Assembly: GCF_021155765.1 (NCBI RefSeq)
Contig: NC_060112.1
Location: 2,356,001 to 2,420,000, forward strand
DNA length: 64,000 nt
Reading direction: 5' to 3'
Source of the DNA: Diprion similis
Taxonomy: Eukaryota > Arthropoda > Insecta > Hymenoptera > Diprionidae
The notes below the pieces were generated by a model. It did not search any database and was not told the DNA's origin. It worked only from the letters and a program-made list of their open reading frames with translations. Below are positions 1 through 64,000 of the stretch, piece by piece. How positions within the stretch are numbered: the first letter of the stretch is position 1; every line of letters starts with the position of its first letter. A program made the translations under genes and the position numbers.

Positions 1-3000
1 AACACAACGTACACGAATCGTATATCGTGTAAATATTCGTGTAAAAATTGACGTAGCGTTTGTTGATCAAGTCACACGGTTATATGTTTTATCTCCGGCT
101 GAAAGACCCCTTTCATAGCTAACCGCAGAGACGGAAAGGAAAGAGACGAAAAATTGAAAGAAAGAAGATGAAGTAGAGGCCAAGGGGAAAAAACTCTTTC
201 GTATAATCACAGTGACAGCCAAAGTCCAAGATCTATGATATGTAGCGTAGAGGTTCTCTAAATATCTCTCCTTCTTGTTGTGGAGCGAGGACTGGCACTT
301 GAGGAGCGATACAGTAAATGACCATGGTACCATAATTCTTAACCAGAAATACAAAAGTGTACCAACCATTCCTCTTCTACTTCTTCTTCTTTGAGGGTAA
401 AGATGAATAAAGCGTTGCATGATCGCCGAGTGCGTGTAATATTCCGAATATCTTGGGGTCGTGTAATTATAATGTTACGCTCTGGAAATGTGCAGCAGCT
501 GCAGCCCGTTAATTTCCCAGAATTATGAGAGACAATAACTCGCACTGACAATATAGCACTGCGATTTACGTATATGTATCTTGTTCTTGTAGAATACCGA
601 ATATAAAGGACCGACGGTAAACATCGGCGGCATGTTGCAACCTCACAGTTTGCAACAAAGTCCGTTATAATTTAGTACCGAGAAATTAAATCAACCGTAT
701 CCCCCCCCCCCCCCCCCCCCCGCGCTTCTCGAGGTCGTGTACTTGGCAATCCAGGCTGTTCCGTTCTTGATGTGCAGTGCATTATGCAGGTCCTCTGAAA
801 GCTTAGAAGTCCATAGTTCATGATTCATGCCAAGAAGAAGACTGCAGGACAACGCGGCTTCGATGATGAATGAAATTTCGGGTGACTGTTTACGGGTGTC
901 TCGGATTTATGGATGTGCTAAACGATCACTCTCATCAGCCGTCGAGAAGGTGTATGTATGTACAATGATGGAGTGGAATTCGATGATCGAAACTCGTACA
1001 GCTGGTTCTGGGTGTTGAGATGAGTGGAGGATTTGGCGCCGAGGCTTGTGATATGATTTATAGTCCAATCGCTTAACACATCGATGAACTACGAACGTTT
1101 ATGCATCCTGTACACTGTACGTGTTTTCCGTGTGTAGATGATTTTCGCCTTCATGTATGCGGACATGTAAACGGCGGTGAAACTTCTTCTGGCCACAAAT
1201 TTAAATAAAATTATGTAGACGCGATGCTGGTGGGGGAATTGGGAGGGGAATGCGTTGACGTAACTAGTCCGCGTCTTTGGACGACGATCGTTAAATTCAA
1301 ATCAAAAGTCTAATTTACGAGTTCTAAAATTATTACATCATTGAAGTTCGCCTTGGCTTGCCGTGCAATTTTTCACGTCATTCATACACCGGTGTCTGGC
1401 ATCTTCCGGAAAATTAACGGGAACTTCTCCATCTGGTGTTGTTCAGTTTCTATTGTTATCGGACCATGCTTTGCAAAACGTAATCTGCACTCATCGCGAA
1501 TTCCTGCGGACTTTATAAGTTTAGGGATAGACGAAGTTTGTACAAAAATACAGCTCAATGGTTACACTATTATTTTTTTTCAGCTTTCTATTTCTGAAAT
1601 GTGCTGTATGCCCAGACGATTAATTTGGTAAAGTCGACTTGAATGTACATTGGCGCAGGAATCTTCACTTAAACTTTCATATATCGCAACATACATCAAA
1701 TGCCAAATATTTTGGCAAAGAGTTTGATTTTAAATAGGATTTTTTAACACAAATATTTGATTTTCGTTTACCTACGCCTTATTTCAATTTGTCAAAGTGG
1801 GCACCTTTTGACCTCTTCAATCGTGCCAACTAAGATGGAATTGAAAGATGAAAAACAGAAGTGAAAAATTATTGGTCACATTATATTATAGAAAATCCCA
1901 CCAGACGCAGAAAAATGTTATCCCGTATAATCTATTATATGCATAAACCAGCTCGAAACTTCCGTAGCATAATTTTAACCGGCGTTCGGCAGCATCTGGT
2001 CACCGATACTTAAATTAGCTGATCCCAGCGAGAAAGATCTGTTGGTATTATCAGTATACCTAGGAATGAGAAAAAGATGGATGGACCGCGTATATGCAGC
2101 TATTTCTTGGCCTGTGTAAACACATTCGCTCCACGCCGCTGTTCTTTTTCGTTTAGACTAACACTCAGGCAGATTCTTTTCTTATTTTCTTCTTTTTTTC
2201 TCCTCGCGATGTCACGTAATTTGTCCCAAAGAAAGTAAAGCACGTTTTAGTACGTACCTATATACGGAAATATAATTGTATAAAGTAAGATATAACTGAT
2301 AAAGCAGAGGAAAACAATTAAGTACTGTAGGAATTAAACTCAACGAAGAAGATAATTCAAGGGCTAAAAGATAATTTACATACTGATTGCAGTTGATAAT
2401 TGCAAATAAAAAGATCAGATCAGAGGTCAAGTGACGAATAATGTGAGCGGCTAGCTTTTGATCCTCCGGCTGCACATAAATGTATATATAGGTATAATAA
2501 TGTATCAATTTGTGGGGTGCTTAACTGAAGAGTGCCGCTTTACAACTCGGACTTCAGGTGTGCTACAAGTGAATTCTCAGGTGAAAGAAGATATTAAATA
2601 AAGCGTTGAAAGATATTAATTTTCCTTTTACTTTTTTTCCTCTTACCAACGTGACGATTTATTTCAACGAATTTGCAAGGAATGTCCGAGGCATTTTTCA
2701 CCGCTTCTTAGCCAGCATGTGTAGCATAACACTTACACGATCGGCAAGCAGGTTTCTATTTGAAAGGCAGTTAATTTATTCAATCGGAATTTTAGAATCG
2801 CGCACGTATAATACGTTTACTTTATGTACATGCCAATGGAGCGGCTATCCGATACCACGAATTCTGTGTATGTATATATGTATATATATGATGCACAAGC
2901 GTACATCTGACCCGAAGAAGAATTTTCTGAAAACAGTTGTAGTTCTATAAATAATCGGATTGTATCAAAGAATCTTTGGAAATGATAGAACGATATTGTA

Positions 3001-4850
3001 CTTAGGCTTCGGTTTTGTTTTTTATTATAGGCAATGGCGTTATTATTCGGCCTGCAATCTTCGTGGAAGGTCACATAAAAACGGAAGACGAGTCTTGAGG
3101 TGAGCTTACACGGAATTTGTTCATATTTCGCAGTCCGCTTAAATAAGCTCTCGGTAAGTGCGTCAGAGCTGGCGACCGCGGCCGCGTATTTGAAAACGTT
3201 CTCGTAATATGCTTATAGCTGAATCATCCGGCACTTTTTTAGCTCGCCTAGGATATACATTAATGTATACGGGTATAATAAACGCGGCATGGCTGTAATC
3301 AAGCTTCGCTTTTCATCTGCTTTTCGACCGTCCGAGTGCAGGATGCGAGTGACGATACATTGCGAAATTATTGCGAATTTCAGCAGTTTTATCTCTTATC
3401 ACAAAACCCGTCTGCCCTTCACTTTCCTCCCCGTTCATACGAGCACTTCTTCACTCGACCTGCGTTCTGCACGGTCTCAAGGGCTTTTATACCATACGAA
3501 CATGCATGCAATGAGATGTGGCGAGACAGGATTGAAACAATATGACGGCCTTAAGTATGAAAGATACTTAAGTCACGAGGATTACTGCACTCTTACGTGA
3601 TTCATAAATGCCGGAGTTTATGAGTTTCGTGGACCACACGCGTCGAAGAAAATGAGTTCCTGGTTATACGTGGGATTAGGAATGCAGTCTAATCCTCGAG
3701 ACTTTGTCGCGCTTTCGGTGTGACGATTTGTCGACGATGTCTTTGAACGATTTTTTTCTCTCCTTCAGATGATTGATATTTTTGTATAATATATTATGTA
3801 CGCGGATTATCACATCCCTTTGTAATTTTAATTTTTCTTGGTCGACTGAAAAGATTTCACGGATCTTTTACTCGTGAGTGGGACGCATGATGTGTGCATG
3901 TGTGTAACATTTATAACGCGGTCCTCGATGGTTGACCGGAAATACAGAATATTATACATGTAAATTTATGACTGACGCCTGCGAGATTTTTCTAGCAAAT
4001 AATGTTATTTTGATCGTTGGTCAGGAACCGATTATAACCGTGAATCGGAGAGTTTAGAACTGTGTTTCATTTGATATGAGACGAAAAAAAACTAAACGAT
4101 ATTAGATACGGCACTGTGCATATGATTTAGGAAATTCACGACTTACTATATCACATAACCCGCATGAAAATTTCATCGCAAATTGGATGTGGAGCAAAAG
4201 AGTTGAAACAGAAGAAATTCGTGTTCTTTTAACAAAAACGAGAATTCACGAGCGGTGAAATGTTTCGATAATATCCGGCGCATATCTGCAGGCTCCTGAT
4301 CGTTGACATGTTACAAAATCTCTAGAAGAGCGAAAAAAGGTAAGCAGGGACAAGAAGGTAAATCAAAAAATGTAAAAAAAAAATAAAAATAATATTCAGA
4401 TGCTCCGCCTTTCGTACCCGTAAACATCAATCAATCAACAACCTTTAGTTGGAAGAAATCGGATAAGCAGATATCTGCATCAAGCAATATCGTCAAATGC
4501 ATATGAGGCATAAATACAACAACCGTGAGTCGGCAGTAATATATTCAACGGTCTGAATACCCTCATTGTTCATTAATCGGTATTTATTCTGGAAACTGCA
4601 GTTCTGTCATGTCTGCTTCGACGATCGCATTAACGCGTCGCGCAAACTGGTACCGCGTCGCGACGCCACGGGCCGATACCTAGAAAGAAAGGGGGATAGG
4701 AGGACTGCAGGTTCATCATCAGTCGAGCACTGAGCGATCCGCGAGACGGTTGCCTAGGTGCAGCGGATCGCGAGAGCTCGATCGATAAGAGTGCTCGCGT
4801 ACTGTTAAGTAAGCGGGAAACGCAGTCGGTAAGTGGCAGCAAGTGTGAGG
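1..4850. other. AT-rich intergenic sequence, no supported gene
   Basis: I read both strands and found only short open frames without recognisable domains, without plausible splice-site pairs linking them, and without coding-like composition. It may be intergenic DNA or an intron of a gene lying outside the window. The only structured item I see is the poly-C tract at 701-721. Confidence 0.5.
701..721. repeat. poly-C homopolymer tract (21 C)
   Basis: An uninterrupted run of 21 cytosines. Tracts of this length are unusual in AT-rich insect DNA and are prone to length errors in sequencing, so the exact count is uncertain. A second tract of 16 C lies at 5264-5279. Confidence 0.9.
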
Positions 4851-4860
4851 CTGTGAGGCG

Positions 4861-4898
4861 TTACGCTAGATGGAGTGTCAGTGTTTCAAGATGGCCGA
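4861..4898 (+). promoter_or_regulatory. Putative 5' UTR exon and promoter region of the OSER1-like gene
   Basis: The sequence around 4889 reads AAGATGGCCGACC followed directly by GTAAGT at 4899, a strong splice donor. A polypyrimidine-rich acceptor (ttgtttcag) ends at 5559, 20 bases upstream of the coding ATG at 5580. Splicing these would make a 5' UTR intron of about 660 bp. The ATG in this exon would run out of frame with the main ORF and stop after eight codons, giving a tiny upstream ORF. The AAGATGGC core also resembles a YY1-type promoter motif. The transcription start cannot be fixed from sequence alone. Confidence 0.4.
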
Positions 4899-5263
4899 CC
4901 GTAAGTGCGCGATGCGCGCGCATACACCTCGCCATTGAAAATAGTCACTTCCGTTATTGTACTGGGCACACACAGTTGGTAAAGTAAGATGGACGCGGAT
5001 GAGTGTTGTGCGTAGTGGTGTGTTGCGTGTTTATTTACGACGTAAATCGTTGAAGCTCGTCGCCGTTTGACACAGTTACGAAAAACGTTCGCTTAACGGA
5101 TCGAGGAAAATTGGCAAGGAATGCTCTGAGTCACGGTAATAACGCTCTGGTTTTAATTGCGGTATTATAACCTACGCTTGCTGCCAGTTTGTGGCACGGC
5201 GTCAGAGCGTGACGCGGAGTAGCTGCTACGCTGCTTGTTTATTGACGGTCTTGCTCTTCATCT

Positions 5264-5279
5264 CCCCCCCCCCCCCCCC
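5264..5279. repeat. poly-C homopolymer tract (16 C)
   Basis: A run of 16 cytosines inside the predicted 5' UTR intron of the OSER1-like gene. The length may vary between alleles or assemblies. Confidence 0.9.
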
Positions 5280-5579
5280 TCCGCCGTTAATTTTCATCAT
5301 CGTTCTTAACTCGAACTGCTCAGTCACTCTACCTGTTTAATCTTACGTCGCTGTCAAATGTGTGTATTTTAACGTTTACGTAGAAAACAGGGCTCGAATT
5401 TTCCAGAACGTGGCGCCAGATTCGTTCGCGCTGGATGCGCACGATGTAAACAAGCGTCGGAACTCCACTCCAGAAAAACGTATGTCCTCCCCTCCATCTC
5501 ACTCCCAATGTCGTAGTAAACACAACGCGGTTTTGAATGCATCAACGGTATTGTTTCAGAAGATACAACCCTGTAGACG

Positions 5580-7353
5580 ATGGTCGACGAAGTGTTACCA
5601 GCTAGCTTGGAGAGGCTGGAAATTGATCGAGATTCCGTTAATTCTTCTCGGTGAGTTTTATTAGGTATTCTTCCTATTTCTTTTTCTCCTCTCTCTCTCT
5701 ATTCCTCAAGACTTGATTCCTCGTTGGTTCCTATTTTTATACTCCATGTTTCCTCTTCTCTTCCCCTCTCTGCTCACTCTCTGCTGTTGGCAAACAGAAG
5801 CTGCCCCCCTCTTTATCGTTGACCGAAATACTTGACTTGAACATTCGAATACTTGACCACTTCTTGATAGCAATAGACTGTAGCACAAATGGATGAAAAT
5901 CATTTTTGTTTAAGCACTCGATTCGGGGTATAATGACTATTATTGAGCATCGCTTTTACATTTCAAGGCTTTTTGCCAAGAACTATGAGTCACCGATCTG
6001 TATTTGGTGACTGGTTTGGTCCACCTTATTTCTGTTTATTTTTCTCATTTTCATTACATTTAGTTGAAACCGGAGGTGTTGGTTGTTTGAAAACTTGTCT
6101 ATCACGATTTTTAAACCATGTTAAGTTTTACACTAACTTCTGACAAATATCAGGATTTTTGTTCACGCATCAGGTTGCGCGATTAAATCTTAAAAATGTT
6201 TTAGAATAAGATCAATTCATCTGACAATATTGAAAATGTTTTAATAAAAGATCACAGCAAATCATTTTGGAAAACAATAAATTCTACTGATTATTGGACA
6301 TTTTCCCATTTGAATGCTTATTAGTATTGACAAACTTACATAACAATACACCTAGCTATGGATATGACATATTAGTAGTAATATTATTAATATTAACTAT
6401 ACTATTTGTAACAATGTTGTAGCGTGACTGAAATAAACCTAAATATAAGTACAATACACTTAAAATTCAAATCAACTGCCAGTTGCTTGTGAAATAGTAT
6501 GAAAAACTGAATGATACGGAGTATCTATAAAAAAAAATACGGAGTATATATAAAAAAAATTAAAATCTGCTTTAATCCTGATAAGTAAATACATTTTTGT
6601 TGCAGTGTAAAACCAACGGATAAAACGAAGCCAACGAATCCATTTCGAATAACGAGTAAAGGTATTAGGTCTGATACCAGTTATTTATTCTCTCGAAGAT
6701 CAATGCCTAGCTGCAGACCAACGACATCGTTATCGTCAATATCTGCAATAAATCCAAGGGGTGTTAAAAGTACAACAAATTTCAAACCGGGTAAACATGA
6801 GAAAGTGTTAGACAAGCCTAACAAGAAAACAAATTCTATAATTAAGGAAGCGGTCTTAAAATTAAATAACCCAAGTTCAAATAGAGTGAGTTCGATTTAC
6901 TTGAGCGAAAATTTCGTCAGTGCATTGCGGGAAGAGGTCCACAATGGAAGTATTTGTAGTAGTAAAAATTGTAAAACATTTGGTCGAGGCTCTGTTACTA
7001 AGGACTTTAAGGCTCTGAACATCAGCTCAAGAGAACTTAGACTTTTTAAAGACGATGCCAGAATTGACGACAACTTTCGCGCAAGCATCTTTCGACGTAC
7101 GAGAAGCAACACCATGCCCAGCCTGAAGAGAGAACCCGGTCCTGGTGGGGGCAGCCCTTCACCTACTGGACAAAACGACACACAAAATTCCCCAGGATCA
7201 AATCAGAACTCGAGTTCTAGCACTTGTTCAATACAAGCCAGAATATCACCACCGCCTTGCGATGTAACAATTGATGAGTTAGCCAGCTACTTTGACGAAT
7301 TTGTTCATATTCCAAAGAAGATGTCACACATGGCCGAGATGATGTACATTTAA
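5580..7353 (+). CDS. OSER1: OSER1-family protein (oxidative stress-responsive serine-rich protein 1), two coding exons
   Basis: Exons 5580-5650 and 6606-7353 join in phase (71 + 748 nt) across a GTGAGT...TTGCAG intron and give 272 aa. The start is the first ATG after the UTR acceptor at 5559. The diagnostic part is the extreme C terminus (about residues 244-272): VTIDELASYFDEF followed by IPKKMSHMAEMMY. This closely matches the conserved C-terminal block of animal OSER1 (DUF776 family). The middle is rich in Ser, Asn and Pro and looks disordered; a basic stretch around RRTRSNTMPSLKRE precedes it. No signal peptide or membrane segment is visible. Family knowledge: OSER1 is induced by oxidative stress and linked to FOXO signalling, but has no known enzymatic activity. 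The length is near the vertebrate size (about 290 aa). Family assignment is firm; the function in this species is inferred from the family only. Confidence 0.85.
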
Positions 7354-7810
7354 CAAATCTTATTCAGAAAGATTTTGGTCAGAATTATATTGCCGATCGA
7401 ATGAGGGAGGGTAAATAATACGTGGAGGAGGCGGAGAGATTTATAATAGAGTATAATTTGAACTCAAAATTAAATGGCTGTTTCTGAGTTGATTTTTTTC
7501 TCAGCAGCGGCAAACGGGCAGTCTATTCTTGGTAATAGCGATCAATTGATTGATCAATCACTACTGTTTAATACTATGTATTTACTATTGTATTATGATA
7601 ACTATGATTTTGGTACACCTTAAATTATTTTTCAAATTACGTTATACTGATACTATTATTATAGAGAAAAATTGGGAAATTTTGTTTTTAATCTATGCAG
7701 TCATATAATATATTTTTCTTCTCCTTTTTTTTTTTTTGTTGGAATCAATTTATTCTTATGATATCTTGATCCAGTGGTTGAACGAGAAATATGGTACAAA
7801 AATGAATAAA
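7354..7810 (+). terminator. 3' UTR of the OSER1-like gene with poly(A) signal at 7805-7810
   Basis: AT-rich sequence follows the stop codon. A canonical AATAAA lies at 7805-7810, about 450 bases downstream. No competing gene lies between. The actual cleavage site is not determined. Confidence 0.5.
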
Positions 7811-7924
7811 GAAATGAACGATTAAATGAAACTCACAAAACTTCTTGATCATTTCATTATTTATGATACTTAATATATGTTTCTTTTTTTTGTCTGCAGT
7901 TTTACAATAATTATGTTTACCTAA

Positions 7925-7947
7925 TAGTAGTAGTAGTAGTAGTAGTA
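7925..7947. repeat. (TAG)n trinucleotide microsatellite
   Basis: About seven to eight perfect TAG units in AT-rich spacer DNA. Confidence 0.85.
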
Positions 7948-8314
7948 CATAAAGTAATAATTTAAATAATTAATGGTAATAAGCTTTGGTACATGAGCTA
8001 TCTATGACGATGTTATATCTACTACTGTTATTATTATTATCATCACGCGAGAATGATTTCATTTTTAAATCCGTCGATAGTAATGATAATACTAATAACA
8101 CTAGCTCTTTTAATATTATTCGTAATAGTAAGAACAAACACAGAGATCATAATCTTCAGTCGAAAAAAAAATAATTCAATTTCCTTTGTCTTCTCTAGAC
8201 ACATTTAATTATTAATTAAGTACAGTTCATTAACGAAGAATAAATAACATATTTGAAAATTATGTTTTCGCATATGAATTCGGGAATTGTATATTACGAT
8301 ACAAGTGCGCGAAG

Positions 8315-8497
8315 TATGTGATTCTGGCACTCGTGTAGTTTGCCGGCCGAGCGTAGCGAGGGTGATAAAAAACGAGTGCAAGGGTCACATACGTATTTTA
8401 TTTTTTGTAACACCTGTATAGTTTTTTAAGTGTAGGGAAATAGGTTGCTTCGCACGTACTTTTCGGTGTGCGAAATCGAACTTCCCATACAGGTGTT
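8315..8497. repeat. Compound foldback: hairpins with nested inverted repeats
   Basis: Arm pairs are directly visible. tatgtga (8315) and gcactcgt (8327) face acgagtgc (8372) and tcacata (8385), with symmetric 5-nt internal loops. aacacctgtat (8409-8419) faces atacaggtgtt (8487-8497). Nested inside the second pair, ttcgcac (8449) faces gtgcgaa (8468). The loop of the first hairpin contains gccggc and gagcgtagcgag, which is GC-rich against an AT-rich background. It is most likely a small non-autonomous repeat (MITE-like), but I see no clear target-site duplication. Confidence 0.5.
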
Positions 8498-8814
8498 GCA
8501 AAAAAGAAAAGTTACATATGTATTAATGGAAAAAAAGGATCATTCAAGTTTACAATTTTTCTCTCTCTTTTTATCAAAAACTAATGGCAGTAAGTGTGCT
8601 TTTGGTTCTGGTTAACAAACTTCCTTAAAATCTGTTTTTCTGTTATTTCTTCTTTCACAGAATCGATTGAATCCATTCGGGAAGAAAATTTACGTTTTCC
8701 TCTTGTTTTCAGTCCAAAGATTATCGCGAAGTTTTTTTTAACTCAAATATACATATATGCTGATCAAAAAATGTAAGTGTACATCAGGATAGTGCAATTT
8801 ACGTGTGTGTGTGG

Positions 8815-8854
8815 GTATATATATATATATAGTATATATATATATATTTTATAT
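8815..8854. repeat. (AT)n-rich microsatellite
   Basis: Imperfect alternating AT tract with one AG interruption. Confidence 0.85.
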
Positions 8855-10749
8855 ACAATTGGAGAGTATATTAAAAAAAAAAGATTAGTATAGTAGTAAG
8901 TAATTTCTGGACTTCTCTTTCTTCTATAATAGTATTGTCGTTCTTCGCTACGTCGAAAATGGATGTTTCGATACGTTATTTATTATTAACGCCGAGGTTT
9001 CTTCTGCTGTCTTCGTTCTCGTTTTTAGGTAACGTGAGTACGTCTTTCGTTTCCATCGTATGCGTACGCGAGATGTGAACTTTTTTTTTTTTGTTCTGTT
9101 CTCATTAGGTCCACCCTCGTATTTATAACCTAACATTACTATTATTTTTCTTGTTATGGTACTCATGCATAATCTAATTAATTAACATGCAATCTTATAA
9201 ACTTTACTATACTATTTATTTATCCGTTTTTGTTTTAGTTTTCTTCTCAGTTACTTTTCGTTCTCCAATGCATTGCTGGTGCAAGAACAAGAAATATAAG
9301 TTACTGTTACATCACATACATAACAATTTACAACTATACGGCGTTTGAGTAACATGAAAACCGAAAAAAAATCTTACTATACTATATTTGAAAATACTTA
9401 TGCATTTGAAAACATTTTGTTTTTTTTTTCAGTTTCTTTTTTTTCACGAGAGAGACAACATCGGAAAAATTCTTAGTATAACACGGTATTATAATTAATA
9501 TTTGGTCAGTACAAAACGCTCATAGAAAAATGTATTTGGACGTATATTATCATGTACGCTCTATGTCCTACCTTTTAACACTAAATTCTCTTTGTTTCTC
9601 TCTCTTTCGCCCTTTTCCGTAAAACAATTTCGCGAATACGTATTTCGTTCTTTAAATTACAATTACATTATTTATACTACTATAGTATGTAAACATCATT
9701 TTACAGGTAAATATTATTTCTATAACCTTAAACACTTCATCGATTATACATCTACTACTGTAATATTCGTGTTATATACTATAGGAGCATTTCAGAATAT
9801 TCATCGCGATCATCCATGTTACTTTTATTATAATTATTATTATTTCGTCCATTTATAAAAGATACTAATATAGTAAATTTTGTTCACTAAAGCTTCAACT
9901 GCTGTTCAAACGGTTTACTCTAAGAACGGTGTTTTCCTTTTCTTTTTCTTTGGAATCTTCATTTTTAGATTCTTTACACCTTTGCTAATTTCACCACAAT
10001 GAACTTGTTTTGGTTTTCCGTTTTTTCTGCTTTATTTTGTACGATGAACATTAATGACTTACATTATTTTATATTACGTGCCTATCGTTTTGAATCCTAT
10101 AATTTAGATTCAGCATAATTATTATATCTTCATTCTCTTCATTCAAATACCGCTATCGTATAAAATTTCTTATCTTAGTTTTTCGTTTTTCTCAGATCAT
10201 TAAAAGCAGTGATACACGGCTCGATCACTCTGAAGAAGAAAATTATCACTCGCATATCATTGCGGAGAGATTTGCCAAGAAAGCTGGAGCAACGAAAAAT
10301 AAAATACTTTGAGTCAAAGATTCAACACTCGCGTTAATGCGGTTACTTAAAATGCTCCGCGTCACAAAATATCAAGCCATGACGATTACTTTTAGTCACA
10401 ATCTATTTGTCATCGGTCTGTGCTCTCGAAATATGCTAAAATTATTCAAGTAACATAATTATCTCTACAAATCCATCATGGTGCACGATTTTACAAAACA
10501 TGTAGCTATTATTTGTCTTCATTATCTTGGTTTTGTTTGCTTTTTTCTAAAAATTATATATTCCATCAACCGGAGTTTGGAAATCAAACAAACTGCGCAG
10601 GCTGCCTTGAAATTTGTGACAAATATTTTTCTTCATAAACGTGTACCACCCAAATTCTTCATCTGCAGAGTTTTCACATTTCGCACAGAACTAAACAGTT
10701 ATTTTCATTGCTATTATCATCAGTTCTACTTTATGATGTATGCACAAGA

Positions 10750-10755
10750 TTTATT
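10750..10755 (-). terminator. Candidate poly(A) signal for Src64B
   Basis: TTTATT on the plus strand reads AATAAA on the minus strand, about 275 bases downstream of the Src64B stop codon. Position and strand fit a 3' UTR end; it is not proven to be used. Confidence 0.35.
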
Positions 10756-11030
10756 ACGTCATACGAGGCGAATTATATTTTTCCAATCGAATCACTTGCA
10801 AATGTCATGCGGCGCGATTAATCCGTCTATTTTTCGTCATCTTCTTCACTTTCAAACACCGTTTCTATCGATGCATTGAAAGAATAGTGTTCAACGTTTT
10901 GTCGAACATATAAATAAACGAAGCTCGCTCAGCAGTAGATTCCGTAAAATTCCATGGCGCAGTTAATGTGCGCCGGGTGATAGTGTCCCCTTGGAATCAT
11001 GTGGCTCTGCATGTGGTGGTGGGCCGTGTA

Positions 11031-14000
11031 TCAGTCCGTTGGCGGTTCTAGATACGGTATTTCACTCGTAACATTGAACGATTCGAAATAGTGATTGAGG
11101 TATTCAAAGGTCGGTCGTTTCTCCGGACTCGCGTCCCAGCACTGCAGCATCAGGGTGTATATGCTGTCCGGTAGCGGGTGATTCGCCGGTTTTGGCATCC
11201 TGTAACCCTTCTCAACGTGCTCGACGACCTCCCGGCCGTGCATACCTGCGATAAAACGTATCACTGATTAACCGAGAAGAGAAAAAGAGAGATAGAGAGA
11301 GGTGACAATCGTTCATTTGACTTACCCGGATAGGGCACTTGGCCGTAGGTGAAGAGTTCGTTGAGCAAAATTCCGTAGGACCAGACGTCGCTCTTTATGC
11401 TGAACCTGGCGTATATTATAGCCTCAGGAGCGGTCCATTTTACTGGAAATTTGCTGCCCTGTTTAGGACAGTACTCGTTGTCCTTGATCACCCTTGCCAG
11501 ACCAAAGTCGCATATTTTCGCCTTGTTCTTTTCGCCTATAAGGACGTTTCGCGCGGCCAAGTCCCTGTGAATCAGCTGTTTGCTTTCGAGGTATTCCATG
11601 CCCGAGGCGACCTGCGACGCGATGTATATTAGGTCCTCGAACTGCATGTATCTGCCGTCCCCGGTCCTCAGGAAGTCGAGTAAGCTACCGTTGCACATGT
11701 ACTCTTGGACTATGTATATCGGCTCCTCCTTCGAACAGACTGCGTACAAGGCGACTAGGTGTCTGTGCCTAAGGTGTTTCATTATAGCTGCCTCCTGCAA
11801 AAATGCCTCAGAGGACATTGTTCCCTCGCGCAACGTCTTCACCGCCACTTCTATCTGGTTTCGCCATTTTCCGTAATACACTTCGCCGAAGTTACCGTGT
11901 CCCAGCTTGTTTATAAGCTGTATTTGGTTCCTGTTTATCTCCCATTTGTCACGTAACTCCGGTCCTAGGTCCCACATGTCCGGCAACGGTTTTGGACACG
12001 GTTTCGCCAGCACGTGACAAAGTCCCAGCGCGTTTTCTGAATAGCATCAGACAAGAAATGTTACAAAACCAATAACCATTTTTCAGGATGTTATATATCG
12101 AGGCACTTCTCACTTACTGCTGTACGCCATTACGAGGGCTGGTAGAGTGGCGAAAGTTTGATTAGTCGCTATATAAAATCCACCATTGTCCAGGGGTTTG
12201 ATTTTGTAGTGTTTCACATGATGCCCGCGTCCCTCTTCCCAATCCTTTACTGAAAGACTGTATCCTCTTGGCGTGTGTTCGCTCGGTCTAACAAGGAAAG
12301 TACCCCGTGGATTTTCGTCGACGAGAAGTAATTTCCCGGCCTCCTTCCTCGATACGTTGTCGAAGAACCAACTGTTCGATAAATATGTCATATTCATTAT
12401 GTGTGAATAAAACACGATATTAATTGCTACCTAGTTTGACAGCGAATAATTCGTGACCAAGCAGTGAGAAAAAAAAATACCCGAATGCTGTCATTTTCTC
12501 TAATAGATTAAAAACGTTATCAAATTTATAACATTCAGTAAACATTACATATCCGCATGTGTCTACCACACATAATCAAGTCCAAAGTTCTGAAACACTC
12601 TCTTGTGTGTAATGAATGGTATAGTGCTTACGGAAATTCGAGAACAATGGAGACAACTGTTTATATATTAATATTAAGTTGAATCTTTTTCGGTTTATTT
12701 TACGTGTTAAATATACGTATATAGTTTCCCTTCCTTTGCAATGTCTATCAAAAAGTCCTTATATTTTTTATACTCACTCCTCGCTTTCGACGGAACGTTC
12801 GACGGCGACGAAATTCCACGGTATCAATCCCTCGTGGAGGGTAGTCAGGTGAAGTACTTTCCACCAATCCGGTTCCGTGTCATCCAACACCTCCATCCTG
12901 TCGCCCTTCACAAAACTGACGTCGGTGCTTTCCCTCGCCGCATAATTGTATAATGCTACCACGATTTTGTTCGATCTTTGCGAATGTACTGCAGTGCAAT
13001 GGAATAAATACAGAGCATTGAACGAATAAGTCATCGGTACACGGGAGAAATTATTTGAATCTTTTGTTACAGACAATAACAACGACAACGAGGCATTGAC
13101 TAAGAATAGAGTTTGTACAACGATAAACATGCTTCCATGCTTAAATTTGTTTGCAAAATATAGATAAATTGAAAAGAATCCTGAACTATGCATATTCGCA
13201 CACGGATAAAATCCACTTGACCGATGTTTAGACCGAAGTCTGTTAGATTAGCAACGATGCTCTAATTTGATATCCAAAATAATGATCGTATTGAGGGAGG
13301 AAGAGAATAAGCAAAAATTATCATTAACTCATTGTCAGTGTAACGAAATGAAGCCTATTTCGATTTGTACGAATCGGTTCGAATGGCGTATTTTTTTTTT
13401 CACGAGTTCATACTATACCGGGTGTCCTATTTTAATGTAACACCTGATTTATCTCGAAAAATACTGCTTTGATCGAATATTAAGTAGAATAAAACTTTGG
13501 GTGGTACATTAAAATGTGACACCCGGTATAACTCTTCGTCATTTATGATCTAGCAGTGCCGGATGGAAGATCGATTTCACGTCTCAGTTGGCAAGAAATT
13601 GGAAAAACCGAGATGCCAGTGATTTGAGTCGGTTAATTGCAAGTTAGCATCGTCCCGATACGATCAGCTGATAAGACACAACGACGATACGAATAACGAT
13701 AAAAATTCAGTATTTTAAATGAAATGCGTCGTATCAATCTATTAATAACTAAAATTACATTGACGTCAATGAGGATGAAACAATAAGGATACTAATAATA
13801 ATAACGGAAATAATAAGTTACACACATGCAACTGAAAAAGACGGGGAAGATAATTCACGCAGATGAATCGATTTTGGGATTAAAATCGGAGGCTCACAGG
13901 GTGTCTGTCTCGGGCGAATAATATCAACTCTGGTCTGAGGGCAGCGCCGATTTGGATCTTCCGAGTATCTCTTGTCGAGGGAACTTCCGTTGCTGTGCGC

Positions 14001-14204
14001 CGAGTTGAGGCCAATTTCCGATTTCTTGTAACCTGATCGAACATAGAGTGCGTGCGTGTTTTATTGAAGAAAAAAGTATTTGTGTCTAATATACATTCAT
14101 ATATATCTATGTATTGAGGTAAAATGGGGAGTTATTATTATTATTATTTGATATCCGTTACCGATTGGCTGAGGCTCTTGCCTCTTGCTGCAACATTTCC
14201 CCAT
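11031..14204 (-). CDS. Src64B: Src family non-receptor tyrosine kinase, Src64B orthologue (six coding exons)
   Basis: Exons on the minus strand: 14204-14162, 14032-13898, 12988-12778, 12371-12118, 12036-11326 and 11245-11031. All have GT-AG borders, phases agree throughout, and the total is 1569 nt (522 aa). The N terminus MGKCCSKRQ has the Gly2 needed for myristoylation and two Cys for palmitoylation. A unique region contains YKKSE and VDIIRPR, as in fly Src64B. SH3 (about 67-124) starts with ALYNY. SH2 (131-213) has FLVR with Arg158. The kinase domain has GHGNFG (260-265), Lys281, Glu296, HRDLAARN with Asp373, DFG with Asp391, and activation-loop Tyr403. The inhibitory tail tyrosine is Tyr516 in SEIPY. 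All catalytic and regulatory residues are present. Known role of the family: membrane-attached signalling in adhesion, cytoskeleton and ring-canal growth, restrained by Csk phosphorylation of the tail. Length is slightly below fly Src64B (552 aa); the difference is in the unique region. Confidence 0.95.
13416..13528. mobile_element. Short mariner/Tc1-type MITE in a Src64B intron
   Basis: A 113-bp element with inverted termini of about 29 bp, beginning TACCGGGTGTC and ending GACACCCGGTA (26 of 29 positions pair). It is flanked by TA on both sides, the target duplication typical of Tc1/mariner. There is no coding capacity. It lies in the intron between the exon encoding the unique region and the SH3 exon. 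Confidence 0.75.
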
Positions 14205-14515
14205 TGTTACCGTTGATTCGCGGCACCGCAGATAAGAAAAACAGCTACAGCTTTCCTCCTTCCTTGGTGATAACGATTCGATGGCTAGCAGTTTATTGTG
14301 CGGATGATGTGATATATCTTCATGATTACGATTTGACTTTTTCTTTTTTATATTCTTCTTCGTTCCGTTTTCTGCCTTTTTTGCCTTACGGGTTAAAAAA
14401 TATTCCCATATGCACAACAACCTTTCGCAAATTCTCGATATGTATAGATCAATCCCGAGGATGGCGTGTGAAGGCCGTTCCACCAGCATTCAGTTTACCC
14501 TCGGGACCCGCGCAT
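14205..14515 (-). promoter_or_regulatory. 5' UTR part of the first coding exon of Src64B
   Basis: A strong acceptor (attttccctacag on the minus strand) ends at 14516, so the exon carrying the Src64B start codon probably begins at 14515. The frame of the kinase stays open upstream from the ATG at 14204 to another ATG at 14489 (95 codons). That extension has no recognisable domain, and the internal MGKCCSKRQ start fits Src biology much better. At least one further upstream non-coding exon must exist to the right. Confidence 0.45.
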
Positions 14516-15636
14516 CTGTAGGGAAAATAGAAAATTCTAGTAAATTTAGAGCTACAATATGAGGTTTTTGTACAATTATTCATGGTTTCGGATGAATTCG
14601 ATTTTATTCTCTTTCCGCGCAGTTCATTGCATCAACTAAAAAGATGATTTTGCTAGTTTCGAACATCTCTAAATTATTCATTCGCTAGAACTTTCACGCT
14701 GTTCTGTCAATGATTTCGAGCATTTTCCCTGGCCGAAGATTCGTTTCCCTGTCAAAGTCGAAAACTCGCCTTCGGAGAACAGCGAGGAGAATGGCCGACC
14801 CGTGGAGGATGCGAGGGGTGAGCTGCAGGTTTAGGGTTAGTCGAACGTTATTACCGCATGCGCGCAAATATCGGGGTGCACAGAATTCCTAGCTTCGAAC
14901 CCCCGCTTTCCCTAATCCACATCGTTGCACGCAGTGAACTGCTGTTTAGTTATCCGTATGCCTGTAATATTTTGTGCAGACGATTCTGCACAAGACTAAT
15001 GATGAATTCTCTGTTATTGTCAATAACTTGATAATATATTCATTATAAATTCTATCACTTTGAGTTGAAGATTTTTGTAAGTTCAGCGTACAAAATTATT
15101 GTCGCTGATTTTTGAAAAAGATGGTAAAAATATTCTACATATACATTATTCGCAACACGGGAAAAAGATTTTTTGTTGACTCCCTCAAATAACATTCTTC
15201 AGTTTAATCGAGTAGAATAATCCCATTTTATGCATATTTACCGAACAATCTTACACGTAAACGATTACTGAACTGATCAGCATTACTTTTTGCTTTATTC
15301 CAGTCAGAAAACCGCTAGGTTGAATGAATTGATGAATTGATTTTTACCAATTACGCATTGCCATCTTGCTTTAACGAATAGGTATCTCTTCCCTCTTCAG
15401 TGTTTTTTTACCGCGCCCAAAACGGAAACCAGAATCGGGGATCTGTGGGCACTTTGTACACACAATGTCGCGTGACTCGCATATTGAACGTGAGTACTTT
15501 TTTTTTCCTTTCCTTACTGGTATATATCAACATGTACGTGTGTGCATGTGCATGTGTGTGTATTATACATACTGAAAACCGTTTGTCGTAAACTTGTTGG
15601 TATAACTCAATTTTTGGTTGATATTTATTTTACTCC

Positions 15637-15638
<2 letters not shown>

Positions 15639-15682
<44 letters not shown>
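15639..15682. repeat. (CT)22 dinucleotide microsatellite
   Basis: Perfect CT repeat of 44 bases, GAGA-type on the minus strand. It lies upstream of Src64B. GAGA-factor binding is possible but unproven. Confidence 0.9.
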
Positions 15683-15684
<2 letters not shown>

Positions 15685-18600
15685 AGTGTTCGTGGAAGTG
15701 GTCTAGAATAAGATACTTGATTGGGAATTTTTCAGTTTTTCGTTTGATATTTAAATTTTTCCCAATAATAGGCGAGGCATAAATGCCTATCCTGAAATTT
15801 CGATTCAATATGGTATCAACGGTCGAATAGTCCAGACTTTATGCATTAGATTTATTCCTTAATTTTTATGATTTACTGACACAATGAAGCGAGAAACGTG
15901 CTGGGCTGGGTTTACAACATCCGGTTATTGCACTTCTCCACGGAGGATACATACATTCATCAACACTCGCATATACACTGTGCACATAATGTACATCCAT
16001 TTGCCTCAATCTGTCTTGTTGCACGTTTCCCTTATATTTTCTGTTTCCCGTGAAAAGTAATTGAAATGCTGGAGAACATTTTTTATTCCCTACTGGAAGT
16101 CACGTAGATTTTGTCGACGAGTGTATATGATTCTAAATTAAATCGATCCTTTGATCTTGTTAAATTCGACCTTCGCAACAGAAGATGCAGTTATGATATA
16201 CTGGCAGTGCAACTGCAAGAGAAATTATTGGAGAAATATATTAGGTTTAACGAATTCATAATATGAAACCGGCTGATGAATGCTGTAGCTCAGTTACGCT
16301 GCATCTCGTGACGTGTGCACGTGGTGCATATCATTTTAGAGATGTATCGTTCTGCAACGGACATTACGAAATGCAGTCTGCGTACACAAGATTCCTTTTT
16401 TATTCACCTCTTCGTTTTCTTCTTGGTTTTTTCTTTTCTTACCGTGTCTTTTCTTTTTAACACTTGTTGTACACGGTGCAGGTGTTGCTGCTGCGGTTAA
16501 AATACAACGCGAGGAGAATCTTTACGATCGGATATTATTTATGTGCTTGTGTATTGTACGTATGTTTGCCGTGACGAACTTTGAATAGACGGGAATAATT
16601 TTCAATAATTTCTTTTATTGAAATAAAAGGAAATCTTGAAGTATTTTTCTATTATTGTATAAACCTCTCGAATTAAATACAACTTTTCATTTCGACTTTT
16701 TTTTTAAATGTTTAACCGTCAACGCAAGGTTATTACTGCAGAATTACTGTGTGATTGCCAGTCTTCATGCTGTGCAAAGACATGCGCGACACACAAAAGT
16801 AGTCGAAGCTGAAGTAGTCTCCGAATTGCGAAAATAGATTTGAACCGTCAGCGTTGTTACGTGCAAAAAGAAAAGAGAAATGAAAATGACGAACCAAATG
16901 AAAGTAAAACTTAACCGTCTTACCGTATGGCTGTAAATAGGTTCCACCTTAGGAGCCTAAATCCTAATATATAATACCGGTGAATAGCAGCATCGTTTCA
17001 TGCTGGGCCTAATCAGTCGATCGTTAAATTAATTCTTAATTAAAGGTTGTAAGATAAATTGAAACGTTCGTTATTATTCATATATTCTTTTTGTCAACTT
17101 GTCAATTGTATATTCTATACGTATACAATCCTACTGACGATAATAATGCTGCATATGAAAATCGGAGAATTTCCTATCACTTAACGGTGGAACTATATTA
17201 TCGTATGAGTGTTCGTTTACCGCCGGCGTCGAATGTAACCGGATCATTTCATGTGCCCTGTAACGCAGATTTGTACACCTACGTTGGAACCGAGATGCGC
17301 GATCTTATAATGGGAAAAAACACGTTATATACCATTTGCCAACGAAAAAGAAGAAAAGATGCGTAAAAAACTCGTCTAGACGGCTCTGTTGTTTCGAACG
17401 ATCCTGTTATACACCCTACTCAGCCCTGTCCGATGTGTGATGTGCTTTTATACATATAACCACCCAATGCGCCTTCTATAACACAATGCCTACCCTCCTA
17501 CTCGCGATATTTTAATGCCGATAAGGTAATGGAGCATTAGGCGTACGCTGAATGTCGGCAAAAAAAAGAAAGAAAGTACGAATGATTGAGGGGGGAGATT
17601 TTTCCAAACGCTGTAAAGGCACAAAGCTTTTGAGAACGAGTTGCCGGATTTCAATAATTCTGGTCCCAATCAACGCGGCTTTTTGAAACATAGAACTGAT
17701 TAGATTTTTGCTTTGATTGGTTCAGCACTTTTCCAATTATTTAAACAAAAAATTTCAAAAAAACAAAAATTATATCTTAACAATGGATGATTGGATTTGA
17801 ATGAAAATTGATGCCATCAGATTTTTTGGGTCGCTAATCACGAATCTAAGGATAGATTTGCTGAATTTAAATTTGACGTATTCAATACGTTTCAAATGTT
17901 TTTACAATAGTGGTAACCATTCATTGTCACATAATTCGTATAAAATCGAACTCGCATTTTGTTGAGGACTGAGAACAAGTTTGCCGGGAGGTCAAAGCAG
18001 TAAAGAATATTCCTGTATTCTGAGGTACTTTTTCTATCTTGCTGTTGTTGTTGTTGTTATTATTTTAATCTGAATCATATATCAAACTCCGATCCAGTGA
18101 AATATAAGTAAAATATCGAACAGAAAAATGATGAAAAGGAAAAAAAAACAAAGAAAACAATATCCAAGAGATGGTTGCCGGTAAAAGTGGGCCAGTTAAC
18201 AAGGAGAACCCCATATACGTGACACACAACACAAACACATACACACACACACATTTTCGAGTACCTATGTACGGATATACGTGCTATAAATAACGTAGTA
18301 CCCTCTCGTCTCCCCCGTGGAACTCTCTAAACAAGATCTTGAAGAAATGCTTCACCTCTATGTATACATATATACTCGTACATACTTTATATATTACAGC
18401 TTCGAATGTAGCCCTGTAGACAAGGGCGCGCGGTTACAAAGTTCAGGTAAGAGAGCGAAAAGATCGGGCCACAAAGGTGCAACTACTTTCGTCATTTTCC
18501 AGATGAGTGCGAGGAAAAGTAAGAGGGTAAAGAACCAAGGCCTTTTCGACACGCTTCAGTTTCTTTAACTTGAAATTTTTTTTTATTAAAGTAATAAATG

Positions 18601-18741
18601 TTAAAAGCACTATCAGCATAGGGTGCCATTTTACTCTTGATCAACTCTTATAATTAGCCAGGAAAAGTCTCATTCTCACCTAGTAAGGCTCGATTGTTTG
18701 AGAACAGTACAGCGAGGGCAGGGAGGGGAGGCTTTTTGTCG

Positions 18742-18780
18742 CAGGTGCATAGAAAGGTGTGAATTTTGCCTATGCACCTG
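18742..18780. repeat. Perfect 11-bp inverted repeat with 17-nt loop
   Basis: caggtgcatag (18742-18752) pairs perfectly with ctatgcacctg (18770-18780). Each arm contains a CAGGTG/CACCTG E-box, the core bound by Snail/ZEB-type factors. It may be a paired regulatory site or just a small hairpin. Confidence 0.55.
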
Positions 18781-19403
18781 GCAACCTAACAGAGAGGGCC
18801 ATTGAAGCTGCTGCGCTTCAAGGAAGCGAAACAATTGCTGATAACGCCGCCACTACTGCACGAAAACGCGAGTTCCTGAACAACTGGCATATCTTTCCGC
18901 TTATCTCCACCTCTAGGTAAGTGCATTTCACCCAATATGCATCGGAAGAGATCCCTTGTGAAATTCTGAGGCGAAAGTACCTTTGCGCGGATGACGAGCG
19001 ACGCTCGATTTCCGAGATATACGCGGTTTCATATCCGACGAATCGCCGCGCTGCAATGTCAGCTGATCGAACAGCTGACCGGTCGCCGATTGGCCGGAAC
19101 TAAAACTCGTACAAGTCGAGAACCGTTCATCGTGCGAGGTTCGCGCAAACGGTGTTCAGGCTCAGAGTTTTGCGGCGAATCTTCGGAGCTCCTTTTATCG
19201 AAGGTGAAAATTCGTTCATTCTCTGAGGAATTGCCTGCACACGTGTCGGCCAGATGCTTCGAGCAAAGCACTCAAAGTTGCGAGGGGCGGACGGACGAGC
19301 TCCGTGTGCGTCAGAGTGACAGAGAGGATGAGGAGACGGAGAGAGAGCACGACCAGGAACCGACCCCCGTGCGTCGCTGACAATCAGACACCCACCCACT
19401 TAC

Positions 19404-19560
19404 GTTGTGCGTACAGGAGTCGTGTTGACGCGCGCTACAGCTAACTAGTATTATTACTCTTGAACTGGGCACGTAGACGTTATACGTCGAGAATTTCGAC
19501 TTGAAAAATCAATAGTGACTAGGGTTACTGATTCCGAGAAATGCGGGGATACTGCAACCC
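19404..19560 (-). promoter_or_regulatory. Possible distal 5' exon/promoter of Src64B (weak)
   Basis: The minus-strand sequence ending at 19404 is followed by GTAAGTGGG, a near-consensus donor, in a CpG-richer island within AT-rich DNA. It lies upstream of Src64B in the correct orientation, and that gene needs a non-coding first exon to pair with the acceptor at 14516. No TATA or initiator element was convincing. Confidence 0.2.
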
Positions 19561-22379
19561 CAACGACGTCTTCGGTGTTCTTTGAACTCTAAACCCTACG
19601 ATTTGTCCAATAATTGTGTTTTATTTACAACACGAACTTATTAAATTATTTGTATTACAGTTATACATGAAATCTATAAGATTTGGACGAGGAAAAGATA
19701 ACGCATATCTTTACGTCCATTACGATATTATGCATGTCGCAAAAAAAAAAAAAAAAAACGTCGCTACCGCAGAAATGTGGGTTAAAACCGAAAAACAACC
19801 AGGGGAAGTACGAGCGTTGAATACCGCGGCGACCGTCTTACGTCAGAATTGTTTATTTCTGTCCCATATCGATCGGTGCAACGATGAACTTATACGTCGG
19901 TGTTTCTTCTCGTATACACGACCCTTATAGCTGTATACTTTGGATCGACAAGGCAGAACCAATGGACGTTGAAAAGCCGGGCAAAGCAAAGTAAAGTAAA
20001 GGAAAGTAAAGCAAAGTTAAAGCAAGCCGAGGTGCATATCGGGCGCACAAAGGCCCGTAGATTTTCCCCATAAGGGGAACTCTCACTCTCTCCTTCTCTT
20101 TCTCTTTCTCGGTATAATTCGCTTCTCCTCTTTGCCCCTTGCGTAGGGTGAAAGAAAAAATCAATATCTGCATACGCGGGCCATGTCTGACCATTATAAC
20201 GCGTGTATTTATCACACGTTATGTATGGACGTGCGTTTCGAAATTCCATACTCAATTTGATTTTCCTTTTACCGCCTTATCTTCTATCGCCAGAGATTAT
20301 ATTTACCCGGTCTTATCATACTATACGTGCTCGATTCCGCCGATTGTACACCGCGAATGGCACGGGATAGCGCGATCGCTCATTTGCTACGCAATATTCT
20401 AACGAAGCTAAAGCTAGCAGCCAGAATTAACAGCCAAATGTTCTAATGCTTATATTTACATTTTTCCATTTCCACAAAGTTTAACGCTCTTAGCTGCTAA
20501 CTATGGCTGCTATCTTCAGCTTCATAATATTCTAATCGATCAGACTTCATCTAAAACCAAGTCCGTTTTGCGGTTCATTCGTGACGTCGACGTTGCAATT
20601 CTATTCGTTATTCAGACAATTTACAATTGATGCCAGTGCGCAGTATCCATCGATCATTTTTGTTTCTGTGATCATCGAGGTTGTTTTCCATCTTACACTT
20701 TTCTCTTTCAACGATCGCCGACCTTGTAAGAATCGGCATGAATGGAAAATCCGATATCGGTATACTTTTACACCAACTGAATTACGTAGTATGCAAATAT
20801 AATATTTATCTTGAAACGCAGGTATTAATATAACGATTGAATTGCTCATTTGCTTGATAATTATCGGAATGCACCTCCTCAATATGAATTGAGAAATTGA
20901 ACGAAGGATTTCTTCAAGTACATATACCGTGTCTAACTAATTCTGCAACGCTGCGAGCGTGACACAGTCGTGATTATCAGTGTTATTATTTGCATGAAGC
21001 GTGCCTGGTGTATATTCTATTACAGTACCGAAAAATATCAAAGAAGGATACATTATCTCCAGAGAAAATAATATTCCCGCACGCAATCTAACCGTTGGCA
21101 GTGTGTTGCGGTGATAAAATTAGCATTTCCTCATTCTCTTCTTCGCGTCATCGTAGTCGCTCCTTTAGATATAGGAAGTGAGAGTGAGAGAGAAAGAGGA
21201 AAAAAGGAGAGGGGAAAGAAACAAAGAAGGGCAAACAACTATTTAACGTGCGTAATTGTCACGACGTTTATTCACATGGCTTTTATACAAAAATCCAATT
21301 ACTTTTTCAGTGACGCTCAGGTTGCATAAATATAATACTGCATGGCGGCAACTTTATTCTTTTTTCTTTTATGTTATTTCCCAATTACGCAATATACAAT
21401 TGTTTTGACGAAGGCAAATAATAATGATCCATTTTTTTCAAATCTTATGATTTTCATCCCTGGACGTTGCATGTCTTATGTATGGGAAACTCGTCACTAT
21501 CCTTGCAGAGAGCACGACCGTACAAAAAGGATTGCTGAGAGGCCAGCCAATCCTGAACTTGGCAATATCCAAGGGGGGTCGTGAACTCTATCAAGACATC
21601 TCACATGTGTCGTCGTGTGTCTATGTAATTTTCTTTTTTCTTTACTCATCACGCCGTTATTTGTTTTTTATACTTGTTTCTCACATTTATCAAGCGAGGA
21701 TAATATCCTGCATCTAGAGAGTAAAATACGGTTGAGGGAAAAAGATGCAAACAAAGAAACCCTAACGTACGAACAATTTATCAACCTTGCGCGTGTCGTT
21801 GCACGTAAATTGTTCATACAAGTCAAATAATAGCTTAAAAAGCGACTACCCGGAGACGTCGGTCGCCCATAATGCACGTATGGAGAAGTTAGGACTGGCT
21901 ACAGTTGTCAACTCTATATAAACACTTTATTCCGTGTTCGATAAATGACCGTCTTTTGTTTACAACGGCGATTGTTCCAACAATTGACGTTCAATTTGAA
22001 TTCGAGATAAAAACTAGAGTTTATCTTATATCTAATTGTAAACAGACGTGCACACGCGTATTTTTACCTGAATTTTCGGAGCATGTCTTCGCGTAATCCG
22101 GTTTCGGTACTATCGACGAATTTTGGGTCTGGCTTAAACTGACTAATCAGCACGTACCCTTAACATACACACGCACTCCGGTAATATCGGAAGAGAATCA
22201 TTATGCGATTATCATCATTCACCGTGTAACACTCACTCACTTTACACAACGTTCGAACTGTAACTGACAGCTAGTCCAGAGTCCTCCAGGCCGCCCACAG
22301 CTTGGCCACCACGCTCCTCCCCCCCATTCTCCTGCTCTATCGAAAATCCACCCGAGGGTGCTTTGAGCTTTAGAATTTA

Positions 22380-23303
22380 GGGTGCCGTTCCATGACAACG
22401 ACAGTTTGACTGATCATGGAACGACGGAACGAAACAAACAAAAGTTACTAGATTCCGAATTTCGTTGATTGTTATGCCGTCAGGTTTTGCACGGGTTTGA
22501 CGGAACCAGCATTCTGTTGCACTTCGTTAGAACTTTGGTGAGCATAATTTTTTTTATGTCAAAGCGGTGAGTTTCTAGTATCTACCAAAGGCATCTACTA
22601 GTAATTTCAACATGGCTAAATGCATGACTTTCCAATCAATATATTTTTTTCATTACTAATTTCAAAATTCGAAATAATGAACAATAAAATGATGAACATA
22701 CATATGGAGTTTTGAAGTTCCGTTTCGTATATACATGCTTGTTTATGACCCATGTGATAAATTTCGAACGGAATGAGTGCAAATTTCTGTTATTTCGCTT
22801 AATTCATTCATCAAATAATTGACGTACTTTCACATAGAAACAACCTACATACTCACTTCAGTGATTCAGTGTACATACATACGTAATTGAAATACAAAGG
22901 TATGAAAGTAACACTTTTTCGCCTGGTACTATTGAAAAGGTCGTGAATTAATTCTCGAGAACAAGCATTTGTAGTCAGAGTAGGGGAACCGAGATTTTGA
23001 GAAATGTATTCCGCTCACAGCCCGTAAGCGACTTTATCGAGTGACTGCAATATATTTAATTCTTAGAAATAGCGCAAATTTGCATCGATTCCGTTCCCTC
23101 GTTCCGTTCGAAATTTGCCACATGGGACCTTAGGCCATATATTGTATATCACGGTCTTACATACAAGACCGTACTGTATATGCTCTAATTGTAAACATGG
23201 GACATAGGGCAAATTAGCGTACGGAACGGAATTTTCAAAGTAACTAGATTTCGTTCCGTTGTTCCGTGATCAGTCGATCCGTCGTTGACATGGGACAGCA
23301 CCC
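22380..23303. mobile_element. PIF/Harbinger-like non-autonomous element with TTA target duplications
   Basis: Imperfect terminal inverted repeats of at least 56 bp start GGGTGC at 22380 and end GCACCC at 23303. They share blocks such as caacgac, gactgatca and acggaacgaaa. The copies are flanked on both sides by TTA (22377-22379 and 23304-23306), the 3-bp TWA duplication characteristic of PIF/Harbinger. Subterminal inverted blocks (cccatgtg...aaatttcgaacgg near 22749 and its complement near 23128) extend the foldback character. A perfect 8-bp hairpin (acggtctt/aagaccgt) lies near 23150. No transposase frame is present, so it is a long MITE or foldback derivative. Confidence 0.75.
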
Positions 23304-23306
23304 TTA

Positions 23307-24472
23307 CGCTCTTGCGCAGCTAGCGCGCCGTCAGGAAGGAAGACTGCCATCCCCTCCTCACTTGCTTGCGCTGCCCTGCGGTGTCGATTGTGGCCATTCG
23401 ACGTCTTCCATTTTGTGTCGCCGGAGAGGAGTCTGTGGAGCGAGAAGGTGCACGCTTACGTCTTTCGTGTATCCAATTTAGTAGCGCCCTCTGATGGGAA
23501 AGAGCTTTTTGGAACTATTTTCGAGGTGCTTGGACGGTAAATGCATGTCGGCAACTGACTAATACTCTGCGGCATTTAGCCTCAAGAAAGCAGTGAATGA
23601 TGCAGAGCATATATTTACTTTAGTAAAATACGATTGTAATGGACAAAACTGAACAAATAACAAACATTAACGATTGATCTGATTACAGTGTGAAAAAATA
23701 ATTGAGATACTTTGTAAGCTGAATATTTATTCCCAAATATTGTCCATCAGTTACTAGTATATTTCCCACGAAGGACTGAATCTGGGCTATCGCTAAGTGT
23801 TAAGCAATAGCAACAGTGTTATAAAATAATAAACCAATACGAATTAGTGTTACCGCTGTTTCTTCATTCAGAAAATCAATTTGAGAAAGATCTCCAGAAA
23901 TGATGTTGGGATCGCGTCAATTTGATATGTTAAAAGTCAAATGGAGCCCACAATACGTTGATTTGTTAACCGAACGGTAGATATCATTAAACTCTCAAAA
24001 ACTACTCATTTTCATTAGTTAAATACTGATGAGCTGTAGTCTTGTGCATTACAATTTCAAACTTATATAAATTAAACTAAAACTGATGCTTCAACATTTG
24101 TATACACAGCGCGCATGGCATCGTGATAAATTGAGGTTTCCCTAGTTTACTCAGAATGAATCCCGTTAAATATTTAAATCGGTGTTTTAGAATGAGCGAT
24201 GAATTTCCATCTTTAGAACAATCTACCGTGTTATATAGAAAATGCTATTCACGTCTTTGTTAATTCGTAATACAAATAAGAAACCGTTTCATAAATGCTG
24301 TAACTCTCAAAATGCGTTCCGTGTTTATCCATCGATATAACAGCTCTGAGCGTCACTTTATCCGAATACAACTGTCAACAATTTATCTGACCTAATCTCA
24401 GAAAAACAGTCTCAAAATGAACCGGCCGTTCCATTCAGAACTTCATTTAACACGTGCTCTACAAATTGTTAG
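23307..24472. other. Non-coding spacer
   Basis: A short GC-richer segment (to about 23480) follows the Harbinger-like element, then AT-rich sequence. I see no supported gene or structured repeat. Confidence 0.4.
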
Positions 24473-25071
24473 TCATTCACCATCAGTGTCTTCAATATCA
24501 TAATATTCGAGTATATTCTTTTCCATTTTCGCCATCCACAAAGGTGGTTTGAATTGTCCTGAGATGACAGTCTGTAGAATCTGCTCTAAAATTGATCATT
24601 GTTCTAAAGAAATTTTTTTTCTATCTCTACAACCGGAATTTCGTGTAATTTTATCAAAGAATGACTGCGGCACTCTAACAATACCCATAGAGCTCATGCG
24701 CATCGCATTAGCACATTATTGTGTAAGTCTGGTACAATTGGTTTATCTGTGGTGTAAATCCAGATTCGATTTTGAGCGTACAAAGTCTCTAAATCATTTA
24801 TTTGTGCGGTAACAGCATCAATTGTTAACGTTTGTGATTTATTCGGTTTTTAGTACCACAGCGGCACTTCGCCATGATATCATATTCTGTATTATCCACT
24901 GTTCGCAACAGTAAGTAGGGTAGAGCACGGGTAGATAGTCAATGTACGTACGCATACCATCCAGTTACGTCGATAATTAGTTGCAAGAATCCAAAGAGGA
25001 TTAGGCGCGAGTAATGCGAGCATAGACTTTCTCAGACTCCTCTCTAATTCATGGCTACGAACTTCGGTTAA
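24473..25071 (-). pseudogene. Unidentified, apparently decayed coding remnant
   Basis: Several coding-like minus-strand stretches lie in a row but in different frames. 25071-24958 follows a good polypyrimidine acceptor (ttttttaccgacag) and reads LTEVRSHELERSLRKSMLAL at its start. 24898-24839 includes WRSAAVVLKTE and stops. A stretch near 24840-24694 contains LYAQNRIWIYTT, and past an in-frame stop comes ALWVLLECRSHS. A final segment contains QFKPPLWMAKMEKNILEYYD and ends at a stop at 24473. The acidic C terminus and residue choice look like real protein, but frameshifts and stops break it. A 59-bp intron (24957-24899) could join the first two pieces in frame. I do not recognise the family. 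It may be a degraded gene or transposon, or chance. Confidence 0.3.
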
Positions 25072-25535
25072 CTGTCGGTAAAAAAGAAGCCTATTAGATC
25101 TCTCGTATTCGTGATCAGCACGTCAAAATTTAATGCTCGTAAAACTGAGTCACTGTGATCTTATGAATTTTGTCGTTTCGTCTGATTAAAAACCATCACA
25201 CACCTGTCCTTGTGTGAATATTTTTAGAGAGAAAATGCAAAAGCGTGCAAGTCCCACTTGTCCACGGTGGAAGGATTACAACATCCACCACGCGCTTGTC
25301 GTAATTCCTTGATGTAGTCAGTGTAGAGTCGGTACTACAAAACACGGAGCGAGGGTGGCGCCGCGAGTGGTTTGACCAATAACTAGACTTGTCGTAGGCA
25401 GCAACGCCTGCGCGGAGTTGCACTGCTGTACATACGTGACGCCGTGTCCTGTTGAGTGAACCGCGCTAAGCCCGCGGTGTCCGTGTGTGGTGTCGGGATT
25501 TGTAGTTCGGTATAATTGGTAAATAAACATCGAAA
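25072..25535 (+). promoter_or_regulatory. Upstream region of HDAC1
   Basis: This stretch lies directly upstream of the HDAC1 start codon. It has a GC-richer part at 25330-25500 containing a CCAAT box (gaccaataac, about 25374) and is free of convincing ORFs. The transcription start is not resolvable. It also separates HDAC1 from the decayed minus-strand remnant, so a former bidirectional promoter is possible. Confidence 0.35.
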
Positions 25536-28500
25536 ATGTCCACAGCACCGCACAGCAAGAAGCGGGTCTGCTACTACTACGACAGTGAGTATTTCGATAC
25601 TTTTTATACTTTCATTACGGCTACGCGATCACCGTTTTCTCCGTAGAACCCGTGTTGTCAAACTGTTCTTTGGAGTCCCCGCTATAATGTACCCAAGATC
25701 CTCGCAGCATTTCGCTATTCTGTATTTGACTTTGCTAATCAAGCCTCGGATCTCGACGATACTCTCCTGTTTTGGTGAATCTTCGCTCCGTGAAGCATCA
25801 GGATGCATCAATACCAGTTTAAAGTCACTTTGAGGCTAGATCGACGGTTTTTCGAACGATAACGCGAGAAACCCACTGGCCGCACGCCGCTGACCGTAGT
25901 TTATGCAGGAAGTCACATATCGGCCATTCCTACGGTTCAACGGTACTCGCATTCGCGGGTCTCTCGGTTGCTTCATTCCCTTTTATTGCAGTCGTCCTGT
26001 GTATCAACTGAAAATTATTTCTTTCAGGCCTTAACACTCGAACCCATTGGCTAGCGATATTTTTTTATCCACTTTTAACTTATTGATGCATTCATTTTTC
26101 CCCCCATCCCAAATAGGTGACATTGGAAACTATTACTATGGACAAGGACATCCCATGAAACCGCATCGCATAAGGATGACCCATAATTTGTTACTTAATT
26201 ATGGATTGTACAGAAAGATGGAAATTTATGTAAGATATTTTTCCAAGATTCATTCACTATTATCCAAACTTCAATTGTCAGGAAAAATCATCTTTATCCA
26301 TTGTGTCTTTGTTTTCATATACTTGATGCTCAGCGACCACACAAAGCTACTGCCGATGAAATGACCAAGTTTCACAGCGATGAGTATATCAGGTTCCTCA
26401 GATCCATCAGGCCAGACAATATGTCTGAATACAACAAACAAATGCAACGCTGTAAGGACTCTTTATATATTCAACTGAATCTGCATTGCTTTTTAGAAAT
26501 ATTTATTTCGCGTGTAAAGTAAGCTAACCCATGCATTATCTCCAATGTCCAGTATTAATGAGTTATCTTTTTTCTTGCAAGAAGTGCTAATTACAATTGT
26601 ATAAATAATATAAAATAGTATCTTATATTTTTAATTTCTCATTTTAGTAATGCATCGGTTCACTTTCCTCATGTGATTTTCTCCCAAAAATTAATCTAAA
26701 TGGATTCAAAATAATTGATGTATAAATGATGCTCATTGCAAATTGTAGCCTCCATATTTTCCCTTTTTAGTGCCATTGACAGCTTGTGTTAAATCTTTTT
26801 TTGATTACGGGTCTCAACATTCAATTACATTCTAATTTTTATTTGAGCCAAGCATAAAATAAAAAACAATACAATTTGAAGGGATAAGAAACAAAATTAT
26901 TAGCTTCTATTTATTTATACTATCTAAATTCTTTAATTCTTTCATTTTCAAAGCAAATATTTTTTTAATGAGCATTTTGTTTGTTGAGTATTAGTTCCTT
27001 GTCTTAAGAACTATGAAGTGACGATAATTTCAATTTCTTTTCATCTAGTCAATGTTGGCGAAGATTGTCCAGTCTTTGATGGTTTGTACGAGTTCTGCCA
27101 GTTATCGGCAGGAGGCTCAGTAGCGGCTGCGGTCAAGCTGAATAAACAGGCATCAGAAATTTGTATAAATTGGGGAGGCGGGTTGCATCACGCCAAGAAA
27201 AGCGAGGCCTCTGGTTTTTGCTATGTCAATGACATTGTCCTCGGTATTTTAGAATTGCTTAAGTATCACCAGAGAGTATTGTACATTGACATAGATGTTC
27301 ACCACGGCGACGGCGTTGAAGAAGCCTTTTACACAACTGATAGAGTAATGACAGTCTCGTTTCACAAATATGGAGAATATTTCCCTGGCACTGGTGACCT
27401 TCGAGATATTGGTGCTGGAAAGGTAATTAGATATTTAGATGTCTTAAAGATTACCGGCTGAATTCATGTTCCCCAAAAATAAGTTGAACAGTAATTTTTC
27501 ATTCATAAATGATTTATTTTCACTTCAAGGGTAAATACTACGCAGTCAATATTCCTCTGAGGGATGGAATGGACGATGAAAGTTACGAATCGATATTTGT
27601 CCCAATAATATCCAAAGTTATGGAGACGTTTCAACCATCCGCAGTTGTTTTGCAATGTGGTGCTGATTCGTTAACAGGTAATTGAAATGTTTGGAGTTTG
27701 GTAAATCTGGTTAAGAAACAACGCTTTATTACTGAACATTTAATGTGACTACGATTCGATTTCAGGCGACAGACTTGGCTGTTTCAATTTGACGGTCAGA
27801 GGACATGGCAAATGCGTCGAGTTTGTTAAGAAGTACAATTTACCGTTCCTCATGGTAGGCGGCGGTGGATACACCATTCGTAACGTTTCTAGGTGTTGGA
27901 CATATGAAACGTCAGTGGCTCTGGGATCGGAAATAGCGAATGAACTGCCCTACAATGATTACTTTGAATATTTCGGTCCCGACTTCAAACTGCATATAAG
28001 CCCCTCTAATATGGCGAATCAGAATACACCTGAATATCTGGAGAAAATCAAGTAATTGAAATCATTTTATCATCGATTAACTGCTACCATTGTTTTTCAA
28101 AGTCAGACGCTCAATTCTCATAAACGAATTTTTATCACAGAACGAGATTATTCGAAAATTTGAGGATGCTACCTCACGCACCAGGAGTTCAAGTTCAGGC
28201 CATTCCTGAAGACGGCGCCGTTGTCGAGGACTCTGAAGCCGACGAGAAAGTTAACCCAGACGAAAGACTGCCACAGAGAGATTTAGACAAACGAATACAG
28301 CACGAAAATGAGTATAGCGATAGCGAAGACGAGGGAGACGGTGGCAGGAGGGACAACAGATCGTTCAAGGTAAAATTTGGCTTAGACGTACCAAAATAGA
28401 ATCATTTATTTTGTAGAAAATGGGTAGATCCAGAATGCGTCATCTGAGCGTCTAACGAATTTGACAAATTTTTTTTTCAGGGTTCCAGAAAAAGGCCGCG

Positions 28501-28756
28501 ACTTGAGAAAGGGCAAGAAAGCGGAGATTCCGATTTGAAAAAAGAAGATGATATCAAATCAGAGATAAAAGGTAAGCAGCTGCTCTAACTTTGTGAAGAT
28601 TCATATATTCTACTGTTAGTTTTATTTCCTGCACGTGAACTCTACATCGCGGAAGCTGATGCATTTCTTATTCACTGTTTCCCAGATAATGAGAAGGATG
28701 ACAAAGCCAATGTAACGAGTGAAGAGGCGAAGAAAGACGGAGGTGTGAATCCCTGA
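25536..28756 (+). CDS. HDAC1: Class I histone deacetylase HDAC1/Rpd3 (nine coding exons)
   Basis: Exons: 25536-25584, 26117-26229, 26334-26451, 27049-27422, 27530-27677, 27766-28051, 28141-28369, 28481-28571 and 28686-28756. All have GT-AG borders and agreeing phases; the total is 1479 nt (492 aa). The deacetylase fold runs to about residue 375 with no gap relative to human HDAC1. His140/His141 (GGGLHHAK), zinc ligands Asp176 and His178 (DIDVHHGDG), Asp264 (GADSLTGD) and Tyr303 (GGGGYTIRN) are all present. The tail has the acidic EYSDSEDEG cluster (the CK2-type phosphorylation region of HDAC1/2), a basic KRPR patch (likely nuclear localisation) and an acidic Lys/Glu/Asp C terminus. Known role: zinc-dependent removal of acetyl groups from histone lysines in Sin3, NuRD and CoREST complexes in the nucleus. 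The short exon 1 carries only the first 16 codons. The last exon could have alternative ends. Confidence 0.97.
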
Positions 28757-29531
28757 TAAGAAAATCCGCTTGGTTAAGTGAATGATTGAATATCTATCTA
28801 ACTCAAGTCTCCATAGGTTAGGAATCAGAATTGGAAAGAGCAAAAGAAGAAGTAAAGAAACGAGAAAAAAGAAATGTAAATCTAAAACTGAAAGACTGCG
28901 AAGTAAAATGTGAGACGTAACATGACAACGTAACATTTTACTTCGTGTTTTTTTTCCTCTTTCACATAAAAAGTGTACAAACCATTTACCAACAGTGGTT
29001 GTACATGATTTTAATGATATTCCTGCCATTTATGGTAGAGGTATTCAAGTTCTGTATGTATGAATGTTTACCACCACGTAATATTGTGTTTTAAAGTCGG
29101 ACACTACGAGGTCGGTGAAATGGAATGATAAAAGAAAACTAATTATGTCCTGAACAAGTCAAGATCATTTATAGATTTAGATACACATATATTTCTAACA
29201 GTCTGTCCACACGTCAGCTTCTTAAATATGCAACAAATTAATGACGAAATATACATATTCGAGTCTTTCAAATTTCTCCGTTTTAAACTGTGATCGATTA
29301 TAGTGGTACTGACATGGATCGTACGTACGGCTTGAAAAAAGGAAGGTAAAATAACAACATTATTTGAAGAAAGGTTATTTTGTAGGTATACATTTAATAT
29401 AATTGCAAATCTCGCTCCCGTGTCATTTCGTCTAAAGCAGGATCAGTACAGTGAAAAATGCCGACTACCAAAAAATTTGTGAAGAAAAATCGGGCTATTT
29501 TCATTTCAAGGTTGCTTTTTGGTGTAATAAA
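28757..29531 (+). terminator. 3' UTR of HDAC1 with candidate poly(A) signal at 29526-29531
   Basis: AT-rich sequence after the stop, with a canonical AATAAA at 29526-29531. No nearer canonical hexamer was seen, so the UTR is about 0.8 kb if this site is used. It contains a strong hairpin at 28899-28945. Confidence 0.4.
28899..28945 (+). repeat. Perfect 13-bp stem hairpin in the HDAC1 3' UTR
   Basis: cgaagtaaaatgt (28899-28911) pairs perfectly with acattttacttcg (28933-28945) around a 21-nt loop. It would form a stable hairpin in the mRNA. It could be an RNA control element or a remnant of a small repeat. Confidence 0.6.
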
Positions 29532-32399
29532 ATTTTATGAATTTGCCATACATGTTAGGATACACGATTTTCAATTATTATCGATTTAATTACGATACTA
29601 CTAATTCTATGAACGGTAGTTAATTGACATGCAACAAAATTTCTTGAGCGATCCCTTATCAAAAAATGAAATATCAAATCTGAACAAATTTAAACGATAC
29701 TCATTTCTTTGGTATTTAATTTACTGTAAAATCGTGCTGCTTGTGAAGATCAAATTACACGTATGACGTTTTGTTTCTCGTCAACTTGAGAAACATACCA
29801 AAAGTGGAGGGACATTAATAAGTCTACTAAAAGTTCTGCACGTTTTTCGAGAATTGGTTCCGATTTTTTTTATCGTTTCTTAGTCGTTTTACTGCTTAAA
29901 AATTAGGTGATAATAATTATTTGAATTGATATATCAGAAATTTCCATTTGTAAACTAGTTTTTTGTATAATTGAATTTGGTCGTTTGTCTGCATACCAAT
30001 TAAAATCATTTGTGATTGAGTCATCTCATTACTTGGCTAAAGCGCGCAATCAATAGTGAATAATACTATAAATTACTATACAAGAATTTCTTTGCTTCCT
30101 ATAACTGTACATAGTATAGTAGATCAACCTGATATGAAGAACAATATAAATTTACGCAATAATGTGTCTCCTATGCGTAAAGGTATATTATTTTTCTGGA
30201 ACTGAGAGAAGAGAAATGAAGAAAGGATGATAATTTTGTTTTATTCAATTAAAAAATATAAGTACGTAGATGACGATGATGTGCTTAGATGATCTCTGCT
30301 TGCAAGTAAATTAAATGTTTCCTTAGACTAAGTCAATTACAATTACAGACAGCACTACGATGACCGCAATCTCGTTATTCTTGCAATTGTAATTATCATT
30401 TGGCGTCAGTAAAAAATCAAAGTCTCAACGAAAACAAGGAATATGGAATTATCATAGCTATGTAAAAAGAAGAAAGAGTTTCTAGTATCATTTGTCTCGT
30501 TGTACTATGCATCTCACAGATATATTTCTCGTAAAAATCTGTGAAGGAATCGTTTTTCATTTCCCAAATGAAATTTGTCGTTTACAACTTACAGCTGTTT
30601 AAAAATGGCCAAATCGTTAGGATTTGATGGCTCAGAATAATGTAGTTGGTTGTTCGTTATGCACTCGGCAGCTGTCCTGAATCATCAGATGCTAACGGAT
30701 TCGCCAATTTGAAATTCACAAACGACAAATTTCCTATCAATAGGCAAACAACGTTTCAGTCGCGGGTTTTTATGAGGAACTGATTGATCGCCTACAAGGT
30801 GATAGTTCTGGGTCACCCTGTATATTTCTTATTGTCAAGCTGCTACTATCCTAGTTTTGAGGCGATTTTTGGAGAGTGTTCGGTATAGGTGACTACATTC
30901 ACCAACGTATACTAAACAGCAATGGACGTCGCGTAATCTATGTATGGTGCACTTTGGTGTATCATATACCAGGTGGTAGCAGAAATCGCCCTCCATGAGA
31001 CCGAATAGATATTTTGACGATTTGGGTATCTGGCCCTCTGACCTCTTCAGAATAAAATACAATTACTACCTTTATGTGAAAAGAAAAATGAATTTGATGT
31101 AATATGAAAAAAAATTTCTTGGATACGAATTGACTATGTTTATTTGTATTCAAGTGTAAACAACATACACGAATGTTTTTGAATATTTATAATAAAAAAC
31201 TTCAGAAAATCGATTTTTTTTTTAAATTCAACCCATAGTCTTTGACTTAGCACTTAGACATAGCTGAGATAAGCAGTAGGGATGAACTTCTTTTGGAAAC
31301 CAGCATTATTGGATACAAGATTTACTGGACTTGGCCCTGATTGGACACCAGCGGTATTCCATGCACGCCCCAATCGCGTCGGACCCCAAAGATTGGATAG
31401 ATATACTTAGATGCTCGATTAAAACCTGAATTGTCAGACGTGGAAAAGCAGTGCTGAAATCGCATTTTCAGACTTCACAGATAATTATCTTTCGTTTTCC
31501 ACAATTAGTCTGGAAATGAGACTTCAGCATTTATGGTGGCTATTAAAACAGTGAAACAATTGCCTGACTTTCCCTGACTAAAATGCTGGGCTGTGTTAAC
31601 ATGTAATAATGCCAATAAGAATAATTAATTAATGACGCTGGGAATTGATCGGTATTTAAAAGTATGGTCACAATCTATTTAATAGAGACGGAAAGTAATT
31701 TATATGCATCCGAGCTTAAGCACAAAAATATTTTTTTTGATTATTTTGTCATAGGAACGTTTTTGTGAAACGAAAATATTGATACCTTCCATCTGATCTT
31801 GAACTCTGTAAAATCTGAAGATAAGTTAAATAAAATGAAACAAGAAATTAACATATGAAACACTTTCTTGCAAAAATTGAAATAACCTGAATTTCGATAA
31901 TCCTTTCGTGCTACAAGATAACTAAATCCTGTCCCAAAGTGGGGGATGTCGTACGACCTACAATGCAATCCGATCAAGGATTTTTGTGGATTACGGCAAA
32001 GATTCTTGGTATATTTGTGAATCGGTTGATTGTATTTAACCACGACAAAGTTTTGAACTATAGCAGGTCGACGCTTGGAAATGTACAATTCAACTAATTC
32101 CAATTGGATCTTGTACGTAAACAGGAAGTCCTTTCGAGCAAGCAAGCAGGCATGCATGCAGACACAAAACATCAACATAAAAATAATCAATCAGTCCCTG
32201 TTTTTGAGCGAGCTCCTCGACTCAGATGTTTTACTGGTACCACAAGCAGTTTCACGCTGAAATTTTGACGATTCCCTGAATTCTAACTAAAAGTAGCACC
32301 TATGCCAGTGATCGCATGCCCTCTCAAGCAAGCACGCATGAATTAAAACACACAGAATCAACATAAACGTCAGTCCATTAATCACACCTTGTTTAAAGC
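29532..32399. other. AT-rich spacer between HDAC1 and the satellite array
   Basis: No gene is supported on either strand; short open frames such as 30835-31062 (-) and 31741-32190 (-) lack recognisable domains. It contains the inverted repeat at 30570-30733. Confidence 0.45.
30570..30733. repeat. 164-bp imperfect palindrome (MITE-like hairpin)
   Basis: Terminal arms gaaatttgtcgttt (30570-30583) and aaacgacaaatttc (30720-30733) are perfect complements. Inner blocks continue to pair: ccaaatcgttag near 30609 against ctaacggattcg near 30693, and gatttgatgg against its approximate complement. The whole unit therefore folds into one long stem. No clear target duplication was seen. Confidence 0.6.
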
Positions 32400-32574
32400 G
32401 GTGTCCTCTGCCAAAAGTTACAGATAAAACCCCAAAGATTGCCTTCATATGTTCTTTGCTGCTGCTCCTTTACTCTCTTTGGCGTTGTTTTTGCGTCCAT
32501 TTAGTCTAGATAGGGGAGTAAAAATCGATTCTGGGACAAAACGTTTTTTGCCTCAAAAGTCACGAAGACAGGAA
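32400..32574. repeat. Diverged edge monomer of the satellite array
   Basis: Pieces of the 312-bp monomer are recognisable but heavily changed: ccaaaagttacag, ttgctgctgctcc and aaaaatcgattctggg..aaaacg occur in monomer order. This is the decayed array boundary expected where unequal exchange no longer homogenises copies. Confidence 0.55.
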
Positions 32575-35500
32575 GGCTAGCCCCTTTGGATTTTTGGCGA
32601 AAATTTCGACGATTCTAGAAAGAGCTGTAATGTAGTCTTGAAGGCACTATTCCGTCGTAATTTTGCGAGAGGAATCGATTAAGCGCAGTCCCAATACGCT
32701 GCGAGCAACGCATCAAAAGTTACAGCCGAAAAACTGAAAATTCTCATCGTCATTTCTCTGCTGTTGGTACGACGCTCTTTTCCATGTGTTTTCTGAGTTC
32801 CTGGGGGTCCAATTACCCTGGAGATGGTCATACAAATCGATTCCAAAACGAAAAATTTTCGGCTCCGAAAATAAGTAAAAAAGTAAGGCTAACCCCTTTG
32901 GATTTTTGGCGAAAATTTCGACGATTCTAAAAAGAGCTGAAATGAATTCTTAGAGGCACTGTTCCGACGTAATTTTGCGAGAGGAATCGATTGAGCGCAG
33001 TCCCAATACGCTGCGAGCAACGCATCAAAAGTTACAGCCAAAAAACTAAAAATTTTCATAGTCATTTCTCTGCTGTTGGTCCGACGCTCTTTTTCATGTG
33101 TTTTCTGAGTTCCTGGGGGTCCTATTACCCTAAAGATGGTCACACAAATCGATTGCAAAACGAAAAATTTTCGACTCCGTAAATGAGCAAAAAAGTAAGG
33201 CTAACCCCTTTGGATATTTGGCAAAAATTTCGACGATTCTAAAAAGAGCTGAAATAAATACTTGATGGCACTATTCCGACGTAATTTTGCGGGAGGAATC
33301 GATTGAGCGCAGTCCCAATATGGTGCGAGCAACGCATCAAAAGTTACAGCCGAAAAACTGAGAATTCTCATCGTCATTTCTCTGCTGTTGGTCCGACGCT
33401 CTTTTTCATGTGTTTTCTGAGTTCCTGGGGGTCCAATTACCCAGGAGATGGTCATACAAATCGATTCCAAAACGAAAAATTTTCGGCTCCGAAAATAAGC
33501 AAAAAAGTAAGGCTAACCCCTTTGGATTTTTGGCAGAAATTTCGACGATTCTAAAAAGAGCTGAAATGAATTCTTGAAGGCACTATTCCGACGTAATTTT
33601 GCGAGAGAAATCGAATAAGCGCAGTCCCAATACGCTGCGAGCAACGCATCAAAAGTTACAGCCGAAAAACTAAAAATTCTCATCGTCATTTCTCTGCTGT
33701 TGGTCCGACGCTCTTTTTCATGTGTTTTCTGAGTTCCTGGGGGTCCAATTGACCAGGAGACGGTCATACAAATCGATTCCAAAACAAAAAATTTTCGGCT
33801 CCGAAAATAAGCAGAAAAGTAAGGCTAACCCCTTTGGATTTTTGGCGGAAATTTCGACGATTCTGAAAAGAGCTGAAATGAATTCTTGAAGGCACTATTC
33901 CGACGTAATTTTGCGAGAGAAATCGAATAAGCGCAGTCCCAATACGCTGCGAGCAACGCATCAAAAGTCACAGCCAAAAAACTAAAAATTTTCATCATAA
34001 TTTCTGTGCTGTTGGTCCGACGCTCTTTTTTATGTGTTATCTCAGTTCCTGGGGGTCCAATTACCCTGGAGATGGTCACACAAATCGATTCCAAAACGAA
34101 AAATTTTCGGCTCCGAAAATAAGTAAAAAAGTAAGGCTAACCCCTTTGGATTTTTGGCGAAAATTTCGACGATTCTAAAAAGAGCTGAAATGAATTCTTA
34201 GAGGCACTGTTCCGACGTAATTTTGCGAGAGGAATCGATTGAGCGCAGTCCCAATACGCTGCGAGCAACGCATCAAAAGTTACAGCCAAAAAACTAAAAA
34301 TTTTCATAGTCATTTCTCTGCTGTTGGTCCGACGCTCTTTTTCATGTGTTTTCTGAGTTCCTGGGGGTCCTATTACCCTAAAGATGGTCACACAAATCGA
34401 TTGCAAAACGAAAAATTTTCGACTCCGTAAATGAGCAAAAAAGTAAGGCTAACCCCTTTGGATATTTGGCAAAAATTTCGACGATTCTAAAAAGAGCTGA
34501 GATGAATACTTGATGGCACTATTCCGACGTAATTTTGCGGGAGGAATCGATTGAGCGCAGTCCCAATATGCTGCGAGCAACGCATCAAAAGTTACAGCCG
34601 AAAAACTGAAAATTCTCATCGTCATTTCTCTGCTGTTGGTCCGACGCTCTTTTTCATGTGTTTTCTGAGTTCCTGGGGGTCCAATTACCCAGGAGATGGT
34701 CATACAAATCGATTCCAAAACGAAAAATTTTCGGCTCCGAAAATAAGCAAAAAAGTAAGGCTAACCCCTTTGGATTTTTGGCGGAAATTTCGACGATTCT
34801 AAAAAGAGCTGAAATGAATTCTTGAAGGCACTATTCCGACGTAATTTTGCGAGAGAAGTCGAATAAGCGCAGTCCCAATACGCTGCGAGCAACGCATCAA
34901 AAGTTACAGCCGAAAAACTAAAAATTCTCATCGTCATTTCTCTGCTGTTGGTCCGACGCTCTTTTTCATGTGTTTTCTGAGTTCCTGGGGGTCCAATTGA
35001 CCAGGAGATGGTCATACAAATCGATTCCAAAACGAAAAATTTTCGGCTCCGAAAATAAGCAGAAAAGTAAGGCTAACCCCTTTGGATTTTTGGCGGAAAT
35101 TTCGACGATGCTGAAAAGAGCTGAAATGAATTCTTGAAGGCACTATTCCGACGTAATTTTGCGAGAGAAATCGAATAAGCGCAGTCCCAATACGCTGCGA
35201 GCAACGCATCAAAAGTCACAGCCAAAAAACTAAAAATTTTCATCATAATTTCTGTGCTGTTGGTCCGACGCTCTTTTTTATGTGTTATCTCAGTTCCTGG
35301 GGGTCCAATTACCCTGGAGATGGTCACACAAATCGATTCCAAAACGAAAAATTTTCGGCTCCGAAAATAAGTAAAAAAGTAAGGCTAACCCCTTTGGATT
35401 TTTGGCGAAAATTTCGACGATTCTAAAAAGAGCTGAAATGAATTCTTAGAGGCACTGTTCCGACGTAATTTTGCGAGAGGAATCGATTGAGCGCAGTCCC

Positions 35501-38500
35501 AATACGCTGCGAGCAACGCATCAAAAGTTACAGCCAAAAAACTAAAAATTTTCATAGTCATTTCTCTGCTGTTGGTCCGACGCTCTTTTTCATGTGTTTT
35601 CTGAGTTCCTGGGGGTCCTATTACCCTAAAGATGGTCACACAAATCGATTGCAAAACGAAAAATTTTCGACTCCGTAAATGAGCAAAAAAGTAAGGCTAA
35701 CCCCTTTGGATATTTGGCAAAAATTTCGACGATTCTAAAAAGAGCTGAGATGAATACTTGATGGCACTATTCCGACGTAATTTTGCGGGAGGAATCGATT
35801 GAGCGCAGTCCCAATATGCTGCGAGCAACGCATCAAAAGTTACAGCCGAAAAACTGAAAATTCTCATCGTCATTTCTCTGCTGTTGGTCCGACGCTCTTT
35901 TTCATGTGTTTTCTGAGTTCCTGGGGGTCCAATTACCCAGGAGATGGTCATATAAATCGATTCCAAAACGAAAAATTTTCGGCTCCGAAAATAAGCAAAA
36001 AAGTAAGGCTAACCCCTTTGGATTTTTGGCGGAAATTTCGACGATTCTAAAAAGAGCTGAAATGAATTCTTGAAGGCACTATTCCGACGTAATTTTGCGA
36101 GAGAAATCGAATAAGCGCAGTCCCAATACGCTGCGAGCAACGCATCAAAAGTTACAGCCGAAAAACTAAAAATTCTCATCGTCATTTCTCTGCTGTTGGT
36201 CCGACGCTCTTTTTCATGTGTTTTCTGAGTTCCTGGGGGTCCAATTGACCAGGAGATGGTCATACAAATCGATTCCAAGACGAAAAATTTTCGGCTCCGA
36301 AAAAAAGCAAAAAAGTAAGGCTAACCCCTTTGGATTTTTGGCGGAAATTTCGACGATTCTGAAAAGAGCTGAAATGAATTCTTGAAGGCACTGTTCCGAC
36401 GTAATTTTGCGAGAGAAATCGAATAAGCGCAGTCCCAATACGCTGCGAGCAACGCATCAAAAGTTACAGCCAAAAAACTAAAAATTTTCATAGTCATTTC
36501 TCTGCTGTTGGTCCGACGCTCTTTTTCATGTGTTTTTTGAGTTCCTGGGGGTCCTATTACCCTGAAGATGGTCACACGAATCGATTGCAAAACGAAAAAT
36601 TTTCGACTCCGTAAATGAGCAAAAAAGTAAGGCTAACCCCTTTGGATTTTTGGTAAAAATTTCGACGATTCTAAAAAGAGCTGAAATGAATACTTGATGG
36701 CACTATTCCGACGTAATTTTGCGGGAGGAATCGATTAGGCGCAGTCCCAATACGCTGCGAGCAACGCATCAAAAGTTACAGCCGAAAAACTGAAAATTCT
36801 CATCGTCATTTCTCTGCTGTTGGTCCGACGCTCTTTTTCATGTGTTTTCTGAGTTCCTGGGAGTCCAATTGACCAGGAGATGGTCATACGGATCGATTCC
36901 AAAACGAAAAATTTTCGGCTCCGAAAATGAGCAAAAAAGTAAGGCTAACCCCTTTGGATTTTTAGCGGAAATTTCGACGATTCTAAAAAGAGCTGAAATG
37001 AATTCTTGAAGGCACTATTCCGACGTAATTCAGCGAGAGAAATCGAATAAGCGCAGTCCCAATACGCTGCGAGCAACGCATCAAAAGTTACAGCCGAAAA
37101 ACAAAAAATTTTCATCATAATTTCTGTGCTGTTTGTCCGACGCTCTTTTTTATGTGTTTTCTGAGTTCCTGGGGGTCCAATTGACCAGGAGATGGTCATA
37201 CGAATCGATTCCAAATCGAAAAATTTTCGGCTCCGAAAATAAGCAAAAAAGTAAGGCTAACCCCTTTGGATTCTTGGCGGAAATTTCGACGATTCTAAAA
37301 AGAGCTGAAATGAATTCTTGAAGGCACTATTCCGACGTAATTTTGCGAGAGAAATCGAATAAGCGCAGTCCCAATACGCTGCGAGCAACGCATCGTAAGT
37401 CACAGCCAAAAAACTAAAAATTTACATCGTAATTTCTCTGCTGTCGGTCCGACGGTCTTTTTCATGTGTTTTCCGAGTTGCTGGGCGTCCAATTACCCAG
37501 GAGATGGTCATACAAATCGATTCCAAAACGAAGAGATTTAGGTTCCAAAAATAAGCAAAAAAGTAAGGCTAACCCCTTTGGATTTTTGGCAGAAATTTCG
37601 ACGATTCTGAAAAGAGCTCTAATGAATTCTTGAAGGCACTATTCCGACGTAATTTTGCGAGAGAAATCGAATAAGCGCAGTCCCAATACGCTGCGAGCAA
37701 CGCATCAAAAGTTACAGCCAAAAAACAAAAGATTTTCATCATAATTTCTGTGCTGTTGGTCCGACGCTCTATTTTATGTGTTATCTCAGTTCCTGGGGGT
37801 TCAATTACCCTAAAGATGGTCATACAAATCGATTCCAAAACGAAAAATTTTCGGCTCCGAAAATATGCAAAAAAGTAAGGCTAACCCCTTTGGAATTTTG
37901 GCAAAAATTTCGTCGAATCTAAAAAGAGCTGAAATGAATTCTTGAAGGCACTATTCCGACGTAATTTTGCGGGAGGAATCGATTAAGCACAGTCCCAATA
38001 CGCTGCGAGCAACGCATCAAAAGTTACAGCCGAAAAACTAAAAATTCTCATCGTCATTTCTCTGCTGTTGGTCCGACGCTCTTTTTCATGTGTTTTCTGA
38101 GTTCCTGGGGGTCCAATTACCCAGGAGAAGGTCATACAAATCGATTCCGAAACGAAAAATTTTCGGCTCCGAAAATAAGCAAAAAAGTAAGGCTAACCCC
38201 TTTGGATTTTTGGCGGAAATTTCGACGATTCTAAAAAGAGCTGAAATGAATTCTTGAAGGCACTATTCCGACGTAATTTTGCGAGAGAAATCGAATAAGC
38301 GCAGTCCCAATACGCTGCGAGCAACGCATCAAAAGTCACAGCCAAAAAACTAAAAATTTTCATCATAATTTCTGTGCTGTCGGTCCGACGCTCTTTTTTA
38401 TGTGTTATCTCAGTTCCTGGGGGTCCAATTACCCTGGAGATGGTCACACAAATCGATTCCAAAACGAAAAATTTTCGGCTCCGAAAATGAGCAGAAAAGT

Positions 38501-41500
38501 AAGGCTAACCCCTTTGGATGTTTGGCAAAAATTTCGTCGATTCTAAAAAGAGCTGAAATGAATTCTTGAAGGCACTGTTCCGACGTAATTTTGCGAGAGG
38601 AATCGATTGAGCGCAGTCCCAATACGCTGCGAGCAACGCATCAAAAGTTACAGCCGAAAAACTAAAAATTCTCATCGTCATTTCTCTGCTGTTGGTCCGA
38701 CGATCTTTTTCATGTGTTTTCTGAGTTCCTGGGGGTCCAATTGACCAGGAGATGGTCATACGAATCGATTCCGAAACGAAAAATTTTCGGCTCCGAAAAT
38801 AAGCAAAAAAGTAAGGCTAACCCCTTTGGATTTTTGGCGGAAATTTCGACGATTCTAAAAAGAGCTGAAATGAATTCTTGAAGGCACCATTCCGACGTAA
38901 TTTAGCGAGAGAAATCGAATAAGCGCAGTCCCAATACGCTGTGAGCAACGCATCAAAAGTTACAGCCAAAAAACAAAAAATTTTCATCATAATTTCTGTG
39001 CTGTTGGTCCGACGCTCTTTTTTATGTGTTATCTCAGTTCCTGGGGGTCCAATTACCCTGGAGATGGTCACACAAATCGATTCCAAAACGAAAAATTTTC
39101 GGCTCCGAAAATAAGTAAAAAAGTAAGGCTAACCCCTTTGGATTTTTGGCGAAAATTTCGACGATTCTAAAAAGAGCTGAAATGAATTCTTAAAGGCACT
39201 ATTCCGACGTAATTTAGCGAGAGAAATCGAATAAGCGCAGTCCCAATACGCTGCGAGCAACGCATCAAAAGTTACAGCCAAAAAACAAAAAATTTTCATC
39301 ATAATTTCTGTGCTGTTGGTCCGACGCTCTTTTTTATGTGTTATCTCAGTTCCTGGGGGTCCAATTACCCTGGAGATGGTCACACAAATCGATTCCAAAA
39401 CGAAAAATTTTCGGCTCCGAAAATAAGTAAAAAAGTAAGGCTAACTCCTTTGGATTTTTAGCGAAAATTTCGACGATTCTAAAAAGAGCTGAAATGAATT
39501 CTTGGAGGCACTGTTCCGACGTAATTTTGCGAGAGAAATCGAATAAGCGCGGTCCCAATACGCTGCGAGCAACGCATCAAAAGTTACAGCCAAAAAACAA
39601 AAAATTTTCATCATAATTTCTGTGCTGTTGGTCCGACGCTCTTTTTTATGTGTTATCTCAGTTCCTGGGGGTACAATTACCCTGAAGATGGTCACACAAA
39701 TCGAATCCAAAACGAAAACCTTTCGGCTCCGAAAATAAGTAAAAAAGTAAGGCTAACCCCTTTGGATTTTTGGCGAAAATTTCGACGATTCTAAAAAGAG
39801 CTGAAATGAATTCTTGGAGGCACTGTTCCGACGTAATTTTGCGAGAGAAATCGAATAAGCGCAGTCCCAATACGCTGCGAGCAACGCATCAAAAGTTACA
39901 GCCAAAAAACTAAAAATTTTCATAGTCATTTCTCTGCTGTTGGTCCGACGCTCTTTTTCATGTGTTTTTTGAGTTCCTGGGGGTCCTATTACCCTGAAGA
40001 TGGTCACACGAATCGATTGCAAAACGAAAAATTTTCGACTCCGTAAATGAGCAAAAAAGTAAGGCTAACCCCTTTGGATTTTTGGCAAAAATTTCGACGA
40101 TTCTAAAAAGAGCTGAAATGAATACTTGATGGCACTATTCCGACGTAATTTTGCGGGAGGAATCGATTGAGCGCAGTCCCAATACGCTGCGAGCAACGCA
40201 TCAAAAGTTACAGCCGAAAAACTAAAAATTCTCATCGTCATTTCTCTGCTGTTGGTCCGACGATCTTTTTCATGTGTTTTCTGAGTTCCTGGGGGTCCAA
40301 TTGACCAGGAGATGGTCAAACGAATCGATTCCAAAACGAAAAATTTTCGGCTCCGAAAATAAGCAAAAAAGTAAGGCTAACCCCTTTGGATTTTTGGCGG
40401 AAATTTCGACGATTCTAAAAAGAGCCGAAATGAATTCTTGAAGGCACTATTCCGACGTAATTTTGCGGAAGGAATCGATTAGGCGCAGTCCCAATACGCT
40501 GCGAGCAACGCATCAAAAGTTACAGCCGAAAAACTGAAAATTCTCATCGTCATTTCTCTGCTGTTGGTCCGACGCTCTTTTTCATGTGTTTCCTGAGTTC
40601 CTGGAAGTCCAATTGACCAGGAGATGGTCATACGAATCGATTCCAAAACGAAAAATTTTCGGCTCCGAAAATAAGCGAAAAAGTAAGGCTAACCCCTTTG
40701 GATTTTTGGCGGAAATTTCGACGATTCTGAAGAGAGCTGAAATGAATTCTTGAAGGCACTATTCCGACGTAATTTTGCGGGAGGAATCGATAAGGCGCAG
40801 TCCCAATACGCTGCGAGCAACGCATCAAAAGTTACAGCCGAAAAACTGAAAATACTCATCGTCATTTCTCTGCTGTTGGTCCGACGCTCTTTTTCATGTG
40901 TTTTCTGAGTTCCTGGGGGTCCAATTACCCAGGAGAAGGTCATACAAATCGATTCGAAAACGAAAAATTTTCGGCTCCGAAAATAAGTAAAAAAGTAAGG
41001 CTAACCCCTTTGGATTTTTGGCGGAAATTTCGACGATTCTAAAAAGAGCTGAAATGAATTCTTGAAGGCACCATTCCGACGTAATTTAGCGAGAGAAATC
41101 GAATAAGCGCAGTCCCAATACGCTGTGAGCAACGCATCAAAAGTTACAGCCAAAAAACAAAAAATTTTCATCATAATTTCTGTGCTGTTGGTCCGACGCT
41201 CTTTTTTATGTGTTATCTCAGTTCCTGGGGGTCCAATTACCCTGGAGATGGTCACACAAATCGATTCCAAAACGAAAAATTTTCGGCTCCGAAAATAAGT
41301 AAAAAAGTAAGGCTAACCCCTTTGGATTTTTGGCGAAAATTTCGACGATTCTAAAAAGAGCTGAAATGAATTCTTAAAGGCACTATTCCGACGTAATTTA
41401 GCGAGAGAAATCGAATAAGCGCAGTCCCAATACGCTGCGAGCAACGCATCAAAAGTTACAGCCAAAAAACAAAAAATTTTCATCATAATTTCTGTGCTGT

Positions 41501-44500
41501 TGGTCCGACGCTCTTTTTTATGTGTTATCTCAGTTCCTGGGGGTCCAATTACCCTGGAGATGGTCACACAAATCGATTCCAAAACGAAAAATTTTCGGCT
41601 CCGAAAATAAGTAAAAAAGTAAGGCTAACTCCTTTGGATTTTTGGCGAAAATTTCGACGATTCTAAAAAGAGCTGAAATGAATTCTTGGAGGCACTGTTC
41701 CGACGTAATTTTGCGAGAGAAATCGAATAAGCGCGGTCCCAATACGCTGCGAGCAACGCATCAAAAGTTACAGCCAAAAAACAAAAAATTTTCATCATAA
41801 TTTCTGTGCTGTTGGTCCGACGCTCTTTTTTATGTGTTATCTCAGTTCCTGGGGGTACAATTACCCTGAAGATGGTCACACAAATCGAATCCAAAACGAA
41901 AACCTTTCGGCTCCGAAAATAAGTAAAAAAGTAAGGCTAACCCCTTTGGATTTTTGGCGAAAATTTCGACGATTCTAAAAAGAGCTGAAATGAATTCTTG
42001 GAGGCACTGTTCCGACGTAATTTTGCGAGAGAAATCGAATAAGCGCAGTCCCAATACGCTGCGAGCAACGCATCAAAAGTTACAGCCAAAAAACTAAAAA
42101 TTTTCATAGTCATTTCTCTGCTGTTGGTCCGACGCTCTTTTTCATGTGTTTTTTGAGTTCCTGGGGGTCCTATTACCCTGAAGATGGTCACACGAATCGA
42201 TTGCAAAACGAAAAATTTTCGACTCCGTAAATGAGCAAAAAAGTAAGGCTAACCCCTTTGGATTTTTGGCAAAAATTTCGACGATTCTAAAAAGAGCTGA
42301 AATGAATACTTGATGGCACTATTCCGACGTAATTTTGCGGGAGGAATCGATTGAGCGCAGTCCCAATACGCTGCGAGCAACGCATCAAAAGTTACAGCCG
42401 AAAAACTAAAAATTCTCATCGTCATTTCTCTACTGTTGGTCCGACGATCTTTTTCATGTGTTTTCTGAGTTCCTGGGGGTCCAATTGACCAGGAGATGGT
42501 CAAACGAATCGATTCCAAAACGAAAAATTTTCGGCTCCGAAAATAAGCAAAAAAGTAAGGCTAACCCCTTTGGATTTTTGGCGGAAATTTCGACGATTCT
42601 AAAAAGAGCCGAAATGAATTCTTGAAGGCACTATTCCGACGTAATTTTGCGGAAGGAATCGATTAGGCGCAGTCCCAATACGCTGCGAGCAACGCATCAA
42701 AAGTTACAGCCGAAAAACTGAAAATTCTCATCGTCATTTCTCTGCTGTTGGTCCGACGCTCTTTTTCATGTGTTTCCTGAGTTCCTGGAAGTCCAATTGA
42801 CCAGGAGATGGTCATACGAATCGATTCCAAAACGAAAAATTTTCGGCTCCGAAAATAAGCGAAAAAGTAAGGCTAACCCCTTTGGATTTTTGGCGGAAAT
42901 TTCGACGATTCTGAAGAGAGCTGAAATGAATTCTTGAAGGCACTATTCCGACGTAATTTTGCGGGAGGAATCGATAAGGCGCAGTCCCAATACGCTGCGA
43001 GCAACGCATCAAAAGTTACAGCCGAAAAACTGAAAATACTCATCGTCATTTCTCTGCTGTTGGTCCGACGCTCTTTTTCATGTGTTTTCTGAGTTCCTGG
43101 GGGTCCAATTACCCAGGAGAAGGTCATACAAATCGATTCGAAAACGAAAAATTTTCGGCTCCGAAAATAAGTAAAAAAGTAAGGCTAACCCCTCTGGATT
43201 TTTGGCAAAAATTTCGACGATTCTAAAAAGAGCTAAAATGAATTCTTGAAGGCACTACTCCGACGTAATTTTGCGAGAGAAATCGAATAAGCGCAGTCCC
43301 AATACGCTGCGAGCAACGCATCAAAAGTCACAGCCAAAAAACTAAAAATTTTCATCATAATTTCTGTGCTGTTGGTCCGACGCTCTTTTTTATTTGTTAT
43401 CTCAGTTCCTGGGGGTCCAATTACCCTGGAGATGGTCACACAAATTGATTCCAAAACGAAAAATTTTCGGCTCCGAAAATAAGTAAAAAAGTAAGGCTAA
43501 CCCCTTTGGATTTTTGGCGAAAATTTCGACGATTCTAAACAGAGCTGAAATGAATTCTTAGAGGCACTGTTCCGACGTAATTTTGCGAGAGGAATCGATT
43601 GAGCGCAGTCCCAATACGCTGCGAGCATCGCATCAAAAGTTACAGCCGAAAAACTGAAAATTCTCATCGTCATTTCTCTGCTGTTGGTCCGACGCTCTTT
43701 TTCATGTGTTTTCTGAGTTCCTGGGGGTCCAATTACCCAGGAGAAGGTCATACTAATCGATTCCAAAACGAAAAATTTTCGGCTCCGAAAATAAGTAAAA
43801 AAGTAAGGCTAACCCCTTTGGATTTTTGGCAAAAATTTCGACGATTCTAAAAATAGCTGAAATGAATTCTTGAAGGCACTATTCCGACGTAATTTTGCGA
43901 GAGAAATCGAATAATCGCAGTCCCAATACGCTGCGAGCAACGCATCAAAAGTTACAGCCAAAAAACAAAAAATTCTCATCGTCATTTCTCTGCTGTTGGT
44001 CCGACGCTTTTTTTCATGTGTTTTCTAAGTTCCTGGGGGTCCAATTGACCAGGAGATGGTTATACGAATCGATTCCAAAACGAAAAATTTTCGGCTCCGA
44101 AAATAAGCAAAAAAGTAAGGCTAACCCCTTTGGATTCTTGGCGGAAATTTCGACGATTCTAAAAAGAGCTGAAATAAATTCTTGAAGGCACTATTCCGAC
44201 GTAATTTTGCGGGAGGAATCGATAAGGCGCAGTCCCAATACGCTGCGAGCAACGCATTAAAAGTTACAGCCGAAAAACTGAAAATTCTCATCGTCATTTC
44301 TCTGCTGTTGGTCCGACGCTCTTTTTCATGTGTTTTCTGAGTTCCTGGGGGTCCAATTACCCAGGAGAAGGTCATACAAATCGATTCCAAAACGAAAAAT
44401 TTTCGGCTCCGAAAATAAGTAAAAAAGTAAGGCTAACCCCTTTGGATTTTTGGCAAAAATTTCGACGATTCTAAAAAGAGCTGAAATGAATTCTTGAAGG

Positions 44501-44744
44501 CACTATTCCGACGTAATTTTGCGAGAGAAATCGAATAAGCGCAGTCCCAATACGCTGCGAGCAACGCATCAAAAGTTACAGCCGAAAAACTAAAAATTCT
44601 CATCGTCATTTCTCTGCTGTTGGTCCGACGCTCTTTTTCATGTGTTTTCTGAGTTCCTGGGGGTCCAATTACCCAGGTGATGGTCATACAAATCGATTCC
44701 GAAACGAAAAATTTTCGGCTCCGAAAATAAGCAAAAAAGTAAGG
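32575..44744. repeat. 312-bp satellite array, segment 1 (39 monomers, with higher-order repeats)
   Basis: The register mark ggctaacccctttgg recurs every 312 bases, exactly 39 times, from 32575 to the LTR insertion. Monomers fall into subtypes, for example catcataatttctgtgctg versus catcgtcatttctctgctg. The 4-monomer block (1248 bp) starting at 32887 recurs at 34135 and 35383. A 7-monomer block (2184 bp) at about 38815-40998 is followed by a nearly identical copy at about 40999-43182. Every monomer carries the 18-bp dyad attttcgg-ct-ccgaaaat (first at 32855-32872). On the minus strand most monomers keep an 89-codon open frame, which I regard as a by-product of the 312 = 3x104 period rather than a gene. 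Location suggests heterochromatin or a pericentromere, which sequence cannot prove. Confidence 0.97.
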
Positions 44745-46883
44745 TGTTACGCCCCGACGTACCGCCTAGGCGAACCTTTTGTTCAATCGTACATAGCGAC
44801 CAAAGACGGCTTATTTCAATAAAACATCTTGAACATTTGTGAATAAGCTGCAGCGCAATAAACAGCGCTAAAATAACAGATTGTCTAAACAGGGGATTTC
44901 CACCGCTCTTAGAGGAAGCAACGCAGAGCCTCAGTATTAGTTTTAGTTTAGGGTTATTTAGCGGTACCAAGAACCTAAATTGAAGTGCGGACATGAAACG
45001 CAGTGGCACTCAGCCCAAAAGTATCTTCTTTTTCTAAATCAAAATTATAATTATTAATAATTAGGCTAAACCGATTATACAATATGTACCAAGTTAAAAT
45101 AGGCTATTTATTAAGATGTCTGCTCGAATGTGTGAGAATTACACCTACATATCTTTTGCTCATAGTTATAGTATGTAACCGACGAGATTGAGAATCGTCG
45201 GAACACCGTCTTAACACTCGAGTCGGACCCGGAAAAACCCTGACCATGCCGATTCTGGCACCGGGAGGTCGCCCTTGCACCCCATTGGCTGATTACCGTT
45301 GTACTTAGTTGGACCGAGGGTTCTTGGACCGTCAGGCCCAAGAAACAATGTCTTTCGTCTGTCAAGTCGCGTGGTGCGTGGACGTCAACCCGGGTCAGCC
45401 CTTCTGGTCGATAGTAGTGTTCGGAAAATCTTCGTTGTGACCGGCCTAAAGTACCAAGCTGATTCGTCATCTTAAAGCTTTCAATTTGTTCTGTGAATTG
45501 CAAAGACTTTCTATCACCTAACTTCATTTCTTTCCTGTTTCTGTACTAACTCTCTTATTTTCACGAATAGACATTTTTATGATATTCATTTCCTTAAATT
45601 TAAAATCAAATTAAGCTCCGCCCTGATTCTCAAGAATCAGGTAAAGTTTAAGTGTTTGACTAAAATAATTAATAGTAACTTCACGACAAACCATATTAAT
45701 AATCCACCAAATAACTTCTACGAAACCCGAATACTCGTCTACATCTTGAGGTGAGGCTCTGCTCCAGTTACCAACGACACGATCCGACGGCTCTCAATCT
45801 CGTCGTCACCAACATCAAAAGATAAGTCAATTCGAGCAGCGTTCACCAACACTTTTCAAATTCTTGTTTTTACCAAATCATCAAAATTATCTTTCAATTA
45901 AACACCAAGAGTTGGTGGTGAGCTTTTCTTGCCATCTTCGAGACGCATGTTGTTTTCTAAGAACCTTCATAAGAAACAATATTAGATTTGGAGCCTAGTT
46001 GTGGAAAATATCCTTTGGGTATTCCGAGAGTGATTCTCCAATCTTCAGCTCGGCCCCAGCATCTAAGCCACTTCAACATTGTAATTAACCACGAATTTTC
46101 ATAACGTGATTTCATAAAACTTGTTTGCATTGACCGGCGGAAGCACGTATACAAAGTCTTTTACACAAGGTTGTCGTCCGTGTGCTCCTGCACATCCCGA
46201 GAGCGATTCTCCGGACACGACCTTGTTGGTTTTATTAGAAGGACGTAAGGTTGTCGTCCGTGTGCTCCTGCACATCCCGAGAGTGATTCTCCCGACTCAA
46301 CCTCAACGGCTATTTTCTAAATTATCAGAAACACTTCTAGTGACGGGTGCTTCCGCGGGCCAATCCAATTGGCACGTTAGTTTACCAATCTCATAAATAT
46401 AGAAAGAAAGAATGATACAAAAATTTAAAAGACCATATAGTATTAATACGCGTTCAATATAGATGTTCTTGGTACAAGCTTCTATTTTGTTTCATTTCCG
46501 TAACCATTTAAGAATCCGAATTGTCCGTCTTCTCAAAATTTAATCGTTAATATAACCTTTGTTCCTTGTTATCAATTTACCAATTACATTTACCTATCGT
46601 TTGAATTATACATATTCTCTTTTACCAGTTAACTCAAAATCACCATTTATTTTGAACGACGACCTTCCCCAATTTTAGAATTAGCCTCAACCTATTTAAA
46701 CAAAGCTCACAGCCCTGTATAGGACTAAAGTAACACGATCCTACAAATACCGGCGTACCGAAAGGTAGGTCCTTCTTAGTTTTAATTTTTATTCAGCGCT
46801 GTTACGTGGGTGCATAATTGATTATTATCTTTAATAGTCATAAACTTCCATCGCTCTCCACACGTTCACCCTCCCACGTAACA
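44745..46883 (+). mobile_element. Solo LTR (2139 bp) of the Ty3/gypsy element, inverted relative to the full copy
   Basis: It begins TGTTACGCCCC and ends CACGTAACA, matching over its whole length the LTRs at 50640 and 61401 but in the opposite orientation. It has several substitutions relative to those, for example around 45170 and 46420. The flanks carry a 4-bp duplication AAGG (44741-44744 and 46884-46887). With a duplication on both sides and no internal region, it is a product of LTR-LTR recombination. Confidence 0.93.
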
Positions 46884-49800
46884 AAGGCTAACCCCTTTGG
46901 ATTTTTGGCGGAAATTTCGACGATTCTAAAAAGAGCTGAAATGAATTCTTGAAGGCACTATTCCGACGTAATTTTGCGAGAGAAATCGAATAAGCGCAGT
47001 CCCAATACGCTGCGAGCAACGCATCAAAAGTCACAGCCAAAAAACTAAAAATTTTCATCATAATTTCTGTGCTGTCGGTCCGACGCTCTTTTTTATGTGT
47101 TATCTCAGTTCCTGGGGGTCCAATTACCCTGGAGATGGTCACACAAATCGATTCCAAAACGAAAAATTTTCGGCTCCGAAAATGAGCAGAAAAGTAAGGC
47201 TAACCCCTTTGGATGTTTGGCAAAAATTTCGTCGATTCTAAAAAGAGCTGAAATGAATTCTTGAAGGCACTGTTCCGACGTAATTTTGCGAGAGGAATCG
47301 ATTGAGCGCAGTCCCAATACGCTGCGAGCAACGCATCAAAAGTTACAGCCGAAAAACTAAAAATTCTCATCGTCATTTCTCTGCTGTTGGTCCGACGATC
47401 TTTTTCATGTGTTTTCTGAGTTCCTGGGGGTCCAATTGACCAGGAGATGGTCATACGAATCGATTCCGAAACCAAAAATTTTCGGCTCCGAAAATAAGCA
47501 AAAAAGTAAGGCTAACCCCTTTGGATTTTTGGCGGAAATTTCGACGATTCTAAAAAAAGCTGAAATGAATTCTTGAAGGCACTATTCCGACGTAATTTAG
47601 CGAGAGAAATCGAATAAGCGCAGTCCCAATACGCTGCGAGCAACGCATCAAAAGTTACAGCCAAAAAACAAAAAATTTTCATCATAATTTCTGTGCTGTT
47701 GGTCCGACGCTCTTTTTTATGTGTTATCTCAGTTCCTGGGGGTCCAATTACCCTGGAGATGGTCACACAAATCGATTCCAAAACGAAAAATTTTCGGCTC
47801 CGAAAATAAGTAAAAAAGTAAGGCTAACCCCTTTGGATTTTTGGCGAAAATTTCGACGATTCTAAAAAGAGCTGAAATGAATTCTTAAAGGCACTATTCC
47901 GACGTAATTTAGCGAGAGAAATCGAATAAGCGCAGTCCCAATACGCTGCGAGCAACGCATCAAAAGTTACAGCCAAAAAACAAAAAATTTTCATCATAAT
48001 TTCTGTGCTGTTGGTCCGACGCTCTTTTTTATGTGTTATCTCAGTTCCTGGGGGTCCAATTACCCTGGAGATGGTCACACAAATCGATTCCAAAACGAAA
48101 AATTTTCGGCTCCGAAAATAAGTAAAAAAGTAAGGCTAACCCCTTTGGATTTTTGGCGAAAATTTCGACGATTCTAAAAAGAGCTGAAATGAATTCTTGG
48201 AGGCACTGTTCCGACGTAATTTTGCGAGAGAAATCGAATAAGCGCAGTCCCAATACGCTGCGAGCAACGCATCAAAAGTTACAGCCAAAAAACTAAAAAT
48301 TTTCATAGTCATTTCTCTGCTGTTGGTCCGACGCTCTTTTTCATGTGTTTTTTGAGTTCCTGGGGGTCCTATTACCCTGAAGATGGTCACACGAATCGAT
48401 TGCAAAACGAAAAATTTTCGACTCCGTAAATGAGCAAAAAAGTAAGGCTAACCCCTTTGGATTTTTGGCAAAAATTTCGACGATTCTAAAAAGAGCTGAA
48501 ATGAATACTTGATGGCACTATTCCGACGTAATTTTGCGGGAGGAATCGATTGAGCGCAGTCCCAATACGCTGCGAGCAACGCATCAAAAGTTACAGCCGA
48601 AAAACTGAAAATTCTCATCGTCATTTCTCTGCTGTTGGTCCGACGATCTTTTTCATGTGTTTTCTGAGTTCCTGAGGGTCCAATTGACCAGGAGATGGTC
48701 AAACGAATCGATTCCAAAACGAAAAATTTTCGGCTCCGAAAATAAGCAAAAAAGTAAGGCTAACCCCTTTGGATTTTTGGCGGAAATTTCGACGATTCTA
48801 AAAAGAGCTGAAATGAATTCTTGAAGGCACTATTCCGACGTAATTTTGCGGAAGGAATCGATTAGGCGCAGTCCCAATACGCTGCGAGCAACGCATCAAA
48901 AGTTACAGCCGAAAAACTGAAAATTCTCATCGTCATTTCTCTGCTGTTGGTCCGACGCTCTTTTTCATGTGTTTTCTGAGTTCCTGGGAGTCCAATTGAC
49001 CAGGAGATGGTCATACGAATCGATTCCAAAACGAAAAATTTTCGGCTCCGAAAATAAGCGAAAAAGTAAGGCTAACCCCTTTGGATTTTTGGCGGAAATT
49101 TCGACGATTCTGAAGAGAGCTGAAATGAATTCTTGAAGGCACTATTCCGACGTAATTTTGCGGGAGGAATCGATAAGGCGCAGTCCCAATACGCTGCGAG
49201 CAACGCATCAAAAGTTACAGCCGAAAAACTGAAAATACTCATCGTCATTTCTCTGCTGTTGGTCCGACGCTCTTTTTCATGTGTTTTCTGAGTTCCTGGG
49301 GGTCCAATTACCCAGGAGAAGGTCATACAAATCGATTCGAAAACGAAAAATTTTCGGCTCCGAAAATAAGTAAAAAAGTAAGGCTAACCCCTTTGGATTT
49401 TTGGCAAAAATTTCGACGATTCTAAAAAGAGCTAAAATGAATTCTTGAAGGCACTACTCCGACGTAATTTTGCGAGAGAAATCGAATAAGCGCAGTCCCA
49501 ATACGCTGCGAGCAACGCATCGTATGTCACAGCCAAAAAACTAAAAATTTACTTCGTAATTTCTCTGCTGTTGGTCCGACGCTCTTTTCCATGTGTTTTC
49601 TCAGTTCCTGGGGGTCCAATTACCCTGGAGATAGTCACACAAATCGATTCCAAAACCTAACATTTTCGGCTCCGAAAATGAGCAAAAAAGTCAGGCTAAC
49701 CCCTTTGGATTTTTGGCGAAAATTTCGACGATTCTAAAGAGAGCTGAAATGAATTCTTGAAGGCACTGTTCCGACGTAATTTTGCGAGAGGAATCGATTG

Positions 49801-50639
49801 AGCGCAGTCCCAATACGCTGCGAGCAACGCATCAAAAGTTACAGCCAAAAAACAAAAAATTCTCATCGTCATTTCTCTGCTGTTGGTCCGACGCTCTTTT
49901 TCATGTGTTTTCTGAGTTCCTGGGGGTCCAATTGACCAGGAGATGGTCATACGAATCGATTCCAAAACGAAAAATTTTCGGCTCCGAAAATAAGCAAAAA
50001 AGTAAGGCTAACCCCTTTGGATTTTTGGCGGAAATTTCGACGATTCTAAAAAGAGCTGAAATGAATTCTTGAAGGCACTATTCCGACGTAATTTCGCGAG
50101 AGAAATCGAATGAGCGCAGTCCCAATACGCTGCGAGCAACGCATCAAAAGTTACAGCCAAAAAATAAAAAATTTTCATCATAATTTCTGTGCTGTTGGTC
50201 CGACGCTCTTTTTTATGTGTTATCTCAGTTCCTGGGGGTCCAAATACCCTGGAGATGGTCACACAAATCGATTCCAAAACGAAAAATTTTCGGCTCCGAA
50301 AATGAGCAGAAAAGTAAGGCTAACCCCTTTGGATTTTTGGCAAAAATTTCGTCGATTCTAAATAGAGCTGAAATGAATACTTAATTGCACTATTCCGACG
50401 TAATTTTGCGGGAGGAATCGATTGAGCGCAGTCCCAATACGCTGCGAGCAACGCATCAAAAGTTACAGCCGAAAAACTGAAAATTCTCATCGTCATTTCT
50501 CTGCTGTTGGTCCGACGCTCTTTTTCATGTGTTTTCTGAGTTCCTGGGGGTCCAATTACCCAGGAGAAGGTCATACAAATCGATTCCAAAACGAAAAATT
50601 TTCGGCCCCGAAAATAAGTAAAAAAGTAAGGCTAACCCC
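46884..50639. repeat. 312-bp satellite array, segment 2 (12 monomers)
   Basis: The array resumes in register after the solo LTR and runs 12 monomers to the full-length element. The monomer order resembles that of about 38191-40998 minus one unit, so this is a third, shortened relative of the 7-monomer higher-order repeat. Confidence 0.96.
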
Positions 50640-52776
50640 TGTTACGTGGGAGGGTGAACGTGTGGAGAGCGATGGAAGTTTATGACTATTAAAGATAATA
50701 ATCAATTATGCACCCACGTAACAGCGCTGAATAAAAATTAAAACTAAGAAGGACCTACCTTTCGGTACGCCGGTATTTGTAGGATCGTGTTACTTTAGTC
50801 CTATACAGGGCTGTGAGCTTTGTTTAAATAGGTTGAGGCTAATTCTAAAATTGGGGAAGGTCGTCGTTCAAAATAAATGGTGATTTTGAGTTAACTGGTA
50901 AAAGAGAATATGTATAATTCAAACGATAGGTAAATGTAATTGGTAAATTGATAACAATGAACAAAGGTTATATTAACGATTAAATTTTGAGAAGACGGAC
51001 AATTCGGATTCTTAAATGGTTACGGAAATGAAGCAAAATAGAAGCTTGTACCAAGAACATCTATATTGAATGCGTATTAATACTATATGGTCTTTTAAAT
51101 GCTTGTATCCTTCTTTCTTTCTATATTTATGAGATTGGTAAACTAACGTGCCAATTGGATTGGCCCGCGGAAGCACCCGTCACTAGAAGTGTTTCTGATA
51201 ATTTAGAAAATAGCCGTTGAGGTTGAGTCGGGAGAATCACTCTCGGGATGTGCAGGAGCACACGGACGACAACCTTACGTCTTTCTAATAAAACCAACAA
51301 GGTCGTGTCGGGAGAATCGCTCTCGGGATGTGCAGGAGCACACGGACGACAACCTTGTGTAAAAGACTTTGTATACGTGCTTCCGCCGGTCAATGCAAAC
51401 AAGTTTTATGAAATCACGTTATGAAAATTCGTGGTTAATTACAATGTTGAAGTGGCTTAGATGCTGGGGCCGAGCTGAAGATTGGAGAATCACTCTCGGA
51501 ATACCCAAAGGATATTTTCCACAACTAGGCTCCAAATCTAATATTGTTTCTTATGAAGGTTCTTAGAAAACAACATGCGTCTCGAAGATGGCAAGAAAAG
51601 CTCACCACCAACTCTTGGTATTTAATTGAAAGATAATTTTGATGATTTGGTAAAAACAAGAATTTGAAAAGTGTTGGTGAACGCTGCTCGAATTGACTTA
51701 TCTTTTGATGTTGGTGACGACGAGATTGAGAGCCGTCGGATCGTGTCGTTGGTAACTGGAGCAGAGCCTCACCTCAGATGTAGACGAGTATTCGGGTTTC
51801 GTAGAAGTTATTTGGTGGATTATTAATATGGTTTGTCGTGAAGTTACTATTAATTATTTTAGTCAAACACTTAAACTTTACCTGATTCTTGAGAATCAGG
51901 GCGGAGCTTAATTTGATTTTAAATTTAAGGAAATGAATATCATAAAAATGTCTATTCGTGAAAATAAGAGAGTTAGTACAGAAACAGGAAAGAAATGAAG
52001 TTAGGTGATAGAAAGTCTTTGCAATTCACAGAACAAATTGAAAGCTTTAAGATGACGAATCAGCTTGGTACTTTAGGCCGGTCACAACGAAGATTTTCCG
52101 AACACTACTATCGACCAGAAGGGCTGACCCGGGTTGACGTCCACGCACCACGCGACTTGACAGACGAAAGACATTGTTTCTTGGGCCTGACGGTCCAAGA
52201 ACCCTCGGTGCAACTAAGTACAACGGTAATCAGCCAATGGGGTGCAAGGGCGACCTCCCGGTGCCAGAATCGGCATGGTCAGGGTTTTTCCGGGTCCGAC
52301 TCGAGTGTTAAGACGGTGTTCCGACGATTCTCAATCTCGTCGGTTACATACTATGGTATGAGCAAAAGATATGTAGATGTAATTCTCACACATTCGAGCA
52401 GACATCTTAATAAATAGCCTATTTTAACTTGGTACATATTGTGTAATCGGTTTAGCCTAATTATTAATAATTATAATTTTGATTTAGAAAAAGAAGATAC
52501 TTTTGGGCTGAGTGCCACTGCGTTTCATGTCCGCACTTCAATTTAGGTTCTTGGTACCGCTAAATAACCCTAAACTAAAACTAATACTGAGGCTCTGCGT
52601 TGCTTCCTCTAAGAGCGGTGGAAATCCCCTGTTTAGACAATCTGTTATTTTAGCGCTGTTTATTGCGCTGCAGCTTATTCACAAATGTTCAAGATGTTTT
52701 ATTGAAATAAGCCGTCTTTGGTCGCTATGTACGATTGAACAAAAGGTTCGCCTAGGCGGTACGTCGGGGCGTAACA
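50640..52776 (-). repeat. 3' LTR (2137 bp)
   Basis: It has TG...CA ends. On the plus strand its edge TGTTACGTGGG is repeated inverted at 50712-50723 (ACCCACGTAACA), so that end of the LTR can fold into a hairpin. It contains two 50-bp direct repeats (51227-51276, 51307-51356). Same length as the 5' LTR. Confidence 0.95.
51227..51356. repeat. Two 50-bp direct repeats inside the LTR
   Basis: The motif beginning gtcgggagaatc and ending cgacaacctt occurs at 51227-51276 and 51307-51356, differing at one base. A related partial unit (ggagaatcactctcgg) follows at about 51484. The same arrangement is in the 5' LTR (about 61988-62117) and, inverted, in the solo LTR. Such repeats within LTRs are often enhancer-like or insulator-like; here that is an inference. 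Confidence 0.8.
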
Positions 52777-52788
52777 TCCCTCCCCACT
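52777..52788 (-). other. Polypurine tract next to the 3' LTR
   Basis: The minus strand reads AGTGGGGAGGGA immediately before the LTR start TGTTACG. This is the position and composition of the plus-strand primer of LTR retroelements. Confidence 0.75.
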
Positions 52789-54291
52789 TAGAAAAAGTCA
52801 ACGTCCTCGTTGATGTATATTAATAAAAATGAAGCATGTATACAATTGCTTAAGGTTATATCTATAAAAATCCTATAAGGTAAATATCTTATTCTATTTG
52901 ACGTTTGTGTCCTATCCACGACAGAGTAGCCGGCGGCAGAATTTCTCTCGTTGATCAGCAATGCTGGTCAGCCGGTTTCTCTTGTGAATAGAGGATTCTT
53001 TAACTATAATGGGTGAGGCATTCATGGGATTTTACTTTTTGCTATCGAAGAGTTCGGGTATCGAACGGGACACATTAAGTGTTTTCTAAACATTTTGGAG
53101 TCGTCCAGTAAGATTGTGATTGCGAGGATCTCGTGAATTGTGCGGCCCTATTTTTTTCTTTTCGGCGGTGGATTATACTTTCGGTGATCGGTTAGGCTAA
53201 TTAGCCGAAACGTTGTTATTGTTTCCTACTTGTCGTGCGTGTCATTTCTACGGTGAGGTTGCTGTTAATGTTTCTGAAGGATTCAGTTGGCGTGAGACTG
53301 ACTCTCGGTAATCAGTTGAACTGATTAGCCAATTTTCCCCATCACATGAACATGTCTATAAATTTTAAATTAAATATGCATATTTTCATCAGCATTCGGC
53401 GCTACTGGAAATCAGGTGTATTGTGTCCTCTGGCTGGTGATCGAGGTCTGCAGCATTTGCTCGTAGAGAAGGCTTAGGTTTTAGTAGCCTTCTGGTGGAT
53501 CCAGTAATATGTAGCCCACTGATACTCGTGGTGGTCCACCTCCGTAGGTGTAGGGTGAGTACCTTGGCAGCGGATCCTCATCGATGTTGGTTGACGAGCA
53601 GACATTTTGGCAGTACTTTGAAGTGCTGCGGTGTATCGGCAACCGGATCGACATCCCTTTTATGTGCCCGTAGGTTTCCGTCACCTCAGGAGCGTGATGT
53701 TTCCCTGGGTTTCTTTGGAAAAGGTTCAGTCTGGACTCGAACAGCTTGTAGACTGCATACAGCCACTCGTACTCGCCTTTTCTCCTGTTAATTTTTGTAA
53801 AATTTTTCAGCAGATTGCCATTTCACATAAGTGTTTGCCGGAATTCCAATGGTCATATTTACTAATGTACTGTAGTTTTTGATTTCAATTTGGGAAGGGA
53901 GGAATTTCGAAAGAAAGGACGGGTTTTGAGGTTAACGTCATACTGGGTATTTGGGAAATTTCTGAATGGCCTCTAAGAGCGGATGGAGTTCAACGGTGAA
54001 CGTTCATCCTAGATGTCAACTTCAAACTTAGAGCTAGTTACAGATGCGTATCCCTCGTTGCGGTTGGTCACGCCCCAGCCGATGGCGTTAATCTTAAAAC
54101 TATTTAAAATTAAAGAATCTACGCATATTTTATATGAAAATTTCTTCGGATTGTTTCCGCAGGTCTTTTCGCATTGTACTCGCTTCTGGGCTCATCTGTG
54201 TCACCTCGGTTTCCACATGACCTTCCTCGTTACTGGTTCCGAAAATGAGTGCTCTTCATCTATTCTGCATGTTCTGACTCCTTTTATCCAT
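52789..54291 (-). other. Untranslated 3' part of the element, no env
   Basis: About 1.5 kb between the pol stop and the polypurine tract. No long open frame, signal peptide or membrane segment is seen on the sense strand. Two small inverted motifs (ggctaattagcc near 53193 and tcagttgaactga near 53314) are visible. It probably serves as a 3' untranslated or regulatory region. Confidence 0.6.
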
Positions 54292-55320
54292 TCAACAAGC
54301 CAATTCGAGTTTGTCTACATGTTTTACAAATCTCTCACCATTATTACCTTCCAACACCACGCTATTGTTTTCCAAGACCTTTATGATTTTATATGGACCC
54401 TGGTATCGCTTGCTAAACTTCCCTTTCCTAGCCTCTATCTGAACGCGTACCATGTCCCCTGGCTTACCTTTAAAAGGATGTACTTTCCTGTCGTAATACA
54501 TTTTCGACCTTTGCTTTGCCTGTATCAAATTATTAGCAGCTATAGTTTGCATTTCTTTCATTCTAATCATTAGATCATTGAGATAAGAGTTGTACGTTGG
54601 AGGATACTCGTTTGTCTCGAATGAGTTTGGACAGCGCGCTGTTCTTCCGAAAACCAATTCATACGGTGTAAAATTTGTGGCTTCATGAACTGCCGTATTA
54701 TATGAAAACATCGCGAATTGAACTAGCTCATCCCAATCGTTGAATTCGTTTATGTAATGTTTGATATACTCAGTCAAAACTATGTGGCTGCGTTCTAAAG
54801 CGCCATTAGATTGCGGGCGATAACTTGATGTAGTTATGTGTTTAATTTTAAAAGCATCAGCTAATTTCTGTAATAAACCATTTACGAAACTTGTTCCTCT
54901 GTCTGTCAAAATTATTTTCGGTGTCCCGAATTGCAAAATCAAATGTTTCACCATCGCGTGAGCTACGGTTTCGGCTCTAATATTAGGCAAAGGCACGGCG
55001 ATGCAGAATTTGGTCAAGTTATCTTGCATAGTTAAAATATGTTTATTACCATTAGTCGTCTGTGGTAATGGGCCTACAGTGTCGAGTGAAATTTTCTCGA
55101 ACGGCTCTGATGGAGTGTCCGTTATCAACATTGGCTCCCTAGTTCTTACTCGAACCAATTTCTGTTCTTGACAACTTCCGCATTTTCTAATGAAATTGCT
55201 AATATCGTCACGCATTCGTGGCCAATAAAACCTTTCCCTAATCCTGCGGTACGTCTTTGTCATTCCCTTATGTCCTCCGATCACTCCCGCGTGTAATTCC
55301 GCTATTATCTCAGATCTAAT
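54292..55320 (-). other. Integrase region of Pol
   Basis: HHCC finger with H-x6-H and C-x2-C, then KISLDTVGPLP (first Asp), ILTDRGTSF (second Asp) and YRPQSNGALERSH (Glu). The C-terminal RYQGPYKI is the GPY/F module. No chromodomain is seen after it, so the satellite location is not explained by an obvious chromatin reader. Confidence 0.93.
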
Positions 55321-58300
55321 ATCTGCTGGAGGTACACTACATGTTCCAGTACAGATGGTAATGTCTACGTTTTCGTTTTCAAAAGTGTCTAGTAATAAGT
55401 TTGGCCAGATATCTGTTGGTAGTTCGTCGGTCGTGTCTCCTGATTTTGAAATTCTGAAAGTTTTGATTTCCAGATCAGACAATATCCTTTTCAAATTTTC
55501 CAGTGCTAGTTTTACATTCTGTAATTCAATTTTATCAAAGTATTTCTTTTTGATCACAAGGCTAAATACTCTGTACTTTCCTTGCGTTGTTACAATAATC
55601 TGCCCTAACTTTGGTTTCGCATCGCGTTGTTTGTCGGGGTTTATAATCTCTAAATCACCTAGCAGTCTGCTAATTGGTGTTGCTAATTCTGAATCTATGG
55701 AAGTGAAATGGACATAATTATCTTTTACGTATGTTAAATTCTCTCTACTTAGTGAAATTTTTCCTCGATTAGTGCGGGTTGCAGCTGGTAAATTTGAATG
55801 TTGTCTCACCTCTAGGTCTGGTGGTATCTTTTCAGTAACTTTGATCCTGTTTGATATATTGGAACTTCCTAACTCTGGTTGTAAGCGTCTTGGCGTCTTA
55901 GTGACCTTATTCTGTATTAAAATATCCCCTGTCTCATTCGATTCTGGTATCATACTTAAAGGATACGGAGTCGAGAGTGCTATTGGTCGGGGAACAACTA
56001 AAGGTGTTGGTATAGTCGATTTTTGAAAAGGTCGAGTGACTAAAGATTCATTCAAATTACTCTGACTGGTCCCAGTCTTGTCAGCCTCGTCGCTACTGCC
56101 TTTATTACTTCTTACTCGTTCTATAAATCTCTCAATTTTGTTATTTAAAATTTCGTCATCTGTCTCGTCGAGTTCGTCTAGTACTTCGCGAGCTAATTCC
56201 TCTAAATTTTCGCCTTCCGATATAGAACCTGGTAGTTCTATGCCTTCCTCATCTACATTATTTATGATACTCCTCTCATGTAATGTTTTGTCAAAACGGT
56301 CAAAAGATTTCCGTAACTCTGCTGGGTCTATCAGTGGTCTTCTGACCCTACATTCTCGTTCTATTGGCAGAAATACATCGTCATCTGACTCGTTATCTAT
56401 CCGTGTAGACTTCAATTCGATTGCTATATTTTCGGGCTCTAAATCAGATTCATCGTCCGCGTCAGTATTTGCGTCTGTCTGTAAGTCAATTTGTTCCTGT
56501 TCTACCGCGTCTCGCGATGTGGTCGCTTGTTCTGACCTTAAACTCGGTAGTACACTACGTTGTTTCCGGTAGGCCGGCGGTTCGGAGGATTCATCATCTG
56601 ATGAATCTGTCGAATCAGCCTCCGGTATCAGATTTAGATTTTCCCTAATTCCTGTTGTTGTCTTCGCCCGCGATCGCGTTCTTGATGCAATCGCATCTGT
56701 ACCTGGGTCAACTATCTTTTGATATTCGTACCTTGGCTGAAACGTGTCGTCAGCTGATTTTCTGGTTTTGCTAGATGAGCTTGATGCAATAGTTGGTCGA
56801 TTACCTTTCGCTGAGGAAACTGATTTCGCAATTGGTCTTTTAAATTTTGACGATGGTAATTTTGTAGGATTCGAGTCAATTGGTAAAATCCGCCATTGAT
56901 TATGTTTCGGCTTAGGTCTAATAACTGGTAACGGGTTGGTAATAGCAAATATCGTTTTAAGACTTTGGTTTTCTATCAAGGCTAAATTTGTACAGGCATA
57001 AATTTTAATTCCTGTTCCTCCGAAAATATATCGTAGCATGATTCTCACCTTGTGCCATTCCAGTTTATCCAAACCGCAACCCATTCTAGGTATCCTAATT
57101 GACTTTACTGTATCGTCTTCTAAAATTTTCCGGAAATTTACCAAACTACGGTACAAGTCTTCGTAAGCAGGTTTATCCCAAAAGTTTAATTTAGTCATAA
57201 TGTAATAAATTTTGTGTTCCGGTAATTCTAATTTTGCTACTGAGTGTAAATCGGCTTGACTAATGAGATGATCCGGTACACCGTACCGTTTTCGGAAGTC
57301 GGCTGCAATGCCGGCTTTCATGTCTAGATCCGCTGAAACTGTATGCGCGTAATTGTCGAGTTTGTCGAAAACACTCTCGTCTATTTCTATAATGTCTGGA
57401 TTTTTAATATCTGCTGTTTTAATAATTTTTAAGTAGTCTGAATATTTTGGAAAATCATCTATTGATTTGACTATAAAATCACTACTGTCACTATCGTTAT
57501 CGGTTGAGTCCGACATTTGGTTGTTTTCATCGGTGTCGGGAACTGGATTTCGCGAAAGCGCATCCGCGTTGACATTCAATCGTCCAGCTTTGTGATTAAA
57601 TTCATAATCATAATTTCTAAGTTTAAGCCTCCATCGTACTAATCTTTGTCCCGGATCTTTATAATTGTCGATCCATTTTAATGGTTCATGATCACTGAAA
57701 AGTTGGAATTTTCGGCCATAAAGGTAAGGTCGAAATTGGTTAACAGCATATACGACTGCGAGACATTCTTTTTCAGTTGTAAAATAATTTCGTTCTGCCT
57801 TGTTCAGAGCACGAGACAGGTAGGCGACAGGCATATCATAGCCCTCGACTTCCTGACTCAAAACTGCTCCAATGGCATAGTCAGATGCATCAGTAGTCAG
57901 AGTGAAAGGTTTATCAAAATTTGGATACTGCAAAATTGGTTGTTGACATAAAGATTTTCTAAGGATTTTAAAGCTTTTCTTTTGATCTTTTCCCCAATTA
58001 AAAGGTGTTTCCTTTTTCAAAAGTTCAGTGAGTGGCTTAGCTTTAGCCGCAAAGTCTTTTATGAAGCGCCTGTAATAGCCAGCGAGTCCAAGAAATTCTC
58101 TAATATTTTTCTGAGTTTTGGGTGTTGGAAAATTTCGAACTGCAATTATTTTCTTCGGGTCCGGTTTAACTCCCGATCTGCTAATTATGTGGCCTAGATA
58201 TGCGACCTCGGTTTTCAAAAATTCACACTTATCCGGTTGTAAAGTTAATTTTGCTTCTTTTAATTTATTGAATAATCGTCGGACCTTTTTACCGTGTTCC

Positions 58301-59682
58301 TCCAGATTCTTCGCGTAAACCACTATGTCGTCCAAATAAACGAAAACTTCGACGCCTTGCAATCCGCGTAATGTTTGGTCCATTAACCGTTGAAATGTCG
58401 CTGGCGCATTTTTCAACCCTTCCGGCATTCTAACGTATTCGTAATGACCGTTTGGTGTTGTGAACGCGGTCTTGGCTCTATCGCGTGGATCCATTTCAAT
58501 TTGTTGGAAACCGCTAGCAAGATCAAAGGTTGAAAAATACTGCGCCTCACCGAGATGATCTAAGATATCGGTAATGTTCGGCAATGGATACGCGTCTCCG
58601 ATGGTCTTTTCATTTAATTTTCGAAAGTCTATCACCATGCGCCATCTTGGTTTTCCCGCTGAGTCTGGTTTCTTCGGTACAATCCACACAGGTGAATTAT
58701 ACGGCGAGTTTGAAGGAACTATTATTCCGTTATCGATTTTGACTTTAATTTGATTTTCTATTTCAGTTTTATGAACTGGAGGAAAACGATACTGTCGCGT
58801 GTTGATTGGAATATCATCTGTAGTAGGTATTTGATGTTTAATACCGGGTGTAAATTTTAATTTATCCCCGGGTAGATGGAATAGTTCCGGAAATTCCTCA
58901 ATGATATCTAACACGTGTTCGTGTTCCTCTTTGTTTAAATGACCTAAATGTAATTTTGATTGAATTTCCTCAAATCGGTTGGTCGTTACAGGCTCAATGC
59001 TTAACTCATCTGAACTAGAATCAAAATATTCACGTTCTTCAGGAAAATTATGATATTCAAAAGGGGTCAATTCCTGTGGTGGAATCTCTATTTCGATATC
59101 CTTGTCAAGAGTATTTATCGCCAGGACATGGCACGCGCCATCCTGAACCGAGACGGCAGCCTCACCAATGTATACGCCTTCGATGGTTTCTATGCGTGGT
59201 AAATAGGCTTCGTTTCTGCCGCAGCTGATGACGTCAATGCCAATGGCTTGTTTCGTTCTCGCTTTAATTTTGTAAAATCTTTTCCGCGGTTTTGTTTCTA
59301 AATCAGAGTCTGAATCGTGCTCATGTCCAATGAATCGAATCGGTTTTATCGGCGCTGTTTCCATGACTATCGTATTGTGTGTAAATGAAATTTCTGCCTT
59401 TCGTTCACGCAAAAAATCTTTTCCCAAGATTCCGTCACAAGGTAATGGAAATGTGGAACGTACCACGTGAATTTTACTTGGATAATTTTGAATTGTTAAA
59501 TTCGCAACTCCTAAGGTTTCGATTTCTTCAGTTGTTATTCCCGTGATAATTGAAATTTCGTCGGTGCAAATCAACACGTCAGGATGTAAAATCTTTGCCT
59601 TTATTAAACTGATATCTGCGCCAGTGTCGATTAAGAATTCGCCTGAGTGATTTTTTAATTCTGGAGCTGTTATTCGAATTAA
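54292..59682 (-). CDS. pol: Ty3/gypsy Pol polyprotein: protease, RT, RNase H, macrodomain, macro-like domain, integrase
   Basis: The open frame continues upstream of its first ATG (59577) into the gag end. The protease motif LIDTGAD lies before that ATG (DTGAD at 59614-59628), so translation needs a -1 shift from gag. Numbering from the ATG (1761 residues): protease tail with GILGKDFL (49-56); RT about 205-480 with Asp352 and YLDD (414-417); RNase H about 555-676 with Asp563, Asp629 and Asp672; TARG1-like macrodomain about 703-865; acidic, Ser-rich linker about 870-1270; macro-like domain about 1285-1412; integrase zinc finger His1429, His1436, Cys1466, Cys1469; DDE core Asp1499, Asp1559, Glu1595 (35-residue D-E spacing); GPY-type tail about 1724 onward. 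No stop or frameshift breaks it. Usual gypsy pols are near 1000-1100 residues; the excess is all between RNase H and integrase. Role: reverse transcription and integration of the element. Confidence 0.95.
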   Translation of the reverse strand, partial: LIRITAPELKNHSGEFLIDTGADISLIKAKILHPDVLICTDEISIITGITTEEIETLGVANLTIQNYPSKIHVVRSTFPLPCDGILGKDFLRERKAEISFTHNTIVMETAPIKPIRFIGHEHDSDSDLETKPRKRFYKIKARTKQAIGIDVISCGRNEAYLPRIETIEGVYIGEAAVSVQDGACHVLAINTLDKDIEIEIPPQELTPFEYHNFPEEREYFDSSSDELSIEPVTTNRFEEIQSKLHLGHLNKEEHEHVLDIIEEFPELFHLPGDKLKFTPGIKHQIPTTDDIPINTRQYRFPPVHKTEIENQIKVKIDNGIIVPSNSPYNSPVWIVPKKPDSAGKPRWRMVIDFRKLNEKTIGDAYPLPNITDILDHLGEAQYFSTFDLASGFQQIEMDPRDRAKTAFTTPNGHYEYVRMPEGLKNAPATFQRLMDQTLRGLQGVEVFVYLDDIVVYAKNLEEHGKKVRRLFNKLKEAKLTLQPDKCEFLKTEVAYLGHIISRSGVKPDPKKIIAVRNFPTPKTQKNIREFLGLAGYYRRFIKDFAAKAKPLTELLKKETPFNWGKDQKKSFKILRKSLCQQPILQYPNFDKPFTLTTDASDYAIGAVLSQEVEGYDMPVAYLSRALNKAERNYFTTEKECLAVVYAVNQFRPYLYGRKFQLFSDHEPLKWIDNYKDPGQRLVRWRLKLRNYDYEFNHKAGRLNVNADALSRNPVPDTDENNQMSDSTDNDSDSSDFIVKSIDDFPKYSDYLKIIKTADIKNPDIIEIDESVFDKLDNYAHTVSADLDMKAGIAADFRKRYGVPDHLISQADLHSVAKLELPEHKIYYIMTKLNFWDKPAYEDLYRSLVNFRKILEDDTVKSIRIPRMGCGLDKLEWHKVRIMLRYIFGGTGIKIYACTNLALIENQSLKTIFAITNPLPVIRPKPKHNQWRILPIDSNPTKLPSSKFKRPIAKSVSSAKGNRPTIASSSSSKTRKSADDTFQPRYEYQKIVDPGTDAIASRTRSRAKTTTGIRENLNLIPEADSTDSSDDESSEPPAYRKQRSVLPSLRSEQATTSRDAVEQEQIDLQTDANTDADDESDLEPENIAIELKSTRIDNESDDDVFLPIERECRVRRPLIDPAELRKSFDRFDKTLHERSIINNVDEEGIELPGSISEGENLEELAREVLDELDETDDEILNNKIERFIERVRSNKGSSDEADKTGTSQSNLNESLVTRPFQKSTIPTPLVVPRPIALSTPYPLSMIPESNETGDILIQNKVTKTPRRLQPELGSSNISNRIKVTEKIPPDLEVRQHSNLPAATRTNRGKISLSRENLTYVKDNYVHFTSIDSELATPISRLLGDLEIINPDKQRDAKPKLGQIIVTTQGKYRVFSLVIKKKYFDKIELQNVKLALENLKRILSDLEIKTFRISKSGDTTDELPTDIWPNLLLDTFENENVDITICTGTCSVPPADIRSEIIAELHAGVIGGHKGMTKTYRRIRERFYWPRMRDDISNFIRKCGSCQEQKLVRVRTREPMLITDTPSEPFEKISLDTVGPLPQTTNGNKHILTMQDNLTKFCIAVPLPNIRAETVAHAMVKHLILQFGTPKIILTDRGTSFVNGLLQKLADAFKIKHITTSSYRPQSNGALERSHIVLTEYIKHYINEFNDWDELVQFAMFSYNTAVHEATNFTPYELVFGRTARCPNSFETNEYPPTYNSYLNDLMIRMKEMQTIAANNLIQAKQRSKMYYDRKVHPFKGKPGDMVRVQIEARKGKFSKRYQGPYKIIKVLENNSVVLEGNNGERFVKHVDKLELAC
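55342..55725 (-). other. Degenerate second macro-like domain in Pol (residues about 1285-1412)
   Basis: The order of elements parallels the first macrodomain: NYVHFTSIDSEL, then RVFSLVIKKKYFDK, NVKLALENLKRILSDLEIKT, FRISKSGD and NVDITICTG. The glycine-rich GIA loop is replaced by ATPIS, and the GCGLD motif by a KSGDTTDE-like stretch, so both ADP-ribose-binding loops look lost. A Lys persists near 1343. I infer a duplicated, inactivated copy; a structure prediction would decide. Confidence 0.5.
56983..57471 (-). other. TARG1/OARD1-like macrodomain in Pol (residues about 703-865)
   Basis: NYAHTVSADLDMKAGIAADF matches the TARG1 N-terminal strand and GAGIA loop. IYYIMTK places Lys796 (57190-57192) at the catalytic Lys84 of human TARG1. 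KPAYEDLYRSL matches its KPTYENLQKSL. IPRMGCGLDKLEW places Asp837 (57067-57069) at catalytic Asp125. GIKIYACT is the final strand. TARG1 hydrolyses ADP-ribose ester links on glutamate/aspartate and can act on O-acetyl-ADP-ribose and ADP-ribosylated nucleic acid ends. Retention of both residues argues for an active enzyme; activity itself is not shown. Confidence 0.88.
57550..57915 (-). other. RNase H region of Pol
   Basis: FTLTTDASDYAIGAVLSQ opens the domain, FSDHEPLKW carries a second Asp, and NADALSR closes it. This is a typical gypsy-type RNase H removing the RNA strand during reverse transcription. Confidence 0.93.
58138..58965 (-). other. Reverse transcriptase region of Pol
   Basis: The RT blocks are in order: SPYNSPVWIVPKK, RMVIDFRKLN, FSTFDLASGFQQI, MPEGLKNAPATFQ, VYLDDIVVYA and AYLGHIIS. 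The YLDD aspartates are intact. Confidence 0.95.
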
Positions 59683-61028
59683 CGGCGATTCTCGATTTGG
59701 TCCGCACGAGTAGACTCTCCGGACGGCGGTTCTGCAAACCGTACCGTCGGCTGACGCTTGGGCATCGCGCTCCTCGCCGTCGCGTCGGTTCGGTGAGTCG
59801 CGTTGGAGTTTAAATTCTCATCATTTCTTCGCGGAGATGGTGATCGCGCTCTGTTATTTGAATGGTTGTCATCATATGCACGCGAGAAGGAGTTTGGTGA
59901 ATTCGGTCGGTAATTATTCCGATTTTCCGAGCTTGGTCTGATGTTTTCGGCCCACCTTCCAGTTGGCGATATCGATCTAGACGATGAAGTTAATACTGGT
60001 CGCTGAATAAACGGGGATGAATTGGGCATCGCTGGTATGTACCCATGAGGTGATACACAAGGGCAACCCATCGGTGGATACACGTGAGGTGGTGTTTGGT
60101 AGTAAAACGGTTGTTCATATCGAGTATTCGAATTATATTGGGGTGGGTAAAACCCATGTGCCGCGGGTGCATAAAAACCATGTGGCGCGGGTCGGTAATA
60201 CCCACGCGGTTCCGGCGATGACCTCCCGCTGGCGCTTGTCGTCGGGTACCTGCTATTTACTACGCTCGGCGACGGGCTCCTCACACGTGTTTCCCTATCC
60301 TCTGAAACCGGGTAATTCGAATATCTACGGTGCCTGTCATATACATCATATGGGACGGGGGAAACCGGTCGAGTAAATTGCACTCTTTGGGTTTCTTCCG
60401 AAGGGATTATCCCTTGCTCTATCCGCATTTCCGTTTTACTAGCTAATTCGTGTGCCTCTTCCAGGGTTTTCACTCGTCCCTCTACGTACCTGAAGATATT
60501 TAACGGTAATCCCCGCATGTATGCGTCTAAACCGCTTTCCTTCAGAGATTTTATTATTCCTTCTAGTTCCGGTGAAGGATATCTATCTTCTAGCGATAGT
60601 CGAGCTCCATGTACAAGTATATTGAGGCGGTCGTAAAAATCACTAACGTTCTCGTCGCGTTTCATCCTCAATGATAAGATTTCCTGCTGATAATAAGCGA
60701 ATGTTTTATTCGCGGCGAAACGGTTTTTCAGATGTTTAGTTAATTCATCGATTGTATTGAATTTCTTCCCGTAAGTGCTATCTCGCGCTCTACCTTGTAA
60801 TTTGGATAAAACGGCCTTTACGTACGCGGTTTCTGAATTCGGCGGGACGTATACCGACCCGTTGTGTACGTCTTGAAGGAAATCTTTCAACGGAATGTTC
60901 TTCCCGTCGAAAATGGGAATATTAGCGGTGCTCTGTTGTAACGCGAAACATTCTGCCATAGACGTCATCATCATGCTACTTGCGTCTAAGCCTGATACAT
61001 TAGATCGGTCCGCGCTCTGATTCGGCAT
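59679..61028 (-). CDS. gag: Gag polyprotein of the Ty3/gypsy element (449 aa)
   Basis: An uninterrupted frame from ATG 61028, about 370 bases inside the 5' LTR. Residues about 40-215 are the helical capsid-like retrotransposon gag region, with LKDFLQDVHNG, AVLSKLQGRARD, FYDRLN and YMRGLPLNIF. Residues about 230-350 are rich in Pro and Tyr with repeated HGFY. The end is rich in Arg and Ser. No CCHC zinc knuckle is present, so RNA binding probably relies on the basic Arg-Ser tail. It ends at a TAA (59681-59679). Pol overlaps in the -1 frame. I saw no classical slippery heptamer, so the way pol is expressed is unclear. Confidence 0.88.
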   Translation of the reverse strand: MPNQSADRSNVSGLDASSMMMTSMAECFALQQSTANIPIFDGKNIPLKDFLQDVHNGSVYVPPNSETAYVKAVLSKLQGRARDSTYGKKFNTIDELTKHLKNRFAANKTFAYYQQEILSLRMKRDENVSDFYDRLNILVHGARLSLEDRYPSPELEGIIKSLKESGLDAYMRGLPLNIFRYVEGRVKTLEEAHELASKTEMRIEQGIIPSEETQRVQFTRPVSPVPYDVYDRHRRYSNYPVSEDRETRVRSPSPSVVNSRYPTTSASGRSSPEPRGYYRPAPHGFYAPAAHGFYPPQYNSNTRYEQPFYYQTPPHVYPPMGCPCVSPHGYIPAMPNSSPFIQRPVLTSSSRSISPTGRWAENIRPSSENRNNYRPNSPNSFSRAYDDNHSNNRARSPSPRRNDENLNSNATHRTDATARSAMPKRQPTVRFAEPPSGESTRADQIENRR

Positions 61029-61373
61029 TTTGTATCGTTATTTAATAAAGTGATAGTTTATTTACACAAGAAATGTGCGCTATTTTTAGCAAAAATTCAG
61101 CACACAGATGAATACACAATTGACCAATGGAAATTCGGCAATGTACGATAACAGGGTATACAATATATATATATGTATATACGATGGTACAATTTATAAA
61201 TTACAGGTTTTCAATGCACAATATCTTACAAATCAAATATGCCTTAAAAAGAAAGGAAGATACGTTTCTTATCAATCGTTTGACCAATTTCCAAAGGGGT
61301 TTCAAAAATTCAAAAATTCAAAATCTCAAAAATAATTTTTTTTTATTTAAACAAATCTCAGCTTAAGCAACAG

Positions 61374-61392
61374 TATCCCACCGCTGCCACCA
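61374..61392 (-). other. Candidate primer-binding site
   Basis: The minus strand reads TGGTGGCAGCGGTGGGATA starting 9 bases inside the 5' LTR. It has the TGG that pairs with a tRNA CCA end. Which tRNA it matches I cannot tell by eye; a start at the second TGG (61389) is equally possible. Confidence 0.5.
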
Positions 61393-61400
61393 AAACAGGA

Positions 61401-63537
61401 TGTTACGTGGGAGGGTGAACGTGTGGAGAGCGATGGAAGTTTATGACTATTAAAGATAATAATCAATTATGCACCCACGTAACAGCGCTGAATAAAAATT
61501 AAAACTAAGAAGGACCTACCTTTCGGTACGCCGGTATTTGTAGGATCGTGTTACTTTAGTCCTATACAGGGCTGTGAGCTTTGTTTAAATAGGTTGAGGC
61601 TAATTCTAAAATTGGGGAAGGTCGTCGTTCAAAATAAATGGTGATTTTGAGTTAACTGGTAAAAGAGAATATGTATAATTCAAACGATAGGTAAATGTAA
61701 TTGGTAAATTGATAACAATGAACAAAGGTTATATTAACGATTAAATTTTGAGAAGACGGACAATTCGGATTCTTAAATGGTTACGGAAATGAAGCAAAAT
61801 AGAAGCTTGTACCAAGAACATCTATATTGAATGCGTATTAATACTATATGGTCTTTTAAATGCTTGTATCCTTCTTTCTTTCTATATTTATGAGATTGGT
61901 AAACTAACGTGCCAATTGGATTGGCCCGCGGAAGCACCCGTCACTAGAAGTGTTTCTGATAATTTAGAAAATAGCCGTTGAGGTTGAGTCGGGAGAATCA
62001 CTCTCGGGATGTGCAGGAGCACACGGACGACAACCTTACGTCTTTCTAATAAAACCAACAAGGTCGTGTCGGGAGAATCGCTCTCGGGATGTGCAGGAGC
62101 ACACGGACGACAACCTTGTGTGAAAGACTTTGTATACGTGCTTCCGCCGGTCAATGCAAACAAGTTTTATGAAATCACGTTATGAAAATTCGTGGTTAAT
62201 TACAATGTTGAAGTGGCTTAGATGCTGGGGCCGAGCTGAAGATTGGAGAATCACTCTCGGAATACCCAAAGGATATTTTCCACAACTAGGCTCCAAATCT
62301 AATATTGTTTCTTATGAAGGTTCTTAGAAAACAACATGCGTCTCGAAGATGGCAAGAAAAGCTCACCACCAACTCTTGGTATTTAATTGAAAGATAATTT
62401 TGATGATTTGGTAAAAACAAGAATTTGAAAAGTGTTGGTGAACGCTGCTCGAATTGACTTATCTTTTGATGTTGGTGACGACGAGATTGAGAGCCGTCGG
62501 ATCGTGTCGTTGGTAACTGGAGCAGAGCCTCACCTCAGATGTAGACGAGTATTCGGGTTTCGTAGAAGTTATTTGGTGGATTATTAATATGGTTTGTCGT
62601 GAAGTTACTATTAATTATTTTAGTCAAACACTTAAACTTTACCTGATTCTTGAGAATCAGGGCGGAGCTTAATTTGATTTTAAATTTAAGGAAATGAATA
62701 TCATAAAAATGTCTATTCGTGAAAATAAGAGAGTTAGTACAGAAACAGGAAAGAAATGAAGTTAGGTGATAGAAAGTCTTTGCAATTCACAGAACAAATT
62801 GAAAGCTTTAAGATGACGAATCAGCTTGGTACTTTAGGCCGGTCACAACGAAGATTTTCCGAACACTACTATCGACCAGAAGGGCTGACCCGGGTTGACG
62901 TCCACGCACCACGCGACTTGACAGACGAAAGACATTGTTTCTTGGGCCTGACGGTCCAAGAACCCTCGGTGCAACTAAGTACAACGGTAATCAGCCAATG
63001 GGGTGCAAGGGCGACCTCCCGGTGCCAGAATCGGCATGGTCAGGGTTTTTCCGGGTCCGACTCGAGTGTTAAGACGGTGTTCCGACGATTCTCAATCTCG
63101 TCGGTTACATACTATGGTATGAGCAAAAGATATGTAGATGTAATTCTCACACATTCGAGCAGACATCTTAATAAATAGCCTATTTTAACTTGGTACATAT
63201 TGTGTAATCGGTTTAGCCTAATTATTAATAATTATAATTTTGATTTAGAAAAAGAAGATACTTTTGGGCTGAGTGCCACTGCGTTTCATGTCCGCACTTC
63301 AATTTAGGTTCTTGGTACCGCTAAATAACCCTAAACTAAAACTAATACTGAGGCTCTGCGTTGCTTCCTCTAAGAGCGGTGGAAATCCCCTGTTTAGACA
63401 ATCTGTTATTTTAGCGCTGTTTATTGCGCTGCAGCTTATTCACAAATGTTCAAGATGTTTTATTGAAATAAGCCGTCTTTGGTCGCTATGTACGATTGAA
63501 CAAAAGGTTCGCCTAGGCGGTACGTCGGGGCGTAACA
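61401..63537 (-). repeat. 5' LTR (2137 bp)
   Basis: Same length as the 3' LTR and almost identical to it; G at 62122 against A at 51361 is the one difference I noticed. It should carry the element's promoter, which I could not localise. Confidence 0.95.
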
Positions 63538-64000
63538 CCCCTTTGGATTTTTGGCAAAAATTTCGACGATTCTAGAAAGAGCTGAAATGAATTCTTGAAG
63601 GCACTATTCCGACGTAATTTTGCGAGAGAAATCGAATAAGCGCAGTCCCAATACGCTGCGAGCAACGCATCAAAAGTCACAGCCAAAAAACTAAAAATTT
63701 ACATCGTAATTTCTCTGCTGTAGGTCCGACGCTTTTTTTCATGTGTTTTCTGAGTTCCTGGGGGTCCAATTACCCAGGAGAAGGTCATACAAATCGATTC
63801 GAAAACGAAAAATTTTCGGCTCCGAAAATAAGTAAAAAAGTAAGGCTAACCCCTTTGGATTTTTGGCAAAAATTTCGACGATTCTAAAAAGAGCTAAAAT
63901 GAATTCTTGAAGGCACTACTCCGACGTAATTTTGCGGGAGGAATCGATAAGGCGCAGTCCCAATACGCTGCGAGCAACGCATCAAAAGTTACAGCCGAAA
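63538..64000. repeat. 312-bp satellite array, segment 3 (runs off the window)
   Basis: The array resumes after the CCCC target duplication in the same monomer position and register (next ggctaacccc at 63844). About 1.5 monomers are seen before the window ends, so the true array is larger. Confidence 0.96.

What the first reader, a model, noticed from the sequence alone, without database searches (positions are those of the whole stretch)
56983..57471. A TARG1-class macrodomain embedded in a Ty3/gypsy Pol polyprotein
Seen: between RNase H and integrase, Pol has a domain matching human TARG1/OARD1 motif by motif, with GIA loop, IYYIMTK, KPAYEDL and MGCGLDKLEW, and Lys796 and Asp837 at the two catalytic positions. 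Known: TARG1 removes ADP-ribose from acidic residues; unrelated RNA viruses carry macrodomains that oppose host ADP-ribosylation. Inference: the element carries its own ADP-ribosyl hydrolase, perhaps to reverse PARP-type marking of its particles, its cDNA ends or the integration site. I know of no standard gypsy clade with this layout, but prior description cannot be excluded without a search.
Basis: partly seen in the sequence, partly recalled or inferred. Interest (0 to 1): 0.92.

Follow-up and report, generated by a model that had tools for sequence, protein, structure and literature searches.

The report
Retrotransposon Pol with ADP-ribose eraser domain
A young jumping gene, probably in an insect, carries inside its replication protein a domain that closely matches the human enzyme TARG1, which removes ADP-ribose marks, plus a second worn copy, suggesting that the jumping gene counters or exploits that host marking system.

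The parts
50640..52776 (-). 3' LTR (2137 bp, TGTTACG...CGTAACA)
   Evidence: matches 61401-63537 except base 51361; ends read
61401..63537 (-). 5' LTR
50636..50639 (.). target-site duplication CCCC, left copy, in a 312-bp satellite array
63538..63541 (.). target-site duplication CCCC, right copy
61375..61392 (-). candidate primer-binding site (begins TGG, 8 nt after the 5' LTR); tRNA not identified
   Evidence: sequence printed; reading by eye
52777..52787 (-). candidate polypurine tract GTGGGGAGGGA beside the 3' LTR
   Evidence: sequence printed; reading by eye
59679..61028 (-). gag (449 aa)
   Evidence: Pfam Retrotrans_gag E 4.8e-5, 23.9 bits against a cut-off of 24.1
59808..59814 (-). T TTA AAC heptamer, in phase for a -1 gag-to-pol frameshift
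54292..59817 (-). pol open frame (1841 aa stop to stop)
59617..59628 (-). protease active-site motif DTGA
   Evidence: translation printed; motif read by eye
58168..58782 (-). reverse transcriptase
   Evidence: Pfam RVT_1 E 9.8e-39
57538..58017 (-). RNase H
   Evidence: Pfam RT_RNaseH E 5.8e-39
56983..57471 (-). macro1: TARG1-type macrodomain (pol residues 703-865 of the GTG frame; core from about residue 727)
57190..57192 (-). Lys796, equivalent of the TARG1 catalytic lysine
57067..57069 (-). Asp837, equivalent of the TARG1 catalytic aspartate
55741..56982 (-). long, loosely conserved linker between macro1 and macro2
   Evidence: dN/dS 0.25 against 0.09 for macro1 over 414 aligned codons
55315..55740 (-). 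macro2: diverged TARG1-like macrodomain directly before the integrase zinc domain
55108..55314 (-). integrase H2C2 zinc-binding domain
   Evidence: Pfam Integrase_H2C2 E 8.6e-21
54658..55107 (-). integrase catalytic core
   Evidence: Pfam rve E 1.8e-12
54292..54657 (-). integrase C-terminal part
   Evidence: weak Pfam SH3_Tf2-1 E 0.03, below its cut-off

Best explanation
A clade of Ty3/gypsy-type retrotransposons captured a cellular TARG1 (OARD1) gene and built it into Pol between RNase H and integrase. The window's element is a young member. Macro1 keeps the TARG1 fold and catalytic Lys/Asp pair and is held by purifying selection, so it most likely is an active ADP-ribosyl hydrolase. Because it is part of Gag-Pol it would be packed into the particle and travel with reverse transcriptase and integrase; there it would remove ADP-ribose that host PARPs put on Gag/Pol proteins (Glu/Asp esters) or on cDNA (ends or thymidine), or at the integration site. 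Macro2, a diverged relative, takes the place of the ordinary segment before the integrase zinc domain and is probably a structural or binding module of integrase. Shown: domain identity, fold, conserved pair, clade-wide occurrence, selection. Inferred: catalysis, packaging, targets and benefit.
Against: No activity data. In the window's family the loop residue that is Asp in most TARG1-type rows (GDLF) is Ser; from memory this Asp contacts adenine, so binding may be altered. Pfam score of the window's macro1 is just under the cut-off. Close pairs in family B give dN/dS 0.41-0.93 on 8-14 changes, and families E and G 0.21-0.48. Family D (L033) shows macro2 but no macro1, and family F has no macro1-type hit between RNase H and integrase, so the eraser at that place is dispensable in some lineages. 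One family G relative (L043) has Arg for the aspartate.
Confidence: 0.7

Rival explanations
1. Reader, not eraser: macro1 and macro2 bind ADP-ribose or PAR on chromatin and tether integrase to PARP-marked or damaged sites, much as chromodomains guide some other gypsy integrases; catalysis is incidental.
For: Macro2 stands directly before the integrase zinc domain and persists where macro1 is not found (L033). The metagenome protein P0123 joins integrase, chromodomain and macrodomain. The window copy lies in a satellite array.
Against: The catalytic pair is kept in 40 of 42 macro1-type rows, more than mere binding needs. The sequence class is the hydrolytic TARG1, and the best structure match is TARG1, not ALC1.
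Confidence: 0.15
2. Mainly structural: the macro module became a spacer and folding part of Pol/integrase, with the catalytic pair kept by its role in the fold or by recent ancestry.
For: Macro2 has diverged (19-30% identity among the aligned rows), the pair varies among families, yet it stays under purifying selection (dN/dS 0.17-0.18 in families E and C).
Against: In macro1 the invariant columns are chiefly the active-site loops (GIA, TK, KP, GCGLD-L-W), which a mere scaffold would not need.
Confidence: 0.1
3. Artefact: a host TARG1 pseudogene or an assembly join inside one copy.
For: None found. The host does have two tandem TARG1-like genes.
Against: The host genes have an intron between the two matched parts and Pol does not; the domain is in frame in six near-identical copies on six contigs, in other families and in other organisms.
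Confidence: 0.01

Closest known systems
Human TARG1/OARD1/C6orf130 (ALC1-like macrodomain class)
   Different: Part of a retroelement polyprotein; Ser in place of the GDLF Asp in the window's family; paired with a second, diverged copy
DarG macrodomain (bacterial antitoxin, DNA de-ADP-ribosylase)
   Different: 14-16% identity; works in a toxin-antitoxin pair
MacroD-type macrodomains of RNA viruses (corona-, toga-, hepeviruses)
   Same: Virus-borne macrodomain set against host ADP-ribosylation (review passages)
Fish Epsilon-like retroviruses with macro domain ORFs (Basta et al. 2009)
   Same: Reverse-transcribing element that picked up a macro domain gene (one sentence in PMC4977317)
   Different: There described as additional open reading frames in vertebrate retroviruses; here fused in frame inside a Ty3/gypsy Pol beside integrase. 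The 2009 paper is not held, so class and layout could not be compared
Ty3/gypsy elements without macrodomain in the same genome (L051-L053)
   Same: RNase H to integrase order
   Different: Short ordinary segment before the zinc domain; among their integrase hits, long Pol frames are 1070-1257 aa against up to 1896 aa in carriers

Membership tests
TARG1-type (ALC1-like) macrodomain hydrolase | Significant sequence match to TARG1 | tested here: met
   E 3.5e-22
TARG1-type (ALC1-like) macrodomain hydrolase | Macrodomain fold closest to TARG1 | tested here: met
TARG1-type (ALC1-like) macrodomain hydrolase | Catalytic Lys and Asp | tested here: met
   40 of 42 macro1-type rows
TARG1-type (ALC1-like) macrodomain hydrolase | Adenine-side Asp of the GDLF loop (role recalled) | tested here: not met
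   Ser in the window and in L007; Asp in families B, C, E, G. Not known here to be essential
TARG1-type (ALC1-like) macrodomain hydrolase | De-ADP-ribosylation activity | not testable with these tools
   Needs an assay
Macro2 as a TARG1-like macrodomain | Profile match to TARG1 | tested here: met
   PDB E 3.8e-19. With subsets of rows human TARG1 still scores E 5.4e-9 (without family E), 5e-11 (A-D), 1.4e-6 (A and B) and 2.5e-4 (C, D, Athalia, P0122); best of 100 shuffles E 250 or worse in each set. Single sequence alone: E 0.69
Macro2 as a TARG1-like macrodomain | Catalytic pair | tested here: inconclusive
   K/G 23, T/D 4, K/D 3, Q/N 1 of 31 rows (the window's own copy is not among them); the window copy has both letters in the aligned columns (K64, D105) but not the GCGL loop
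MacroD-type viral macrodomain | Closer in fold or sequence to MacroD-type viral domains than to TARG1 | tested here: not met
Ty3/gypsy LTR retroelement | LTRs with TG...CA ends and a short target duplication | tested here: met
Ty3/gypsy LTR retroelement | gag, and pol in the order RT, RNase H, integrase (protease read as a DTGA motif) | tested here: met
Ty3/gypsy LTR retroelement | Place among named gypsy clades | not tested
   No reference set of clades was at hand
Fish retroviruses with macro domain ORF | Same macrodomain class and layout | not testable with these tools
   Paper not held

The most novel reading that the evidence does not exclude
A clade of insect retrotransposons is defined by a paired macrodomain module in Pol: an active TARG1-type eraser, and a diverged partner that has become the N-terminal part of integrase. 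Together they erase or read ADP-ribose on the cDNA ends or target DNA during integration. Macrodomains stand beside integrase in at least four places in related or unrelated elements (between RNase H and linker, directly before the zinc domain, after the integrase C-terminus, after a chromodomain), which would point to repeated capture and to ADP-ribosylation as a general host block to insertion outside vertebrates.
Probability: 0.35. Interest if true: 0.9.

Novelty: new variant of a known kind. Interest (0 to 1): 0.76.

Why it matters
Virus-borne macrodomains are known chiefly as MacroD-type domains of RNA viruses that counter vertebrate PARPs (review passages). A selected TARG1-type eraser inside Pol of an active-looking retrotransposon would extend that conflict to transposable elements and invertebrates, and, because TARG1 also acts on DNA ADP-ribose, would raise the testable idea that retroelement cDNA or its integration site is ADP-ribosylated by the host. 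The isolated domain is small and its activity can be tested directly.

Tried and rejected
Searches that gave nothing: protein search with a window Pol piece scored on macro1 (516 candidates, none at E 0.001), which would have suggested no relatives; the same search with the macro1 of family C found three. Rfam and tRNA scans of the window: none. IMG/VR: 106 relatives of macro1, 80 kept; none of the 80 stretches (up to 2 kb each side) has an RT, RNase H or integrase match. A Pfam Macro search and a PARP search (PF00644) of the own genome did not complete, so whether the host has PARPs was not tested.

Considered and rejected: adenylate kinase and lymphostatin rows (E 0.15 or worse) as chance; the LAGLIDADG hint for macro2 (E 0.11) as chance. 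That macro2 is an ordinary gypsy segment was rejected: the stretches of three non-carrier Pols (L051-L053) were not reported at E 1000 by any of the five macro2 profiles. That macro2 is plainly dead was dropped, because the window copy has Lys and Asp in the aligned columns.

Literature: ten full-text searches listed no paper that I recognised, from titles and opening abstract lines, as describing a macrodomain in a Ty3/gypsy Pol; subscription papers and preprints are not held. Seen: abstract and outline of PMC8501950, passages of PMC7050489 and PMC4977317. Basta et al. 2009 was not held and is known only through PMC4977317.

Full report
What is there. The finding lies on the minus strand, in a complete LTR element at window 50640-63537 (12,898 bp). 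The LTRs (50640-52776 and 61401-63537) are 2137 bp and differ at one base, 51361. They begin TGTTACG and end CGTAACA, and CCCC stands on both sides; the satellite unit next door shows the same site with one CCCC. The element sits in a 312-bp satellite array. Gag is 59679-61028. The Pol frame runs from 59817 to 54292 (1841 aa from stop to stop), in the -1 frame relative to gag, and a T TTA AAC heptamer lies at 59814-59808 in the right phase. Pol holds a DTGA protease motif, reverse transcriptase, RNase H and integrase.

Macro2. It aligns with macro1 at 25% identity (E 7e-9 for the single comparison). Profiles of the two agree at 99.7% probability, and the macro2 profile finds TARG1 in the PDB at E 3.8e-19. 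The signal survives leaving out rows: human TARG1 scores between 5e-11 and 2.5e-4 with four smaller sets, while the best of 100 shuffled TARG1 sequences scores 250 or worse in each, and three Pols without macrodomain are not reported at all. A single macro2 sequence alone would not have shown it (E 0.69), and only 1 of 7 macro2 members matches Pfam Macro. Macro2 ends where the zinc domain of integrase begins. In three non-carrier Pols of the same genome that place holds an ordinary short segment.

Other families. The own genome (unnamed, 269 Mb) gave 150 scored matches to macro1 out of 218 candidates. The stretches fetched show RT-RNase H-macro1-linker-macro2-zinc domain-integrase in families that I call A (window), B, C, E and G (in some stretches part of the order lies outside the fetched DNA). 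Family D (L033) shows only macro2. Family F (L035, L048, L049) shows a weak macro2 before integrase, no macro1-type match between RNase H and integrase, and in L035, after integrase, another macrodomain, a DTGA protease-like piece and a more TARG1-like macrodomain cut by a stop. Six copies of family A on six contigs have the full 1841-aa frame.

Census. Of 150 scored integrase hits (807 candidates, so the counts are lower bounds), 104 have at least 46% identity to the window; 92 of these have a macrodomain hit within 4 kb upstream on the same strand, and 73 within 600 bases. Of the 46 hits at 42% or less, none has. I copied 187 macrodomain places by hand, not every row. Two of the 12 misses were fetched in part, and both show a weak macro2 piece. 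The integrase tree puts 9 sampled carriers on one side of a branch from 3 non-carriers (86/94).

Elsewhere. P0121 is an uncharacterised protein of the sawfly Athalia rosae (macro1 65% identical to family C, with integrase), P0122 a 1709-aa Pol from an assembled read set, and P0123 joins integrase, chromodomain, macrodomain and a weak rhabdovirus-glycoprotein match (E 0.0019). Among the 120 listed of 3321 macro1 relatives, P0051 has a macrodomain directly before the zinc domain and P0113 one after the integrase C-terminal domain. The host is probably an insect, possibly a hymenopteran; this is inferred from P0121 and not established.

Origin and selection. The host has two tandem TARG1-like genes with an intron (L037). 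Macro1 of families C and G, Athalia and P0122 groups with them (93/92); A, B and E fall elsewhere on long branches, and one origin is not rejected (p-AU 0.17). In family A, macro1 has dN/dS 0.09 and 0.12 against two diverged copies, RNase H 0.03-0.04, RT 0.04, linker 0.25. In family C macro1 0.16, macro2 0.18, linker 0.60. Family E gives 0.21-0.48 for macro1 and 0.17 for macro2, family G 0.35. Family B pairs are too close to judge (0.41-0.93 on 8-14 changes). Lys and Asp are kept in 40 of 42 macro1-type rows; the exceptions are the post-integrase domain of L035 (Glu) and L043 (Arg). In macro2 the pair varies: K/G 23, T/D 4, K/D 3, Q/N 1 of 31 rows; the window's own macro2 has Lys and Asp in the aligned columns.

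How it most likely works. TARG1 removes ADP-ribose from Glu/Asp, from O-acyl esters and from nucleic-acid ends (passages of PMC7050489), and from thymidine in DNA (abstract of PMC8501950). Macro1 has the fold and the pair, and selection keeps it, so I take it to be an active eraser carried with Pol into the particle. Its place beside integrase, in this clade and in P0051, P0113 and P0123, favours the cDNA, the integrase complex or the integration site as the place of action over a free cytoplasmic role. This last step is inference. Against a strict need for it: families D and F lack it at that place, and in the window's family a loop Asp common to TARG1-type rows is Ser.

Known or new. [quoted passage not shown] 2009, not read). 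Viral structure models also show macrodomains close to macro1 in insect RNA viruses, for example Kadipiro virus VP8 at 32% identity. I found no description of a macrodomain inside a Ty3/gypsy Pol in ten searches of an open-licence library (listed under Tried and rejected). I therefore rate it a new variant of a known kind.

Noticed in passing
window 59808-59814 (-): In-phase T TTA AAC heptamer at the very start of the pol open frame, the expected signal for a -1 gag-pol frameshift.
   Followed up: partly
window 50000-50639 and 63538-64000: The element is inserted in a 312-bp satellite array.
   Followed up: no
L035 2987-4132 (-): Family F carries after integrase a diverged macrodomain, a DTGA protease-like piece and a more TARG1-like macrodomain.
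   Followed up: partly
P0123 (metagenome protein): Integrase, chromodomain and macrodomain followed by a weak rhabdovirus glycoprotein match (E 0.0019), possibly a captured envelope.
   Followed up: no
L037: Two tandem TARG1-like cellular genes, each in two matched parts with an intron between.
   Followed up: partly
L043 702-1514 (+): A family G relative with a partial and a full macro1 in tandem; the full one has Arg in place of the catalytic Asp.
   Followed up: no
BFVD models: Insect RNA viruses, such as Kadipiro virus VP8 and thrips-associated viruses, carry macrodomains with folds close to macro1.
   Followed up: no
window 11261-12013 (-): An open frame that reads like a Src/Btk-type tyrosine kinase, apparently a host exon (named by eye, no search).
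   Followed up: no
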